Shown here one piece after another: positions 1 through 64,000 of a DNA stretch of 64,000 nucleotides. A program made the position numbers and the translations under genes. The notes under the pieces are model-generated. The model searched no databases and had not been told where the DNA came from. It saw nothing but the letters and a program-made list of their open reading frames with translations. Positions within the stretch are counted from its first letter, which is position 1, and each line of letters begins with the position of its first letter. The DNA is from Biomaibacter acetigenes (lineage in GTDB: Bacteria > Bacillota > Thermosediminibacteria > Thermosediminibacterales > Tepidanaerobacteraceae), in assembly GCF_003691585.1 (NCBI RefSeq), contig NZ_CP033169.1:744001-808000 (forward strand). Reading direction: 5' to 3'.

Positions 1-2
1 GG

Positions 3-173
3 GCCGACGCGGTGCTGGTGGGAAGGCCTATCATCATCGGGGCCTTCGGCGGAGGTTCAGAAGGAGTCAGGCTGGTACTGGATACCATGGCCGGTGAACT
101 GAAACAGGCCATGATACTTACGGGATGCAGTAATCTGGAAGAAATAACGGATCGGGTGATATACAGGAATTAG
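3..173 (+). CDS. FMN-dependent alpha-hydroxy-acid oxidase/dehydrogenase, C-terminal part
   Basis: The window opens inside a gene; only the last 56 codons are present. The reading frame shows GADAVLVGRP-like and GAFGGGSEGV segments followed by LKQAMILTGCSNLEEI, the usual C-terminal phosphate-binding and tail segments of the lactate oxidase/glycolate oxidase family (FMN TIM barrel). Members oxidise small 2-hydroxy acids such as lactate; the exact substrate cannot be read from the tail. It ends 20 bases before the next start on the same strand, so it is probably cotranscribed with the phosphoesterase. The start lies outside the window. Confidence 0.75.
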   Translation, partial: ADAVLVGRPIIIGAFGGGSEGVRLVLDTMAGELKQAMILTGCSNLEEITDRVIYRN

Positions 174-193
174 CTACTGAAAGGGGATAATAT

Positions 194-940
194 ATGAAAC
201 TTGCCCTTTTTTCCGACATCCATTCCAATTTATACGCTCTGGAAGCGGTGTTATCCGACATTGAGAAATTTTCTGTGGATACTGCCATCTGCTGTGGTGA
301 CCTGGTGGGATACGGTGCCCACCCCAATGAAGTAGTAAAACTTATATTTGAAAAGGACATATCCACCGTAATGGGAAACTATGATGATGGTGTGGGGTTT
401 GACCGGCTGCTCTGCGGTTGTGATTTTAAAAATGAAGAAGAGGCCCGGCGGGGTGAAAAATCTCTGCTCTGGACCAGGCAGAAAATAACTTCCGAAAACA
501 AACAGATACTCAAACAGTTACCCCGCAAACTCGAATTTGAGATTGAAGGCAGAAAGGTGCTGGTAATACACGGCAGCCACCGGGCCCTCAACGAATATCT
601 TCATGAGAAATTGCCACAGGCGGAAGTGGCTAGATTATTTGAAGAAACCGGGGCCGACATCATCTTCTGCGGCCATACCCACATCCCCTATGTGAGAAGA
701 TACAAAGACAAATTTCTCGTCAATGTCGGCACTGTTGGCAAACCCAAGCCCCATGCACGGGTTGTGAAGCGTTTCAGCAATGATGCCATGTGGATCTATG
801 CGGACATCAACAAAGATGACATTTTGTTTAAGCTCATGCTGGTACCGTATAATTTTGAAAAGAGTGCTGAGGCCATAGAGGAAGCCGGCCTTCCCCACCA
901 CTTTGCCGATTATATCCGGGGAATAAACCCCGACTTTTGA
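194..940 (+). CDS. Calcineurin-like metallophosphoesterase (YfcE/MJ0936-like)
   Basis: A 248-residue cytosolic phosphoesterase. Metal-binding motifs appear in the family order: FSDIHSN near residue 7, CGDLVGYG near 36, GNYDD near 57, VIHGSH near 127 and CGHTHIPY near 157. These supply the Asp, His and Asn ligands of a dinuclear metal site. Length fits the small YfcE/MJ0936 group, which hydrolyses phosphodiesters or phosphomonoesters; the physiological substrate is not deducible. The start ATG follows a GGGGA-type ribosome site. A hairpin terminator follows immediately, so it ends the transcript begun by the upstream oxidase. Confidence 0.85.
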   Translation: MKLALFSDIHSNLYALEAVLSDIEKFSVDTAICCGDLVGYGAHPNEVVKLIFEKDISTVMGNYDDGVGFDRLLCGCDFKNEEEARRGEKSLLWTRQKITSENKQILKQLPRKLEFEIEGRKVLVIHGSHRALNEYLHEKLPQAEVARLFEETGADIIFCGHTHIPYVRRYKDKFLVNVGTVGKPKPHARVVKRFSNDAMWIYADINKDDILFKLMLVPYNFEKSAEAIEEAGLPHHFADYIRGINPDF

Positions 941-942
941 TT

Positions 943-970
943 GACCGGTATATGCCGGTCCTTTCTATTT
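943..970 (+). terminator. Hairpin terminator after the phosphoesterase gene
   Basis: The arms GACCGG and CCGGTC (943-948 and 955-960) enclose a 6-base loop and are followed by a T-rich stretch (CTTTCTATTT). It starts three bases after the stop codon. Confidence 0.6.
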
Positions 971-1091
971 ATAGTAATTTTACCATTTGATCGCAATATC
1001 TTACAAAAGGAATTGACCGCCATTTATAGAATTATTAATCTAAAACAAACATGTTTTGCGGTAGTTTCAACAAAAGCGGGGGAGGGATTTT

Positions 1092-2456
1092 ATGCACAGA
1101 CTGGAAAAAATGATTTCGGCTATTGAAATAATCTTGAGACATGTACATGAGGGTATAGTCATTGCCGACAGAGAAGGCCGAGTGGTCTATGTCAATGATG
1201 CCAATGAGAGGATCACTGGTCTTGATAATAAGAAGATTCTGGGCAGGTATGTCAAAGATGTGGTTCCCGAGTCTTCTCTTATAGAAGTCATTGAGACCGG
1301 CAGGGAAAAGCTGGGGACCAGGACCAGGGTAAGGGATAAATATGTCATTTCCAATATTGTACCTATATATGACGGGGCTGAAATCATAGGCAGCATATCG
1401 GTATTTCTGGATATTACCGAGGTGGAAAATCTAAACATAAAGTTGAAAAAGGCCCAGGAGCAGATAGATAAACTTTCCAAACAGCTTTCCACCTTTTTGG
1501 GGGATGGGCAGTTTATAGTTGGTAAGAATCCCATGATGCAAAAAGTCATTTATATCGCCCAAAAAGCTGCCGGAGTAAATTCCAATGTGCTCATTACAGG
1601 AGAAAGTGGCACAGGAAAGGAAGTTATGGCACGATTTATTCATAATGCGGGCCCCCGCAAGGATAAACCCTTTGTGGCCGTAAACTGCGGTGCCATCCCT
1701 GAAACTCTTCTGGAAAGCGAGCTCTTCGGATACGAGCCCGGGGCTTTCACGGGGGCAGGAAACAGGGGTAAAGCAGGAATTTTCGAACTGGCCAATGGCG
1801 GTACTATTTTTTTGGATGAGATAGGAGACATGTCCCTTTCCCTGCAGGTGAAACTTCTAAGGGTTTTACAGGATAAGGAAATTCGGCGGTTGGGCGGCAT
1901 CGACAAGATAAAACTTGATGTCAGGGTAATGGCAGCCACCAACAAACCTCTGGAGAAAATGGTGGCGGAAAAGACCTTCAGGGAAGACCTTTATTACCGT
2001 TTAAATGTTATTCAGATAAGCCTTCCTCCACTTCGGGAAAGGAAAGAGGATATCCCGCTATATGTTAGATTCCTGCTGGATAAGCTGTCGGGACAATTAA
2101 AGGCTGCATGTCCCAAGATTTCGCCGGGGGCTATGAAAGCCCTGATGAATTATGATTTCCCGGGCAATATCAGAGAACTGGAAAATATCCTGGAAAAAAG
2201 CATGGTTATGGATGAGGATGGAAATATTGACACTGATGACCTGCCGGATATTTTAAGCGCCCATACCGGTGCCCGGGGTTTTTATGTTGAGACCGAGGGA
2301 AGATGGCCCACTTTGAAGGAAGTAGAAAAAACATTGCTTGAAAAAACTCTTGCGGTTTTTAGCAATAAGACCAGGGCCGCCGAAGTCCTTGGTATTTCCA
2401 GGGCAACCCTTTACAGGATGCTGGATGAGTCGACCGGAAAAGGTGTCTCAAGATGA
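1092..2456 (+). CDS. PAS-AAA-Fis sigma-54-dependent transcriptional activator
   Basis: A 454-residue enhancer-binding protein. An N-terminal PAS sensor (about residues 8-115) is followed by an AAA+ domain with Walker A GESGTGKE (about 169), the sigma-54 contact loop GAFTGA (about 216), Walker B TIFLDEIGDM (about 240) and an arginine-rich sensor region. A C-terminal Fis-type helix-turn-helix (AAEVLGISRATLYRML) ends the protein. The GAFTGA loop shows it remodels sigma-54 RNA polymerase. ATG 1092 follows GGGGGAGGG. The gene sits directly upstream of a good -24/-12 promoter and tnaA, so it most likely activates tryptophanase in response to a small ligand or redox signal sensed by the PAS domain. 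The ligand is unknown. Confidence 0.92.
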   Translation: MHRLEKMISAIEIILRHVHEGIVIADREGRVVYVNDANERITGLDNKKILGRYVKDVVPESSLIEVIETGREKLGTRTRVRDKYVISNIVPIYDGAEIIGSISVFLDITEVENLNIKLKKAQEQIDKLSKQLSTFLGDGQFIVGKNPMMQKVIYIAQKAAGVNSNVLITGESGTGKEVMARFIHNAGPRKDKPFVAVNCGAIPETLLESELFGYEPGAFTGAGNRGKAGIFELANGGTIFLDEIGDMSLSLQVKLLRVLQDKEIRRLGGIDKIKLDVRVMAATNKPLEKMVAEKTFREDLYYRLNVIQISLPPLRERKEDIPLYVRFLLDKLSGQLKAACPKISPGAMKALMNYDFPGNIRELENILEKSMVMDEDGNIDTDDLPDILSAHTGARGFYVETEGRWPTLKEVEKTLLEKTLAVFSNKTRAAEVLGISRATLYRMLDESTGKGVSR

Positions 2457-2676
2457 AACAAAACTCCGGGAAATATTATGGTTATAGATTTTTTTGATTT
2501 TCAATAATTTAGTCGGGATGGTCAATGAATAAACGTCTATAAATGACACATATTGATAATAAAGTGTATAAAAAAGATACAGTTTTAAACATGCAAAGAT
2601 TTCGCCGCCATTTATCAAAAGGTTAAAAACCGGAATGGCAGCGGTCTTGCGGTAATTAAAATTTTCGACATAATAC

Positions 2677-2692
2677 TGGCATGTCAATTGCA
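2677..2692 (+). promoter_or_regulatory. Sigma-54 (-24/-12) promoter of tnaA
   Basis: TGGCAT-N5-TTGCA places GG (2678-2679) and GC (2690-2691) exactly 12 bases apart, as in the TGGCAC-N5-TTGCW consensus. The predicted transcript begins near 2703, about 84 bases before the tnaA start. The adjacent activator gene carries the GAFTGA loop needed to fire such a promoter. The rest of the 330-base gap (2457-2676) is AT-rich. It holds only a weak ACAC/GTGT inverted pair (about 2547-2570) that could be an upstream activator site. Confidence 0.8.
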
Positions 2693-2786
2693 TGATATTT
2701 TAAACAGATAATATTATTTGGCCCTATTGAAATTTCATCATAGTTGCCAATTAAAAAAAGGGTCAGGAAAACAGGAGGTAATTGAC

Positions 2787-4175
2787 ATGCTGGATGATTT
2801 AACCAAAATGGCAGAACCATATAAAATCAAGATGGTGGAGCCGCTGAAAATCAGGACGAAGGAGGAGAGGATAAGGCTCATAAAGGAGGCCGGATATAAT
2901 CCTTTTTTACTAAATGCGGAAGATGTATATATTGATTTACTGACCGACAGCGGTACTTCGGCCATGAGCGACAATCAGTGGGCCGGCATGATGCTGGGAG
3001 ACGAATCCTATGCGGGCAGCAAGAATTACATCCACCTGGTAGAAGTGGTAAAAGACATCTTTGGTTACAACTATGTGGTACCGACCCATCAGGGGCGCGG
3101 TGCGGAAAAGGTGCTGTTCCCCGTTCTGGTGAAAAAAGGCCAATATGTGGTGGGAAACATGCATTTTGATACCACCAAAGCCCACATCGAGCTTTCGGAA
3201 GGCATTGCTGTGAACCTGGTCACCAGGGAAGCGGAGGATGTAGGAAACTACCATCCCTTCAAGGGTAATTTTGATATAGAAGCGTTAAAAAGTTTTATAG
3301 AAGAAAAAGGCCCCGAGAACATTGCCTTCATCCTGGCCACCGTCACCTGCAACAGCGCAGGAGGGCAGCCCGTATCCATGGAAAATATCAAAGAAGTGAG
3401 AAAAATGGCCGACAAATACGGCCTGTATCTCTTCTTTGACGCCGCCCGCTTTGCTGAAAACGCATATTTTGTGAAACAGCGGGAAAAGGGATATGAAAAC
3501 AAAAGCATAAAGGAAATCGTAAGAGAGATGTTTTCCTACGGCGACGGTTTTACCATGTCGGCCAAGAAGGACGCCCTGGTAAATATCGGCGGCTTGATTG
3601 CAATAAAGGATGACGTGGAACTTTTTACAAAGGTTAAGACCATGCTCATACCCATGGAAGGCTTTGTGACTTACGGCGGTCTCGCAGGCCGCGACATGGA
3701 AGCCATGGCCCGGGGCCTTGAGGAAGTGCTGAGTGAAGATTATCTTTCCTGGCGCATAAATCAGGTAAAATACCTGGGAGACAAGCTCCGAGAAGCGGGA
3801 ATTCCCATTCAATATCCCACTGGCGGCCACGCGGTGTTTATCGACGGTAAAAAGTTCCTTCCCCATGTGCCCCAGGAGCAGTTCCCATCCCATACCATAT
3901 GCGTGGAACTGTATATTGAGGCTGGCATCCGGGCAGTGGAAGTCGGAACTCTTCTGGCGGGCAGGGACCCCGTCACAAAGAAAGAAATACTGCCTGCTCT
4001 GGACTTTGTGAGATTAACCATTCCGCGCCGGGTCTATACCAATAGCCACATGGATGTGGTGGCGGAAGCGGTGAAGAGGGTATATGCCAGGAGAGACAGC
4101 ATTAAAGGATTGCGCTTTACCTATGAACCTCCCATCCTCCGTCACTTTACCGCACGGCTGGAACCGGTGGAATAA
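2787..4175 (+). CDS. tnaA: Tryptophanase (L-tryptophan indole-lyase)
   Basis: PLP enzyme that cleaves tryptophan to indole, pyruvate and ammonia. Start ATG 2787 is chosen because AGGAGG lies 8 bases upstream, giving 462 residues, close to the usual 456-471; the same frame is open upstream but lacks a ribosome site. Landmarks are [28 protein letters not shown]-like ([10 protein letters not shown]), [11 protein letters not shown] and the PLP-lysine segment [10 protein letters not shown] near residue 259. The sister enzyme tyrosine phenol-lyase has an arginine in its MERG substrate motif; here the matching segment is AVEVG, as in tryptophanases (AVEIG). This and the transporter next door favour tryptophan over tyrosine. 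Expression is probably sigma-54 dependent. Confidence 0.92.
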
Positions 4176-4226
4176 CATTATCGAACTTCAAACATCAAAC
4201 CTAATTTTAAGAAAGGTGGTGCATTT

Positions 4227-5756
4227 ATGGAAAATTTAGAAAGGGACCAGTGGAAATCAAGAGCAGGATTTATCTTCTCCACCGTGGGTGCTGCCGTGGG
4301 TCTGGGAAATTTCTGGCGTTTCCCGTTTATGGCCTATAAAAACGGCGGCGGGGCATTTCTTATCCCGTACTTCTTTGCTCTTTTGACAGCCGGTGTTCCC
4401 CTGATGATCATGGAGTTTTCCTTCGGCCACAGGATGAAGGGAGGAGCTACCCTTTCCTTTGCGAAGCTTGGGAGAAAGTGGGAATTTATAGGTTGGTGGC
4501 AAACCATGGTACCACTTATTGTCATGTGCTATTATTCCACTATCATTGCATGGAGTTTGAACTACCTTATATTTTCCTTTACTCAAGCCTGGGGAGCCGA
4601 CCCCAACGCTTTCTTCGGCGGCAAGTTCCTGGGCGTCTCCAGCGGCCCATGGGACCTGGGAGGATTCCGCTGGACTATTGCTCTGGGAGTAATAGTTGTA
4701 TGGCTGCTCAATTATTTCATCACAAAAAACGGTATATCCGGCGGCATTGAAAAAGCCTGTAGAATCATGACCCCGCTTCTGGCGGTGCTCATGGTAATTA
4801 TAACCATTAGAGGTCTTACCCTACCCGGAGCCACTTACGGCCTCAACTGGTTTTTAAAACCGGACTTTTCAAAAATCATGGATCCACAGGTCTGGATCGC
4901 CGCATACGGCCAGGTGTTTTTCTCCACAACCCTGGCGGTGGGCGTCATGATAGCCTACGCCAGTTACCTGCCTGAAAAATCCGATATAGTCAACAACTCC
5001 TTCATTACAGTGTTTTCCAACTCCAGCTTTGATTTCCTGGCGGGCCTGGCGGTTTTCAGCATCCTGGGATATGCGGCGGTGGCATCCAATGTCCTCTTTG
5101 ACAAAGTAGCTGCCAATGGTGCCGGAGTCGCTTTTGTGGCTTTCCCCAAGGCCATCAGCATGCTGCCCATGCCAAAGATCTTACAGAATATATTTGGAAT
5201 AATGTTCTTCTTCAGCCTGTTTATAGCGGGTATTTCGTCTAGTATTTCCATGCTGGAATCCTTTGCTACGGCAGCTCTTGACAAGTATGATATAAGCCGG
5301 GAAGAGATAATAAAGAGGATTTCCATCGGCGGATTCATCGGCAGCATGTTTATTGCTACCGGCGCAGGTGTACACATACTGGATATCGTTGACCATTTTG
5401 TATCGAGCTACGGTATAGCCCTTCTGGGCTTAATAGAAGCCATAGTTCTTGGATACGTGTACGGCACAGGAAAAATTAAAGAACATGCCAACCTGTATTC
5501 GGATTTCAAGATCGGCTGGTGGCTTGATTATTGCGTGAAATACCTCACTCCGCTGATGCTGGGTTACATGTTCATCCAGAATCTTATAAACGAGTTCAAG
5601 GCTCCCTATGCCGGTTACCCCATGAGCGCAATTATTGGCCTGGGATGGACGGTGGCGGTGGGCATGCTTCTTGTGGCCCTGTACCTATCCGGCAGGCCCT
5701 GGACCAATCCGCATATAAGCCTTGATAGAATCGAAGACAGGGCGGTGAGCAAATGA
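4227..5756 (+). CDS. tnaT: Sodium-dependent (NSS/SNF family) tryptophan-type transporter
   Basis: A 509-residue integral membrane protein of the neurotransmitter:sodium symporter family. TM1 contains the signature GAAVGLGNFWRFPF (about residues 20-34), which forms the Na+ and substrate site, and the chain is hydrophobic throughout with about 11-12 spans. It follows tnaA by 51 bases with no terminator, behind an AAGGTGG ribosome site. The Symbiobacterium TnaT protein, a Na+-dependent tryptophan carrier, is known from the same tnaA-adjacent setting. Tryptophan is therefore the likely substrate, by context and family. Confidence 0.87.
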   Translation: MENLERDQWKSRAGFIFSTVGAAVGLGNFWRFPFMAYKNGGGAFLIPYFFALLTAGVPLMIMEFSFGHRMKGGATLSFAKLGRKWEFIGWWQTMVPLIVMCYYSTIIAWSLNYLIFSFTQAWGADPNAFFGGKFLGVSSGPWDLGGFRWTIALGVIVVWLLNYFITKNGISGGIEKACRIMTPLLAVLMVIITIRGLTLPGATYGLNWFLKPDFSKIMDPQVWIAAYGQVFFSTTLAVGVMIAYASYLPEKSDIVNNSFITVFSNSSFDFLAGLAVFSILGYAAVASNVLFDKVAANGAGVAFVAFPKAISMLPMPKILQNIFGIMFFFSLFIAGISSSISMLESFATAALDKYDISREEIIKRISIGGFIGSMFIATGAGVHILDIVDHFVSSYGIALLGLIEAIVLGYVYGTGKIKEHANLYSDFKIGWWLDYCVKYLTPLMLGYMFIQNLINEFKAPYAGYPMSAIIGLGWTVAVGMLLVALYLSGRPWTNPHISLDRIEDRAVSK

Positions 5757-5875
5757 TGAACTATACAGGAATGGAACCCGGAGCCATTGTGATGCTCATA
5801 TTCGGTCTGGTACTGCTATACGGCGGTCTTGCCACATTTATAACTATAGCCATCAAAAGGGTACAAAATAAATAG
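5753..5875 (+). CDS. MetS-like small subunit of an NSS transporter (40 aa)
   Basis: A 40-residue protein with one membrane span (about residues 10-33) and a basic tail ending IKRVQNK. Its ATG overlaps the transporter stop (ATGA), a sign of translational coupling; a second ATG follows at once. The N-terminal NYTGMEPGAIVMLIF pattern and the position behind an NSS carrier match the small-subunit family described for the methionine/alanine importer MetPS, where the peptide is needed for transport. Function is inferred from family and position. Confidence 0.75.
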   Translation: MMNYTGMEPGAIVMLIFGLVLLYGGLATFITIAIKRVQNK

Positions 5876-5898
5876 TGTGTTCCCCTGCAAAAAATATT

Positions 5899-5932
5899 AA
5901 GACGGTTCATCTTCTATGAACCGTCTTTTTTC
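5899..5932 (+). terminator. Bidirectional terminator between the tna operon and ychF
   Basis: A perfect 12-base stem (AAGACGGTTCAT and ATGAACCGTCTT) with a 5-base loop is followed by Ts. The A-rich left flank gives a U-rich tail on the minus strand too, so it can serve the convergent ychF gene. Confidence 0.88.
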
Positions 5933-5945
5933 GAATTTCATTTTC

Positions 5946-7040
5946 TCATACATTAAACCTGAACACCACCACATCCCCATCTTTCATCACATAATCCTTG
6001 CCTTCGGACCTCAGCAAGCCCTTTTCCCGCACTGCCTGCTGGCTGCCGCAGGCTATAAGGTCATCGTAAGCTACCACCTCAGCCCGGATAAATCCCCGCT
6101 CAAAGTCGCTGTGGATTTTACCTGCAGCCTGAGGGGCTTTGGTCCCCTGCTTTATGGTCCAGGCCCGGACCTCCTTGGGGCCTGCCGTTAGAAAAGTAAT
6201 GAGGCCCAGAAGCCGGTAACCGGCCTTTATAAGCCTGTTTAATCCCGGTTCTTCAAGGCCATATTCGGCCAGCAGCTCCTTTTTCTCATCATCAGGAAGT
6301 TCAGCCAGCTCAGCTTCAATCCTGGCACAAATAGGGATCACTTCTGAACCCTCTGCGGCGGCATATTCCCTTACTTTTTTGACATAATCGTTTTCCGTTT
6401 CAGAGATTAAATCATCTTCCGAAATGTTGGCAACATATATTACAGGCTTGGAGGTAAGCAGAAAAACCTGTTTTACTATTTCCTGCTCTCCTTCGGAAAA
6501 TTCCTGAACCCGGGCCGGCTTGTTCTGTTCCAGGCCTTCCTTCAGACGTTCCAGCACCGAAAGCTCCTGTAAATATTGCTTTTCTCCGGATTTTGATTGT
6601 TTTTTCACCCGATCTATCCGCCGTTCCAGCACCTCTAAATCGGAGAATATTAGCTCCAGGTTAATGGTTTCAATATCCCTTATGGGATCAACTTTCCCTT
6701 CCACATGGACTACATTTGAATCCTCGAAACATCGGACCACATGGGCGATGGCATCCACTTCACGGATATGCGAAAGAAATTTGTTGCCAAGGCCTTCACC
6801 GCGGCTGGCACCTTTTACAAGGCCAGCTATATCCACGAACTCTATGGTGGCGGGGGTCACCTTTTGGGGATGTTCCATTTCCGCCAGTCTGTCCAGCCTT
6901 TCGTCAGGCACCGCCACCACACCCACATTGGGCTCTATGGTGCAAAAGGGGTAGTTGGCACACTCGGCCCCGGCTTTTGTTATAGCATTAAACAGGGTGC
7001 TTTTACCCACATTGGGCAGCCCCACAATTCCTATCTGCAT
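5946..7040 (-). CDS. ychF: YchF/OLA1 family Obg-like ATPase
   Basis: A 364-residue universally conserved P-loop protein that binds ribosomes and prefers ATP over GTP in this subfamily. Visible are G1 GLPNVGKSTLFN (residues 6-17), the switch/G3 region VDIAGLVKGAS, a central coiled-coil insertion (VLERRIDRVKKQSKSGEKQ) and the C-terminal TGS domain with the conserved ending GDVVVFRFNV. Length is typical. It is transcribed alone, convergent with the tna operon. Confidence 0.95.
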   Translation of the reverse strand: MQIGIVGLPNVGKSTLFNAITKAGAECANYPFCTIEPNVGVVAVPDERLDRLAEMEHPQKVTPATIEFVDIAGLVKGASRGEGLGNKFLSHIREVDAIAHVVRCFEDSNVVHVEGKVDPIRDIETINLELIFSDLEVLERRIDRVKKQSKSGEKQYLQELSVLERLKEGLEQNKPARVQEFSEGEQEIVKQVFLLTSKPVIYVANISEDDLISETENDYVKKVREYAAAEGSEVIPICARIEAELAELPDDEKKELLAEYGLEEPGLNRLIKAGYRLLGLITFLTAGPKEVRAWTIKQGTKAPQAAGKIHSDFERGFIRAEVVAYDDLIACGSQQAVREKGLLRSEGKDYVMKDGDVVVFRFNV

Positions 7041-7182
7041 TTCTTATCTTCCCTTCAAACATAAAGTATTTCCACGGCTTTTATTATACCAGTCAGGTTT
7101 CATGATGTAAACAAGCGGATACGATGCTTGTAATTTATAAAGAAAAATAATACAATAAAAATATGGGGAGAGGAATGCGGAT

Positions 7183-8562
7183 ATGTGGAAATGGAGAATC
7201 GCCACAATTTTAATTATAATCTCGATTGTTATTACCGGCTGCAGTTTACTGCCAACCAAAACAAAAACCACCGCCGTATTGCCTGAACTGCAGCAGCCCC
7301 CGGAAGGTGCGGTATATAATAACGGCAATTTCATCGGGTATTCCGATGCCTCCGATCACGGATATAGCATGGCTATTGTAACTATTGAAAATGATAAAAT
7401 CATGAATGTAATATTAAAGGAATTTACGGAACTTTCTATTGAAAAAGATTTTTCCACCTATGAATATAAACCCTCGGTTAAAGCCCACCAGCAGCTTCCC
7501 CGGAAGTTTATAACAGCCGGTAATTCCCAGGTAGATGGCATCAGCGGCGCTACCGCCAGTTCTATGCGCTACAGGCAGGCGGTGGAACGGGCTCTTTCCA
7601 GTGCTAGAAAACAAAAATCAACTAATATTTATTTTAACGGCACTTTTCAAGGGAGGTCCAAAGCCGACAACCATGGTTATGGAATTGCCCTTGTAAAAAT
7701 ACAGAATGATAAAATTAACGGTGTCGAGATAAAAGAAGTAAATGAAAAGGGCGAGTTGAAGGACTTTAACACATATCCTTACGAGCCTTCCAGAAAAGCT
7801 TACAGGGAAATTCCCGGACAATTTGTAAAGAAAAATTCGCCGGATATAGACAATTTTACCGGTGCCACTCACAGTACCGAAAAATACAGGGAAGCAGTGG
7901 CCAATGCTATGGCTAAGGCAAGGATAATTAAGGAATTGCCGGATTTGATAGATGGCACCTACACTGCGGTTTCCGATGCTGACAACCAGGGATATTCTGA
8001 AGCCGCGGTGACTGTGGAAAATGGTATGATTGTCGATGTGAAACTGAGAGAATACGATGAGCTTTCGACAGAGAAGAATTTTTTTACGTATAGATATGAA
8101 CCTTCCGTAAATGCCAACCGGGAACTGCCCTGGGCGTTTATTTCAGCTCAGTCGCCCCGGGTGGACGCCGTTACGGGGGCCACCCACAGCAGCACTCATT
8201 ACTCTCAGGCTGTAGAAAGGGCACTTGCAAAGGCATCATGGCATAAAAGCCAGCAGAAATATTTTAATGGGGTTTTCCAGGCTAAATCCACCACCGATAA
8301 ACATGGTTACTGTGTTGCCATTGTGAAACTCCAGGATGATAAGATTCAGGATGTTACATTAAAAGATGTCGATGAAAAGGGCCAGTTGAAGGACTTTGAA
8401 AACTACCCATATGAGCCCTCGAAAAGGGCTCATGCCGAACTTCCTGCAAAGTTTGTGAGGTCCAATTCCTATCAGGTGGATGTAGTTACCGGCGCCACCC
8501 ACAGCTCGGAGAAATATAAGGAAGCGGTAAAAAAAGCCCTGGAAAGCGCAACTTTAAGGTAA
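7183..8562 (+). CDS. Lipoprotein with four tandem FMN-binding domains
   Basis: A 459-residue protein exported by a lipoprotein signal (lipobox VITGC near residue 20), so it sits on the outer face of the membrane. The mature part is four FMN-binding domains of exactly 105 residues. Each carries a flavinylation motif [ST]GATxS[ST]: SGATASS at 121, then TGATHST, TGATHSS and TGATHSS at 226, 331 and 436. ApbE-type transferases attach FMN to the Thr in such motifs. Domains 1 and 3 resemble each other, as do 2 and 4, so a two-domain unit was duplicated. By family it is probably an extracytoplasmic electron carrier. No apbE or partner oxidoreductase is in the window. A GGGGAGAGG ribosome site precedes ATG 7183. 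Confidence 0.85.
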   Translation: MWKWRIATILIIISIVITGCSLLPTKTKTTAVLPELQQPPEGAVYNNGNFIGYSDASDHGYSMAIVTIENDKIMNVILKEFTELSIEKDFSTYEYKPSVKAHQQLPRKFITAGNSQVDGISGATASSMRYRQAVERALSSARKQKSTNIYFNGTFQGRSKADNHGYGIALVKIQNDKINGVEIKEVNEKGELKDFNTYPYEPSRKAYREIPGQFVKKNSPDIDNFTGATHSTEKYREAVANAMAKARIIKELPDLIDGTYTAVSDADNQGYSEAAVTVENGMIVDVKLREYDELSTEKNFFTYRYEPSVNANRELPWAFISAQSPRVDAVTGATHSSTHYSQAVERALAKASWHKSQQKYFNGVFQAKSTTDKHGYCVAIVKLQDDKIQDVTLKDVDEKGQLKDFENYPYEPSKRAHAELPAKFVRSNSYQVDVVTGATHSSEKYKEAVKKALESATLR

Positions 8563-8590
8563 TGGGAAATCTAGTTTAAGTGTAAAAACT

Positions 8591-8621
8591 AAGTCCTCTG
8601 CCTCAGTAAGGCGACTTTTTA
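8591..8621 (+). terminator. Possible terminator after the FMN lipoprotein gene
   Basis: An imperfect stem pairs AAGTC with GACTT and GCCT with AGGC, with an unpaired CTCT on one side, followed by five Ts. It lies between two convergent genes. Confidence 0.4.
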
Positions 8622-8633
8622 TACCACATCCGA

Positions 8634-9377
8634 TTATTGTTTTGAATCAAAAACAATGTTTTGCAATCCCTCTATTTCCGAATCCGTCAGCTCACGCCAT
8701 TCTCCCGGTTCGAGGTTTTCGTCCAGCTTCAAAGGGCCTATGGAAAGGCGCTTTAGATATACCACTTCCTTACCCCGGGCTTTCATCATGCGCTTCACCT
8801 GGTGGAATTTTCCTTCATGTATTTTCACCAGCACTCTTGAAAATTTCCCGGCTTCCAGAATTTCTAGCTTTGCTGGTAGTGCAGTGAAATCTTCCAGAGG
8901 TATACCACCGGCAAAGGCTGCCACATCATCTTCATTTAATTTTCCTCTGACTTCCACATAGTAAATCTTTTCTACCTTGTTTTTTGGCGAGAGCAGGCGG
9001 TGTGCCAACTGACCGTCGTCGGTAAGGAGAATTAGACCTTCGGTATCCCTGTCCAATCTCCCCACCGGAAAAAGGTTCCTGTGGGAATATTCTCCTTCCA
9101 GAAGGTCAATTATGGTGGTGTCCTCTTCTTCTCTGGTGGAGGAAACTACCCCGGCTGGTTTGTTCATCATTATGTATATATGACTTTTATAATCCAGATC
9201 CTCTCCAAAGATGCGGATATTGTCGATGAGGGGATAGACCTTTTCTCCCGCATCATTGACGGTGTTGCCGTTTACAGTAACGGCTCCCTGTTTTATCAGT
9301 TTTTTTACATCTTTTCTGGTACCGAAACCGCACATGCTCAAAATTTTATCCAGGCGCTCACTCTTTTGTTTTTCCAC
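8634..9377 (-). CDS. 16S/23S rRNA pseudouridine synthase, RsuA/RluB family
   Basis: A 247-residue RNA-modifying enzyme. An N-terminal S4 RNA-binding domain (ERLDKILSMCGFGTRKDVKK, about residues 7-26) precedes the catalytic domain with the RsuA-family motif VGRLDRDTEGLILLT (about 100-114), whose Asp is the nucleophile. A conserved GKFHQVKRMMKA segment follows near 190. It isomerises a specific uridine in rRNA; RsuA and RluB/E/F cannot be separated by eye. It is monocistronic. Confidence 0.88.
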   Translation of the reverse strand: MEKQKSERLDKILSMCGFGTRKDVKKLIKQGAVTVNGNTVNDAGEKVYPLIDNIRIFGEDLDYKSHIYIMMNKPAGVVSSTREEEDTTIIDLLEGEYSHRNLFPVGRLDRDTEGLILLTDDGQLAHRLLSPKNKVEKIYYVEVRGKLNEDDVAAFAGGIPLEDFTALPAKLEILEAGKFSRVLVKIHEGKFHQVKRMMKARGKEVVYLKRLSIGPLKLDENLEPGEWRELTDSEIEGLQNIVFDSKQ

Positions 9378-9519
9378 GATAACACTCCTATCAAAAAATC
9401 TTCAAAACATATTTTGTATTTTTCATGGTGAAAATATTAAAGAAAATGATTATAATGTATAATAAATTATACCGCTATTATCACATTACTGACAATATAA
9501 TTGTTAAAGGAGATGGCAA

Positions 9520-9792
9520 ATGATGTATTGGTGGGGGCCCGGATGGGGCCACATGGGAGGATATTACGGTATTTTTATGTATGTGTATATGTTTATCTGG
9601 CTTGTGGTACTGGCGGGGGTCTTTTATTTAATAATAAGGCTTATTAGAAGCCTTGCTTCATCCGCAGGTCCGGTAAACCGGGATGACGCTTTTCGGGAAA
9701 CTCCGCTGGATATCCTTAAGAGGCGCTATGCGGCGGGTGAAATCACAAAGGACCAGTATGACAGAATGAGAGAAGACCTAAAAGATAATTAG
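9520..9792 (+). CDS. Small membrane protein with C-terminal SHOCT domain
   Basis: A 90-residue protein. The N-terminus is rich in Trp, Gly and Tyr, followed by one long membrane span (about residues 18-46). A cytoplasmic SHOCT motif follows: DILKRRYAAGEITKDQYDRM (about 66-85). SHOCT modules are short and oligomerising, and usually attached to membrane proteins of unknown role. An AAGGAG ribosome site lies just upstream of the tandem ATGs at 9520 and 9523. Function unknown. Confidence 0.75.
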   Translation: MMYWWGPGWGHMGGYYGIFMYVYMFIWLVVLAGVFYLIIRLIRSLASSAGPVNRDDAFRETPLDILKRRYAAGEITKDQYDRMREDLKDN

Positions 9793-9811
9793 GGCAATTT
9801 TGCTATGAAGT

Positions 9812-9838
9812 TATAAAAAAACCGGCAGCTAATGCCGG
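9812..9838 (-). terminator. Terminator for the leftward small-peptide transcript
   Basis: CCGGCA and TGCCGG (9822-9827, 9833-9838) pair around a 5-base loop. Read on the minus strand the stem is followed by seven Ts, so it terminates transcription coming from 9919-10509. Confidence 0.8.
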
Positions 9839-9874
9839 ACAAATAAATTAAATTCAATAATTTATGAGTAGTAT

Positions 9875-9907
9875 AGGTCAACCTGCGCATGCATCACAGG
9901 TTGACCT
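9875..9907. repeat. Perfect 11-bp inverted repeat downstream of peptide 1
   Basis: AGGTCAACCTG (9875-9885) and CAGGTTGACCT (9897-9907) are perfect complements around 11 bases. No T tract follows on either strand, so it is not a standard terminator. It lies 12 bases after the stop of the first hydrophobic peptide gene and before the terminator. It could stabilise the 3' end of the message or be a protein site. Confidence 0.7.
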
Positions 9908-9918
9908 GATATCCCAAC

Positions 9919-10014
9919 TTACTTTGTGCCGAGCAGCGGGAAAAAGATTATGATTATGGGGATCAGGATAATGAGGAAAATTATAAGCCAGATCCAGAAT
10001 ATGGTTTGGGTCAT
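9919..10014 (-). CDS. Hydrophobic 31-residue membrane peptide, copy 1
   Basis: A 31-residue peptide almost entirely hydrophobic: N-terminal MTQT, a WIWL aromatic patch, a run of Ile/Leu, Pro19, then IIIIFFPLLG and a single C-terminal Lys. It is nearly identical to the gene at 11872-11976. Over the first 29 codons the two differ at six bases, five of them silent and one I5V, so selection acts on the protein. AGGAGG lies 8 bases upstream. The leader has a small hairpin (AGGGCT/AGCCCT) just before the ribosome site. One membrane span is certain; whether it is a toxin, pore, or subunit of something is unknown. Confidence 0.72.
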   Translation of the reverse strand: MTQTIFWIWLIIFLIILIPIIIIFFPLLGTK

Positions 10015-10059
10015 ATGGAGCTCCTCCTTTCATTTTTAGGGCTTCATTCAGCCCTGCTA

Positions 10060-10090
10060 TATAATATGCACGTTTGATTTTTGGTGACAC
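10060..10090 (-). promoter_or_regulatory. Promoter-like block of peptide 1
   Basis: Read leftward: GTGTCACC, 14 bases, CATATTATA. The same two boxes with the same spacing precede peptide 2 (12025-12055). The CATATTATA box resembles the -10 element of late sporulation sigma factors (CATAnnnTA), but the 14-base gap is shorter than the usual sigma-K spacing. The sigma factor is therefore unassigned. Confidence 0.55.
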
Positions 10091-10092
10091 CT

Positions 10093-10509
10093 CTAAGCAT
10101 CTTTTATTATCTTGACCAGCATATTTGCCATAATATGCTGGAATTCCTGAGTCTGTATGAGGCCAAGGACCATCGGCATCCACATATTGCTCATAACCGT
10201 CATACCGCCCTGAATGGTTATCTCCTCTATTTTTCCATCCATTTTTGCTTGGGCTTTTTCAACTATCTGAGAAAAACTTGTAACTGCAGTCTTTGCAAAA
10301 TCAATGGAACTGGATACTTTGTCCAGTATATTTTTTAAATTTCCTGAAGCAACGGCGTCATGCAGTGCTTTTTTTGCAACGGTGGCCATGGTGACAACAC
10401 CGTCCCCGGCGGTTTCATCCGTACCTTCCAATTTATTTAATTCCTCTTTTAATTGATTCCTCTGTTCTTCAACCTCCTGCAGGGCTTTTTGCAGTTCTTC
10501 TTTTGTCAT
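10093..10509 (-). CDS. Hypothetical protein with N-terminal coiled coil (138 aa)
   Basis: A 138-residue protein not recognised. Residues 1-30 are a charged heptad-like helix (EEVEEQRNQLKEELNKLEG). The rest is amphipathic with a methionine-rich stretch (GGMTVMSNMWMPMVLGLI, about 100-117). There is no signal peptide. A strong AAAGGAGGTC ribosome site precedes ATG 10509. It is divergent from the protease gene across a short shared promoter region, and upstream of peptide 1 on the same strand. Confidence 0.65.
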   Translation of the reverse strand: MTKEELQKALQEVEEQRNQLKEELNKLEGTDETAGDGVVTMATVAKKALHDAVASGNLKNILDKVSSSIDFAKTAVTSFSQIVEKAQAKMDGKIEEITIQGGMTVMSNMWMPMVLGLIQTQEFQHIMANMLVKIIKDA

Positions 10510-10544
10510 AAGAGACCTCCTTTCGCTCTAATTTAAATCTAATG

Positions 10545-10593
10545 TATAATATGCAATATCACCAATTCTTGCCCCTTTGAATATTTTAATATC
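10545..10593. promoter_or_regulatory. Overlapping divergent promoter region of the protease and the 138-aa gene
   Basis: Leftward, CATATTATA (10545-10553) lies 36 bases before the 138-aa gene. Rightward, AATATCACC (10555-10563) and, 10 bases further, CCTTTGAATATTTTAATATC precede the protease. The rightward block recurs at 12090-12128 with identical spacing. CACC-N16-AATATTTTA in it is one mismatch from the published sigma-K pattern (mACm-N16-CATAnnnTA). Control by a sporulation sigma factor is an inference. Confidence 0.5.
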
Positions 10594-10618
10594 AGAAAAT
10601 AAAGGAGGGGGCAAGAAA

Positions 10619-11809
10619 ATGCTGCCATTACTGGTCATACCTTATTGTCTAAATCTTATGTTGGGCGCTGTGGGGGCTCATCTTCTAAATGAGTTAAATA
10701 CTGCGGCGAAATATAAAATAGTGGGGTTTAAGCAGGGTTTAACCTTGAGAAAGAGTCAGGAAGTAATAGAAAGTTACGGTATCAAGATAAAGAAATTCCT
10801 TCCGCTGGCCAATGCATGCTTATGTGAAGTGGATAGCGGGGAATCTTCTATTAAAAGTTTGGCCATGGACCCCACGGTCGAGTTCATAGAGGACGATCTG
10901 GAAGGAGAGGTTCAGGTGGTACCTTTCCTATCCATGGATATCAAAAAATCGAGTCAGGAAATACCCTGGGGCGTCCAGAAGATAGGAGCTCCTCCCGTCT
11001 GGAAAGATATAAGAGGAGAAGGGGTCAGGGTTGGTATAATCGATACAGGCGTAGATCTCAATCACCCGGACTTGAAGGATAATGTAAAAGAAGTCTGCGG
11101 CGTACTGGATTGTAAAAATATAATTGATGACAACGGCCATGGAAGCCATGTGGCCGGAACCATAGCAGCCCTTGACAATGATATAGGGGTTGTCGGTGTT
11201 GCTCCAAAGGTAGACTTATATCCTGTAAAGGCATTTAATAAAAGCGGCAGGGGCAATATATCCAATGTGATAGATGCCCTGAACTGGTGTATAGAAAAAA
11301 AGGTCCAGGTAGTAAATATGAGTTTTGGATTTACTAACAACAGCATGGCTCTTGAAAGAGCTATAAAAGAAGCGTACCGGCAAAACATCGTGCTGGTAGC
11401 CGCTGCAGGGAATTCCGGCGGCGACGATTCGGTGATGTATCCTGCCAAATATCCGGAAGTCATAGCAGTGGCGGCATCCAATTCCGGCAATAAGGCCGCA
11501 TGGTTTTCCAGCGGAGGTCCTGAAGTGGATGTCATAGCCCCGGGAGCAGGCATTCCTTCCACTTATAAAGATGGCGGATACAAATCCATGAGTGGGACCT
11601 CTATGGCATCGCCCCATGTTACAGCAGCTTGCGCTCTGATTTTGGCAAAATCAAATATGAGTCCGGCAAAAGTAAAGGAAGTATTGATGAGCACTGCAAT
11701 AGACCTTGGCCTTCCCAAAAACAAACAGGGAGCGGGTCTGGTGAATGTGTCAAAAGCGACAGCAAGTATAAAGAGTTCTAAGAGAAGTTCCGAAAACCAG
11801 CAATTTTAA
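10619..11809 (+). CDS. Subtilisin-like serine protease (S8), ISP-like
   Basis: Start ATG 10619 is taken because AAGGAGGGGG lies 8 bases upstream, giving 396 residues. Residues 1-30 are hydrophobic but lack the basic start of a normal signal peptide. An I9-like propeptide (about 30-95) is followed by the catalytic domain: Asp in IIDTGVDLNHPDL (about 142), His in NGHGSHVAGT (about 180), oxyanion Asn in AAAGNSGG, and Ser in SGTSMASPHV (about 335). EIPWGV at the domain entrance is typical of intracellular serine proteases. The substrate is unknown. It lies among small membrane peptides and unknown genes that share its promoter elements, suggesting a common programme. Confidence 0.88.
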   Translation: MLPLLVIPYCLNLMLGAVGAHLLNELNTAAKYKIVGFKQGLTLRKSQEVIESYGIKIKKFLPLANACLCEVDSGESSIKSLAMDPTVEFIEDDLEGEVQVVPFLSMDIKKSSQEIPWGVQKIGAPPVWKDIRGEGVRVGIIDTGVDLNHPDLKDNVKEVCGVLDCKNIIDDNGHGSHVAGTIAALDNDIGVVGVAPKVDLYPVKAFNKSGRGNISNVIDALNWCIEKKVQVVNMSFGFTNNSMALERAIKEAYRQNIVLVAAAGNSGGDDSVMYPAKYPEVIAVAASNSGNKAAWFSSGGPEVDVIAPGAGIPSTYKDGGYKSMSGTSMASPHVTAACALILAKSNMSPAKVKEVLMSTAIDLGLPKNKQGAGLVNVSKATASIKSSKRSSENQQF

Positions 11810-11814
11810 AAACC

Positions 11815-11860
11815 AAATTAGAGAGCCCTGGATTTCCAGGACTCTCTAATTTCTTTTTTT
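11815..11860 (+). terminator. Strong terminator between protease and peptide 2
   Basis: AAATTAGAGAG (11815-11825) pairs with CTCTCTAATTT (11842-11852); an inner CCTGG/CCAGG extends the stem, and a C plus seven Ts follow. The A-rich left side can also terminate the convergent peptide-2 transcript. Confidence 0.9.
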
Positions 11861-11871
11861 GATACTTGTTA

Positions 11872-11976
11872 TTAAGCTTTTTCAGATTTGCCAAGCAGCG
11901 GGAAGAAGATTATGATTATGGGGATCAGGATAATGAGGAAAATTATAAGCCAAATCCAGAATACAGTTTGAGTCAT
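11872..11976 (-). CDS. Hydrophobic 34-residue membrane peptide, copy 2
   Basis: Paralogue of the peptide at 9919-10014: residues 1-29 are the same except Val for Ile at position 5. The C-terminus is longer and charged (KSEKA). One membrane span with a WIWL patch and a central proline. An AGGAG ribosome site lies just upstream. The upstream 90 bases are also conserved between the two copies, including both promoter boxes and a hairpin (GGCT/AGCC) before the ribosome site. No known family recognised. Confidence 0.72.
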   Translation of the reverse strand: MTQTVFWIWLIIFLIILIPIIIIFFPLLGKSEKA

Positions 11977-12024
11977 ACTTAGCTCCTCCTTTCATTTTTT
12001 AAGGCTTTTTGTTTAGCCCTGCTA

Positions 12025-12055
12025 TATAATATGCTATTTTCTTTTTTGGTGACAC
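12025..12055 (-). promoter_or_regulatory. Promoter-like block of peptide 2
   Basis: Read leftward: GTGTCACC, 14 bases, CATATTATATAGCAGGGC. The boxes and spacing are the same as at 10060-10090, while the 14-base spacer itself has diverged. This marks the boxes as the conserved, functional part. Confidence 0.55.
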
Positions 12056-12089
12056 TGTGAACTTTTTATATCTACTTTTTCAAAAACAT

Positions 12090-12179
12090 AATATCACCTA
12101 AAAATATGCCTTTGAATATTTTATTATCGAAGACAGAAATAAGTAATAAAGCAACTTTTTCAAACACCCGCATATTATG
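12090..12179 (+). promoter_or_regulatory. Promoter-like blocks upstream of the 111-aa gene
   Basis: AATATCACC (12090-12098) plus CCTTTGAATATTTTATTATC (12109-12128) repeat the block upstream of the protease. A second element, CATATTATG (12171-12179), lies 37 bases before the gene, like the CATATTATA boxes in front of three neighbours. Two start points are therefore possible. Confidence 0.45.
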
Positions 12180-12215
12180 TAGAAGCGATATTAAATTTTG
12201 AGGGAGGTTCAAAAC

Positions 12216-12551
12216 ATGAACAAATTTGAAGAATTGAAAGAGGAGATCATCAAATCTGCTAACACTCCTGATAAACTTGGCGAAATCTTTACAAAGTTCG
12301 GGATGACACCGGATAATCCTGACGCGATGAAAGAAATCATGAAGGATGCGGGAATAAAAGAAGAATTAAATGCAGAAAATGCGGCGCAAATGGTAAAAAA
12401 CTTGACCGAAAGCTTTTCACCGGAAATGAAAAAATACCTGGCAAACCTGGTTTTAGAAGTATCCCAATCCATCCCGGCAGGTCCTATGCCCGATGATATT
12501 AAGAATTTGTTAAATTCCTGGCAAAAAGGGGGAGGATGTATTGAAAAGTGA
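12216..12551 (+). CDS. Hypothetical protein (111 aa)
   Basis: ATG 12216 is chosen because GAGGGAGG lies about 8 bases upstream; an in-frame ATG at 12198 has no such site. The protein is soluble, helical and charged, with a Met/Glu-rich centre and a C-terminal QKGGGCIEK tail with one Cys. No signal peptide and no recognised domain. Its stop overlaps the GTG of the next gene, so the two are translationally coupled. It shares promoter blocks with the protease and peptide genes. Confidence 0.65.
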   Translation: MNKFEELKEEIIKSANTPDKLGEIFTKFGMTPDNPDAMKEIMKDAGIKEELNAENAAQMVKNLTESFSPEMKKYLANLVLEVSQSIPAGPMPDDIKNLLNSWQKGGGCIEK

Positions 12552-12733
12552 CTATAGTCGTTGATGATGAAAAAAGCAATGCCGGTATTCAAAACCCAGA
12601 AATAAAACCGCAGCAGCAAGATAGAAAAAGAAGATTGATCATAATCGGCGATATAATCTCAATTATAGGAGTATCGCTCTTGTTTACTGCGGCAATCTTA
12701 GATTTATTCATCGATACGACATTCAGGCCTTAA
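12548..12733 (+). CDS. Small single-span membrane protein (61 aa)
   Basis: GTG 12548 overlaps the preceding stop (GTGA). Residues 1-27 are polar (QNPEIKPQQQDRKRR), giving a basic boundary, then one membrane span follows (about 28-52: LIIIGDIISIIGVSLLFTAA). This predicts a cytoplasmic N-terminus. Not recognised. It forms a two-gene unit with the 111-aa protein; an interaction is plausible but unproved. Confidence 0.6.
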   Translation: MTIVVDDEKSNAGIQNPEIKPQQQDRKRRLIIIGDIISIIGVSLLFTAAILDLFIDTTFRP

Positions 12734-12747
12734 ACTCAAGCTAGTAT

Positions 12748-12772
12748 AAGCTCCGGACATTCCGGAGCTTTA
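12748..12772 (+). terminator. Terminator after the two-gene unit
   Basis: AAGCTCCGGA and TCCGGAGCTT form a perfect 10-base stem with a 3-base loop. The T tail is weak (TTTACATATTT). Confidence 0.6.
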
Positions 12773-12807
12773 CATATTTGTACCGATTGAAACAAAAATC
12801 TTCTGCA

Positions 12808-12824
12808 TTGGTGCGAATTGTGCT
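12808..12824 (+). promoter_or_regulatory. Sigma-54-like promoter of the amino-acid permease
   Basis: TTGGTGCGAATTGTGCT has GG (12810-12811) and GC (12822-12823) 12 bases apart and keeps the CG after the -24 box. It departs from consensus at CA (TG) and at the first base of TTGC. Predicted start of transcription near 12835, so the ribosome site at 12849 lies within the message. Confidence 0.45.
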
Positions 12825-12862
12825 GGATAAACTAAAAAAAAATGATCGAAGGTGGCTTGACA

Positions 12863-14326
12863 TTGCAAAAAAGTAAAATAACAGGAGAAAGGCTCTCTCT
12901 CGGCCAGTATATAATGATGGGAGTAGGGGGCATCATAGGAGCAGGTTTTTTTCTGGCTTCCGGCCTTGCCATCCGGCTTTCGGGACCGGCGGTGATACTC
13001 AACTATGGCCTATCAGCCTTTGTCATGTGCAGGGTATTTTGCGCCCTGGGGGAAATGACCACCTCAAACCCGGCGGCAGGTTCCTTCAGGGTATATACCC
13101 AGGATTATCTGGGTAAAGCCGCCGGCTTCATGAGCGGATGGATATACTGGATAGCGGGGGTGCTGGTAATGTCCAGCGAAGTTACGGCTTCAGGAATATT
13201 TACCCGATACTGGTTTTCGCGTGTGCCGCTGTGGCTTTTTACGCTTATTTATTCGGTAATGGTAGTTTATCTAAATTTCAAGGGCACAAAGGAATTCGGA
13301 GCAGTGGAAGCGTGGTTTTCATTTATCAAGGTGGGAGCACTGGCTGCCATGATATTGGTGGGGTTAGGGGTTATACTGACCCATTTTCAAAGCCCCACTG
13401 TAGGAATTGAAAACTTTTATGCCGGCGGGGGGTTTTTTGCAGGAGGTATAAGAGGGTTTTTCGGGGCGATGCTGATGTCGTTGATACCCTTCGGCGGCAT
13501 AGAAGTGGCGGCCATGGCTGCCAGCAGCGTGGAAAATCCCCGGAAAAATGTACCCAAAGGTATCCACAGCATATTTTTCATTCTTATCGGCCTTTATCTT
13601 ATTTCATTAACTATTTTACTGATATTGACTCCATGGAACAGGATTCCCACCAATGCCAGCCCCTTTGTCGCCATGTTTACCTATGTCAGAGTCCCGTATA
13701 TTGACTCCATACTCAATTTTGTTATACTTACAGCCGCCCTCACCACCATGAACGCTGCCATGTTTGGCGTGACCCGGGTGCTATTTTCGCTGGGGCAGGG
13801 AGAGTGGGCACCAAGTATCTTTACAAAAGAAAACTCCCACGGCGTTCCGGTTTACGCCCTGGGAGTAAGCAGCATCGGCCTTACGCTGGCGGTGGTGTTA
13901 TCTTATCTACTTCCGAGAGATGTTTACGAATACATCACCAGCGCAGCAGGCTTCATGCAGTTTTTTAACTGGGGAATTATTTTATTGGCTTATATAGCTT
14001 TTCTTAAAAAGCGCCGGGTGAGCTCTTCCGGAGTAAGGGTTCCGGAAATGGCACCGGAAACCGCCGCCATTTATCCGGGCAGCGTGGCAGCCACCGGGAC
14101 AAGCAAGAAATACGTCGGCCATACCCGGGAATTTCCCGCCGGGATTAAGGTAATAAATCCTGTGAGCACTTCCTGGGCAGCCTTTGTATTGCTGGCAGTG
14201 ATTCTTTCGTCTCCGCTTTTAATTGCCAAACAGCGCATTTCGGTCCTCATAGCCATGGGGGTAATATTGTTTTTAGTAATAGGTTACAAGATAGGCGATA
14301 GATTTCATATCTTTACAAGATGGTGA
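12863..14326 (+). CDS. APC-family amino-acid permease
   Basis: TTG 12863 is preferred because AAGGTGG ends 7 bases upstream. The in-frame ATG at 12842 overlaps that site and has none of its own. The 487-residue protein begins with a basic stretch and then GQYIMMGVGGIIGAGFFLASG, the TM1 signature of amino acid-polyamine-organocation carriers. About 12 hydrophobic spans follow, with a long polar loop before the last two (about residues 385-440). It probably exchanges or imports an amino acid; the substrate cannot be told. A -24/-12-like element upstream hints at the same sigma-54 control as tnaA. Confidence 0.87.
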   Translation: MQKSKITGERLSLGQYIMMGVGGIIGAGFFLASGLAIRLSGPAVILNYGLSAFVMCRVFCALGEMTTSNPAAGSFRVYTQDYLGKAAGFMSGWIYWIAGVLVMSSEVTASGIFTRYWFSRVPLWLFTLIYSVMVVYLNFKGTKEFGAVEAWFSFIKVGALAAMILVGLGVILTHFQSPTVGIENFYAGGGFFAGGIRGFFGAMLMSLIPFGGIEVAAMAASSVENPRKNVPKGIHSIFFILIGLYLISLTILLILTPWNRIPTNASPFVAMFTYVRVPYIDSILNFVILTAALTTMNAAMFGVTRVLFSLGQGEWAPSIFTKENSHGVPVYALGVSSIGLTLAVVLSYLLPRDVYEYITSAAGFMQFFNWGIILLAYIAFLKKRRVSSSGVRVPEMAPETAAIYPGSVAATGTSKKYVGHTREFPAGIKVINPVSTSWAAFVLLAVILSSPLLIAKQRISVLIAMGVILFLVIGYKIGDRFHIFTRW

Positions 14327-14347
14327 GCGAGAAGGCCTCAAGCCTTT

Positions 14348-14404
14348 GAATTAATGGAATTTGCACTTCGCAAGTCCCGCTTAATCCGGCATCTGACCTC
14401 CGGC
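14348..14404. repeat. Dispersed hairpin repeat, partial copy R1
   Basis: It contains GGAATTTGC and a nearby GCAAG arm, then CTTAATCCGGCATCTGACC, which match copies at 36857-36943 and 42435-42518. Its right part overlaps the last codons and the stop of the envelope gene on the minus strand. Confidence 0.65.
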
Positions 14405-16696
14405 CTCCAAAATTTGTGCCGCCCTGAAAAGAGTCTTCACCATTTCTCCGAACTTCACCTTTTCCTTCGGCAGGAATTTTCCATCTATCTTTTCTAATAG
14501 CCCTAATGCCAGGGCCGATGATACATAACCCTCAAATCCCTTTCCAACATCTCCGATATCGTTTAGATCTAGCTTGAAAATTTCTCCCTTTGCTGCAATG
14601 GCATCAAATCCCAGGAACCTTATCGCGAACTTAGCCAGCTCCTGTCTGTCAAGGGGCCTGTCGAGATTTTTAGCTTCGATATCAGTTATAAGTCTTTGAT
14701 CTAAAGCAGCATCGATGTATTTTTTATAAGGATCCGCCTTTTCCTTTTCGTCCATTTTTAGCCCGTATTCCGGATACATTTTAGGGCCCAGACCCAGGCA
14801 GGATGCGAAAAATTTCACGGCATCCTTCATGTTAGGCACCGATTCCAGGTCAATTTTCATCGAAGGTTCGAATATCCCCTGGTTCATCAAAAGCTCCGCC
14901 TCGCGCCTGCCGGTCTCGCCCTTAATATTAACGTCGGGAGATGCGGACTTTATGGTGCCAGGCTGTTTAAAGGCATAATTTAGAACCTCACCGGTACTGG
15001 GTTCGATATATGCCGCGTCAGGTAAACGCTTCAAAGCATATACCAGGATTTTTTCAGGTTTTTGTGATTGTTGCGGAGCATCGGGCTCGTAGTACATCTT
15101 GGGCATGATATATGCCAGGGTAATGCTGATTTTATCCAGCATTATACCGGCTGCCTTTTCTCGGGAAAGGATATTTTTTTCCGGAGCCGGGAAGATGATA
15201 TCATCCCAGGCGTAATTCAGGCTTATGACTTCGCCCTTCTGATCGATGCTAATATTTATGTTGTTTCCCACGTAGGGTATACCATTAACTGTCCGCGTGA
15301 AATTAAAGTAGTAGGATTGATATGGGGCCCTGAATTTGGAATTTACTTCCTGGGGATAATCCATGGACCGCACCTGGCCGGCCTTATCGGGCAAATATTT
15401 TTTTATGTATTCTAAAGCCACATTTTTTGCGTCCTCCCAGCTGATGGCTTTGGGAGCGGAAGCTTCTTTTAACTGCGCTTCAGGGTAGTAAGGGCCGGGG
15501 TTTTTCCAAAAACCAAAATTCTGCACCCTGCCGGTGGCTGCATTCACGGTGACGTTGGCATTTACAGTACCCTCGGTGGAATTGAAATTAAAGAAGTAAA
15601 GGTCCTGCGGTTCCATGGCATAAGGAACATTGTTGAAGGACTGTAGAATCATGTTCTCCAGGCCGAACTTCTTTATTTCTTCTTCGGCCAGCTTCTGAGC
15701 CTGTTCCTTTGTCAGGGGGGTTTCAAGCTTCGTGGGAGTAATGGTTTTTGCACCGGAAAAATCGACTTCAGTCAGCGGTTCAATTCCCTTGACTTCGTCT
15801 CCGGCATAGTTTATAAGAGCCCCATCCTTTGCCCTTATGGTGAGGGGAGGCCCCATATATACCAATCTTGCTGGTACATACATTAGCTTTGCGGCATCAT
15901 AAGGCTTACCTTTTTCTTCGTCGAAGCCACGGACATATACAAGTTCGGGACCAAGATATTTTATGTAGATTTCTTCGACCTGCTGTTTTGATATGGTTTT
16001 TTCGTCTATAGGCTTATCTTCCGACCAGTTCAGATTGTAGCCCACTAGCTTGCCGTTGGCTGCATTTACAGTGACATTGATGCCTTCTTCGCCAAAATAA
16101 AAATCTACAGGCTGGATGTTTTCAGAGGTTTTAGCAAACCTGAAAAAGTAAGATGCGGGTTCAAAAAGTCCGCCGAACTTGAGACCGGGGTAATAGTTTT
16201 CTTCCACAAACTTTACCTTTGAGAATTTATCCGGGGCTATTTTTTTAATAAAGTTTTCCGCCAGCACCCTAGCTTCCTCCCGGGTGTATTTGGCCAAGAA
16301 AATCTTGCGCCTACCGTAGGGAGTGCTCCATTCCTCTCCCTGATTAAAAGAGATGACTTCGCCGCTGTCGGCGTCAATGACAGCGTAAATTGAAAAAGAG
16401 GGCTTATAGAAGTTTATCGTCCAGACTCTGCGGTTGCCGGGCTGCCACCCGGTATTTAAATAAATCTCGGGTTTGAAGTCTTCGGGCACCTCAAAAAGCT
16501 CTTTTACGATCTCGATGGCTTTTTCCTGAGAAATCTTAACATCTTTAGATGCGTCGTTGACCGGGGTGGCTCCCCCTGCTGCTTTCACCGCCATTTCACC
16601 TGCCTTCTCAGGCGTCATCCCAGCTCCATAGGCCGGCAGGGCAAGACATACCACTAGCACCAGAACCAACAGTGTTACCAAACTCTTTTTTCTCAT
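14381..16696 (-). CDS. Exported YcdB/YcdC-repeat protein with SLH-like C-terminus
   Basis: ATG 16696 is chosen for the GGGAGGTGGG site just upstream (771 residues). A signal peptide (MRKKSLVTLLVLVLVVCLAL, ending about AYGA) is followed by tandem PepSY-like/YcdB repeats, each with an 'A..G.v..yn' pattern such as NAANGKLVGYNLNW and NAATGRVQNFGFW. These modules are thought to bind or inhibit peptidases in the wall. Residues about 655-765 resemble S-layer-homology modules (DRQELAKFAIRFLGF, SALALGLLEKIDGKFLPKE), so it is probably anchored to the cell wall. The final residues AGGQMPD and the stop lie inside a dispersed repeat. Confidence 0.8.
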   Translation of the reverse strand: MRKKSLVTLLVLVLVVCLALPAYGAGMTPEKAGEMAVKAAGGATPVNDASKDVKISQEKAIEIVKELFEVPEDFKPEIYLNTGWQPGNRRVWTINFYKPSFSIYAVIDADSGEVISFNQGEEWSTPYGRRKIFLAKYTREEARVLAENFIKKIAPDKFSKVKFVEENYYPGLKFGGLFEPASYFFRFAKTSENIQPVDFYFGEEGINVTVNAANGKLVGYNLNWSEDKPIDEKTISKQQVEEIYIKYLGPELVYVRGFDEEKGKPYDAAKLMYVPARLVYMGPPLTIRAKDGALINYAGDEVKGIEPLTEVDFSGAKTITPTKLETPLTKEQAQKLAEEEIKKFGLENMILQSFNNVPYAMEPQDLYFFNFNSTEGTVNANVTVNAATGRVQNFGFWKNPGPYYPEAQLKEASAPKAISWEDAKNVALEYIKKYLPDKAGQVRSMDYPQEVNSKFRAPYQSYYFNFTRTVNGIPYVGNNINISIDQKGEVISLNYAWDDIIFPAPEKNILSREKAAGIMLDKISITLAYIMPKMYYEPDAPQQSQKPEKILVYALKRLPDAAYIEPSTGEVLNYAFKQPGTIKSASPDVNIKGETGRREAELLMNQGIFEPSMKIDLESVPNMKDAVKFFASCLGLGPKMYPEYGLKMDEKEKADPYKKYIDAALDQRLITDIEAKNLDRPLDRQELAKFAIRFLGFDAIAAKGEIFKLDLNDIGDVGKGFEGYVSSALALGLLEKIDGKFLPKEKVKFGEMVKTLFRAAQILEAGGQMPD

Positions 16697-16785
16697 TTTA
16701 ACCCACCTCCCTTTTTTTTCTAAAACTGCCAATATTATTTTATCATTAAAAACTAAAGAATAATATTACAAATATATTAAAAATG

Positions 16786-18096
16786 TTATCTTATCTCCAC
16801 CATTCTCAAAGCCTCATGCCACTTCACTTCAAATCCCAGAGCCTCAGACAAAAACCTGAGAGGGACCATGACCCTATCATTTCTAATTATGGGAGGGGTG
16901 TCCAGAAAGATTCTGTTCCCGTTGACTATAGCTTCCTGCCGGCGAAACTTCCATGGATCTTGCGGAGCCGGCCAAGGGCCCAAAGCCGTATTGCCTGATT
17001 CTGCCCATAATTCTACAGTTTTTTGGGAAGTTTTCACCAGGATTTTTCTTTGTGCCGGGATCCAATCCACCCGGGCCCCCAGGCTTTGAGCTATGAATCT
17101 CAGGGGTACCATAGTACTGCCATTTTTGATAAATGCAGAAGAGTCCAGCAGTAAAGGTCTTCCTTTTATATAAGCGGTTCCGGAACCTATTTGTAAAACT
17201 ATTGAATTTTTAAAGTCGGCGGGCATACCGGATGAATTGTCTTTTAGCAGGGCCTTGAACCGTGGAATATCGGTGCCGGGAGGCACAATATTTCTGTTTA
17301 AAGTATAAGGGTATGAACTCTGGTACACAAAACCATCCCGGATGGTAAAACCCAATTTGTAACCAAAACTTTTTGCCGCTTTCAGGACCGCACTGTTAAA
17401 CTTACCATAGGGATATGCTATGGCTGTGGGAGAGGGCAGGCTGTTTTGGGTAAATACCCCGGCTTCCCGGGAAAAATCCAGGTCCAGTTGTTCTTTATCC
17501 ATTGAAAGCAGTGCAGGTTTATTACCTCTGTATTCATGAGCATCAAACGTATGACTGCCAAATTCCATCAGGCCGCTGTCAAACATTTCCTTAATCTGCC
17601 GTAAGGAAAGCTTCGATAGCCTGTTCGGGTCAAAGGATTCTTCCTTCTGAACTACTCTGTTTCCAATAAGAAAAATAGTTGCTTTAAAATTATAGCTTTT
17701 TAAAACGGGAAAAGCGTATACGAAATTTGATTCATAGCCGTCGTCAAAGGTTATCAACACAGTCTTCTCCGGGAGTTTTTTCTTGTTGTATATAAAATCC
17801 TCAACATCTTTGAGGGATGCAGTATAATATCCGTTGTCATGTAGATATTTCATCTGGGCTTCAAACTCCGCCAGCGGTATGACTGCATGGGTCGTGGTAC
17901 CTTCGGGGAGCTGGTCGGGGATTATATGGTGATATGCCAGCACAGCGATAAAAGGCTTAGAGTTATCTGTGTTTTGAGATGCGGCTAAAACCCTGGAGGA
18001 CGGTACTGTTGATGAACTGAAGAATAAAATGAACAATAACCCCGAAACTCCTGCTACCAATAAACTGCGTCTGAATGTAAAAAGATTGTGCTGCAC
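16786..18096 (-). CDS. Polysaccharide deacetylase with C-terminal stalk (Cu-amine oxidase N-like) domain
   Basis: A 436-residue exported protein; residues 10-40 form a signal or anchor sequence ending near RVLAAS. The NodB-type deacetylase domain shows the first metal Asp in LITFDDGYESN (about 115) and the SHTFDAHEYRG histidine motif (about 175). Two stalk repeats follow from about residue 310, each ending MVPLRF (MVPLRFIAQSLGARVDW and MVPLRFLSEALGFEVKW). It probably removes acetyl groups from peptidoglycan or a wall glycan while the stalk holds it at the envelope. Confidence 0.85.
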   Translation of the reverse strand: MQHNLFTFRRSLLVAGVSGLLFILFFSSSTVPSSRVLAASQNTDNSKPFIAVLAYHHIIPDQLPEGTTTHAVIPLAEFEAQMKYLHDNGYYTASLKDVEDFIYNKKKLPEKTVLITFDDGYESNFVYAFPVLKSYNFKATIFLIGNRVVQKEESFDPNRLSKLSLRQIKEMFDSGLMEFGSHTFDAHEYRGNKPALLSMDKEQLDLDFSREAGVFTQNSLPSPTAIAYPYGKFNSAVLKAAKSFGYKLGFTIRDGFVYQSSYPYTLNRNIVPPGTDIPRFKALLKDNSSGMPADFKNSIVLQIGSGTAYIKGRPLLLDSSAFIKNGSTMVPLRFIAQSLGARVDWIPAQRKILVKTSQKTVELWAESGNTALGPWPAPQDPWKFRRQEAIVNGNRIFLDTPPIIRNDRVMVPLRFLSEALGFEVKWHEALRMVEIR

Positions 18097-18130
18097 AATA
18101 AAACCTCCTGAGTAAAAACTTAAAAATTAC

Positions 18131-18148
18131 CATGATAATTTTATCATG
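18131..18148. promoter_or_regulatory. Perfect palindrome upstream of the deacetylase
   Basis: CATGATAATTTTATCATG has 8-base perfect arms around TT, 35 bases before the deacetylase start. It is a candidate operator. The rest of the 319-base gap between the two divergent starts (18097-18415) is AT-rich with no other clear element. The frame of the next gene is open through it but without a ribosome site. Confidence 0.35.
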
Positions 18149-18415
18149 AATATCACAAAAAATTGTTACAGTTATATTAAATTAAATCTATATTCCCTGG
18201 ATTTATCACGGAAGTATTGTTTTTTCCGCCATTGGTTCCATTTGCCCTGCTATAAATATACTACTTTTTATATATCTATTGAATGTGATAAAATTACCAG
18301 AGAACGCGTTTTGTTGGGAAAAAGGCTGTTGTCAGATGAACCAACATTGTATAAAATAATCTTGAAAACTAATTTTGACAGGATTTTCAACTGTAAAGAG
18401 CGGGAGGGCAAAAAG

Positions 18416-19921
18416 GTGGCAAAGGATTTGACCGGTATGATTATATCCATAGTATTTGTATTTGCGGTGATTCTGGTATCGGAAATATTGAGGAAGGTAT
18501 ACAAGCTCGGAAACGAGTTTACCAGGAAATTTGTACATATTGGGGTCTCCCACTGGTGGATAGCGGCAATGTTTCTCATAAGCGACATGAGATATGCCGT
18601 TATACCACCGGTTTTATTTGTTCTTTTGAATTATTATTCCTATAAAAAGAATTTGTTCAAGAGTATGGAGAGACAGGAAAACTCGGACCTCGGGACCGTT
18701 TATTTTCCCATATCCCTTATAATATTAATTCTTCTCACATGGAAAGGAGGTCTCCTGGGAGGAGACTACAGGTATCTTGGAGCACTGGGAACCCTGGTCA
18801 TGGGCTACGGTGACGGCTTTGCGGCCATCATAGGAAAAAATTTCGGAAAACAAAAATACAATATATTTAAAAGCTGTAAAAGTCTTGAAGGCTCAGTAAC
18901 CATGCTTGTTTTTTCAACACTGGTATCCGCTGTGTTATTAAGTATTTTTAGAGGATTTGACATATACAATCTCAGGACAAGCATTATTATAGCAGTTGTT
19001 GCCACCCTGGCCGAAGCCTTTACACCCTTCGGAGCAGACAACATAACAGTGCCTGCTATTACCACATTGACCGCCTATTATATGACCGTCCTCCAGAGCA
19101 GGGCCATGTTTTTATTTATATACATGGCGTGCATAGGTTTTTTGCTGAGTTTTTTAATAGCCCTGGCCGCTTACCGCAGAAAATCTTTGACCCTGGATGG
19201 CTCCGTGGGGGCCACCTTTTTGGGAACGGTCATATATGCTACTTCGGGCCTGTTTGGTTCGGCTCTTATGATACTGTTCTTTATATCCTCCAGCCTTCTG
19301 AGCCATTTTAAAAAGAGCTTAAAGGCAAAGGTGGTCCGGCAGTTTGAAAAGACCGGGCACCGGGATATATTTCAGGTATTTGCCAATGGCGGCATAGGCC
19401 TCATCTATTCCGTGCTGTTTTACATTACAAAAAATCCCTCTTTTTTGCTGCTCCTGGGAATCTCTTTTGCGGCGGCCAATGCGGACACATGGGCCACCGA
19501 ACTGGGCATACTCAACCGCAGCAACCCGGTTTCGCTCAGGACCCTGAAGCGTGTGGAAAAGGGGACCTCGGGGGCTGTGAGCCTTCTGGGCACTACGGCA
19601 GCACTGCTGGGGGCTGGTTTTATCGGGATATTTACGGCACTTGGATTCAAGCTCGTAGATATTCGGTCACTGGGATTTACATATATCCAGAGTTTTGCCA
19701 TGGTGACACTGGGAGGTTTTGCGGGTTCTTTAATTGATTCCATTCTTGGCGCCACGGTACAGGGCGTATACTATTCCGATGAACTGGAAGGTGAGACTGA
19801 AAAAAGGATTTACAACGGCAAACCCACCCTGCTGGTACGGGGTTTCCGGCTTATCAACAACGACATAGTCAACTTTTTGAGTATAGCTCTTTCCAGCGCC
19901 CTGTTTGCAAGGATGATATAA
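18416..19921 (+). CDS. Fused CTP-dependent polyprenol kinase-like + DUF92 (VTE6-like) membrane protein
   Basis: GTG 18416 is chosen because GGGAGGG lies 7 bases upstream, giving 501 residues. The N-terminal half (about 1-220) looks like a dolichol/phytol kinase: EFTRKFVHIGVSHWW, GDGFAAIIGKNFGK and the SLEGS motif. The C-terminal half (about 225-500) is DUF92: TLDGSVGATFLGT, FAAANADTWATELG, KGTSGAVSLLGT and GSLIDSILGATVQ. In plants and cyanobacteria VTE5 and VTE6 carry out the first and second phosphorylation of phytol. Fusion suggests both steps on one isoprenoid alcohol in the membrane. Substrate is inference. Confidence 0.75.
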   Translation: MAKDLTGMIISIVFVFAVILVSEILRKVYKLGNEFTRKFVHIGVSHWWIAAMFLISDMRYAVIPPVLFVLLNYYSYKKNLFKSMERQENSDLGTVYFPISLIILILLTWKGGLLGGDYRYLGALGTLVMGYGDGFAAIIGKNFGKQKYNIFKSCKSLEGSVTMLVFSTLVSAVLLSIFRGFDIYNLRTSIIIAVVATLAEAFTPFGADNITVPAITTLTAYYMTVLQSRAMFLFIYMACIGFLLSFLIALAAYRRKSLTLDGSVGATFLGTVIYATSGLFGSALMILFFISSSLLSHFKKSLKAKVVRQFEKTGHRDIFQVFANGGIGLIYSVLFYITKNPSFLLLLGISFAAANADTWATELGILNRSNPVSLRTLKRVEKGTSGAVSLLGTTAALLGAGFIGIFTALGFKLVDIRSLGFTYIQSFAMVTLGGFAGSLIDSILGATVQGVYYSDELEGETEKRIYNGKPTLLVRGFRLINNDIVNFLSIALSSALFARMI

Positions 19922-19949
19922 AAAAGGCCGCATTGTAAATGTCATTATT

Positions 19950-21077
19950 TTACGTGAGGTCTTTATAAAAAATCCTGTAAGTCCTGCAATGTTTTCCTCC
20001 CATGCCCTCGGCGTCCCTTTTCATAGAAGTATTCGTCTCGCCGATGGTGGAACCTTCGCCGTAAATGTAGCCCCTGGCTTTGGCGGCCTGAAGGGTCTTA
20101 AACAGGATGGCGCTGCTCACGGCTTTTTTCCTGTATTCCGGGATGACGAACAGCACGAAGAGCCGGCCGCCCGAAATTTTCCGTTTCAGCCATAAAAATT
20201 TTAAGAATCCCCAGGGAAAGATTCTTCCGTTGAGGTGCCTCAGAACTTGATTGTAATCGGGCAATGCGACAGAAAAGCCTATGGGGCGGCAGCCGTTCCT
20301 GGCTATGTATATCAGGTTGGGGTCCGCCAGGTGCCGAAGCTTCCTGGCTTCAGCCTTAATTTCCTCAAGCGATGGAGGAGTTAAATCCTCCCATTCTTCC
20401 GGCATGGCCGCATCCAGCACCTGTTTGATATCCAACATTTCCCTTTCGATATATTTCAACTTAATGGGTTCCACTCTAAAATCGTATCTTTTCATGGCAT
20501 ATTCTACCGGCCGGGCGTACCTGTCCAAATCAATGATTGATAGGTCATAATAGTATGCATAAAGGTCCAGGTGTTTTTTAAAACCGCTTTTTTCAAAGAG
20601 TGAGACGTAATAGGGCGGGTTATATGAGTTCATAAGCACCGGCGGGCCGTCAAATCCCTCCACCAATAGTCCCCGGTAATCATCGCCGTTTGTGGGGGAG
20701 ACCGGGCCTTTTACACAGGTTACTCCCCAGGCTTTGAGCCATGAAAGGACCGCATCAAACAGCGCACAGGATATTTCCTCGTCGTCAACGCACTCGAACA
20801 GGCTGATATATCCCTCATTGCGGTTTTTCTTTTTATTCAAATTCTCGTTTATGCCCGTTAATATCCTGCCCGCGGGTTTACCGTACCTGTAAACCATGAA
20901 TAATGTATGAGGTCCGCTTTTAAAGAGAGGATTATTTTTTCCTACCAGAGTGTCCATCATGTCAGATTTTAAAGGAGGAACCCAGCAGGAGTCGCCTTTA
21001 TATATATCCCAGGCAAAGTCTATGAATTTCTTTAAACCCTGCCGATCCTTTATCTCGACTATATCTATCCCAGGCAT
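19950..21077 (-). CDS. GNAT-fold acyltransferase-like protein (YghO-like)
   Basis: A 375-residue soluble protein starting behind AGGAGG. It resembles the large GNAT-like family annotated YghO: an N-terminal WVPPLKSDM segment, GPVSPTNGDDYRGLLVEGF and MNSYNPPYYVSLFEKSGF. The C-terminal GNAT half contains FVIPEYRKKAVSSAILFKTL, the acyl-CoA pyrophosphate loop region. The acyl acceptor is unknown. It is 25 bases downstream of a lipid glycosyltransferase-like gene on the same strand, so a role in envelope lipid or glycan modification is possible. Confidence 0.6.
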   Translation of the reverse strand: MPGIDIVEIKDRQGLKKFIDFAWDIYKGDSCWVPPLKSDMMDTLVGKNNPLFKSGPHTLFMVYRYGKPAGRILTGINENLNKKKNRNEGYISLFECVDDEEISCALFDAVLSWLKAWGVTCVKGPVSPTNGDDYRGLLVEGFDGPPVLMNSYNPPYYVSLFEKSGFKKHLDLYAYYYDLSIIDLDRYARPVEYAMKRYDFRVEPIKLKYIEREMLDIKQVLDAAMPEEWEDLTPPSLEEIKAEARKLRHLADPNLIYIARNGCRPIGFSVALPDYNQVLRHLNGRIFPWGFLKFLWLKRKISGGRLFVLFVIPEYRKKAVSSAILFKTLQAAKARGYIYGEGSTIGETNTSMKRDAEGMGGKHCRTYRIFYKDLT

Positions 21078-21102
21078 ACTTTTTCCTCCTGCAAAGCTGA
21101 AT

Positions 21103-22383
21103 TTACCGTACGTTCAATATCAATTCCCTGAGCTTGGCCTTTTTTTCTTCATATGTAATATAATACATGGAGAGCAGCTGCTCTATATTGTGTCGGTACC
21201 TGTCCCTGTTGTTCAGGATCTTATTCAGAGCATGCACCAGGTCCTTCGGTCTTTTGCAGACTTCACCGGTTTCATATTTCTGCATCAAAGTTATAGCACC
21301 CCTGTCGTTGGAGGTGGCCAGAGTAAAGGTTATCTGTGGAATCCTGTTTATGAGACTTTCTATAAAAATCCCTGCCGAAGGTCTTGCTATAAGGCAGTCA
21401 GCCACAGCTAGAAATTCGTTGAAACTATCGGTATATTCAAAGGGCATGATGTTTATATGCTTTAAATGATTCCCGGATTTTTTGACTTCCAGCATCCTTT
21501 GATACATTTGCCGGTCAAGGCCGCACATGACCAAAAGGTTTAAGGGTGTTTCACATTCCGAAGAGATTATATTCACCATATCCATAAGGAACTGGCCTCC
21601 GATGCTCCCGCTGGCGATGATGACATTGGGAACATCTTTCGGGATATTGTATTTTTGCTTTATAAATTCTGGATTCTTGTAAGTGAAATGCTTTTTTTCT
21701 GCCAGAGGCCCTATGACCTCGCAGCGGGCATTATTTCTTTGAGGCAAATTTTTATCTGGATTGCTGTAAATGGAATTTTTGTAAGCGTGTATAATATAGT
21801 CGTTATAATTTTTTAGCACATAAAGAATTTTTCTTAAAAAACCGGTGGCTCTGTTTAGAACAAAGGAAAAGTAGGTGAGTTGAAAGTCATAGCTTCTGAT
21901 GGCTTCTACCGTTTCTTTAAAATAACATATATGGGTGGCATAAGGATTTACAAGGTCGGAGAAGACCGATACTTCGGTCAAAAAGATATAAAAGGGTATG
22001 TTTTTTTCCCTGGCATAGGTGCCCAGGACTCTGTTAAAGCCGTCGGCGGTAGAAATGATGATATCGGGGTCTATTTGTTCGAGCTTGCCTAAAAAAGGTT
22101 TTGTGTTCATCACCTCGATGATAGGTACACCCACTATTCTGATGATGAAGTTCACCAGGATATCCACTGCTTTGATCCAGTTTTTCCTGATAAAAAGATT
22201 CCAGAGGTAAACGATTCCCTGAACATCCGAAGACCCCGAAAGCTCACTGCCTGCCAGCTTGAAGATCCTGACATCCCCGCTTCCGTTCAGGATGTCTTCC
22301 AGGATATTGGCCATTCGCAGGTGGCCCATGCCCATTTTTTCGTAGATAATCAGTATTTTTTTTGACACTGTTTCGCCCCACAT
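21103..22383 (-). CDS. MGDG-synthase/UgtP-like glycosyltransferase
   Basis: Up to 426 residues. GTG 22368 (five codons in) has a GGGGCG site upstream and may be the true start. The N-terminal KKILIIYEKMGMGHLRMANIL is the nucleotide-sugar glycosyltransferase opening of the MGDG synthase family (a G.GH motif). A GT-B C-terminal half has IIASGSIGGQ (about 240) and the donor-binding segment VADCLIARPSAGIFIESLI (about 345). By family it transfers a sugar to a membrane lipid. A distant paralogue is at 49840. It is followed by the GNAT-like gene in one leftward unit. Confidence 0.72.
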   Translation of the reverse strand: MWGETVSKKILIIYEKMGMGHLRMANILEDILNGSGDVRIFKLAGSELSGSSDVQGIVYLWNLFIRKNWIKAVDILVNFIIRIVGVPIIEVMNTKPFLGKLEQIDPDIIISTADGFNRVLGTYAREKNIPFYIFLTEVSVFSDLVNPYATHICYFKETVEAIRSYDFQLTYFSFVLNRATGFLRKILYVLKNYNDYIIHAYKNSIYSNPDKNLPQRNNARCEVIGPLAEKKHFTYKNPEFIKQKYNIPKDVPNVIIASGSIGGQFLMDMVNIISSECETPLNLLVMCGLDRQMYQRMLEVKKSGNHLKHINIMPFEYTDSFNEFLAVADCLIARPSAGIFIESLINRIPQITFTLATSNDRGAITLMQKYETGEVCKRPKDLVHALNKILNNRDRYRHNIEQLLSMYYITYEEKKAKLRELILNVR

Positions 22384-22463
22384 TCAAGAAAATTTGACCA
22401 ATCTAACCTAAATTATACTACCGGGAAAAAGGGATTCAAGTAAATTTTTTTTGTGGTGTTTGC

Positions 22464-22492
22464 TTGACATAACATTGAAAAATAAGTATAAT
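22464..22492 (+). promoter_or_regulatory. Sigma-A promoter of tRNA-Ala
   Basis: TTGACA (22464-22469), 17 bases, TATAAT (22487-22492): both boxes match consensus. It lies 48 bases before the mature tRNA. Confidence 0.9.
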
Positions 22493-22539
22493 GTTAAATG
22501 CAAGTGAGCAATAAAGTTCACTTAAAAATAAACAGGCGT

Positions 22540-22615
<76 letters not shown>

Positions 22616-22629
22616 AATATGAAAACATG

Positions 22630-22656
22630 GCAGGGATTAAACCCTGCTTTATTTTT
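22630..22656 (+). terminator. Terminator of tRNA-Ala
   Basis: GCAGGG and CCCTGC pair around ATTAAA, followed by TTTATTTTT. Confidence 0.82.
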
Positions 22657-22743
22657 ATGTTTTTATAAATGAATAATATATTGACCTTTTTCATAAAAGA
22701 ATAATATGATTGTATTGTAAAATTGTAGAAAGGATGATGCATT

Positions 22744-24534
22744 ATGAGCAAACTTCCCTCCAGGGAAGAAATCGACCCGAAATACAAATGGAAGCTGGAA
22801 GATATCTATGAAAGCGATGATCTCTGGGAAAAGGACTTTAAAAGGGTAAAGGAACGGTTGAAAGAACTCCAAAACTTCCGCGGCAGGATAAATTCCGCCG
22901 AAAATCTAGCAGGTGTATTGAAGTTAAAAGATGAAATCGGGCAGATGGCCGACAGGCTTTTTACATATGCCAGGATGCGTCGGGATGAGGATAACTCCCG
23001 CGGAAAATACCAGGCTCTGGCGGACAGGGCTATGGGCCTCTCGGTGGAAGTGGCCGGCAGCCTTTCCTTTATTGAACCCGAAATACTGGCTCTTGACAGA
23101 GAAAAATTGATGGGCTTTTTAAAAGAGCGGGAGGATTTAAAAGTCTACGGCCACTACATAGATGACCTCCTCCGGATGAAGGACCACATTTTGGATGCTG
23201 ATAAGGAAAAGATGTTGGCCGATGCGGGGGAGATGGCCGAGGCCCCAGGCGATATTTTCAGGATGCTGGATAATGCGGATATAAAATTTCCTGTCATCAA
23301 AGATGATGAGGGCAATGAGTTGGAGCTCACCAAGGGCAGGTATATAAACTTTATGGAAAGCAAAAACCGGGAAGTGAGAAAGTCCGCCTTTGAAGCCCTT
23401 TACACCACATATAAAGGCCTCATCAACACCCTGGCCGCCACCGCTTCTGCCAATGTCAAAAGGGATATATTCTACAAGAATCAACGAAAGTTTAATTCTT
23501 CCCTGGAAAAATCTCTTTTTGCCGACAATGTACCGGTTAAAGTCTATGAAAATCTGATAGATACTATTCACCGGCGGTTGGACCTAATGCACAGGTATAT
23601 TAAGATCAGGAAAAAGGCGCTGCACCTTGATGAACTCCACATGTATGATATTTATGTACCTCTGGTGAAGGATTACGACAAGAAGGTGTCCTATGAAGAG
23701 GCCCGGGCTATGGTGATGGAAGGCCTTTCACCCATGGGTAAGGAATATGTGGATATATTAAAGCAAGGGTTTAATTCCGGGTGGATCGATGTCTACGAGA
23801 ACAGGAGCAAGACCGGGGGCGCCTATTCCTGGGGATGCTACGGCACGCATCCTTACGTGCTTTTAAATTTCCAGGGCAAATTGAACGATGTGTTCACCAT
23901 TGCCCATGAGATGGGCCATGCCATCCACACCTATTATTCTTTTAGCCATCAGCCCTACGTTTACGCTCAATATCCCATCATCCTGGCTGAAGTGGCTTCT
24001 ACCTGCAATGAGGCCATCATGATAAATTATCTGCTGGAAAGGGCAAAACAAAAAGAGGAAAAAATGTTCCTCTTGAACCACTTCATGGAACAGTTCAAGG
24101 GCATAGTATACCGACAGGTGATGTTTGCGGAGTTTGAGAAGATGACCCATGAGATGGCAGAAAGCGGCGAGCCTCTTAATGCCGAGGTTTTGAACAAAGT
24201 TTACCATGAACTGAATGTGAAGTACTACGGGAGGGATATAGTTGTCGATGAACAGATAGATTATGAGTGGGCCAGGATACCCCATTTTTATACCAGTTTC
24301 TATGTTTATAAGTATGCCACCGGCTTTTCGGCGGCCATTGCCATTTCTGAGAAAATATTAAAAGAGGGGTCTAGGGCGGTGGAAAGATTCAAGGAGTTTC
24401 TATCCGGGGGAAGCTCCGATTACCCCCTGGAGCTTTTGAAGAAGGTGGGGGTTGACCTTACCGAACCAAAGCCGGTGATGGACGCCCTGCAGGTTTTTGA
24501 AAAACTGCTGGATGAATATGAATCATTGATGTAA
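22744..24534 (+). CDS. pepF: Oligoendopeptidase F (M3 metallopeptidase)
   Basis: A 596-residue cytosolic zinc peptidase that cuts short peptides. The zinc motif HEMGH (about residue 389) sits in FTIAHEMGHAIHTYYS, with the third ligand in ILAEVASTCNEAIM about 25 residues later. The N-terminal oligoF domain is complete (KYKWKLEDIYESDDLWEKD). Length is that of the family. It probably recycles peptides in an amino-acid-fermenting cell. Monocistronic, following tRNA-Ala. Confidence 0.95.
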   Translation: MSKLPSREEIDPKYKWKLEDIYESDDLWEKDFKRVKERLKELQNFRGRINSAENLAGVLKLKDEIGQMADRLFTYARMRRDEDNSRGKYQALADRAMGLSVEVAGSLSFIEPEILALDREKLMGFLKEREDLKVYGHYIDDLLRMKDHILDADKEKMLADAGEMAEAPGDIFRMLDNADIKFPVIKDDEGNELELTKGRYINFMESKNREVRKSAFEALYTTYKGLINTLAATASANVKRDIFYKNQRKFNSSLEKSLFADNVPVKVYENLIDTIHRRLDLMHRYIKIRKKALHLDELHMYDIYVPLVKDYDKKVSYEEARAMVMEGLSPMGKEYVDILKQGFNSGWIDVYENRSKTGGAYSWGCYGTHPYVLLNFQGKLNDVFTIAHEMGHAIHTYYSFSHQPYVYAQYPIILAEVASTCNEAIMINYLLERAKQKEEKMFLLNHFMEQFKGIVYRQVMFAEFEKMTHEMAESGEPLNAEVLNKVYHELNVKYYGRDIVVDEQIDYEWARIPHFYTSFYVYKYATGFSAAIAISEKILKEGSRAVERFKEFLSGGSSDYPLELLKKVGVDLTEPKPVMDALQVFEKLLDEYESLM

Positions 24535-24625
24535 TAGCGAAATTTGAACAACGTTCTGAAAGGGGGTCTTGAACTTATTACTAAATATTGCTAAAATAGA
24601 GCTGGTGCAAAAATATTAGCTGTAA

Positions 24626-24730
24626 TGCCAAAAAATGGGCAACATTTTTTGAGAATAATTACATAATATCAAGCAAAAGGCGGAATATAATATAATATTT
24701 ATCATTGTGCAATTTGGTATAAGATTTGCA
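24626..24730 (+). promoter_or_regulatory. Sigma-54-like promoter and possible activator site of the antiporter
   Basis: TGGTAT-N5-TTGCA (24715-24730) has GG and GC 12 bases apart. Upstream, TGCC-N8-GGCA (24626-24641) is a perfect 4-base inverted pair in the range where activators of this class bind. The predicted message starts near 24741, leaving a leader of about 110 bases. The remainder of the 320-base gap has no other gene except a short leader frame. Confidence 0.45.
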
Positions 24731-24792
24731 ATTGTTTATATACCTAAAATAATTAATCATCACTAACTGTTATTATTTTCAGGAAGGAGGAG

Positions 24793-24843
24793 ATGATAAA
24801 AAGAAGAAAAATACAGATTTTAAAAAACAATAAAACTTTGTAA
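24793..24843 (+). CDS. Possible 16-codon leader peptide before the antiporter
   Basis: GGAAGGAGG ends 3 bases before ATG 24793. The frame MIKRRKIQILKNNKTL is very basic and stops at 24843. The TAA runs into the AAAGGGGGA ribosome site of the antiporter, so translation of the leader could influence access to that site. The spacing to ATG is short. It may be a real uORF or a relic; no family is known. Confidence 0.4.
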   Translation: MIKRRKIQILKNNKTL

Positions 24844-24854
24844 AGGGGGATTTA

Positions 24855-26537
24855 ATGGTGACAATCAGAAAAGGTTTTGTATGGGGTATTATCATTTTAT
24901 TGATTCTGTCTTTTGCTATTCCCGCTTTTGGCGAGGGTGAGGCAGCTAAAGCAGAAAAACCGGCCCACTATGGTTTCCTGTCGCTGCTTCCGCCTGTTCT
25001 GGCCATAGGGCTTGCCATGATAACCAAAGAAGTTTTGAGTTCTCTGGTCATAGGTATAGCTGCAGGGGCACTCACTCTCACTGGGGGTAATATCATCGAG
25101 GCTTTCAAGAAGGCCATGGAGCTTCTGATCAACACTGCCGGGGATCCTTCCTGGAACTTCAGGGTGTTGCTGTTTACGGTGCTGCTGGGAGCCATTATAG
25201 GTATGGTTTCCAGGGCTAACGGTCCCCAGGCCTTCGGGCGCTGGGCGGAAAAGCATATAAAGAGCAGAAGCATTTCACTGTTTATCACCTGGTGCCTGGG
25301 AGTACTAATATTCATGGATGACTATTTTAACTGCATGACCGTTGGAACAGCCCTCCGGCCTGTTACCGACAGGTTCAAGGTATCCAGAGCAAAATTATCC
25401 TTTATAATAGATTCTACTGCCGCACCCGTGTGCACCCTGGTGCCGGTTTCCACATGGGTGGCCTATGTGGCATCATTGATGGTGCCGCTTTTTGAGCAGT
25501 ATAAGCTGAATTTAAATCCCTACACGGTTTACGTGCAAATGATTCCCTATGATTTCTATCCATGGCTCATAGTCCTGATGGTGCTGGTCACTTCATTTAC
25601 AAACCTGGAATATGGCCCCATGGCTGTATCAGAAAGGAGAGCCCTTTCCGGTAAGGGTTTGTGGGATACAAACATCATGAAGAATCCTCCCGGTGATGAA
25701 TTTGCAAGCCTGGAGAAATCTGAAAAGGGTTCGGCTATAGATATGGTGGGGCCGCTGCTCGGGTTGATAGTTATTATGCTCTTTGCCATGGCTTACAGCG
25801 GCGGGTTCTTTGAGGGCAAGGCCGGGTTCTTCACCGCCGTTATGAACAGCGATTCTGCCACATCCCTGGTATGGGGAGCTACTATAACAGTTATATTGAG
25901 CGCCATTTTCTACTCGGTGAGAGGTGTTGTGAGGTTAAAGGATTCCATGGAAGCGGTCATTCAGGGAGCTAAATCCATGATGGTAGCCCTTTTCATACTT
26001 TCCCTTGCATGGACCATCGGAAAGACATGCCAGGAGCTGGGCACCGGAGTTTATGTTTCCAGCATCATGTCTGAGACCTTCCCCACCTGGGCAGTGCCTG
26101 TGACGGTATTCTTAATATCGGCTTTCATCGCTTTCTCTACCGGAACTTCATGGGGTACCTGGGCTATCATGATACCCATAGTGATCCCTCTGGTGGTGGC
26201 TATGAAGATAGATATACTTCCCTGCATAGCGGCGGTATTGTCCGGCGGCGTTTTCGGAGACCACTGCTCTCCCATTTCCGATACCACCATCATGTCATCG
26301 ACGGGCGGCGCCTGTCCCCATATCGAGCATGTGAACACCCAGCTGCCATACGCTCTGACTGCGGCCATCACATCGGCTGTGGGATTTTTGATGCTGGGAT
26401 TCTTCGACCATCCCTTTGTGGTATGGTTTATAACCATCGCCCTGTTCTTTGTGGTTGTATATATCATGCATAAAGTCTGGACCGGCGAATCTCCGGTAAA
26501 ACCCCAGAAAGCACTTCCGGCGGACCAGGAGAAATAG
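24855..26537 (+). CDS. NhaC-family Na+/H+ antiporter (or related exchanger)
   Basis: A 560-residue membrane protein with about 12 or more spans and a short N-terminal signal-like segment. Characteristic stretches include ITWCLGVLIFMDDYFNCMTVG (part, about residues 148-165), APVCTLVPVSTWVAYV, FSTGTSWGTWAIMIP and GVFGDHCSPISDTTIMSSTG; the paired GTS and SDTT loops are hallmarks of NhaC. It exchanges sodium and protons, or an amino-acid-related substrate in some relatives. Na+ cycling would support the Na+-coupled tryptophan carrier. A -24/-12-like element precedes it. Confidence 0.85.
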   Translation: MVTIRKGFVWGIIILLILSFAIPAFGEGEAAKAEKPAHYGFLSLLPPVLAIGLAMITKEVLSSLVIGIAAGALTLTGGNIIEAFKKAMELLINTAGDPSWNFRVLLFTVLLGAIIGMVSRANGPQAFGRWAEKHIKSRSISLFITWCLGVLIFMDDYFNCMTVGTALRPVTDRFKVSRAKLSFIIDSTAAPVCTLVPVSTWVAYVASLMVPLFEQYKLNLNPYTVYVQMIPYDFYPWLIVLMVLVTSFTNLEYGPMAVSERRALSGKGLWDTNIMKNPPGDEFASLEKSEKGSAIDMVGPLLGLIVIMLFAMAYSGGFFEGKAGFFTAVMNSDSATSLVWGATITVILSAIFYSVRGVVRLKDSMEAVIQGAKSMMVALFILSLAWTIGKTCQELGTGVYVSSIMSETFPTWAVPVTVFLISAFIAFSTGTSWGTWAIMIPIVIPLVVAMKIDILPCIAAVLSGGVFGDHCSPISDTTIMSSTGGACPHIEHVNTQLPYALTAAITSAVGFLMLGFFDHPFVVWFITIALFFVVVYIMHKVWTGESPVKPQKALPADQEK

Positions 26538-26571
26538 TTCACCGAAGCGGCTTTTATAGTATACTTAAAAA

Positions 26572-26606
26572 GGAGCTTGTTTAGTGGGCTCCCTCTTTTT
26601 TTTTTT
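26572..26606 (+). terminator. Terminator after the antiporter gene
   Basis: GGAGC and GCTCC form the stem around 11 bases, then CTC and about 12 Ts. The T-run overlaps the end of the convergent flippase gene. Confidence 0.72.
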
Positions 26607-28080
26607 ACTTATAACTTTTCAAACTCATTCCCATGGCCATAGCCAGCACTAAAAAACCAGTGGCGCCCAGCAAAAAGTCGGCGCCTATACAGACGATTTC
26701 CGGAAGACCCAGGGTTTTCAGCGGCAGGTAAGTGTGCTTTAAAATAAAAGCCATGAACAGACCACACATCAGTGGTTTTATTATTATCTTTACCGCATTA
26801 AATTTTCTGTTGAAAGTTTTTTCGAGGTAGTACAGGCTTATAAATATAGACACCGAGGATGCGGTTATCAAGGCCAGGGAGTAACCGTTGATCCCTATAT
26901 AGGGTTTTTTGACCAGCAGAAACAGTAGGATGTTTGTAATTAAGAAACTGTTGATGGAGTTTACCAGGGGTATGTTGTTGTTGCCTGTGCCCCGCAGAAG
27001 TGCCATAAGCACGTGTTCAGCGTAAAAGAAGGGGATACCGGCCGCAAACCCCATGATCAATGTTTCCAGAGAAAACCCTGAGAACAACACATCCCCTATG
27101 GGTTTTGCCAGGATTATGAAAAATCCGGAAACCGCAAAAGAAAAAAGGGAGGTCAGAGTAAGTGCCTGTTCGGACAATCTAAAAGCGTAGGCGTTATTTT
27201 TTTTGGACAGTGCCGCGGCTATTCTTGGAATCATATTTGATGAAAGAGACATGGTAAAGAGCGCGGGAAAATATAAAAGAGGAAGCACCATGCCTGCGGT
27301 TTTTCCGTAGATTGCCATGGAATCGGAGGCCGAAAGTCCGGAAATTTCCAGGCTTTTTGGCACCAGCAGGGCTTCCAGTGAACCGGATAGCGAACCGATT
27401 ATCTGGCTTAAGGAGACAGGTATGGCTATTGTTAGAATACTTACCAGGTTATTTATTTTTATATGCATTTTTCCGGGATTTCCGGCACATTTTTTATAAA
27501 AAGCGGCAAGTACCGCCAGGGATACCAGTTCTCCCACTGCCAGGGCTGTTACCGCACCCCGAGTTTCCCCTTCGAGGCCCGCCAGTACCAGACTTTTTAT
27601 TACAATGACACCGAATAATGTACGGACAAGACTTTCTCCAAGAATAGACCACCTTATAGGCACAGTCTTTTGTATACCAAGGAAAAAGCCTCTGAGGACT
27701 GAGGAAAATCCGACAAATACTGCAGCGGGCAGTATAAGGAGAAGAACAGGGCGATTTAGCGCAGTTGAGAGAACTATGAGAAAGACAGCCCCAAGAATGG
27801 AAAAAGACGAGGTAAGAAAAAAAGCCGATGCCACTATTTCACTGCTTCGATTTACAGTTTTTCCTGCATGAATCTCCGCTATAAGTTTTGAAACAGAAAC
27901 GGGAATTCCTGCGGTCATGAGGGTAATAGTTGTGCCGTAAAAAGAAAGAACCTGCTGGTAAATGCCCATGCTCTGGGGCCCCAGGCTCCTGGATAGAAAA
28001 ATCCTGTAAAAAAATCCTATTATTCCTGCGGCAAAATGGGCTGTAGCAAGGAAAATGGTTTCGGTTGCCCAATGGTTCAT
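26605..28080 (-). CDS. SpoVB/MurJ-like polysaccharide (lipid) flippase
   Basis: ATG 28080 is preferred because AGGGAAG lies about 10 bases upstream; the frame is open for 18 more codons. The 491-residue protein is hydrophobic throughout (about 14 spans). It begins with AAGIIGFFYRIFLSRSLGP, the TM1 signature of the MOP exporter superfamily shared by SpoVB and MurJ, and contains GIPVSVSKLIAE. Members flip lipid-linked glycans, including peptidoglycan precursors; in spore formers SpoVB serves the cortex. Which lipid it moves cannot be told. Confidence 0.82.
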   Translation of the reverse strand: MNHWATETIFLATAHFAAGIIGFFYRIFLSRSLGPQSMGIYQQVLSFYGTTITLMTAGIPVSVSKLIAEIHAGKTVNRSSEIVASAFFLTSSFSILGAVFLIVLSTALNRPVLLLILPAAVFVGFSSVLRGFFLGIQKTVPIRWSILGESLVRTLFGVIVIKSLVLAGLEGETRGAVTALAVGELVSLAVLAAFYKKCAGNPGKMHIKINNLVSILTIAIPVSLSQIIGSLSGSLEALLVPKSLEISGLSASDSMAIYGKTAGMVLPLLYFPALFTMSLSSNMIPRIAAALSKKNNAYAFRLSEQALTLTSLFSFAVSGFFIILAKPIGDVLFSGFSLETLIMGFAAGIPFFYAEHVLMALLRGTGNNNIPLVNSINSFLITNILLFLLVKKPYIGINGYSLALITASSVSIFISLYYLEKTFNRKFNAVKIIIKPLMCGLFMAFILKHTYLPLKTLGLPEIVCIGADFLLGATGFLVLAMAMGMSLKSYK

Positions 28081-28173
28081 ATCTAGCACTTCCCTGAAAG
28101 TATCATTAATAAAATTATATTTAGCTAAAGGCAATTTTTATGTTTAAAGTGAAAATAGAATAATTAAAAAAGT

Positions 28174-28202
28174 TTGACTGTAACTTTCGATTGTGATATA
28201 TT
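28174..28202 (+). promoter_or_regulatory. Sigma-A promoter of rex
   Basis: TTGACT (28174-28179), 17 bases, TATATT (28197-28202). A loose inverted pair, GATTGTGATATA and TATATCAATC (about 28189-28224), overlaps it and could be an operator, though it does not match the usual Rex box well. Confidence 0.65.
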
Positions 28203-28238
28203 TATGTTAAAGTTATATCAATCGAGGTGATAGGGAAA

Positions 28239-28922
28239 TTGTCTGAGGAAATTAAAAAGGTATCTATGGCAGTTATAAAAAGGCTGCCCAAGTATCACCA
28301 GTGTTTGGGAAAGCTTTTAAGGCAGGATGTCGAGAGAATATCATCTCAGGAACTCAGCCAGTTGCTTGGCTTTACCGCTTCACAGATCAGGCAGGATTTG
28401 AATAACTTCGGTGAATTCGGCCAGCAGGGATACGGTTATAATGTGGAAAGCTTATATAATGAAATAGCAAAAATACTGGGACTGAACACCGTCCATAACA
28501 TGATCATAGTGGGTGCCGGCAACCTGGGACAGGCCCTGGCCAACTATGAGGATTTTGAAACCCATGGATTCAAGATTCTGGCGCTTTTTGATGTTAATCC
28601 CAGACTTATTGGTCTCAAGATCAGGGGCATTCCCATCCTTGATGCGGATGAAATGGATTATTTCATAAACCGGAATGATATAGATATAGCTGTAATAGCC
28701 GTACCATCGGACAGGGCCCCGAAGGTGGTTGAAATACTTACTAAAACCTCGGTTAAAGGAATATGGAACTTTTCAACGGCGGAAATTTCGACAGGGAAAA
28801 ACATAATCGTTGAAAATGTACATCTAATTGACAGCCTGTTTACTTTAAGCTACCGGATGAACGAGGAAAAACTTGAAGAAAGAATATTAAAGCAAAAAAT
28901 GAAAAAAGTTTTAAACCGGTAG
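28239..28922 (+). CDS. rex: Redox-sensing transcriptional repressor Rex
   Basis: TTG 28239 is preferred: GAGGTGAT, a near-perfect anti-16S match, lies 7 bases upstream, while GTG 28227 falls inside that site. 227 residues. The N-terminal winged helix (YHQCLGKLLRQDVERISSQE then GFTASQIRQDLNNFGEFGQQ) binds DNA. The Rossmann motif VGAGNLGQAL (about 85) binds NADH/NAD+, and the C-terminal helix swaps between subunits. Rex represses fermentation and respiration genes when NADH is low. Its targets here are not visible. Confidence 0.95.
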   Translation: MSEEIKKVSMAVIKRLPKYHQCLGKLLRQDVERISSQELSQLLGFTASQIRQDLNNFGEFGQQGYGYNVESLYNEIAKILGLNTVHNMIIVGAGNLGQALANYEDFETHGFKILALFDVNPRLIGLKIRGIPILDADEMDYFINRNDIDIAVIAVPSDRAPKVVEILTKTSVKGIWNFSTAEISTGKNIIVENVHLIDSLFTLSYRMNEEKLEERILKQKMKKVLNR

Positions 28923-28982
28923 AAAAATTTTGGTTTGTATGGTAAAATAATGTTAAGGGTAAAAACCTGGGAGGGTTAGCCG

Positions 28983-30014
28983 GTGAAAAGGACGAGATTA
29001 TTTGCAATCATTATTTTCATAGCAGTCATTATACTGGCGGGGTGTGACGCTCAGTCTGCTGCCGATAATGAAACTCCGACGTCGGACCAAAAAAACCCGG
29101 CGGTTGTTTATGAAGGCCAGGATCAGAGCAGAGTCCTCGTATACTATGTGAAAGATGGTTTTTTAGTTCCGGTAACCCTTGGTGTTGAACCCACAAAAGA
29201 GCCCGTAAAGGCGGCTCTGAATTTATTGTTTTCCGGCCTGGTACCCCAGGGCTTCGAAAATAAACTTTTTAATGTTAAATTAAAAAGTTACAATATCGCC
29301 GGAGATACTGCTTCGGTCGATCTTTCCTCGGAATTTTTAAAAGACGATGATAAGGAGTTCAAAAAGGACCAATTGGTCCTGACTCTCACAGAGTTTGACG
29401 ATATTAAAAAAGTTAAGGTTAGCGTGGAAGGAAAGCCTCTGGATGGCTTGTATGAGAGGCCGTCTTTAATCAATCAGATAGCTTTGCCGGAAGAAGGCAA
29501 ACTCCCATCGACGGAGGTCAGTGCTTCCGGCTCCGTAAAAGCTCAGACCGATGATACTTGGTTAACGGTATATTATGTTGACAAAGATAAAAAATACATT
29601 GTTCCCGTTACTTTCAAATCTTCCAAAATACAGGTAAAAACTGACCAGAAAGGTGAAATCATCCCACCCACTCCGGAAGAAAGGGCAAAAGCCGCCGTGG
29701 AGCAACTCATTGAAGGTCCGGTGGGGATCAAGAACCTGACCGGCATATTTCCAGGGGAAGTCAAGCTAAAGGACTTTTATATAAAAGATGGCATTGCATA
29801 CGTAGATGTGAGCAAAGATCTTATCATGAGCTTTTCAAAGGATGCCGAATATGAAAAGATAGCCGTAGATTCGGTGGTGCAGACCCTGACTTCTATTGAT
29901 GAGATAGATAAAGTGCGGTTTTTGATAGACGGCAAAGAAATCCCCTCCATCGCCGGCCACACAAACATCAGCATCCCCATCCCCCGCCTGAAGTGGTATA
30001 ACATAATTGAATGA
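28983..30014 (+). CDS. GerMN-domain lipoprotein (GerM-like), first copy
   Basis: A 343-residue lipoprotein with lipobox ILAGC (Cys about 21). Two GerMN ('sporulation and spore germination') domains, about 40-165 and 185-335, share the pattern LVTVYYVKDGFLVPVT-like start, 'ALNLLF.GLVP.G' middle and 'VDLSSEF' / 'VDVSKDL' strand. In B. subtilis GerM helps join forespore and mother-cell complexes. A second, closer GerM homologue is at 32762. A terminator follows at once. Confidence 0.85.
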   Translation: MKRTRLFAIIIFIAVIILAGCDAQSAADNETPTSDQKNPAVVYEGQDQSRVLVYYVKDGFLVPVTLGVEPTKEPVKAALNLLFSGLVPQGFENKLFNVKLKSYNIAGDTASVDLSSEFLKDDDKEFKKDQLVLTLTEFDDIKKVKVSVEGKPLDGLYERPSLINQIALPEEGKLPSTEVSASGSVKAQTDDTWLTVYYVDKDKKYIVPVTFKSSKIQVKTDQKGEIIPPTPEERAKAAVEQLIEGPVGIKNLTGIFPGEVKLKDFYIKDGIAYVDVSKDLIMSFSKDAEYEKIAVDSVVQTLTSIDEIDKVRFLIDGKEIPSIAGHTNISIPIPRLKWYNIIE

Positions 30015-30020
30015 ACAGCA

Positions 30021-30046
30021 AAACCGGTAGATACTACCGGTTTTTT
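30021..30046 (+). terminator. Terminator after the GerMN lipoprotein gene
   Basis: ACCGGTAG and CTACCGGT around a 3-base loop, flanked by As on the left and six Ts on the right. Confidence 0.88.
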
Positions 30047-30160
30047 AATTTGGACATTACATTTATGTTACATTTCATTTTCAGGGGAGGACATTCCTCA
30101 ATTTGGGTCGAAGTATATATAATGGAAATAGAAAAAGTGAGTTACAGGAGGGCCCCATCC

Positions 30161-32104
30161 ATGTTCAGAAAGATTATACCTGTCGCCATGCTTGTTTTTA
30201 TTTTTTTGTGCTTTCCTTCTTTTGGGAAAGCGGCTCCGAAGGCAAAACCGGTTCTCAAACCCATTGAAATCTACATAAACGGTCAAAAAGTAGAATCCGA
30301 TGTGGCTCCCATTATTGTTAATGACCGTACCCTGGTTCCTCTGAGAGTGATTTCTGAGAACCTCGGAGCATCAGTTTACTGGGATAACACGCAGAGAATG
30401 GTCAGAATAACAACTTCCACAAAAACCATTCTGCTTAAAATAAATGATAAAAAGGCCGTAATAAACGACCGGGAAGTGGTCCTGGATACGCCCGCAACTA
30501 TCGTCAAAGACAGGACGATGGTTCCTCTAAGATTCATTGGGGAATCTCTGGGAGCTGAAGTGTTCTGGGATAATGCTCAAAGAAGGGTGATCATCACCAG
30601 GTTCCAACCCAAGGTAATAGATTTTTCCTATGAGGTGGTAAATGGAAAACCATCGGTGGTTTTAAGAGGAGATAGCCCGCTGGAATATGTTACACAACCG
30701 GCCACAAGCAAAAATCAAATTGCCATAGACATAAAGGGGCAAATGGCTACTGAAAAAAATGCCTTATATATATATGATGATTTTATAGAAAAAGCTATAA
30801 TGGGAAGTATCCAGCAAGACCCGCCGGTTACGAGGGTTGTGGTGGATTTAAAAGGTGGAGTGCCTTATGAAATCAACCGGTCGGAAGATAAAAACACCAT
30901 CATTATTTCCTTTATAAACACCTTGAGCGGTGTTACCGTAGATAGTGATGACCAGAGGGTGACTGTGAACCTTGTTACAACTCAACCCACGAAAATAAAC
31001 TATTTCTTTCTTTCAAACCCGGATAGGCTGGTTATGGATATAAACGATGCAGTTCTTTCAACCTCACCGCCGGAAATCCCCAGAAATAACTATATCAAGG
31101 AAATCAGGCTGGGGCAATTTACGGTAAATCCCAATACCGTAAGGGTTGTGTTTGACCTCAAATCCGATATAAATTACCAGGTATTTCAGGATAAAAATAA
31201 TATTTCTGTGATATTTTCTAAAGTTAACACCGTAAAAAGAGTAAATGTGGAAAGTCGGGAAGAAAGTTCCTCCGTTAGAATTACCGCCAGCGGCGAAATA
31301 GGATACGAGATTAAAGCAGATAAATCAAACAGGCAATTAAAACTGGTCATTGCCGGAGTGGCCATAGATAAAAATCTGCTTGAACAGGAAACCATAGATG
31401 TTAACGACGGTATTGTGGACTATGTAGAGTTAAAAAAGGTAAAAGGGCCAAAGAACTATAACCTGGAGGTAATTATAAACTTAAGCCTTTTCACCAGTTA
31501 CGAGCTTACCACGACACCGCCGTCTTCGGAAATAGAACTTGTAATTTATAAATCTCCACTTCAGAACAAAATCATTGTGGTGGACCCCGGTCACGGCGGC
31601 AGTGATCCCGGTGCAGAAGCCGGAAATGTCCAGGAAAAGAATCTTAATCTTGATATAGCCCTGAAATTAAGAGATTTGCTGGAACAGGGCGGAGCTAAAG
31701 TGTTGATGACTAGGGATAAGGATATTTTTGTGAACCTTTATACCCGGGCCGGTATAGCCAATGAGGTAAAGGCCGATCTGTTCATAAGCATCCACAACAA
31801 CGCAGGAAGCAGCGGTACATCGGGCACCGAGACCCTTTACTATCCGGAACCGGAGAAAAAAGCCCTGGCTCTGTGTATCCAGAAAGCTCTGGTGAAGAGC
31901 ATCGGCCTTCCCGATAGGGGAATTGTGGAGAGGCCCGGCCTTGTAGTGACCCGTGAAACCCGGATGCCGTCGGCGCTGGCGGAAGTGGCGTTTATGACCA
32001 ACCAGGGCGATCTTTCACTGCTTTTAACCGATGAGTTCAGGCAAAAGGCCGCCGAGGGCATAGCCAGCGGGATTATAAATTATTTGACAGGAAGGGCTGA
32101 TTGA
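30161..32104 (+). CDS. N-acetylmuramoyl-L-alanine amidase with stalk and AMIN domains
   Basis: ATG 30161 is chosen for AGGAGGG 8 bases upstream (647 residues); the open frame before it lacks a site. A signal peptide (FRKIIPVAMLVFIFLCF) is followed by two stalk repeats with TLVPLRVISENLGASVYW and TMVPLRFIGESLGAEVFW (about 50-145). Two AMIN-like beta domains span about 160-440. Amidase_3 occupies about 465-640, with zinc ligands in VDPGHGGSDPG, the QEKNLNL Glu, SIHNN and the catalytic LAEVAFMTN Glu. It cleaves the amide joining stem peptide to MurNAc, in the envelope, during division or sporulation. Confidence 0.93.
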   Translation: MFRKIIPVAMLVFIFLCFPSFGKAAPKAKPVLKPIEIYINGQKVESDVAPIIVNDRTLVPLRVISENLGASVYWDNTQRMVRITTSTKTILLKINDKKAVINDREVVLDTPATIVKDRTMVPLRFIGESLGAEVFWDNAQRRVIITRFQPKVIDFSYEVVNGKPSVVLRGDSPLEYVTQPATSKNQIAIDIKGQMATEKNALYIYDDFIEKAIMGSIQQDPPVTRVVVDLKGGVPYEINRSEDKNTIIISFINTLSGVTVDSDDQRVTVNLVTTQPTKINYFFLSNPDRLVMDINDAVLSTSPPEIPRNNYIKEIRLGQFTVNPNTVRVVFDLKSDINYQVFQDKNNISVIFSKVNTVKRVNVESREESSSVRITASGEIGYEIKADKSNRQLKLVIAGVAIDKNLLEQETIDVNDGIVDYVELKKVKGPKNYNLEVIINLSLFTSYELTTTPPSSEIELVIYKSPLQNKIIVVDPGHGGSDPGAEAGNVQEKNLNLDIALKLRDLLEQGGAKVLMTRDKDIFVNLYTRAGIANEVKADLFISIHNNAGSSGTSGTETLYYPEPEKKALALCIQKALVKSIGLPDRGIVERPGLVVTRETRMPSALAEVAFMTNQGDLSLLLTDEFRQKAAEGIASGIINYLTGRAD

Positions 32105-32157
32105 CACCCGATGACAGTTCTGATATTATTACCTTGAATTGTTAATTTAGGAGTGAT

Positions 32158-32682
32158 ATGGTGCTTTCACTTCTTGCAGGTTACCTTTTTATATTTTGTG
32201 CCAGAGTGGTGGATGTTTCACTGGCCACCATCAGGACTCTTATGATTGTCAGGGGCAACAGGCTTCAAGCCGCCATGATAGGATTTTTTGAGGTAATAGT
32301 TTACATAACGGCATTGAACAGGGTGGTGGGAGGCCTGAATAACCCCGCCAATCTCATGGCCTATGCCCTTGGATTTGCCACGGGCAACTACGTAGGAAGC
32401 TTCATTGAAGAGAAGCTGGCCATAGGTCTCATTACTGTCCAGATAATTACAAGAAATCCGGCCGTGGTCGAAAACATCAGGCAGAAGGGTTTTGGAGTTA
32501 CGGTGCTGGAGGGTATGGGCAAGGAGGGTTCCAGGCAGGTTTTGATGGTGTCTCTATCAAGAAAAGCTCTCCCCTTTTTGCTGGACCTTGTAGAACAGGA
32601 GGACCAGGCTGCTTTTGTCACAGTTATGGATACAAAAGTAACCCGCGGGGGATACTTTAAACAGACCATGAAGGCCAAATGA
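32158..32682 (+). CDS. UPF0316 membrane protein (DUF5698 + DUF2179)
   Basis: A 174-residue protein with three or four membrane spans in the first 80 residues (FARVVDVSLATIRTLMIVRG-type segment as CARVVDVSLATIRTLMIV) and a soluble DUF2179 tail (about 100-170). DUF2179/DAC-like tails occur in YitT-type proteins; the role is unknown. AGGAG lies 4 bases before ATG 32158 and 7 before GTG 32161, so the latter may be the start. It lies between the amidase and gerM. Confidence 0.75.
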   Translation: MVLSLLAGYLFIFCARVVDVSLATIRTLMIVRGNRLQAAMIGFFEVIVYITALNRVVGGLNNPANLMAYALGFATGNYVGSFIEEKLAIGLITVQIITRNPAVVENIRQKGFGVTVLEGMGKEGSRQVLMVSLSRKALPFLLDLVEQEDQAAFVTVMDTKVTRGGYFKQTMKAK

Positions 32683-32761
32683 ATTTTGGCTCTCCAAACT
32701 GGCATAAAAAACCTCTTTTATAATATATTTTAGTAAGATTTAATTTGAAGGAGGTTTTTTC

Positions 32762-33763
32762 ATGCCAAAAAAGGTAATATGTTTAATAATCCTGATTTAT
32801 CTAGTTTTAAGCATTGCGGGGTGCGGGCTTTTCAAGAAGGGTGGAGAAAAATCAGCACCTCCACCGGCGGAGGATACCGAACAGGTTCAGGCTAACATGA
32901 GAAAAACGGTGTTTTATTTTGTAAATGAGAACAACCTTCTGGTCCCCGTAACCAAAGATATTCCCTGGGTTGAGGGTATAGGCAGGGCCGCTCTGGAGTG
33001 CCTTGTGGACAGTCTGGAGATAAGGGCGGAACTGGCGGAAAAGGGTCTTAAGCCTTCTCTGCCGGAAGGAACAAAGATTTTGGGCATGACTATCAGAGAC
33101 GGTCTGGCAAAGGTGGATTTCAGCAAGGAATTTTTAAATTCTGCGGATAAGGTAGCCGAACAAAATGCTATAAACTCTGTGGTTTACACATTAACGGAGT
33201 TCCCGGCTGTGGAAAAGGTTCAGATTCTGGTCGACGGCAAGCCTCTCAAGAAATGCCCGAAAGGTACCGTTATAAAGGATGTTCTTTACAGGGAAAAAAT
33301 CAATTTGGAACCCACCGGCGGTGATGCCGGAAAGGATTTAGTACCTGTAACCCTGTACTTTAAGTCCAGCAGCCAGAATGGAAGTTTCACCTATTTTGTT
33401 CCTGTCACAAGGATGGTCAATAAAAGTGATAACATGATAAAAACCGCCGTTGAAGAACTTATTAAAGGGCCTGCAGGCAATATGGGGCTGGTTTCTGTAT
33501 TGCCTCAAGATACCAGAGTTCTTGACGTAAGCCAGAAGGAATCCGAGGTTGTTATCAATTTCTCAAAGGAGATTGAAGGCTACGGCGGCGGTGTGGACGT
33601 GGAACAGGCACTGGTAAACTCGGTAGTTTTGACGGTGTCCCAATTCCCGGGCGTAGAAAAGGTGAGCCTGCAGGTAGAGGGTAAAACAGAGGTTTTGCCG
33701 GAAGGCACCGTGCTTGAAAATCCCATTTTAAAACCCACTTATGTCAATCCAAGCAATATTTGA
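32762..33763 (+). CDS. gerM: GerM-like lipoprotein, second copy (in gerM-rph-rdgB order)
   Basis: A 333-residue lipoprotein with lipobox SIAGC (Cys about 20) and two GerMN domains (about 45-170 and 190-325; VDFSKEFLN and INFSKEIEG strands). It is followed closely by rph and rdgB, the order seen in Bacillus (gerM-rph-rdgB), so this copy is the likely orthologue of GerM. It should act on the mother-cell side of the septum in sporulation and germination. An AAGGAGG ribosome site is part of a sequence complementary to AAAAAACCTC 50 bases upstream, but the upstream half overlaps the promoter. Confidence 0.85.
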   Translation: MPKKVICLIILIYLVLSIAGCGLFKKGGEKSAPPPAEDTEQVQANMRKTVFYFVNENNLLVPVTKDIPWVEGIGRAALECLVDSLEIRAELAEKGLKPSLPEGTKILGMTIRDGLAKVDFSKEFLNSADKVAEQNAINSVVYTLTEFPAVEKVQILVDGKPLKKCPKGTVIKDVLYREKINLEPTGGDAGKDLVPVTLYFKSSSQNGSFTYFVPVTRMVNKSDNMIKTAVEELIKGPAGNMGLVSVLPQDTRVLDVSQKESEVVINFSKEIEGYGGGVDVEQALVNSVVLTVSQFPGVEKVSLQVEGKTEVLPEGTVLENPILKPTYVNPSNI

Positions 33764-33777
33764 GAGGATGAGATTTT

Positions 33778-34500
33778 TTGGCAAGAATAGATGGTAGAGC
33801 AAATGACGAAATAAGACCTGTCATTATTACCCGCAATTTTAACAAATATGCCGAAGGTTCGGTACTTATTGAAGCAGGAGACACAAAGGTGATCTGTACC
33901 GCCACGGTAGATGATAAAGTGCCGCCATTTTTAAGAGGCAAAGGCCAGGGATGGATTACTGCGGAATATGCCATGCTCCCGAGGGCTACTGAGATAAGAA
34001 ATGCCAGGGAGACCCTGCGGCCCAGCGGCAGGACTATGGAAATACAGAGGCTCATAGGCAGAGCTCTCAGGTCTGTGGTAAATCTGTCGGCCCTGGGTGA
34101 AAGGACTATATGGCTTGACTGTGATGTCATACAGGCCGATGGCGGTACAAGGACCGCATCCATCACCGGCGCCTTTCTAGCACTGGCGGACGCTTTGAAA
34201 ACGTTAAAGGAAAATAAGGTTATAGAAACCATACCTATAAATAGTTTCGTGGCGGCCATTAGCGTGGGCATAGTAGATGGAGAAAAGATGCTGGACCTCA
34301 GGTTTTATGAAGACTCTAAAGCCCAGGTTGATATGAATGTGGTTATGACCGACAAGGGCCAGATAGTGGAAATCCAGGGGACGGGAGAAGCCTTTCCTTT
34401 CACACGGCAGGACCTTGATGATATGCTCAACATGGCTCAGAAGGGCATTTTTGAACTCATCGATATACAAAAGAAAATACTGGCGGATACGCTGAAATGA
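33778..34500 (+). CDS. rph: Ribonuclease PH
   Basis: A 240-residue phosphate-dependent exonuclease that trims tRNA 3' ends. TTG 33778 is used, behind AGAGGATGAG. Typical segments are [34 protein letters not shown], the phosphate-binding [18 protein letters not shown] (about 81-99) and [18 protein letters not shown]. Length is standard. It starts 14 bases after gerM and is followed by rdgB after 7 bases. Confidence 0.97.
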
Positions 34501-34507
34501 GGCGAAA

Positions 34508-35095
34508 ATGAACACTCTTGTAATCGCCACAAAAAATGCGGGTAAACTATCAGAATTCAAACAAATGCTTGGGGAACTGCCGTACCGGATTTTATCCCTG
34601 ACAGATTTCCCCTATATAGAGATTCATGAGGATGGTAAAAGTTTCGATGAAAATGCACTGATCAAGGCGAAAACCGTCGCAACACATACAGGATTTGTAG
34701 CTCTGGGGGATGATTCCGGCCTGGAAGTGGAAGCTCTGGGCGGTAGGCCCGGCATATATACGGCCCGTTATGCCGGGGAAGATGCGTCCGACAAAGACAA
34801 TATCAAAAAATTATTGTCAGAAATGAAGGATGTGCCCTGGGAGAGAAGGCAGGCTCGTTTTGTGTGCAGCCTGGCTCTTGTTTTTCCTGAAGGCAGAATT
34901 TTCATCGAACATGGGTTTTGCGAAGGGATAATTGCCACAAAACCCAGGGGTAAACATGGTTTCGGCTATGACCCGATTTTTTATCTGCCGGGATATGATA
35001 AAACCATGGCGGAGCTGCCCGATCAGGAAAAAAACAAGATAAGCCACAGGGCCATGGCGGCACAGAAGATAAAAATGCATCTAATAGGAACATAA
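34508..35095 (+). CDS. rdgB: dITP/XTP pyrophosphatase (RdgB/HAM1)
   Basis: A 195-residue house-cleaning enzyme that hydrolyses XTP, dITP and ITP to monophosphates. It shows IATKNAGKLSEFKQML at the start (residues 6-21), DDSGLEVEALGGRPGIYTAR (about 70-89), HGFGYDPIFYLPGY (about 150) and a SHRAMA end. Last gene of the gerM-rph-rdgB unit, followed by a terminator. Confidence 0.96.
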   Translation: MNTLVIATKNAGKLSEFKQMLGELPYRILSLTDFPYIEIHEDGKSFDENALIKAKTVATHTGFVALGDDSGLEVEALGGRPGIYTARYAGEDASDKDNIKKLLSEMKDVPWERRQARFVCSLALVFPEGRIFIEHGFCEGIIATKPRGKHGFGYDPIFYLPGYDKTMAELPDQEKNKISHRAMAAQKIKMHLIGT

Positions 35096-35130
35096 CAGGT
35101 TTATTTAAAAAAGATAAACCTGTTTTTTTG
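35094..35130 (+). terminator. Terminator of the gerM-rph-rdgB operon
   Basis: AACAGGTTTAT and ATAAACCTGTT form an 11-base stem around 9 bases and run into seven Ts. The stem overlaps the rdgB stop. Confidence 0.88.
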
Positions 35131-35235
35131 TACAAAACAAATAATATTGAAAGATGTGATAAAATCGCAAGGTAAGAGTATATTAAAATAGGGATTATTT
35201 TCGACCTAAAAATAAAACAGCGGGGAGGTGTAACA

Positions 35236-35823
35236 TTGATTAACATCATCTGGGCTTTATTGATTGCTGTAGGGGTTATAGTTGGAGCGGTCACAGACAA
35301 GATGGATGCCGTGACAAAAGCAGCTATAGATTCGGCCAACACCGCAGTAGAACTTTCTTTAGGCCTTATCGGTGTAATGGCCCTCTGGCTCGGTCTTATG
35401 AAAATAGCTGAAGAGGCAGGCCTTGTAAGAATTATAGGCAGGATGTTAAAGCCCATCATGACAAGACTTTTCCCGGATGTACCCCCGGAGCACCCGGCCA
35501 TGGGAGCCATGATTTTAAATATTGCCGCCAACATGCTCGGCCTCGGAAATGCGGCCACTCCCCTGGGATTAAAGGCCATGAAGGAACTCCAAACCCTCAA
35601 CCCAAAAAAGGATACCGCCACCAATGCCATGTGTACGTTTTTAGCCATTAATACCGCGTCGGTGCAGCTCATTCCGGCAAGCACCATAGCCCTGATGGTG
35701 GCTTCAGGGTCTAAAAATCCCACCGTCATTATAGGGACGACTCTTTTGGCTACTATTATATCCACTACGGCTTCCATTATCACCGTCAAGATCCTCGAAA
35801 AATTACCCATCTTTAAGCCATAA
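35236..35823 (+). CDS. spmA: Spore maturation protein A
   Basis: A 195-residue membrane protein with gate/nucleoside-recognition-like helices (GLGNAATPLGLKAMKELQTL, about 105-124, with the conserved NAATP). TTG 35236 follows GGGGAGGTG. With SpmB it is needed for core dehydration and heat resistance of spores. spmB starts 12 bases downstream. Confidence 0.93.
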   Translation: MINIIWALLIAVGVIVGAVTDKMDAVTKAAIDSANTAVELSLGLIGVMALWLGLMKIAEEAGLVRIIGRMLKPIMTRLFPDVPPEHPAMGAMILNIAANMLGLGNAATPLGLKAMKELQTLNPKKDTATNAMCTFLAINTASVQLIPASTIALMVASGSKNPTVIIGTTLLATIISTTASIITVKILEKLPIFKP

Positions 35824-35835
35824 GGAGGAAATGCC

Positions 35836-36374
35836 ATGCTGACACAGATAGTAAATATTATATCGGCCTGGGCCATCCCGGTAACCATACTGGGCATAGT
35901 GACATACGGATATTTTAAAAAGGTAAAAGTATATGAGACTTTTACGGAAGGTGCAAAGAAGGATTTACTACGGCAGTAACCATAATACCCTTTCTGGTGG
36001 CTATGCTGGTGGCTATAGGTATCTTCAGGGCCTCGGGTTCCATGGATTATCTTACTGAAGTGATTGCCCCGGTGGCAAAACTCATCGGTATACCCCCTGA
36101 AGCGGTACCTATGGCAGTGATGAGATCCCTGTCGGGTGGGGGTTCTCAAGGTTTTATGACAGATCTTTTTAAAACCTATGGCCCCGACTCTTTCATAGGT
36201 AGGGTTGCCGCTACTATCATGGGCTCATCTGAAACCACCTTTTATGTCCTGGCTGTATATTTTGGTTCCGTAGCTATAAAAAATACTCGCCATGCTCTTC
36301 CTACCGGACTTATAGGCGATATCGTAGGATTAATAAGCTCGGTATTTGCTGTAAGGCTCCTATTAGGGCCATAA
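35836..36374 (+). pseudogene. spmB: Spore maturation protein B, split by a one-base frameshift
   Basis: ATG 35836 follows AAGGAGG by 7 bases. The first frame codes 47 residues (ending VYETFTEGAKKDLLRQ) and stops at 35977. The family sequence continues in the -1 frame from the AAA at 35955: KEGFTTAVTIIPFLVAML and on to 36374. One A is missing from the run at 35955-35957 (AAA where AAAA would keep frame). Joined, the protein is about 179 residues, the usual SpmB length, and the rest (SGGGSQGFMTDLF, MGSSETTFYVLAVYFG) is intact. Either a sequencing error or a very recent mutation. Confidence 0.85.
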
Positions 36375-36483
36375 ATAATATGTCTCCTGCAAGTAGGGTA
36401 AAAGCTCTTCTTAGGCCCTTTAGAGATTGAAAAAAATTTACTATAAAAGATTTGAAAAAGGAAAAGAGGTGTGTTAAAATAGT

Positions 36484-36513
36484 CTTGACGTAAATTTTTA
36501 TTTACTGTATACT
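36484..36513 (+). promoter_or_regulatory. Sigma-A promoter of the tRNA array
   Basis: TTGACG (36484-36489), 18 bases, TATACT (36508-36513), 20 bases before the first tRNA. The rest of the gap after spmB holds nothing recognisable. Confidence 0.8.
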
Positions 36514-36532
36514 ATACTGTGTCTTTGAAAAA

Positions 36533-36609
36533 CGGGGCATAGCGCAGTTTGGTAGCGCACATGGTTTGGGACCATGGAGTCGGGGGTTCAAATCCCTCTG
36601 CCCCGACCA
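36533..36609 (+). tRNA. tRNA-Pro (anticodon TGG)
   Basis: The acceptor CGGGGCA pairs with TGCCCCG; the anticodon stem CATGG/CCATG holds loop TTTGGGA. CCA is encoded. First of seven in the array. Confidence 0.95.
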
Positions 36610-36610
36610 T

Positions 36611-36687
36611 GCGGGAATAGCTCAGCTGGCTAGAGCGTCAGCCTTCCAAGCTGAATGTCGCGGGTTCGAATCCCGTTTCCCGCTCCA
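36611..36687 (+). tRNA. tRNA-Gly (anticodon TCC)
   Basis: The acceptor GCGGGAA pairs with TTCCCGC; the anticodon stem TCAGC/GCTGA holds loop CTTCCAA. CCA is encoded; one base from tRNA-Pro. Confidence 0.95.
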
Positions 36688-36764
36688 GCGCCCGTAGCTC
36701 AGCAGGATAGAGCAACGGACTTCTAATCCGTGGGTCAGAGGTTCGAATCCCCTCGGGCGCGCCA
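36688..36764 (+). tRNA. tRNA-Arg (anticodon TCT)
   Basis: The acceptor GCGCCCG pairs with CGGGCGC; the anticodon stem ACGGA/TCCGT holds loop CTTCTAA. CCA is encoded; it abuts tRNA-Gly with no spacer. Confidence 0.95.
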
Positions 36765-36767
36765 TAT

Positions 36768-36845
<78 letters not shown>

Positions 36846-36856
36846 TAACAGAATTG

Positions 36857-36943
36857 AGAAGTCAGAGGTGAGAGGTCAGAATAGAAGGAATTTGCTTTCG
36901 CAAATTCCAACTTAATCCGACTTCTGATATCTGACATCCGATA
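36857..36943. repeat. Dispersed hairpin repeat, full copy R2, inside the tRNA array
   Basis: It contains a perfect hairpin GGAATTTGC-TTTC-GCAAATTCC. This is flanked on the left by AGAAGTCAGAGGTGAGAGGTCA and on the right by the roughly complementary CTTCTGATATCTGACATC. It matches copies at 42435-42518 and, in part, 14348-14404. It separates tRNA-His from tRNA-Gln. Confidence 0.8.
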
Positions 36944-36944
36944 T

Positions 36945-37018
36945 TGGGGCGTAGCCAAGCGGTAAGGCACGGGACTTTGGATCCTGTATCGTAGGTTCGA
37001 ATCCTGCCGCCCCAGCCA
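36945..37018 (+). tRNA. tRNA-Gln (anticodon TTG)
   Basis: The acceptor TGGGGCG pairs with CGCCCCA; the anticodon stem CGGGA/TCCTG holds loop CTTTGGA. CCA is encoded. It begins two bases after the repeat. Confidence 0.94.
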
Positions 37019-37019
37019 T

Positions 37020-37095
37020 GGGCCATTAGCTCAGGCGGCAGAGCACCTGACTTTTAATCAGGGTGTCGGAGGTTCGAGTCCTCCATGGCTCACCA
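37020..37095 (+). tRNA. tRNA-Lys (anticodon TTT)
   Basis: The acceptor GGGCCAT pairs with ATGGCTC (one G-T); the anticodon stem CCTGA/TCAGG holds loop CTTTTAA. CCA is encoded. Confidence 0.95.
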
Positions 37096-37096
37096 T

Positions 37097-37180
37097 GCGG
37101 GCATGGCGGAACTGGCAGACGCGCCAGACTTAGGATCTGGTGGATTTTCCGTGGAGGTTCAAATCCTCTTGCCCGCACCA
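37097..37180 (+). tRNA. tRNA-Leu (anticodon TAG)
   Basis: The acceptor GCGGGCA pairs with TGCCCGC; the anticodon stem CCAGA/TCTGG holds loop CTTAGGA, and a long variable arm follows, as expected for a class II tRNA. CCA is encoded. Last of the array. Confidence 0.94.
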
Positions 37181-37195
37181 TAGAAAGGATTTAAT

Positions 37196-37226
37196 ACCTC
37201 GGCGCATGCCGGGGTGTTGTTTTATT
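37196..37226 (+). terminator. Terminator of the tRNA array
   Basis: ACCTCGGC and GCCGGGGT pair (one G-T) around GCAT, followed by GTTGTTTTATTT. Confidence 0.65.
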
Positions 37227-37302
37227 TATTATAGATAATACATAAATTTTGTGTTATAATAAAATGGCAAAAGAAAGGCCGAAAAATGCAAGGAGGAGCA
37301 TA

Positions 37303-38694
37303 ATGAAAATCAGTCTGGAAAAAATAGAAAATAACACTGCTCATCTCAAATTTGAAGTAGATGAGGAACAATTTGAAAAGGCCATGGAGCAGGCCTACCG
37401 GAAAAGTGTCAAGAGGTTTGTAATCCCCGGCTTCAGAAGGGGAAAGGCTCCTAGAAAGCTCATCGAGATGCACTATGGACCGGAAGTTTTCTATGAGGAT
37501 GCGGCGCAAATTATCTTACCCGAGGTATATAAGCAGGGCGTGGAGGAATATCATCTGGAGCCCGTAGACCAGCCAAAATATGATATAGAACAGATAGAAA
37601 AGGGCAAGCCCATGATCGCTACGGCAGAAGTTACGGTAAGACCCGAAGTAAAATTAAAAGAATATAAAGGATTAGAAGTTGAAAAAGTGGTATATAATGT
37701 AACTGATGAGGATGTGGAAAAGGAGCTAGCAGCCCTTCAGGAAAAAAATGCCAGACTTATTGCGGTGGAAGACAGGCCGGCCCAAAAGGGAGATATAGCC
37801 GTAATAGATTTTGACGGCAAGGTGGATGACAAACCCTTTGAAGGCGGAAAGGCCGAAAACTATCCTCTTGAACTGGGTTCCGGAGTTTTTATCGAGGGTT
37901 TTGAAGAACAGGTTATAGGTATGAATCCGGGAGAGAAGAAAGATATCAATGTGACTTTTCCTAAAGACTACAAAGTTGAAAATCTGGCGGGCAAACCGGC
38001 CGTTTTCAGCGTGACCTTGAAAGAACTCAAGAAAAAGGAACTTTCTCCTCTGGATGATGAATTTGCCAAAGACGTCAGCGAGTTTGACACTCTTGAGGAA
38101 TTAAAAAATGACATAAAGAATAAATTGATAGAGAGGGCCAAAGCTGTTGAAGAAGGTTCATTGAAGGCTTCCATAATCGATAAACTGATGGAAACCACTG
38201 AAGTAGATATCCCCCATGTTATGGTTGACATGGAGATCGACCGGCTTATCATGGATTTTGCCATAAATTTAAAGATGAGGGGATATGACTTAAAAACTTA
38301 CATGGAAGCTACGAAGATAACACCCCAGGAGTTCAGAGAAAGATTCCATGAAAAAGCCCATGTAAATGTGAAATCCTCACTCATACTTGAAGAAGTGGCA
38401 AGACGTGAGGGCATTACGGTAACCGATGAAGAAACCGATGCAGAAATCCAAAAATATGCAGATTTAGCCCACAAGACCATCGAAGAATACAAAAAGAACC
38501 TCAAACCCGAAGACATTTCCGGAATTAAGGATACAATTTTAACGAAGAAAATTTTTGATTTTCTCATATCCAATGCAAAAATAACAGAAAAGAAACCTGA
38601 AGACATTAAGAAAGAGCAAGAGCAGGAGAATTCTTCAAAAGAGGAAGACTATCCTAAACCGGAGGAATCCCCAATAGAGGATGCTTCCAAATGA
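37303..38694 (+). CDS. tig: Trigger factor
   Basis: ATG 37303 follows AGGAGGAG; the longer open frame upstream has no site. 463 residues. The ribosome-binding domain contains the signature GFRRGKAPRKLIE (about 44-56). The FKBP-type prolyl isomerase domain spans about 160-245 (GDIAVIDFDGKVDDKPFEGG), and the rest is the helical chaperone arm ending in an acidic tail. It folds nascent chains at the exit tunnel. First gene of a run tig-clpP-clpX-lonB-lonA. Confidence 0.96.
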   Translation: MKISLEKIENNTAHLKFEVDEEQFEKAMEQAYRKSVKRFVIPGFRRGKAPRKLIEMHYGPEVFYEDAAQIILPEVYKQGVEEYHLEPVDQPKYDIEQIEKGKPMIATAEVTVRPEVKLKEYKGLEVEKVVYNVTDEDVEKELAALQEKNARLIAVEDRPAQKGDIAVIDFDGKVDDKPFEGGKAENYPLELGSGVFIEGFEEQVIGMNPGEKKDINVTFPKDYKVENLAGKPAVFSVTLKELKKKELSPLDDEFAKDVSEFDTLEELKNDIKNKLIERAKAVEEGSLKASIIDKLMETTEVDIPHVMVDMEIDRLIMDFAINLKMRGYDLKTYMEATKITPQEFRERFHEKAHVNVKSSLILEEVARREGITVTDEETDAEIQKYADLAHKTIEEYKKNLKPEDISGIKDTILTKKIFDFLISNAKITEKKPEDIKKEQEQENSSKEEDYPKPEESPIEDASK

Positions 38695-38747
38695 ATGATC
38701 AGGCCAAGTAGAGGGGAGCATGAAATTTTTTAAGGAGGTTTTTTAAA

Positions 38748-39332
38748 TTGAGTTTGGTACCTATTGTAGTAGAACAAACCAACCGGGGAGAAAGGGCATT
38801 TGATATTTACTCAAGGCTTTTAAAAGAGCGCATTATTTTCATAGGGACTCCCATCGATGATACTGTGTCAAGCCTGGTTATCGCTCAAATGCTGTATCTG
38901 GAATCGGAAGACCCCGACAAAGACATATTTCTTTATATAAACAGCCCCGGAGGTTCCGTGACTGCTGGTCTCGCCATTTACGACACCATGCAGTACATCA
39001 AGCCAAAGGTATCTACCATGTGCATGGGACTGGCTGCCAGCATGGGAGCCGTATTGTTGACTGCGGGAGCTGATGGCAAGCGTTACGCCCTACCCAATTC
39101 CCGCATAATGATCCATCAACCCTGGGGTGGGGTGCAGGGGAAAGCCGTGGACATAGAAACCCACGCTAGAGAAATACTACGCCTGAGAGAATTGCTCAAT
39201 GGAATACTTTCAAAGCATACCAAACAGCCTATTGAAAGGATAGAGAAAGATACCGACAGGGATTACTTTATGTCAGCGGAAGAGGCCCGGGAATATGGCC
39301 TGATTGACGAGGTGATCCACAAGAGGAAGTAA
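38748..39332 (+). CDS. clpP: ATP-dependent Clp protease proteolytic subunit
   Basis: 194 residues from TTG 38748, with AAGGAGG 9 bases upstream. Catalytic Ser in [12 protein letters not shown] (about 98), His in [10 protein letters not shown] (about 123) and Asp in the KDTDRDYFM segment (about 172). It forms the two-ring degradation chamber capped by ClpX, encoded 21 bases downstream. Confidence 0.97.
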
Positions 39333-39353
39333 GCTTGAAAGGAGAGTGTTAGG

Positions 39354-40619
39354 ATGTTTAAGTTTAGTGACGAAAAGGGCCAGCTCAAGTGTTCCTTTTG
39401 CGGCAAAACCCAGGATCAGGTTCGAAAACTGGTAGCGGGTCCGGGAGTATATATCTGTGATGAATGTATAGAGCTTTGCAATGAAATCATTGAAGAGGAA
39501 TTCGGTGAAGAAGCTGAAATGGATTTCACCGACATTCCTAAACCTCACGAGATAAAGGAAGTCCTAGACCAGTACGTTATAGGCCAGGAACAAGCAAAAA
39601 AGATACTGTCTGTGGCGGTATACAATCATTACAAGCGCATAAACACCGATGTCAAGATGGATGATGTGGAGCTTCAAAAGAGCAATATAGTGATGCTTGG
39701 CCCCACAGGCAGCGGCAAGACCCTTCTTGCCCAGACCCTGGCCAAGATATTGAATGTTCCCTTTGCCATTGCCGATGCCACATCTTTAACTGAAGCAGGT
39801 TATGTGGGAGAAGATGTGGAAAATATCCTTTTAAAGCTTATCCAGGCTGCCGACTATGATGTGGAAAAAGCTGAAAAAGGTATAGTTTATATTGACGAGA
39901 TAGATAAAATCGCCCGCAAATCCGAGAATCCCTCCATCACCAGGGATGTTTCGGGAGAAGGTGTGCAGCAGGCTCTTTTAAAAATCCTGGAAGGTACCAT
40001 CGCCAGCGTCCCGCCGCAGGGTGGCCGCAAGCATCCTCACCAGGAATTCATACAAATAGATACCACAAATATACTGTTCATCTGCGGCGGTGCTTTTGAA
40101 GGTATAGACAAGATCATAAAGAACCGTATAGGCAAGAAGTCCATAGGTTTTGGAGCCGAAATCTACAGCCAGGAAGAGAAAAATGTGGGTGAAATATTAA
40201 AGCATTTGATGCCCGAGGATTTACTGAAATACGGTATGATACCGGAATTTGTGGGAAGGGTGCCCATCATTGTTACACTGGATGCACTGGATGAAAAAGC
40301 TCTCATAAGAATACTCAAAGAACCCAAAAATGCCCTTGTAAAACAATATCAAAAACTCTTTGAGATGGACAATGCCCAGCTGGAATTTACCGATGATGCT
40401 CTGACGCTTATAGCCCAGGAGGCCATAAAGCGCAAAACGGGCGCCCGGGGCTTGAGGGCCATTCTCGAAGACATAATGCTGGATGTCATGTATGAGATAC
40501 CGAGAAGAAACGATATTGCCAAATGTGTGGTAACCAAAGAGGTCATTCTCAACCATGAGGAACCCATAATAGTTACCGCAGAGCGCAAGAAAGGAAAAAA
40601 GAAAGAAGTCACAGCATAA
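39354..40619 (+). CDS. clpX: ATP-dependent Clp protease ATP-binding subunit ClpX
   Basis: 421 residues. An N-terminal zinc-binding domain (CSFCG ... CDECIELC, residues 13-43) captures substrates. The AAA+ module has Walker [11 protein letters not shown] (about 118), Walker [10 protein letters not shown], pore loop GYVGEDVE and the ClpP-binding loop [12 protein letters not shown] (IGF tripeptide). It unfolds proteins and feeds them to ClpP. A hairpin follows, so lonB may have its own promoter. Confidence 0.97.
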
Positions 40620-40627
40620 AGTGTTGA

Positions 40628-40660
40628 GGCTACCCAATTTTAGGGTAGCCTATGATTTTA
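40628..40660 (+). terminator. Hairpin after clpX
   Basis: GGCTACCC and GGGTAGCC pair around seven bases; the tail TATGATTTTA is a poor T tract. It may attenuate rather than stop transcription into lonB. Confidence 0.55.
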
Positions 40661-40737
40661 CTTCCCTTTCCAGGATAAATTAAATCTTCAAGGTTATAAT
40701 AAAAAATACCGGATGTTCGGGAAGGGAGGGAATTTTC

Positions 40738-42462
40738 GTGAATGTAACTTTGAATCTCTTAAGCCTGATACAAATTTTTTTTGCTGTAGTTATCGGGCTT
40801 TATTTTTTAAATCTGCTCAAAAGCCAGCAGGGAAGCAAGGTGGCGGTAGACAGGGAATCCAGGAAGGAAATGGAAAAGCTCCAGAGGATGCGAGAGATAT
40901 CTCTCACTCAGCCTCTGGCGGAAAAAACACGCCCGGCTTCCTTCGAAGAAATTGTGGGCCAATCTGACGGCCTAAAGGCTCTCAGAGCTGCTCTGTGTGG
41001 TCCAAACCCCCAGCATGTCATAATCTATGGTCCGCCGGGTATAGGAAAAACAGCGGCAGCCAGGCTGGTGTTGGAAGAAGCCAAAAAGACCCCGGGGTCC
41101 CCTTTCAAGCCCGATGCAAAATTTGTGGAAGTGGATGCCACCATCGCCAGGTTTGACGAAAGGGGCATAGCGGACCCTCTAATAGGTTCGGTCCATGATC
41201 CTATATACCAGGGAGCAGGGCCGCTGGGCATAGCGGGCATACCCCAGCCCAAGCCCGGCGCCGTTACAAAGGCTCATGGAGGGGTGCTTTTCATAGATGA
41301 AATAGGTGAGCTTCATCCCATACAGATGAACAAACTCCTGAAGGTGCTGGAAGATCGCAAGGTCTTTCTCGAAAGCGCTTATTACAGCAGCGAGGATACC
41401 AACATCCCCAGGCATATACATGAGATCTTTCAAAATGGCCTGCCTGCAGATTTCCGATTGATAGGTGCCACCACCAGGACTCCTGAGGAAATTCCCCCGG
41501 CCATTCGCTCCAGGTGTCTGGAAATATATTTCCAGCCCCTTTCCCCTGAAGATATAGGCATAATAGCACAAAATGCCGTCAAAAAAATAAACTTTGAAAT
41601 AGATGATCTCTCTCTGAATATCATAAAAAAATACGCTACCAATGGCCGCGAGGCGGTAAACATCATCCAGATGGCGGCGGGCCTGGCCATGACCGAAAAC
41701 AGAAGAAAGCTGGAAGCCAGGGATGTGGAATGGGTCATAAACAGCGGACAGTATCCGCCGAGGCCGGAGAAAAAGATTGGTTCCACGCCCCAGATAGGTC
41801 TTGCCAACGGCCTGGCGGTTTATGGTCCCAACATGGGCACTCTGCTTGAAATCGAAACAACAGCCATCCCTACCCAAAAAGGCCACGGGACTCTTTCGGT
41901 CACCGGAGTTGTAGAAGAAGAGGAGATGGGCGGCAATGTTCATAAACTAAGGAGAAAAGGCACTGCCAGGGGTTCGGTGGACAATGTGATGACGGTATTA
42001 AGGAAATACCTGGGTGTCGACCCAAAGGATTACGATATCCACCTCAATTTACCCGGCGGCATTCCAATTGACGGTCCCTCGGCGGGTGTCACCATAGCCA
42101 CATCAATTTACTCAGCCATCACAAACATTCCGGTGAACAATGAAGTAGCCATGACCGGAGAACTTTCGGTAAGGGGCTATATCAAGCCCATAGGAGGCGT
42201 GGTTCCGAAGATTGAAGCTGCCCGCAGGGCGGGTGTAAAAACCGTTATTATCCCTAAGGAAAACTGGCAGGAAATGTTTAAAACCATAGACTTGAAGATA
42301 ATAGCGGTGGATAGGATCGAGGAAGTAATAGAGCATGCCCTCGTTTCTGCAAAATATAATTCTAATTTTGGTGTAAAGAGTCACTTCCCTGCCGGAGATA
42401 GCCCGGCACCTCCGCTCAGCCTGCCGCTCTCCTCAGAAGCCAGATGCCGGAGGTCGGAATAG
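40738..42462 (+). CDS. lonB: Sporulation-type Lon-like protease LonB
   Basis: 574 residues from GTG 40738. An N-terminal membrane segment (LLSLIQIFFAVVIGLYFL) is followed by an AAA+ domain with GPPGIGKTAAAR (about 98) and VLFIDEIGEL. The Lon protease domain has the Ser-Lys dyad, Ser in DGPSAGVTIA (about 450) and Lys in GGVVPKIEAARRAG (about 493). It lacks the large Lon N-domain, as in Bacillus LonB, which acts in the forespore. The clpX-lonB-lonA order is conserved. The last nine residues (SEARCRRSE) and the stop lie in a dispersed repeat. Confidence 0.93.
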   Translation: MNVTLNLLSLIQIFFAVVIGLYFLNLLKSQQGSKVAVDRESRKEMEKLQRMREISLTQPLAEKTRPASFEEIVGQSDGLKALRAALCGPNPQHVIIYGPPGIGKTAAARLVLEEAKKTPGSPFKPDAKFVEVDATIARFDERGIADPLIGSVHDPIYQGAGPLGIAGIPQPKPGAVTKAHGGVLFIDEIGELHPIQMNKLLKVLEDRKVFLESAYYSSEDTNIPRHIHEIFQNGLPADFRLIGATTRTPEEIPPAIRSRCLEIYFQPLSPEDIGIIAQNAVKKINFEIDDLSLNIIKKYATNGREAVNIIQMAAGLAMTENRRKLEARDVEWVINSGQYPPRPEKKIGSTPQIGLANGLAVYGPNMGTLLEIETTAIPTQKGHGTLSVTGVVEEEEMGGNVHKLRRKGTARGSVDNVMTVLRKYLGVDPKDYDIHLNLPGGIPIDGPSAGVTIATSIYSAITNIPVNNEVAMTGELSVRGYIKPIGGVVPKIEAARRAGVKTVIIPKENWQEMFKTIDLKIIAVDRIEEVIEHALVSAKYNSNFGVKSHFPAGDSPAPPLSLPLSSEARCRRSE

Positions 42463-42518
42463 AAGGAATTTGTGAGCCGCAAATTCTAACTTAATTTGAC
42501 ATCTAGCATCTAATATTT
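42435..42518. repeat. Dispersed hairpin repeat, full copy R3
   Basis: AGAAGCCAGATGCCGGAGGT, then GGAATAGAAGGAATTTG, loop, GCAAATTCTAACTTAATTTG and a right arm near CATCTAGCATCTAATATT. It aligns along its length with R2 (36857-36943). It begins inside lonB and supplies its stop codon. Confidence 0.78.
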
Positions 42519-42592
42519 AGACTAAAGGGGGAGGAATTGAAGAATTTATATAGAATAAATATAGATAGGTTGATTTTGTAGGGGGAATATTT

Positions 42593-44980
42593 GTGATTAA
42601 AAACGAATCAGTTCGCACCATACCTCTGCTGCCCCTTCGGGGTCTATTGGTGTTTCCCAACATGGTGCTTCATTTTGATGTAGGACGGGACAAATCCATA
42701 GGCGCTCTGGAAGAAGCCATGGTGATGGACCAGAAGATCCTGCTGGTGGCTCAAAAAGACGCAAAAACGGATTTTCCCGATAAGGATGAAATATATACCG
42801 TCGGAACGGTAGCCAAAATCAAGCAGCTTTTGAAAATGCCGCAGGATACTATAAGAGTATTGATAGAAGGCCTTAACAGGGCAGTGATAAAAGAATATAT
42901 TCAAACAGAACCTTTTTTCAAAGTCAGGGTTGAAGAAATATTTGAAGGGAATGAAAAAGCCACCCCGGAAGAAGAGGCTTTGATGAGAAGCGTCATGAGC
43001 CTTTTTGAACGCTACATGGACATCACCAGAAAGCTACCCCCGGACGTAATTGTTTCGTTGGCCGGTATAACAAACCCCGGTCGTTTTGCCGACACGGTGG
43101 CATCGCAGCTTGCCATCAAAACCGAGGACAAACAAAAGATTCTCGAAACCCTTTCTTTTAAAAAAAGGTTGGAATTGTTATTTCAAATGATATCTCAGGA
43201 GATTGAAATTCTGGAAATTGAAAGAAGGATAAACAACCGGGTTAAAAAGCAAATGGAAAAATCCCAGAAAGAATATTATCTTAGAGAGCAAATGAAGGCC
43301 ATACAAAAGGAACTGGGCCAGCAGGATGAGAGGACCATAGAAGCAGATGAATACAGGGAAAAGATAAAAGTCCTGGGACTTTCCGAGAAACTTGCAGAAA
43401 AGATGCTTAAGGAAGTAAACCGCATGGAAAAAATGCCTCCTGGTTCTGCCGAAGTTTCCGTTATAAGGACATATCTTGACTGGCTTGTTTCTCTACCCTG
43501 GAACATTCTTACCGAAGATAGTATGGATATAAAAGCCGCGGAAAATATATTGAACCAGGAACACTACGGCCTTGAAAAAGTAAAGGAACGTATTCTTGAA
43601 TTCCTGGCCGTGAGAAAGCTTTCCGGCAGGATTAAAGGACCCATTTTATGTCTGGTAGGTCCTCCGGGAGTTGGGAAAACATCCCTGGCCAGGTCCATTG
43701 CAAGAGCCATGAACCGGAAATTTGTGAGGGTTTCCCTGGGTGGCGTGAGGGATGAAGCGGAGATTAGAGGTCACAGAAGGACATATGTAGGAGCATTGCC
43801 CGGAAGGATTATCCAGGGCATGAAACAGGCAGGTTCAAGAAATCCTGTATTTTTGCTGGATGAGATAGATAAGATGAGCGCCGATTTTCGTGGCGATCCG
43901 TCGGCGGCTCTTTTGGAAGTGCTGGACCCGGAGCAAAATAACAGTTTTTCCGACCATTATATAGAACTGCCTTTTGATTTATCCAGGGTGCTGTTTATCA
44001 CTACAGCCAACACCCTTTATAACATTCCTAGACCTCTTCTTGACCGCATGGAAGTAGTGACTATTCCGGGATATACGGAGGATGAGAAACTGGAAATTGC
44101 AAAAAGGCACCTCATTCCAAAACAATTGAAGGAGCATGGTCTTACTCAGGAAAAAATCACCTTCACCCATGATGGCTTGTTGAAAATCATTCGTAACTAT
44201 ACCCGGGAAGCCGGCGTGAGAAATCTTGAGCGGGAAATTGCCAATATATGCCGTAAAGTGGCAAAAGCCATAGTTGAAGGGGAAAAAACCTCCGTGGATG
44301 TGGCCTCAGCTATGGTGGAGAAGTTCCTTGGAGGGCCGAGATTTCATTACGGTGTCCTGGAAAAACAGGACCTGGTAGGGGTTGCCACAGGTCTTGCCTG
44401 GACTGAAGTGGGAGGAGACATCCTCAGCATTGAAGTAACGGTGATGAAAGGCAAGGGCAAATTGATACTCACCGGAAAACTGGGAGATGTGATGCAGGAA
44501 TCCGCCCATGCAGGTTACAGCTATGTAAGGTCCAGGGTTGAAGAACTCAATATAGAAGAGGACTTCCATGAAAAATACGATATTCATATTCATGTTCCTG
44601 AAGGAGCCATACCCAAAGATGGACCGTCGGCAGGCATTACCATGGCCTGTGCGTTGATTTCGGCACTGTCGGGGAAACCGGTGGACAGGACCGTGGCCAT
44701 GACCGGAGAGATAACCCTTCGCGGCCGGGTTTTGCCGGTGGGAGGCATAAAAGAAAAGGTGCTGGCAGCTCACAGGGCGGGTATCAAGACCGTAATACTT
44801 CCCGAAGAAAACACCAAGGACCTGGAAGAAGTACCCCAGCATGTCAAGGATGATCTTTGCTTTATTTTCGTGAACAACATGGATGAAGTGGTGGAAAAGG
44901 CCTTAAAAAATGTACCCCAAAAACATATTCCCACCATGGAAAAAACCGATGACCACCAGGTAAACATATACCCTTCTTAG
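42593..44980 (+). CDS. lon: ATP-dependent protease Lon (LonA)
   Basis: 795 residues from GTG 42593 behind a GGGGGAA site. The N-terminal LON substrate domain starts [21 protein letters not shown] coiled coil spans about 190-255, and the AAA+ module has Walker [14 protein letters not shown] (about 357) and [10 protein letters not shown]. The protease dyad is Ser in [11 protein letters not shown] (about 679) and Lys in [14 protein letters not shown] (about 722). It degrades damaged and regulatory proteins. No CIRCE or CtsR box is seen upstream. Confidence 0.97.
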
Positions 44981-45082
44981 AGTTTTTTCGAACCTCGAAC
45001 TTCTCCTTTTATGAACTATCCGTTAACTGTAAAACAAATAGCAAATTAAGGGATGAATATATCTTCAGTGGAGGTTTTTATT

Positions 45083-46195
45083 ATGAGAAGGAAATTTTAT
45101 GTATTACTTGCCGTCATAATCTCGGGTGCATTAATATTCAGTTCGGCGGCTCAGGGGTTCGGCGGCACGAAAAATATAAAGGCGTTTTTCAACAATATCA
45201 AGATTTTTGTGGATGGGAAGCAGCAGGCCGGCACCCCGGAACCTTTTATTTACGATAACACTACATATGTTCCCATCCGGCTGGTAAGCACGGCTCTGGG
45301 GGCAAAGGTTTACTGGGATGCCAAACAAAATGCAGTGGTGATAAGCGGCAAGGGGCAGGTAAATCAAGCTCTGGAGCAGGAGATTGCAAGCCTTAAAAGC
45401 CAGCTTGAGCAAAAGGATGCCGAACTTGTGCAGCTTCGCCAGCAAAACGCTTATATGGGGATAAGAATAGGAGAACTGGAATCCAGCATAAAGAAGCTGG
45501 AGGAAGAAAAGAAAAAAGACCCGGCAAAAGAGCTGGAAGACTATCTGAACGATGAATATTCCAGATGGAATAGGATGGATTTTGATTTTGATGTGGACGG
45601 CGACGAAGACGATCTGGAAGTGACCATAGGGATAGACCTTTCAGACTACCGCAGCAGGTGGAACTCCACCGATAAGGACGATATCGAAGACTGGCTGGGC
45701 GACATCTACGATTATGTGCAGGACGAATACCTCGATGCGGATTTTTTCGGTACCATAGAGGATACATATGGAGATGAGACGCTGGTGGAATTTGAAGCTT
45801 CCGGCAGCAAGTTGAAAGTGGATTTTAAATACAGTGCGGAGGCTTTTGATGACCTTGAAGATGATTTAAATGACATGTATGGTGAAAACCTTGACGATTA
45901 TAGTAGTAGGTTTGGAGACATGACTGCTGATATAAGTGTCGACGGTGACGAAGATGATGAGGAAATATTTATTACCATAACTGTTGATACATCAGACTAC
46001 GGAGACGAATGGGACGACGTTAAGGAAACCGACGATGCCGAAGAATGGATTGAGGATATAGTAAATTACGTGCTGGATAGATTCGAAGATTACGATGTGT
46101 CAGGGGAAGTGGTAAACCAAAATGACGATACTATGGCTTCCTTTGATGTAGATTCATCAGGAAAAGTAATCTTCGACTGGGATTACAGTTATTAG
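45083..46195 (+). CDS. Exported stalk-domain protein with coiled coil and acidic repeats
   Basis: ATG 45083 follows GGAGG (370 residues). A signal peptide (FYVLLAVIISGALIFSSA) is followed by one stalk repeat (YVPIRLVSTALGAKVYW, about 65-81). A coiled coil covers about 100-150 (LEQEIASLKSQLEQKDAELV). Then come two acidic modules, each with VDGDEDD (about 180 and 290) followed by a TI.I/V.D.SDY strand and a W..D...D stretch. The Asp-rich loops could bind calcium. The pI must be very low. Function unknown; probably located at the cell surface. Confidence 0.72.
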   Translation: MRRKFYVLLAVIISGALIFSSAAQGFGGTKNIKAFFNNIKIFVDGKQQAGTPEPFIYDNTTYVPIRLVSTALGAKVYWDAKQNAVVISGKGQVNQALEQEIASLKSQLEQKDAELVQLRQQNAYMGIRIGELESSIKKLEEEKKKDPAKELEDYLNDEYSRWNRMDFDFDVDGDEDDLEVTIGIDLSDYRSRWNSTDKDDIEDWLGDIYDYVQDEYLDADFFGTIEDTYGDETLVEFEASGSKLKVDFKYSAEAFDDLEDDLNDMYGENLDDYSSRFGDMTADISVDGDEDDEEIFITITVDTSDYGDEWDDVKETDDAEEWIEDIVNYVLDRFEDYDVSGEVVNQNDDTMASFDVDSSGKVIFDWDYSY

Positions 46196-46204
46196 ATTTA
46201 TTAA

Positions 46205-46247
46205 AAGCGAGTGGTGGGTAACGACGAACTATACCCACCGCTTTTTT
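46205..46247 (+). terminator. Terminator after the acidic stalk protein
   Basis: GGTGGGTA (46213-46220) pairs with TACCCACC (46232-46239), extended by AGCG/CGCT, then seven Ts. Confidence 0.82.
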
Positions 46248-46322
46248 TATCTTCACAATGGCACGGTTACTTTCATAAAATATATTATTAGATTGCTGTA
46301 ATTTGAGAAAGGAGGTTTTTCT

Positions 46323-46937
46323 ATGATCCGCTATCTGGTGCGTTCGGGAGATACCCTTTCGGCCATCGCTGAAAGGTTCGGCACTACTGTAGAAGCCATA
46401 ATGGCAGCTAATAATCTGGTAAATCCCGATATTATATTTGCAGGCCAGGTCCTGCTAATTCCGGTGGAAGGCCCTGTAACTCCTCCCGCGGAGCCGTGCC
46501 CGCCGTGTCCTCCATGTCCGACACCTCCGCCGGGTCCGACTCCGAGAAGGCCGGCAGTTACCAGGACCTTCGATGGTGTGGAATATACCTTGAGCCTGAA
46601 CAAGGCGGTCTATGAAATGGGTGAACCTATTATAATAAGGCTTCGAAAAAAGAATATACTGTCGGTGCCGTTAACCCTGACCTACAGGACTTCGCAAAAA
46701 GTGGATTTCAGGGTAACGAAGGACAATATCCTGATATGGCAGTGGTCGAGGAATCAGTTTTTCGCCCAGGTGATCACCTCGGATACCCTTCAGCCCGGGG
46801 AGGAGAAGCTTTACAGGGTTGTTTGGGACCAGAGAACCGATGATATGCTGGTGAGGCCCGGCACTTATACGCTTACAGGATGGAATCTCGCCACCCCAAG
46901 CATAAGGTTGAGCTTAGAATTTACAATCACCGCATAA
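46323..46937 (+). CDS. LysM protein with BsuPI-type protease-inhibitor domain
   Basis: 204 residues. An N-terminal LysM module (YLVRSGDTLSAIAERFGTTV, residues 4-23, through about 48) binds glycan. A Pro/Cys linker (CPPCPPCPTPPPGPTP) joins it to a beta-sandwich resembling the intracellular proteinase inhibitor BsuPI (about 85-204; PGTYTLTGWNL near the end). There is no signal peptide, as in several spore-coat LysM proteins. In B. subtilis BsuPI inhibits intracellular subtilisin, and an ISP-like protease is in this window at 10619. A functional link is only an inference. Confidence 0.75.
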   Translation: MIRYLVRSGDTLSAIAERFGTTVEAIMAANNLVNPDIIFAGQVLLIPVEGPVTPPAEPCPPCPPCPTPPPGPTPRRPAVTRTFDGVEYTLSLNKAVYEMGEPIIIRLRKKNILSVPLTLTYRTSQKVDFRVTKDNILIWQWSRNQFFAQVITSDTLQPGEEKLYRVVWDQRTDDMLVRPGTYTLTGWNLATPSIRLSLEFTITA

Positions 46938-47021
46938 TGAAACCCATAAAACTGGGAAAAATAGTTTTAGTAGAGTAGAAGCATTAACCTTATACTTTTT
47001 AAAAAATATACAGGTGATATT

Positions 47022-48472
47022 ATGCTTTCGCAAGAAAATACCCCCATTTTCGATGCGCTGAAAAACTATATGAATGAAAATACCATATCCTTTCATGTGC
47101 CCGGACACAAGCACGGCAAGGGGACTCCCGAATTTACCGAATTCATAGGCAAAAACGCCATGAACATAGACCTTACCATAATGCCCGATCTGGACAGCAT
47201 CATGAATCCTACTGGAGTGATTAAAGATGCTGAAACTCTGGCAGCCGAGGCCTTCGGTGCAGACCGGGCTTTTTTTTTGGTTAACGGTACTTCTTCAGGA
47301 ATACAGGCCATGATTATGGCGGCCTGCCGTGAAGGAGACAAAATACTAATACCCAGAAATGCCCATAAATCTGCCATTAGTTCAATTATACTGAGCGGAG
47401 CGGAGCCCGTATACATAAGGCCGGAAATCAACGAAGAATTTGGAATAGCTATGGGTATAACTTTGAATGAGGCGTCAGGCGCCATCAGAAAAAATCCCGA
47501 GGCCAGGGCTCTTTTTATTATAAACACCACTTACTACGGCATTGCCAGTCCCCTGCCCGAACTGGTGCAACTGGCCCACGATAATAATATGGCGGTATTG
47601 GTGGATGAAGCTCATGGAGCGCACCTCAAGTTTCATGAGAGTCTTCCGGTCTCAGCCATGGAAGCCGGAGCTGATCTTGCTGCCTCAAGTACCCACAAGC
47701 TGGCTGGATCCCTTACCCAGAGTTCCATGTTGTTTTTAAAGGGGGAAAGGTTTTCACCGGGGTACATTAAATCAATTCTTAACCTGTCCCAGACTACAAG
47801 CCCTTCCTATATACTTCTGGCATCTCTTGACGTGGCAAGAAAAAACATGGCACAAAAAGGCCATAATCTTGTGTCAAAGGCTATCAATCTTGCCCAGTGG
47901 GCGCGATATAAAATAAATGCCATTGAAGGGCTTCATTGTATGGGCAGTGAAGTCCTGGAATTGAATCATGGATTTGGACTGGACCCCACCAAGCTTTGCA
48001 TCAATGTAAAAGAACTTGGTATAACGGGTTTTGCGGCATCAAAAATACTCCGGGGAAAATTCCATATACAGGTGGAATTGTCGGATTTTACAATCTTCTG
48101 GCCGTGGTAAGCATAGGGGACAATAAAAGCTCTGTTTCGGCGCTGGTTAATGCCCTCTCAAACATGGCTTGCGATTTAAAGGGGAAAAATAAAATAAAAC
48201 TGCCGCCGATTCCGGACCTTCCGATTCCCGAACTGGCTTTACTGCCTAAAGAAGCCTTTTATAGTGAAAAACGCCCTCATCCCTTCAAAGAGTCCTACGG
48301 CAGAATTTCCGGAGAAATGATAATGGCATATCCTCCTGGCATACCCATCATTTGTCCGGGGGAAATAATTACCCACGATATAATTGATGAGGTTTTACTG
48401 TTAAAAGAGGCAGGTAGCCTTATTCAGGGCATGGAAGACAGGGAATTAAACTATGTCAATGTCATAAAGTGA
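47022..48472 (+). pseudogene. Orn/Lys/Arg decarboxylase family (fold type I PLP), split by a one-base frameshift
   Basis: The N-terminal frame (from ATG 47022) has FHVPGHKHGKG, the aromatic-stacking and PLP site segments FLVNGTSSGIQAM, VDEAHGAH and the PLP lysine in SSTHKLAGSLTQSS (about 228). It then reads VELSD, slips and stops at 48110. The family continues in another frame as YNLLAVVSIGDNKSSVSALV to 48472. One T appears lost from the T run at 48086-48089. Joined it is about 484 residues, a full-length arginine/lysine/ornithine decarboxylase-like protein of the YaaO/SpeA type. It would make polyamines or cadaverine if intact. Confidence 0.85.
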
Positions 48473-48554
48473 AATTTTATTCATTGCACAACCTGTAATT
48501 ATCATATATAATAAATACAGAGATGCGCTAAAATCGAATGAAAGGGGATCTGCC

Positions 48555-48968
48555 ATGATGGTCTTATTTGACCCTGGAGTTGAGCACAGAATAATGGTCT
48601 GTGTTACGCCCCAAAGAAGCTGTGAGAGATTGATAGAAAGGGGAGCAGCCAGGGCCAAAGAAGTGGGCGGGCAGTTTGTGGTAATATATGTAAACAAGAG
48701 GCAAGAGCTAAACCGCGAGTTAAAGGAACATAAGATTCTGCTTGAACTCTTTGAAACTGCAAAAAATTTAGGAGGAACCGTTTCAATTTTATCTGGAGAT
48801 AAAATATACAATACGCTGGCCGATTTTGCCAAGAATAATAAAATAACACACATAGTGGTGGGAAAATCTTTGCGTTCGGCCTTTGAGATCCAAAAACATG
48901 GTGAAGTTATAAATCCGCTTATTAAAGAAGTGGAAAAGAGCGGAATACAGGTGGAAGTTGTAGATTAA
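48555..48968 (+). CDS. Universal stress protein-like (KdpD Usp domain-like)
   Basis: 137 residues, an alpha/beta nucleotide-binding fold. RIMVCVTPQRSCERLIERGA at the start resembles the Usp domain of KdpD, and THIVVGKSLRSAFE (about 98) matches its nucleotide-binding loop. It is a free-standing domain without kinase. The start has two ATGs behind AAGGGGAT. Role unknown; possibly nucleotide or osmotic sensing. Confidence 0.7.
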   Translation: MMVLFDPGVEHRIMVCVTPQRSCERLIERGAARAKEVGGQFVVIYVNKRQELNRELKEHKILLELFETAKNLGGTVSILSGDKIYNTLADFAKNNKITHIVVGKSLRSAFEIQKHGEVINPLIKEVEKSGIQVEVVD

Positions 48969-48997
48969 ACGGCAAAATGTATCAAGGGGGACTTTTT

Positions 48998-49525
48998 TTG
49001 AAGGGCCTTTTGAATTACCTTTATCAAAAAGATACAAAGGTTTTCGTTTATTTCAACAAAAAAATGAGGTGTAGAATACTTGACTTTATAATGCCCCGCA
49101 TTACACACCTGGGTGGGGCCATCTTTACCATGCTCCTGTGTTTTATTCTCTATGTTTCTGGCCATAAGGATGCAAAGATTGCGGCCACCGAGGCCTTTAT
49201 AACCATCACCGGGAGTCAGGGCATAGTACAGTTATTTAAGAGGAGGATATACCGCAAGCGCCCGTATATGGTACTGCCCGAAGTAAATACATTTTGGAGC
49301 AAACTTTTAAAAGACTACTCCTTTCCTTCGGGCCATACGACTGCAGGCTTTTCTCTGGCAGCAATTATCGCCATGTATTTTCCGGCTTACAGTCTCATTA
49401 CCTATTCGCTGGCAGCCATGGTGGGCATATCGCGGGTATATACCGGCATGCACTATCCTTCCGATGTCCTAAGCGGAGCTTTCCTGGGCACGGCGTTTGC
49501 CTTTTTGACTCATGCACTTCTCTAA
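48998..49525 (+). CDS. PAP2-family membrane phosphatase
   Basis: TTG 48998 is chosen because AAGGGGG lies just upstream (175 residues). Motifs of lipid phosphatases: KRRIYRKRPY (C1), PSGHTTAG (C2, about 112) and SRVYTGMHYPSDVLSG (C3, about 152). Several membrane spans. It probably dephosphorylates undecaprenyl- or phosphatidyl-glycerol-type lipids. A truncated paralogue follows. Confidence 0.88.
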   Translation: MKGLLNYLYQKDTKVFVYFNKKMRCRILDFIMPRITHLGGAIFTMLLCFILYVSGHKDAKIAATEAFITITGSQGIVQLFKRRIYRKRPYMVLPEVNTFWSKLLKDYSFPSGHTTAGFSLAAIIAMYFPAYSLITYSLAAMVGISRVYTGMHYPSDVLSGAFLGTAFAFLTHALL

Positions 49526-49608
49526 ATTAAAACTTTACCCAACATTAACTATTATTTAACTTTCCCTTAATCCTCCTTATGTATAATCAGCATAGGGGAG
49601 GAGTTGCC

Positions 49609-49761
49609 ATGAAATATTTGTTGGCTTTTGTGGAAAACCATGATGAAAGTATTTTTTACTATATAAATAATCGCTTGAAGTGTCCTGTACTGGATTTTAT
49701 AATGCCCAAAATAACGCATCTGGGAGGAACGTTTTTTGATGTTCCGCATCAGCCTGTTTGA
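49609..49761 (+). pseudogene. Truncated PAP2 phosphatase paralogue
   Basis: GGGGAGGAG precedes ATG 49609. The 50-residue frame reads LKCPVLDFIMPKITHLGG, parallel to RCRILDFIMPRITHLGG of the intact gene 0.5 kb upstream, then runs off into FFDVPHQPV and stops. All catalytic motifs (C1-C3) are missing. It is an N-terminal remnant of a tandem duplicate, with a deletion up to the next gene. Confidence 0.7.
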
Positions 49762-49839
49762 TCCGCACCCTTTTTGCAATCATCACCCACATTGTTTGGA
49801 TAATTTTTTTATAAACTTTATCCGAAAGGTCGGTATGAT

Positions 49840-50991
49840 ATGTCTTACGGCAAGGTTTTGATCCTGTCGGAAAAATTTGGAGTGGGCCATGAGATGGCGG
49901 CTTTTGCTATCTCAAAAGGCATAAGGAAATTGTCTCCTCAGACGGAGGTAAAAATAATAAATTTTTTCCAGCAATTCCAGCCCTACCTTTCCAGGATGAC
50001 CGTAAAGCTTTACCTCAAAGCTCTCGATATTACACCGGAAATATGGGGTTATTTTTATGAAAGAGAGCGAAACAAAAAAAAGGCTACTGTTGTAAAAAAG
50101 ATGATTCAAATGGGAGCCTCATTTATTTTAAGGGAAATAATTGAGAGGGAAAAACCCGACATGATAGTTTGTACCCATCCTTTTCCCTGCTGTGTGGCAT
50201 CAAGGTTGAAGCGAAAAGGGCTTTCCGTGCCATTGGTGGCGGTGATAACCGACTTTGATGTCCACGGTTTCTGGATAAATGAGGGAGTTGATGCATATAT
50301 AATAGCCCACGAATTTATGATGAAGTCTATGATGAAGTTTGGAGTAGACCCAGGCAAAATATATCCCACAGGGATACCTATAGATCCAAACTTTGATACA
50401 TTTCACGGCAAGATAGCCGCAAAAAAGATGCTGGGCTTTAAGGAGGACCTTCCGCTGGTGTTAATGGCAGGCGGAGGTCTGGGTATAAATGGGCTTGACG
50501 TCAGTTTCGTTGAATCTTTAAGCCATGCACCGTTACAGCTCGCCGTTATTTGCGGTAAAAATCAGTCCCTCCAGAGAAATCTTCTGGCCTTGACTCACCA
50601 TAACAATTTGGACAATATAAAAGTATACGGCTTTGTGGAAAATATGTGCGATTTTATGGAAGCTGCGGATCTTATCATAACAAAGGCCGGGGGCTTGACA
50701 CTGGCGGAGGCTCTAGCTCGGGAGCTTCCTGTAGTCATTTACAACCCTCTTCCTGGCCAGGAGGAAAGAAATGCGGAGTTTTTACTGAAAAACGGTGCGG
50801 CCAGGAGAGCTCGAAACCGAGATGTGCTTCTGAAACTCGCTATAAATCTCCTGCAGGATGAAGAAAAGCTTCTCCGCATCAAGAACAAGGAGGCGCAGCT
50901 CAAAAAGCTTTTTTCCGCCAAAAAAGCGGCAGCTATTTTGCTCAACCTGATGGAAGAAAAAAATGATCTGATGGAAATGGTTGTGGACTAA
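49840..50991 (+). CDS. UgtP/MGDG-synthase-like diacylglycerol glycosyltransferase
   Basis: 383 residues, a GT-B peripheral membrane enzyme. The N-terminal domain has KVLILSEKFGVGHEMAAFAI and VAVITDFDVHGFW. The donor-binding half has MAGGGLGINGLD (about 211) and ADLIITKAGGLTLAEALA (about 278), typical of processive diacylglycerol glucosyltransferases. It likely makes glycolipid for membrane or lipoteichoic-acid anchors. The neighbouring PAP2 phosphatases fit a lipid role. Confidence 0.85.
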   Translation: MSYGKVLILSEKFGVGHEMAAFAISKGIRKLSPQTEVKIINFFQQFQPYLSRMTVKLYLKALDITPEIWGYFYERERNKKKATVVKKMIQMGASFILREIIEREKPDMIVCTHPFPCCVASRLKRKGLSVPLVAVITDFDVHGFWINEGVDAYIIAHEFMMKSMMKFGVDPGKIYPTGIPIDPNFDTFHGKIAAKKMLGFKEDLPLVLMAGGGLGINGLDVSFVESLSHAPLQLAVICGKNQSLQRNLLALTHHNNLDNIKVYGFVENMCDFMEAADLIITKAGGLTLAEALARELPVVIYNPLPGQEERNAEFLLKNGAARRARNRDVLLKLAINLLQDEEKLLRIKNKEAQLKKLFSAKKAAAILLNLMEEKNDLMEMVVD

Positions 50992-51107
50992 AAACCGTAC
51001 TCCATTCAAAGATTAAAAAGCCCCAAAAAAATTTTGAATTTATAGAAGGAATCAACGGATTCGTGGCGAAAAAATGTATAGTAATGAATTTGATATGGGG
51101 TGGTGTC

Positions 51108-51416
51108 ATGGAACTAGAAAGGCTGGAGGACGAAAGCATCGATAGGCTTTTCGATGCCATTTTGCTTTTAAAAACCAGGGAAGAATGTTACCGTTTTTTT
51201 GAGGATATCTGCACTATAGGCGAAGTAAAGGCTATGGCTCAGAGGCTTCAGGTGGCGGAGATGCTAAAAAAAGGGTTCACCTACACCGATATCGCTCAGA
51301 ACACTGGGGCCAGCACTGCCACCATAAGCCGGGTCAAGCGCTTTTTAAATTACGGTGCCAATGGTTATAATATGGTTTTAGAGAGGCTCGGCAAAAGGGA
51401 AAGTGAAAAAATTTAG
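51108..51416 (+). CDS. yerC: YerC/TrpR-family regulator
   Basis: ATG 51108 gives 102 residues, the usual YerC length; GGGGTGGTG lies just upstream and the longer in-frame start has none. LDDLFDAI-like and TREECYRFFEDICTIGEVKAM at the front and the TrpR-like helix-turn-helix SDIAQNTGASTATISRVKR (as TDIAQNTGASTATISRVKR, about 67-85) identify it. Metabolic signal unknown. It lies directly ahead of pcrA-ligA. Confidence 0.9.
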   Translation: MELERLEDESIDRLFDAILLLKTREECYRFFEDICTIGEVKAMAQRLQVAEMLKKGFTYTDIAQNTGASTATISRVKRFLNYGANGYNMVLERLGKRESEKI

Positions 51417-51453
51417 CGTGGTTTCCACGCTTCTTTTATTCGGGAGGGTTTTG

Positions 51454-53658
51454 ATGAATTTTTTAGAAGATTTAAATCCGGAACAGAAGAAGGCAGTAAC
51501 ACATCCGGGGGGTCCGCTCCTCGTCCTGGCTGGAGCCGGCAGCGGCAAGACCCGGGTGCTCACATACAGGGTGGCTTACCTTATTGAAAAGGCAGGAGTC
51601 AGACCGGAAAACATACTGGCCATAACCTTTACCAACAAGGCTGCCCGGGAAATGAAGGACAGGATCGAAAAGCTGTTTCCGGGAGTCCATGGGCTTCTGG
51701 TGAGCACCTTTCATTCTGCATGTGTACGTTTTCTAAGATCTGATATAGACAGGCTCGGCTACAACAGGAATTTCATCATCTTCGATACCCAGGACCAGCA
51801 GGTACTGATGCGGGAGTGCTTGAAAGCCCGCAATATAGATGAAAAGAAATATACTCCCTCGGGGGTGCTGAATTACATCGGCAGGGCCAAGGATAGACTT
51901 CTCACCCCGGAAAAATGCATGGACCGGGCAAAGGACATCCGGGAAAGGACCATGGCGGAATTATATGAGCTTTACCAGAGGAGGCTCAGGGAAAACAATG
52001 CCATGGACTTTGATGACCTCATAATGAATACGGTAGAGCTCTTTCGGCAAAATCCTGAAGTGCTCTCATATTATCGCAGGAGGTTTTCCCATATCCTGGT
52101 GGATGAATATCAGGATACCAACCGGGCCCAGTATGAGCTTGTAAGATTGATGGCCCAGGAGCACAGGAACTTATGTGTAGTGGGCGATGATGACCAGAGT
52201 ATATACGGCTTTCGGGGAGCCGACATAAGAAACATCCTGGACTTTGAAGAGGATTTCCCCGATGCCACGGTGATACGCCTGGAACAGAACTATCGTTCTA
52301 CGGGAAACATCCTGGATGCGGCAAATCATGTTATTGACCACAATTTCGGGCGCAAAAAAAAGACCCTGTGGACCAAAAATGAAACCGGTGAAAAAATTCG
52401 CTGCGCTTCACTGGAAGATGAGCATGAAGAGGCTTTTTTTATTGCCCGGGAAATTGAATACCTTATCAGAGAAAAGCGACTGGATTACGGGGACTTTGCA
52501 GTGCTTTACAGGACCAATGCCCAGTCCAGGGTATTGGAGGAAATCATGCTGAAGATGGGTATTCCATATAAAATGGTGGGAGGCATAAGGTTCTACCAGA
52601 GGAAGGAAGTAAAGGACCTGCTGGCATATCTGAGGGTGTCGGCCAATCCTTCGGACAATGTGAGCCTCATAAGGATAATAAATGTGCCCCGCAGGGGAAT
52701 AGGAGATGCTACCGTAAACAACCTGAGAGCCATATCCGATGAAAATGGAATAAGCATTTATGAGATAATAAAAAGGATAGGGGAATTTCCCATTTCCACA
52801 TCTTCCAGGGGTAAATTATTAAAATTCGGCAGCCTCCTGGAAGACCTGATGAAATTGGCAAAAACAATGGCCGTTTCCGACTTTATGAACTATGTACTGG
52901 AAAAGACGGGATATATGGCAGAACTTGAGGCCGAGAACACCCCCGACGCTATAAGCCGCATGGAGAACCTGAAGGAAATGGTGGGGGCTGCACTGGAATT
53001 TGAAAAAAGGGCTCCCGGTGGAAACCTGGAGGATTTTCTGGCGGAAGCCGCGCTGCTTTCCGATGTGGATGACCTTTCGGAAGCGGAGCAGGCGGTGATT
53101 CTCATGACATTGCACAGCGCCAAGGGATTGGAGTTTCCGGTGGTGTTCCTGGCGGGCATGGATGAAGGTATTTTTCCCCACTCCAGGTCTATGCTGGATG
53201 AAGATGAGCTGGAGGAAGAGCGGCGCCTCTGTTATGTAGGCATAACCCGGGCCAAAAAAATCCTGTATCTCACCCGGGCCTGGCGGAGGAATATTTACGG
53301 CAATACGTCGTATTATTCAGCTTCAAGATTTATTAATGAAATTCCACCGGAATTACTGGAGGAAATAGCACCGGGCGGGCAAGGGGCTGAATTTAAAGCC
53401 GCGGCGGCCAGAGACCACCTTGATTCTCAATTTATGTTTGGCACCAGGACGCCAACTGCGCCCGCATCTGGAGGTTCGAGCTATTCCGGTTCTTCTGGAG
53501 GCCTCAAGCCCGGGGATAGAGTAAAACACTCCAAATGGGGCGAGGGTACCGTGGTGGACCTCGATGGAATGGACGAAGATGCTGAGATTTCCATAAACTT
53601 TCCATCGGTGGGATTAAAACACCTGATACTAAAATACGCGCCGATAATAAAAATATAA
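51454..53658 (+). CDS. pcrA: ATP-dependent DNA helicase PcrA
   Basis: ATG 51454 follows GGGAGGG (734 residues). SF1 motifs are in order: I AGAGSGKTRVLTYR (about 30), Ia AITFTNKAAREMKDR, II ILVDEYQDTN (about 222), III GDDDQSIYGFRGAD, IV RLEQNYRST, V TLHSAKGLEFPVVF and VI RRLCYVGITRAKK. A C-terminal Tudor-like tail is present (KPGDRVKHSKWGEGTVVDL). It unwinds DNA in repair and removes RecA or RNA polymerase. Confidence 0.97.
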   Translation: MNFLEDLNPEQKKAVTHPGGPLLVLAGAGSGKTRVLTYRVAYLIEKAGVRPENILAITFTNKAAREMKDRIEKLFPGVHGLLVSTFHSACVRFLRSDIDRLGYNRNFIIFDTQDQQVLMRECLKARNIDEKKYTPSGVLNYIGRAKDRLLTPEKCMDRAKDIRERTMAELYELYQRRLRENNAMDFDDLIMNTVELFRQNPEVLSYYRRRFSHILVDEYQDTNRAQYELVRLMAQEHRNLCVVGDDDQSIYGFRGADIRNILDFEEDFPDATVIRLEQNYRSTGNILDAANHVIDHNFGRKKKTLWTKNETGEKIRCASLEDEHEEAFFIAREIEYLIREKRLDYGDFAVLYRTNAQSRVLEEIMLKMGIPYKMVGGIRFYQRKEVKDLLAYLRVSANPSDNVSLIRIINVPRRGIGDATVNNLRAISDENGISIYEIIKRIGEFPISTSSRGKLLKFGSLLEDLMKLAKTMAVSDFMNYVLEKTGYMAELEAENTPDAISRMENLKEMVGAALEFEKRAPGGNLEDFLAEAALLSDVDDLSEAEQAVILMTLHSAKGLEFPVVFLAGMDEGIFPHSRSMLDEDELEEERRLCYVGITRAKKILYLTRAWRRNIYGNTSYYSASRFINEIPPELLEEIAPGGQGAEFKAAAARDHLDSQFMFGTRTPTAPASGGSSYSGSSGGLKPGDRVKHSKWGEGTVVDLDGMDEDAEISINFPSVGLKHLILKYAPIIKI

Positions 53659-53706
53659 TATTAGTGTCACAATTTTAGATAAATAAACCATTTCCTAAAA
53701 GGCGGC

Positions 53707-53735
53707 TTGAAATTTTTCTTTAACTTTTATAAAAT
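53707..53735 (+). promoter_or_regulatory. Promoter of ligA
   Basis: TTGAAA (53707-53712), 17 bases, TAAAAT (53730-53735), about 70 bases before the ligA start. The pcrA stop is 49 bases upstream with no hairpin between, so readthrough is also likely. Confidence 0.55.
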
Positions 53736-53770
53736 GGGGAAAAAGGATTTTGAGATTTTACGCATTCTAG

Positions 53771-55826
<2,056 letters not shown>

Positions 55827-55828
<2 letters not shown>

Positions 55829-55862
55829 AAAAGAGTGCCGCAAAAGGCACTCTTTTTTATAT
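55827..55862 (+). terminator. Bidirectional terminator between ligA and the phosphofructokinase gene
   Basis: AAGAGTGCC and GGCACTCTT pair around GCAAAA, with six As on the left and six Ts on the right, serving both convergent genes. Confidence 0.88.
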
Positions 55863-55864
55863 AG

Positions 55865-57046
55865 CTATATGAATCTTACGTATTTCGGCAAGCCCTTTTC
55901 ATAGGGCACCCGGGCTTCTCCCTGCACCAGAGGAAGCATATAATCAATGGCTTCCCGGGTTACCCAGCGGTTATATTTATCGATCCATTCCAGGGGGAAT
56001 GTCTTTATCTTACCGGCAATGTCACCCAGGGGAACCGGAGATGTTTTAAACCCGCCTTCGGTCCTTACAATGGATACCATGATGTCGGTCATGCCGTCCA
56101 TGGCATATTTTACTCCGTCGCTTCCCACCATGACCGCTACGTCGTTGTCTACCCTGGAGGCGATATGGGCGGCGCTCCTCTGGAGGATGCTGAGCTCCAC
56201 GGCTTTTACCCGTTTTTCCACGTTGGTTTTGACCAGATGCTCCAGGTATTTGCCTATACCTCCCATCTGCATGTTGTTGAAGGCATCGGCAGAACTCTCT
56301 CTCAAATATGCATATTGTCCATCTTTGTTTTTCAGTCCTTCCGATGCGGTAATAAACACTTTTTTCTTTTTACTGTAAGCCCTTTCTACATCCTTTAAAA
56401 ATTCATTTTCATCAAAAGGCATTTCCGGAAGATAAATGAGGTGGGGCGAATCTATCACTTTATCTTTTGCCAGGGCGCTGGCTGCGGTCAAAAAGCCGCT
56501 GTCCCGACCCATAATTTCCACAATGGTGATGATACCTTTGTCATACACATCTGAATCTAGGGCCATCTCTTTCACAGAAGCGGCAACGTACTTTGCAGCA
56601 CTGCCGTAACCCGGGCAAAAATCGGTAATGGGCAGGTCATTATCTATGGTTTTGGGAATTCCTACGGCCTTGATGTCATATCCTACTTTCAGTGCGTACT
56701 TTGACAGCTTATTGGCGGTGGTCATGGAATCATTGCCACCTATATAGAAGAAATAACCTATATTGTATTTGTCAAAGATTTTAAAAACAGTCTCAAACTC
56801 ATCTTCTTTCAGCTTGTGACGGCAGGAGCCGAAAGCCGATGAGGGAGAATAGCGCAGCACCTCCAGAGTCATATCGTCGATATCCGTCATTTCAATGAGG
56901 TTTTCTTTCATGAGACCTTCAACACCGTATCTTGCCGCATAGATCTTCCCGCCGCTCTTCTTGGCTTCTTTGATGATTCCGTAGCAGCTGGCATTAATGA
57001 CTGCTGTGGGTCCTCCCGACTGGGCAAAAAGGACATTCCGGGTCAT
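55865..57046 (-). CDS. pfp: PPi-dependent 6-phosphofructokinase
   Basis: 393 residues. The nucleotide-site motif reads IGGNDSM (about 103) with Asp where ATP enzymes have Gly (GGDGS). The next motif is GIPKTIDNDLP (about 127) with Lys where ATP enzymes have Gly. These two substitutions mark pyrophosphate as donor. VEIMGRDSGFL supplies the sugar-phosphate site. It makes fructose 1,6-bisphosphate reversibly and saves ATP, common in fermenting anaerobes. Monocistronic. Confidence 0.9.
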   Translation of the reverse strand: MTRNVLFAQSGGPTAVINASCYGIIKEAKKSGGKIYAARYGVEGLMKENLIEMTDIDDMTLEVLRYSPSSAFGSCRHKLKEDEFETVFKIFDKYNIGYFFYIGGNDSMTTANKLSKYALKVGYDIKAVGIPKTIDNDLPITDFCPGYGSAAKYVAASVKEMALDSDVYDKGIITIVEIMGRDSGFLTAASALAKDKVIDSPHLIYLPEMPFDENEFLKDVERAYSKKKKVFITASEGLKNKDGQYAYLRESSADAFNNMQMGGIGKYLEHLVKTNVEKRVKAVELSILQRSAAHIASRVDNDVAVMVGSDGVKYAMDGMTDIMVSIVRTEGGFKTSPVPLGDIAGKIKTFPLEWIDKYNRWVTREAIDYMLPLVQGEARVPYEKGLPKYVRFI

Positions 57047-57214
57047 TTTATCCCCTCCAAGAAAATTATTTTATTTAGTCGGCTTATTTTGATGCTTTAC
57101 TTTCTCCGTGGTCTATCACAGGAGAAATACTACAACTATTTGAGATTGTCATTAAAAGGTTTTCAATTCTCATTTTACTATATTTTTTTTACAGAGACAA
57201 TTATTTTGTAAACT

Positions 57215-57367
57215 GTTCCAGACATACAAGGCCAGTGGGCACAAAAAGAAATAGAACGATTGGCAGGCATGGGCATAGTAAAAGGGATATCCCAGATAAC
57301 CCGGCAAGAAATGGCTGCCATGATAGCAAGGACCATGGCCAAAATTGGTATAAACACTTTTATATAA
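57215..57367 (+). pseudogene. S-layer-homology domain remnant
   Basis: One frame reads GQWAQKEIERLAGMGIVKG and, after a short gap, ITRQEMAAMIARTMAKIG: the two halves of an SLH module with its middle deleted. There is no start, ribosome site or anchor to a larger gene. Surrounding sequence is frame-disrupted. Confidence 0.65.
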
Positions 57368-57440
57368 AAAATAAAGAGAATCAGCTTTACTGCAATACGA
57401 GGCGGGACTTATGATCTGAAGGAAGAAACCTAGTATAAAA

Positions 57441-57539
57441 AACATCAACATTGATATAGGTACATTTATAGAACTTGCTGACAAGAATTTGTATGAGGCA
57501 AAAAGGAGCGGTAGAAACAAGACTATTGGGTGTATGTGA
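57441..57539 (+). pseudogene. GGDEF domain C-terminal remnant
   Basis: The frame reads FIELADKNLYEAKRSGRNKT, the last helix and end of diguanylate cyclase (GGDEF) domains, then stops. The catalytic GGDEF loop and everything upstream are missing. Confidence 0.68.
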
Positions 57540-57608
57540 TACTAAAAGAACAAGGGAATTATTAGGGAATTATGAAACGTATTTACAAAATACAATTAAT
57601 AAACTATA

Positions 57609-57929
57609 ATGTTTAAATATACAGCTAATCCCGTTTCTGAGAACAAAGGTCCGATGAAGTTTGACAAAATCACTGTAAAATTCATTCCCGACGGTTTTAC
57701 CCGAGTAGGAGAACTTGAATCGGGCAACGCGGATATTGTTATAAACGTTCCACTGGAGAATATAGAAAAACTTGAGCAAAATAAAGACGTCCAGCTTTTT
57801 AAATACCTCCAGACGGGTGTGGATTTTATAGCTATTAACACTCAGGTTGAACCCTTGAATGACATTAGAATCAGAACTGCCATGGCCCTGGCCATAAATT
57901 CACTGGAGAAAGGCCGGGCCTCGTGCTGA
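57609..57929 (+). pseudogene. ABC peptide-binding protein (SBP family 5) remnant
   Basis: A 106-codon open frame without a ribosome site. It reads FDKITVKFIPDGFTRVGELE, GNADIVINVPLENIEKLE and FIAINTQVEPLNDIRIRTAM, an internal slice of extracellular solute-binding proteins of oligopeptide transporters (about residues 200-300 of a normal 550). It ends abruptly in LEKGRASC. Both ends of the gene are missing. The following 160 bases hold only short unrecognised frames (HIFDCIDVDEKGRISG). Confidence 0.7.
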
Positions 57930-58121
57930 GGAAAAAATAGTACAGCTATTCATAGAAGCTGAAAGTATGTTCCACAAGCCTTGCACATCTTCGACTGCAT
58001 AGATGTGGATGAAAAGGGCCGCATCTCAGGCTTATTTTAAAAAATATGCCAGGGAACGAAAAGTAGCACCGAAGTGACTTTCATAATAAAATAGGTGAGA
58101 AAGGAAAGGAGAATTTTTCGG

Positions 58122-59002
58122 ATGGCAACCCTTCTGAAAGGCAAAGAAGTGGCGGAAGCCTTAAAACAAAAGCTTACCGTCGAAGTGGAAAATTTAAAAC
58201 AAAAAGGCATTACCCCGGGTCTTTCCATAGTCATAGTGGGAGATAGGGCCGACTCCGCCGCATATATAAAAGGTGCGGTAAAAAGGTGCACCGAAATAGG
58301 TATTGATTGCAGAGTAGAGGAACTACCAGGTGATATGTCTCAGAAGGACTTTATTGATGACCTGCACCGATTAAACAATGATCCTGCCGTAAACGGCATA
58401 TTGATAATGAGGCCTCTTCCCTCCCAGATATCCGAAAACGCGGTGAAATACGAGATATCTCCGGAAAAAGATGTAGACTGCATGAGTCCCGTAAACGTAA
58501 GCAAAATCATGAGTGGTGAAGATGGAGGATTTGCTCCCTGCACACCCTCGGCGGTGATGGAGATACTTCACCATTACGGCATAGAACCCGAGGGTAAAAG
58601 AGTGGTGGTCATAGGTAGGAGCATGGTGGTAGGTAGACCACTTTCCATGATGCTTTTAAAGGAACATGCCACCATCACCGTGTGCCATACTAAGACTCGC
58701 GACCTTGCCGAGGAGACCCGCAGGGCGGAAATACTGGTGGCTGCCGCCGGCAAAGCCAGAATGGTAAAAAAAGACATGGTATCGAAGGATGCCATAGTCA
58801 TCGATGTAGGCATAAACTTCGATGAAGACGGCAAGATGTGTGGTGACGTGGATTTTGATGAAGTAAACCCGGTGGCAGGTATGATAACGCCGGTGCCCGG
58901 CGGTGTGGGAGCAGTTACCTCCACTATTCTGGCAAAACACGTAATCGAAGCTTGTAAGGTGTCAAGTTTAAAAACAATGAAGTTTATGTGCCCGAAGTAT
59001 TA
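58122..59002 (+). CDS. folD: Methylene-tetrahydrofolate dehydrogenase/cyclohydrolase FolD
   Basis: ATG 58122 follows AAAGGAGAAT; an in-frame start at 58095 is also open. About 293 residues. It shows VGDRADSAAYIKGAVKRC with the catalytic Lys region (about 50-60), GILIMRPLP (about 100), CMSPVN, the NADP-binding VVIGRSMVVGRPLSMML (about 170) and TPVPGGVGAVTSTIL (about 263). It interconverts methylene-, methenyl- and formyl-tetrahydrofolate. The tail after HVIEACK (VSSLKTMKFMCPKY) is not family sequence. It reads out of frame into remains of a corrinoid protein gene, so the 3' end was altered by deletion. Confidence 0.9.
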
Positions 59003-59084
59003 ATAGCTGCGAGAGCTATGCAGAGATGTCGCATCAGCAGCCGAAAAAGCAAAAGATCTGGTGCAACAAAGAAAGGCTACTTAA
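58973..59084 (+). pseudogene. Corrinoid (B12-binding) protein remnant
   Basis: In the +1 frame relative to folD the sequence reads NNEVYVPEVLIAARAM, the hallmark helix of the cap domain of methyltransferase corrinoid proteins (MtaC/MtbC type). From 59019 a second frame reads DVASAAEKAKDLVQQRKAT, like the C-terminal helix of the same family, and stops. About 150 residues between, including the DXHXXG cobalamin motif, are gone. Confidence 0.65.
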
Positions 59085-59104
59085 TATCAAATAAAAACCA
59101 CCCT

Positions 59105-59131
59105 GGCGGACTTTATGCCCGCCTTATTTTA
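59105..59131 (+). terminator. Hairpin between the corrinoid remnant and the activator gene
   Basis: GGCGG and CCGCC pair around 9 bases, followed by TTATTTTA. Confidence 0.5.
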
Positions 59132-59164
59132 AGGCTTTCTATATAAAAAACTGAGGTGTTAAAG

Positions 59165-61779
59165 ATGCATGTGGTCGAGATGACCGTAAAGCCGAACAAA
59201 GCAGAGATTCTGAGGAATCTGGGTTATAAGGATATAAAAAAAGTCCCTGGGGATGTTCATGCGGAAGTGGAAAAAGCTCTGGAGGAATCATCAAGTTTGA
59301 TTTCACCAAAGGTATGTTATGAGAATTTCAACTTTACCGTCGATAAAGTGCGAAAAAAATCCTTCTTTCGGGAGGAAACTATTTTTCCGGCGATTATATA
59401 GTAAAAAATCTTTCGAGTGCCGATTATATTACGGTAGCCATAACCACTCTGGGCCCCGGAATAGATGAGAAATCCGCCTCATATTTTCAGGCAGGAGATT
59501 ATATGCGGGGCATGATATTTGACTGTATAGGCAGTTCTGCTTTAAATGCATTAAACCGTCTTTTCTGGCTGGAACTTGTCAAGAAAGTTAAAGAATCCGG
59601 AAACGGCATTACCCACCGCCTTTCCCCGGGGCACAACGATTGGGACATAAAAGACCAGGCCACGGTGTTTAAACTGCTGGACGATGGTTCCATCGGTGTC
59701 ACCCTTAATGACAGCTTTATGATGAACCCTGTAAAATCTCTGAGCGTAGTTTACGGAATAGGAAAGGGTTTGGAAATTTCCACCGTGGACCATGATTGTA
59801 TCGACTGTGAATTGGAAGATTGCACTTACAGGCTAATGCCCAGGAAACAGCATCACGTTCAAGTCGTAATAAACGGACAGATAAGAGAAATTACAGTATC
59901 TCACGGTGCGAATCTTTTTTTTGCCCTTCTGGAAAACGGCATCCATGTGCCCAATGCCTGTGGAGGCAAGCGGACCTGCGGAAAATGCAAAGTGAGGATA
60001 GAAGGTCTAAAAGACATCGATTTAAGTCCGGAAGAGCAAAAACTTTTGTCGTCCGACGCAAAAGGACAGGGTTTTCGCCTGGCCTGTTTTACTGCGGTGG
60101 ATCAGAATATAAAGGTATATATCCCTGAAGACAGCAACAAAGCCGTCATACTTACGGAAGGGGAAAAGGAACAAAATATCATAAAATCATTGAACCCCCG
60201 CATCAAAAAAGTAGCGATGGACCTTCCGCTTCCGTCGCTGGAAGACCAGAGGGATGATGTTACAAGGCTTATCCGAGGTTTAACGGTCACAACTTCCGAC
60301 TCTGCTGCAAGTTTAGAACCTGAAGTTTCCGATATAGAAAATTCAATAGTTTCGGCAAGTTATGATAAAATAAAGATACCCCTTCAATTATTATCAAAAA
60401 TCCCGGAAATTCTTAAGGGAAATAAATACAAGGTTTCTTGTGTAATACGGCAAAATTTAGATAATTCATCTTTAATTGAGGATAAAAGCTCTTACGAAAT
60501 AATTTCAGTAGAAGAATCCAAGAGCGCCGATAAATTCTTCGGCATCGCAGTAGACATTGGAACCACCACCATTGCGGCATATCTTTACGATATAAAATCC
60601 ACCAGGAAGATAGATATTGCTTCATCGTTAAATCCTCAGAGAATTTACGGAGCAGACGTCATTACCAGGATAAACCATACGATGGAAGATGATAAAGGTC
60701 TAAAGCAGCTACAGAAACTTATAATAGCTGAATTGAACGACATCATAACTAAATTTTGTAAGAAAAACGGATTATCGCCCCGGCATATCTATGAGTTAAC
60801 TGCGGTGGGCAATACCACCATGATGCACCTGTTTTTAGGCATTCCCTGCAAGAACATAGCCAATGCCCCTTACATCCCTGCCTTTACCGATAAAACCGAA
60901 ACCAAAGCCCGGGAACTGGGAATAAACATAAATCCCGAGGGTTACATCATTACCCTCCCCATGGTTTCCAGCTATGTGGGAGCCGATACCGTGGCTGCGG
61001 TCCTGGCCAGCCGTATGTATGAAAAAGAGGAAATAGGACTGCTTTTGGACATAGGCACCAACGGTGAAATAGTCCTGGGTAATAGAGAGAAGTTACTGGC
61101 CTGCTCTGCTGCCGCCGGTCCTGCCTTCGAAGGCGCCGGGATAACCTTCGGCATAGGTGGAGTGGTGGGAGCCATAGACCATGTAGATTTTGGCAAGAAT
61201 CCAATATATACCACCATCGGAGGCGCTCCTCCGGTAGGACTATGCGGCTCGGGAGTCGTAGATGCCATTGCCCAGCTTGTAAAATGGGGAATATTGGAAG
61301 AGACCGGGAAGGTGAAACAAGAGGATGAGATCGAGGGCCAAATTCCTCCCGAAATCCTTGCAAGAATTACCGATTATAAAGACAAGAGGGCTTTTCTGCT
61401 GGATGAAAGAACCGGCATATACCTTACCCAGCAGGATGTGAGGCAGATACAGCTGGCAAAAGGAGCTATATATGCTGGGATAAAGATACTCATGAACCAT
61501 ATGGGCATTACGCCCGGTCAAATAAATAGGGTCTACTTTGCAGGAGGTTTCGGCAACTATATAAGTGTGGAAAGTGCGGTTACCATAGGCCTTATTCCCA
61601 AGGAATTGAAGCATAAAGTTTCTCAGATAGGCAATGCGGCCGGCACGGGCGCTATCATGGCCCTGCTTTCCGATGATGAGCTCAAGATTGCAAACGACAT
61701 AAAAAACAGGATAAAATATATTGAACTATCTGCTGAGTCGTCTTTCCAGGAAGAGTTTATGGGAGCAATGTATTTTTGA
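59165..61779 (+). pseudogene. Corrinoid reductive-activation protein: MetH-activation-like + 2Fe-2S + ASKHA ATPase, one-base frameshift
   Basis: ATG 59165 follows GAGGTG. The first frame reads to VRKK, then slips and stops at 59401. The family sequence continues as ILLSGGNYFSGDYIVKNL in the next frame. One A seems missing from the A7 at 59353-59359. Domains when joined (about 870 residues): MetH activation-like (LSPGHNDWDIKDQA, IGVTLNDSFMMNPVKSLSVV), a plant-type ferredoxin (CGGKRTCGKC plus a later C; 59960-60090) and a RACo-type ASKHA domain (AVDIGTTTIAAYLYD, LLDIGTNGEIVLG, GGAPPVGLCGSGVVDAI). It would use ATP and low-potential electrons to return Co(II) to Co(I). 98% of the gene is open, so activity depends on whether the frameshift is real. 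Confidence 0.85.
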
Positions 61780-62055
61780 TTTTGTGTAAAAAGTTCCTCT
61801 AGGTGTCTGTGAATGCCTAGGCACCGGATTGTTCGGCAAGCCACTCTAAAGCCCGCTCCTTCGCTCCGCAGGGCTAAAGCCGGCAATTCGGCGTGTGCCT
61901 TGCTGCCGGCCGGCATGCATCCTTGCATGCCGCCCCTGCTCCGCTTGTTTCGGGCTTAAGAGTGGCTATGACCTCACTTTATGGTGCCGCCGGCCTTCAC
62001 ATGCCACCTCTACCGACTTTCTACATCAGAATCATTTTTCATTTTGTGTAAAAGG
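61773..62055. mobile_element. MITE-like palindromic insertion flanked by 21-bp direct repeats
   Basis: A 241-bp GC-richer insert (61794-62034) lies between direct repeats at 61773-61793 and 62035-62055 (19 of 21 identical; shared core ATTTTGTGTAAAA). Inside, AGCCACTCTAAAGCCC (61839-61854) is inverted at 61952-61967 (15 of 16). GGCACC/GGTGCC lies outside these arms and a 9-base hairpin CGGCATGCA/TGCATGCCG (61911-61932) inside. No coding frame. It separates the activator gene from a gene whose ribosome site lies in the right repeat. Confidence 0.55.
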
Positions 62056-62065
62056 AGTGACATCA

Positions 62066-62269
62066 ATGACTAAGGTTACCATCGACCCCGGGATCTGCGG
62101 CTTCCCCATCATCGCGTACCAGATCTCCCAATATCCATGTATTTTCCAGTATGACGGATTTAAAGCCCTTTTCAAATTGGATCGCTATTTTGTCTCCCAG
62201 GTCCTTGCTTCCGGGAAGGCCGTATTGTGCGATACCCACAGGGCCGCTGATGAGGTGGGCGTTTTATAA
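62066..62269 (+). pseudogene. Chimeric short frame: corrinoid-locus small protein start fused to antisense aldolase debris
   Basis: ATG 62066 follows GGAG. The first residues MTKVTIDPGICGF resemble a small protein family often found beside corrinoid methyltransferases. The remaining 54 residues are not like it. The opposite strand of that part reads GPVGIAQYGLPGSKDLGDKI and FEKGFKSVILEN, the signature of class II aldolases. The frame is thus a deletion joint between two unrelated genes facing each other. Confidence 0.5.
62085..62262 (-). pseudogene. Class II aldolase/adducin-family remnant
   Basis: Read leftward from 62262: NAHLISGPVGIAQYGLPGSK, then LGDKIAIQFEKGFKSVILEN. The zinc-ligand motif normally ENHG reads ENTW here, next to a base insertion or loss (AAATACATGG). 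About 55 of 200 residues remain. The family makes or cleaves sugar phosphates such as fuculose-1-phosphate. Confidence 0.55.
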
Positions 62270-62532
62270 AATTTATAACATCTATTGAGCGCTTTTCGCC
62301 GTCTCAACGCACAAGGCACGCGCCGACATCAAGCTTATCCTCTTATCACTTATTATATTGCCTTGTTTAGGAAGAATCAATTGTTTTTTGTACAGTTCAG
62401 ACCTTTTGCCTTGCACAATAGTTTTCCTGAGGATATAAAGCTCGCGTCAACACCACCAAAGTTTTTTCATGCAATTAAAGATCATCAAGAGATGATGAAT
62501 GGTATGTTATTAAAATAATTTGATGATAAGTA
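62270..62532. other. Intergenic stretch with no recognised gene
   Basis: A 77-codon rightward frame (62285-62518) is open but has no ribosome site and no recognised motif; it reads NSFPEDIKLASTPPKFFHAI in its second half. It may be further debris from the decayed region to the left. No RNA structure was noticed. Confidence 0.4.
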
Positions 62533-62580
62533 TTGAATTATTTTGCAAGTTATGATAAAATGAAATCGTAAACGGTTACG
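62533..62580 (+). promoter_or_regulatory. Promoter and LacI-type operator of the regulator gene
   Basis: TTGAAT (62533-62538), 17 bases, TAAAAT (62556-62561), then the palindrome CGTAAACGGTTACG (62567-62580) over the expected start of transcription. The same 14-base operator recurs at 63716, so the regulator probably represses itself and the transporter. Confidence 0.75.
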
Positions 62581-62673
62581 GAAAGTTTAGATGCATACTC
62601 CGAACGAGTGAAGAAACATCGGCACTGTTCAAGATGCTGAATAGATCATGAAAATTGTTAGAAGGGATATGCT

Positions 62674-63696
62674 TTGCCTGATATAAAAGATGTCGCAAAA
62701 TTGGCAAATGTATCAATAGCCACCGTTTCCAGGGCTTTCAACAACAAGCCCGATGTAAGTGAAAAGACTAAAAAAAAGATATTTGATATAGCAAAGCAAA
62801 TAGGATATGAACCCAGCATCCCGGCTCGTACCCTGACTAAAAGAAAAACCAATATTCTGGGGCTTATCGTGCCGGATATTTCAAACCCCTATTACGGGGA
62901 GGTAGTCAGAGGGATTGAGGATACCTGCCACATATACAGTTATAATGTAATATTGTGCAATGCCGACAACCGTCGAGAAAAGGAATTCCAGTACATCGAC
63001 ATATTAAAAAACCGCTGGGTGGACGGTATAATATTTCATAGCGACTATTTTTTAAAAGAGCATTTTGAGGCGTTTAAATCCAAGAATATCCCCGTTGTCC
63101 TGGCCGGCAGAGCTACGGAGCTGGATACGGCTTATGTGGCCATAGATAATTTTAAAGCCGCTTACGATGCAGTAAATTACCTGATTTCCCTGGGCCATGA
63201 GCGTATAGGTATCATCCACGGGCCTCTGGACGGCATGAAAGAAACCGTAGACAGTGTGGCAAGGCTCATGGGATATAGAAAAGCCCTTGAAGAGGCGGGG
63301 CTGAATGTGTATGACGAGCTTCACATGGAAGCCGATTTTAAGGCAAAAGGAGCTTTTTTGGCTGCAAAAAAAATGCTGGAAGGCAGGATAAAACCCACAG
63401 CCATTTTTGCCATAAGCGATATGATGGCCATGGGTGCCATCAATGCCATATATGACAGCGGCTTAAGATGCCCGGAGGATATATCGGTCATGGGATTTGA
63501 CAATATAGACTTGTGTGAGGTCACGAGACCGGCTCTAACTACAATTGCTCAGCCCATGTATGAAATCGGAGCCATAGCTGCCAGAATGCTCATTAAAATG
63601 ATTGAAAACCGAGAAACAGGCAGCATACAACCTAAAAAAATTATTTTAGATCATAAACTGATGATCAGAGATTCCTGTAGTCGAATAAAAAATTAA
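62674..63696 (+). CDS. LacI/GalR-family transcriptional regulator
   Basis: 340 residues from TTG 62674 behind AAGGGAT. The N-terminal helix-turn-helix IKDVAKLANVSIATVSRAFN (residues 3-22) and hinge helix PARTLTKRKTN lead to a periplasmic-binding-like sugar domain (LGLIVPDISNPYYGEVVRGI; FAISDMMAMGAINAIYD; PEDISVMGFDNIDLCEVTRP). It binds a sugar and releases the CGTAAACGGTTACG operators. Next comes a sugar ABC transporter, which it should control. Confidence 0.93.
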   Translation: MPDIKDVAKLANVSIATVSRAFNNKPDVSEKTKKKIFDIAKQIGYEPSIPARTLTKRKTNILGLIVPDISNPYYGEVVRGIEDTCHIYSYNVILCNADNRREKEFQYIDILKNRWVDGIIFHSDYFLKEHFEAFKSKNIPVVLAGRATELDTAYVAIDNFKAAYDAVNYLISLGHERIGIIHGPLDGMKETVDSVARLMGYRKALEEAGLNVYDELHMEADFKAKGAFLAAKKMLEGRIKPTAIFAISDMMAMGAINAIYDSGLRCPEDISVMGFDNIDLCEVTRPALTTIAQPMYEIGAIAARMLIKMIENRETGSIQPKKIILDHKLMIRDSCSRIKN

Positions 63697-63715
63697 ATAT
63701 TTTTTTAAAATGTAT

Positions 63716-63729
63716 CGTAAACGGTTACG
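63716..63729 (+). promoter_or_regulatory. LacI-type operator of the sugar transporter
   Basis: CGTAAACGGTTACG is identical to the site at 62567. It lies 43 bases before the permease start. Confidence 0.75.
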
Positions 63730-63771
63730 TTTTCAAAAATTATGTTTTGAAACCGGAGGGAGTGAAGTATC

Positions 63772-64000
63772 GTGCAGATTAATACATTTATTAAAAAATA
63801 CAAGCTTGAAATCATCATGATTGCTCCCCTATTACTTTATATTTTAGGGTTTACTCTTTATCCCATCATCAACACAGTTATCATGGGCTTTCAGGATTCC
63901 GTTACGGGAATTTTTACCCTGGAAAATTACAGAGAAATCGTTGGAAAAGTAGAATTCAAAAGCGCTCTTTTTAATACCGTAGCTTTTGCTTTAATGAGCC
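63772..64000 (+). CDS. Sugar ABC transporter permease (MalF-type), N-terminal part
   Basis: GTG 63772 behind GGAGGGAG. 76 codons are present before the window ends. The first span reads IIMIAPLLLYILGFTLYPII (about residues 12-31), followed by NTVIMGFQDSVTGIFTLENY, the usual start of carbohydrate permeases of the MalF/UgpA type. The partner permease and binding protein lie outside. Controlled by the LacI-type regulator upstream. Confidence 0.85.
   Translation, partial: MQINTFIKKYKLEIIMIAPLLLYILGFTLYPIINTVIMGFQDSVTGIFTLENYREIVGKVEFKSALFNTVAFALMS

Follow-up and report, generated by a model that had tools for sequence, protein, structure and literature searches.

A four-domain FMN_bind lipoprotein of Biomaibacter acetigenes with an ABAB repeat history and a candidate NDH-2/DoxX electron donor

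The genome of Biomaibacter acetigenes encodes a predicted lipoprotein of 459 residues in which four FMN_bind domains of two diverged types follow one another in the order A-B-A-B. Its gene lies in a stretch of 64,000 nucleotides, hence termed the window (positions 744001–808000 of the 3.40-Mb, single-contig genome), and across the family it co-occurs with an intact membrane NADH dehydrogenase, NDH-2/DoxX. We consider it probable that this protein, which arose by duplication of an AB unit, is loaded with several FMN by ApbE and acts as a PplA-type extracytosolic electron carrier fed by NDH-2/DoxX.

The gene (window positions 7183..8562, forward strand, as are all its features below) was taken from the open reading frame list and its translation and begins with ATG. 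A likely ribosome-binding site read from the sequence, GGGGAGAGG (7165..7173), is situated 9 nt 5' of the start codon. Both the weak promoter-like TTGTAA-17-TACAAT (7128..7156) and the terminator-like stem of five pairs 3' of the gene (8599..8613) belong to patterns whose counts are no higher than chance. The Rfam search found no family close to the gene and only tRNAs in the rest of the window, where seven tRNA genes form a row (36533–37177). The window also holds two adjoining Lon-domain genes (40738–44980), one combining Lon_C with an AAA/ChlI part and the other a full Lon, and a gene for a RACo-type activator of corrinoid proteins whose N-terminal part contains a 2Fe-2S domain (59503–61779).

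By inspection, residues 1–20 form a lipoprotein signal peptide (7183..7242) with a hydrophobic N-terminus and the lipobox ITGC at residues 17–20; a preliminary description of this DNA likewise called the protein a lipoprotein. Cys20, the predicted lipid-bearing residue, is invariant in the four-row orthologue alignment A1. The Pfam search placed FMN_bind (PF04205) on four stretches of the protein (E 2e-34); a THR4_C match (30 bits, one stretch across a motif helix) and weak NCBIfam matches were judged spurious. According to the HMM boundaries and the domain tree, domains 1 and 3 are of A type (residues 47–145, 7321..7617, and 257–355, 7951..8247) and domains 2 and 4 of B type (residues 152–250, 7636..7932, and 362–459, 8266..8559). 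Each contains one flavinylation motif: SGATASS starting at residue 121 (7543..7563), TGATHST at 226 (7858..7878), TGATHSS at 331 (8173..8193) and TGATHSS at 436 (8488..8508). The four domains and intact motifs of the preliminary description are thus confirmed, but its exact 105-residue repeats are exact only in spacing, which is 105 residues throughout this protein and also in the five other orthologues; in sequence the domains are 43–56% identical without gaps.

The FMN-bearing residue occupies motif position 4 in the alignment with CPE2226 (PDB 3o6u) and in the structures of PMC10339131, so the attachment residues are predicted to be Thr124, Thr229, Thr334 and Thr439. They are kept in 24 of 24 domains of the six orthologues, whose proteins share 61–78% identity; among named records, relatives occur in Thermoanaerobacterales MAG AS04akNAM_31, in Tepidanaerobacter sp. 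GT38 and in a Bacillota MAG. This conservation, together with the role of the motif Thr as attachment site in solved relatives (PMC10339131), argues against an alternative in which some or none of the sites are loaded and the protein is an FMN_bind lipoprotein of another role with the repeats as spacers. The flavin load is a prediction from sequence, and motif 1 starts with Ala in the orthologues of two genomes, which speaks for that alternative; we regard it as very unlikely. A variant motif, TKATGS, with Lys replacing the motif Gly, occupies both sites of two-domain FMN_bind proteins whose genes lie next to those of ApbE and NDH-2/DoxX at two other loci (L097, 7324–8013; L158, 8443–9132). 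KAT variants were found in genomes G046 and G281 too, and the ApbE motif may tolerate Lys in the Gly position.

The history of the repeats can be read from the domains themselves. Ungapped identity is 56% between domains 2 and 4 and 49.5% between domains 1 and 3, and lower for the pairs 1-4 (46%), 1-2 (44%), 2-3 (43%) and 3-4 (43%). In a tree of the 24 domains of the six orthologues with outgroups (support given as SH-aLRT/UFBoot), the first and third domains group at 96/96, and the second and fourth group with the second (B) domain of the two-domain relative in G046 at 94/85. Each domain is coherent across the orthologues, the fourth being the weakest (81/76). These pairings indicate that the ABAB order is real, and they agree with the closer pairs and the block duplication noticed earlier. 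The whole AB block of a two-domain ancestor was thus duplicated prior to the split of the genera.

Nearly all relatives examined in the phylum have two domains. Four-domain proteins elsewhere were found in G355, as two tandem genes, and in G114, where a fifth motif accompanies the four domains detected. In a tree of 79 domains, the first and third domains of the second G355 gene group at 99/100 and its second and fourth at 98/100, and the first and third domains of the G114 protein at 98/100; the AB block was therefore doubled in a second lineage too. The D1+D3 and D2+D4 groups of the orthologues are not exclusive clades in this larger tree, since they are interspersed with domains from two-domain proteins; the intermixing, on a weak backbone, is compatible with an ancient AB pair. 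At locus L141 (8842–11976), two adjoining genes each encode a four-domain ABAB FMN_bind protein, and in the second, domain 1 is almost the same as domain 3 and domain 2 as domain 4, which points to a recent block duplication. An FMN_bind protein of 588 aa at locus L147 (8684–10450) has one motif on top of ABAB, five in all, and such an odd count is rare in the group. The AB unit as a building block is a new observation. We speculate, as a quite improbable extension, that the A-B module could be both the functional and the structural unit, with A and B flavins in different environments, and that growth by AB blocks in separate lineages could give alternating flavin sites with graded potentials, a conduit dedicated to the NDH-2/DoxX donor.

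One of the four domains is odd. In the six orthologues the residue preceding the conserved Gly-Tyr is His in domains 1, 2 and 4, and Gln, Lys or Leu in domain 3 (Gln269 in B. acetigenes). The His corresponds to that of the DHGY motif of CPE2226 in the alignment to 3o6u, and in CPE2226 the residue His44 sits where SaFMN3 has its flavin-stacking Tyr (PMC10339131). Since domain 3 lacks His at this presumed flavin-stacking position, a feature newly described here from the alignments, its flavin environment may differ, and the flavin may be held differently from those of the other domains.

The structure models were built on shallow alignments (8 and 4 rows). The two-domain AB model is confident, with pLDDT 91 and pTM 0.78; the full-length model, with pLDDT 66 and pTM 0.33, is not confident. 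Both contain domains of the beta3-alpha2 fold and match 3o6u at Z ~12 and 8p2a/8p2b at Z 8.7–11.9. Among solved relatives, CPE2226 of Clostridium perfringens is the closest both in sequence (9e-5) and in fold (Z 12, rmsd 2.1–2.2 over 101 residues) and shares the DHGY and TGAT motifs, but it is a single-domain protein solved without flavin, against four domains here. Alignments of the AB model to single-domain structures run from residues 2–5 to 203–207, a span suggestive of a last helix supplied by the other repeat. Domain 2 of the full-length model, however, aligns alone to 8p2a (151–246), which is at odds with such a swap. With the two models in disagreement and their alignments shallow, a swapped-helix AB unit is not claimed. 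MHC-like structure matches (Z ~3) were dismissed as a common arrangement.

The preliminary description placed the partners of the protein elsewhere in the genome and hinged on the presence of an apbE gene there. The only ApbE (2110889–2111725, E 4e-96), with a lipoprotein-type N-terminus, is indeed encoded ~1.36 Mb away, and its gene is divergent from that of a 574-aa NDH-2 that has DoxX/DoxD as its C-terminal domain, from whose match the transmembrane part of NDH-2/DoxX is predicted. The genome thus has an NADH dehydrogenase within a flavinylation gene cluster as defined in PMC8238504, and the four-domain gene stands 1.36 Mb outside that cluster. At the orthologous loci read, no redox partner was recognised beside the four-domain gene, which stands alone there. 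A 740-aa oxidoreductase-like gene lies upstream of the orthologue at locus L049.

Also encoded in the genome are a complete Rnf operon, whose RnfG is an FMN_bind protein, and a separate two-domain PplA-like lipoprotein of 281 aa (NF041941, E 3e-58, below the cut-off). Menaquinone synthesis was traced by UbiA only, with two matches, and a search of the genome for the cytochrome c assembly protein PF01578 found none. Genes for NusG_II and Hpre_diP_synt_I, which we take to be EetA and EetB, adjoin each other beside maf and cell-shape genes; this pair says little about partners, given its maf and cell-shape setting and the presence of each also in two control genomes.

The link to NDH-2/DoxX, new for this multi-flavin protein, comes from the distribution of the genes. 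Within the family (13 genomes, including that of B. acetigenes), six genomes have the four-domain gene and the same six have an intact NDH-2/DoxX. The other seven have no four-domain gene, and NDH-2/DoxX is absent from six of them and broken in the seventh, G009; each has one FMN_bind match and at most one ApbE above the cut-off. With genomes as units and kinship uncorrected, the Fisher p is 0.0006 for intact copies only and 0.004 if the broken copy is counted; with genera as units (three versus four) it is 0.03 or 0.11, respectively, so the co-occurrence at the family level is suggestive, not decisive. The broken copy in G009, a genome 68% complete, is in three open pieces with ~66 residues lost (L106, 4922–6586), by either decay or an assembly error. 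In G001, a close relative within the family, a second ApbE is encoded next to a single-domain FMN_bind membrane protein and a gene resembling FAD-dependent oxidoreductases (L108, 5086–8113). In sister-family genomes NDH-2/DoxX is found near a PplA-like gene, and G013 adds UbiA-type and polyprenyl synthase genes.

A sample of 398 genomes of the phylum extends this picture. The A1 profile identifies relatives in 48 genomes, and full-length NDH-2/DoxX is present in 31; the two coincide in 10 genomes against 3.7 expected (p 0.0016, or 0.012 without the own genus). In five genomes from three families (G026, G171, G294, G317, G338) a two-domain relative and NDH-2/DoxX are divergent neighbours, 394–573 bp apart, and the clusters of G026 and G317 include also ApbE, a Gx transporter, a polyprenyl synthase and UbiA. 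This adjacency is the evidence that we weigh most for the NDH-2/DoxX link. Relatives lie near ApbE in G046 and G125. As 38 of the 48 relatives belong to genomes lacking full-length NDH-2/DoxX, and some of the relatives adjoin Rnf genes, other donors would serve the wider group.

These observations make extracellular electron transfer, proposed in the preliminary description, the best-supported context for the protein, with the donor and acceptor as well as its picture of a flavin wire remaining at the level of proposals. Following export, the predicted lipid on Cys20 would tether the protein to the cytoplasmic membrane on its outer side, where the sole ApbE would load up to four FMN onto Thr124, Thr229, Thr334 and Thr439. 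NADH would be oxidised by the NDH-2/DoxX membrane protein, probably through quinone, and the electrons would pass via the two-domain PplA-like lipoprotein, directly to the four-FMN protein, or by both routes, and finally to an acceptor outside the cell. The step from NDH-2 to a lipoprotein is modelled on lactic acid bacteria, where iron reduction needs Ndh2 and PplA (PMC8837199). The flavinylated protein could instead receive its electrons from Rnf via RnfG, in a ferredoxin-driven extracytosolic reduction. The Rnf operon of the genome, the relatives that adjoin Rnf operons in G281 and G076, and the multi-flavinylated RnfGs among published proteins (PMC8238504) would fit such a route; however, of the 22 order-level genomes 21 have an RnfG-like FMN_bind match, among them ones that lack the four-domain gene, and the distribution of that gene follows NDH-2/DoxX rather than Rnf. 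We consider the Rnf route unlikely.

Multi-flavinylated proteins are an established class, with 2081 proteins in 1530 genomes and up to 13 sites (Meheust 2021, PMC8238504). The B. acetigenes protein shares with them several FMN_bind domains, [S/T]GA[S/T] in each, an extracytosolic signal (by inspection) and an ApbE in the genome, and it differs in the position of its gene outside a flavinylation gene cluster and in the ABAB order of two diverged domain types. Like PplA (NCBIfam NF041941) it is a lipoprotein with tandem FMN_bind domains proposed to act with NDH-2 and ApbE, but PplA has two domains and a separate PplA-like protein is encoded in the same genome. Direct identity with PplA (67.4 bits against the curated cut-off of 325 for NF041941) or with RnfG (32.5 bits against 102 for TIGR01947) was rejected.

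Purified proteins with three and four FMN_bind domains bear covalent FMN; the four-domain one was co-expressed with ApbE before its purification (PMC10339131). The latter, CbFMN4 of a Clostridiaceae bacterium (Tong 2023, PMC10339131; PDB 8p2b, domain 1), resembles our protein in its four FMN_bind domains, its membrane-anchored N-terminus and the beta3-alpha2 fold of its domain 1 (Z 8.7–9.1). It has flexible linkers and a flanking flavin transferase gene, in contrast to linkers of a few residues and no ApbE nearby in B. acetigenes. A comparison with such proteins also bears on the possibility of an electron store or a terminal reductase acting on ferric chelates or another soluble acceptor, with four similar flavins holding up to 8 electrons. 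SaFMN3, with three covalent FMNs, has a single potential of -184 mV (PMC10339131) and hence no downhill path, and published models of multi-flavin proteins often have a beads-on-a-string form (PMC11334425). In SaFMN3 and CbFMN4, though, the domains are >80% identical within each protein (PMC10339131), against 43–56% here, and domain 3 here lacks the His of the others, so the four flavins need not be equivalent. A store or reductase is possible but seems to us doubtful.

The protein is a well-supported addition to the multi-flavin proteins, one of which is now tied to a specific donor candidate, NDH-2/DoxX. Published surveys of the class by PMC8238504 and PMC11334425 give the frame for this link. 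This link rests on co-occurrence and on the adjacency of relatives, in a genome without a detected cytochrome c assembly protein. Its unusual third domain marks a specific site at which unequal flavin potentials could be sought, and the four-domain protein as a whole is well suited to testing whether flavins in tandem serve as conduit, store or reductase.
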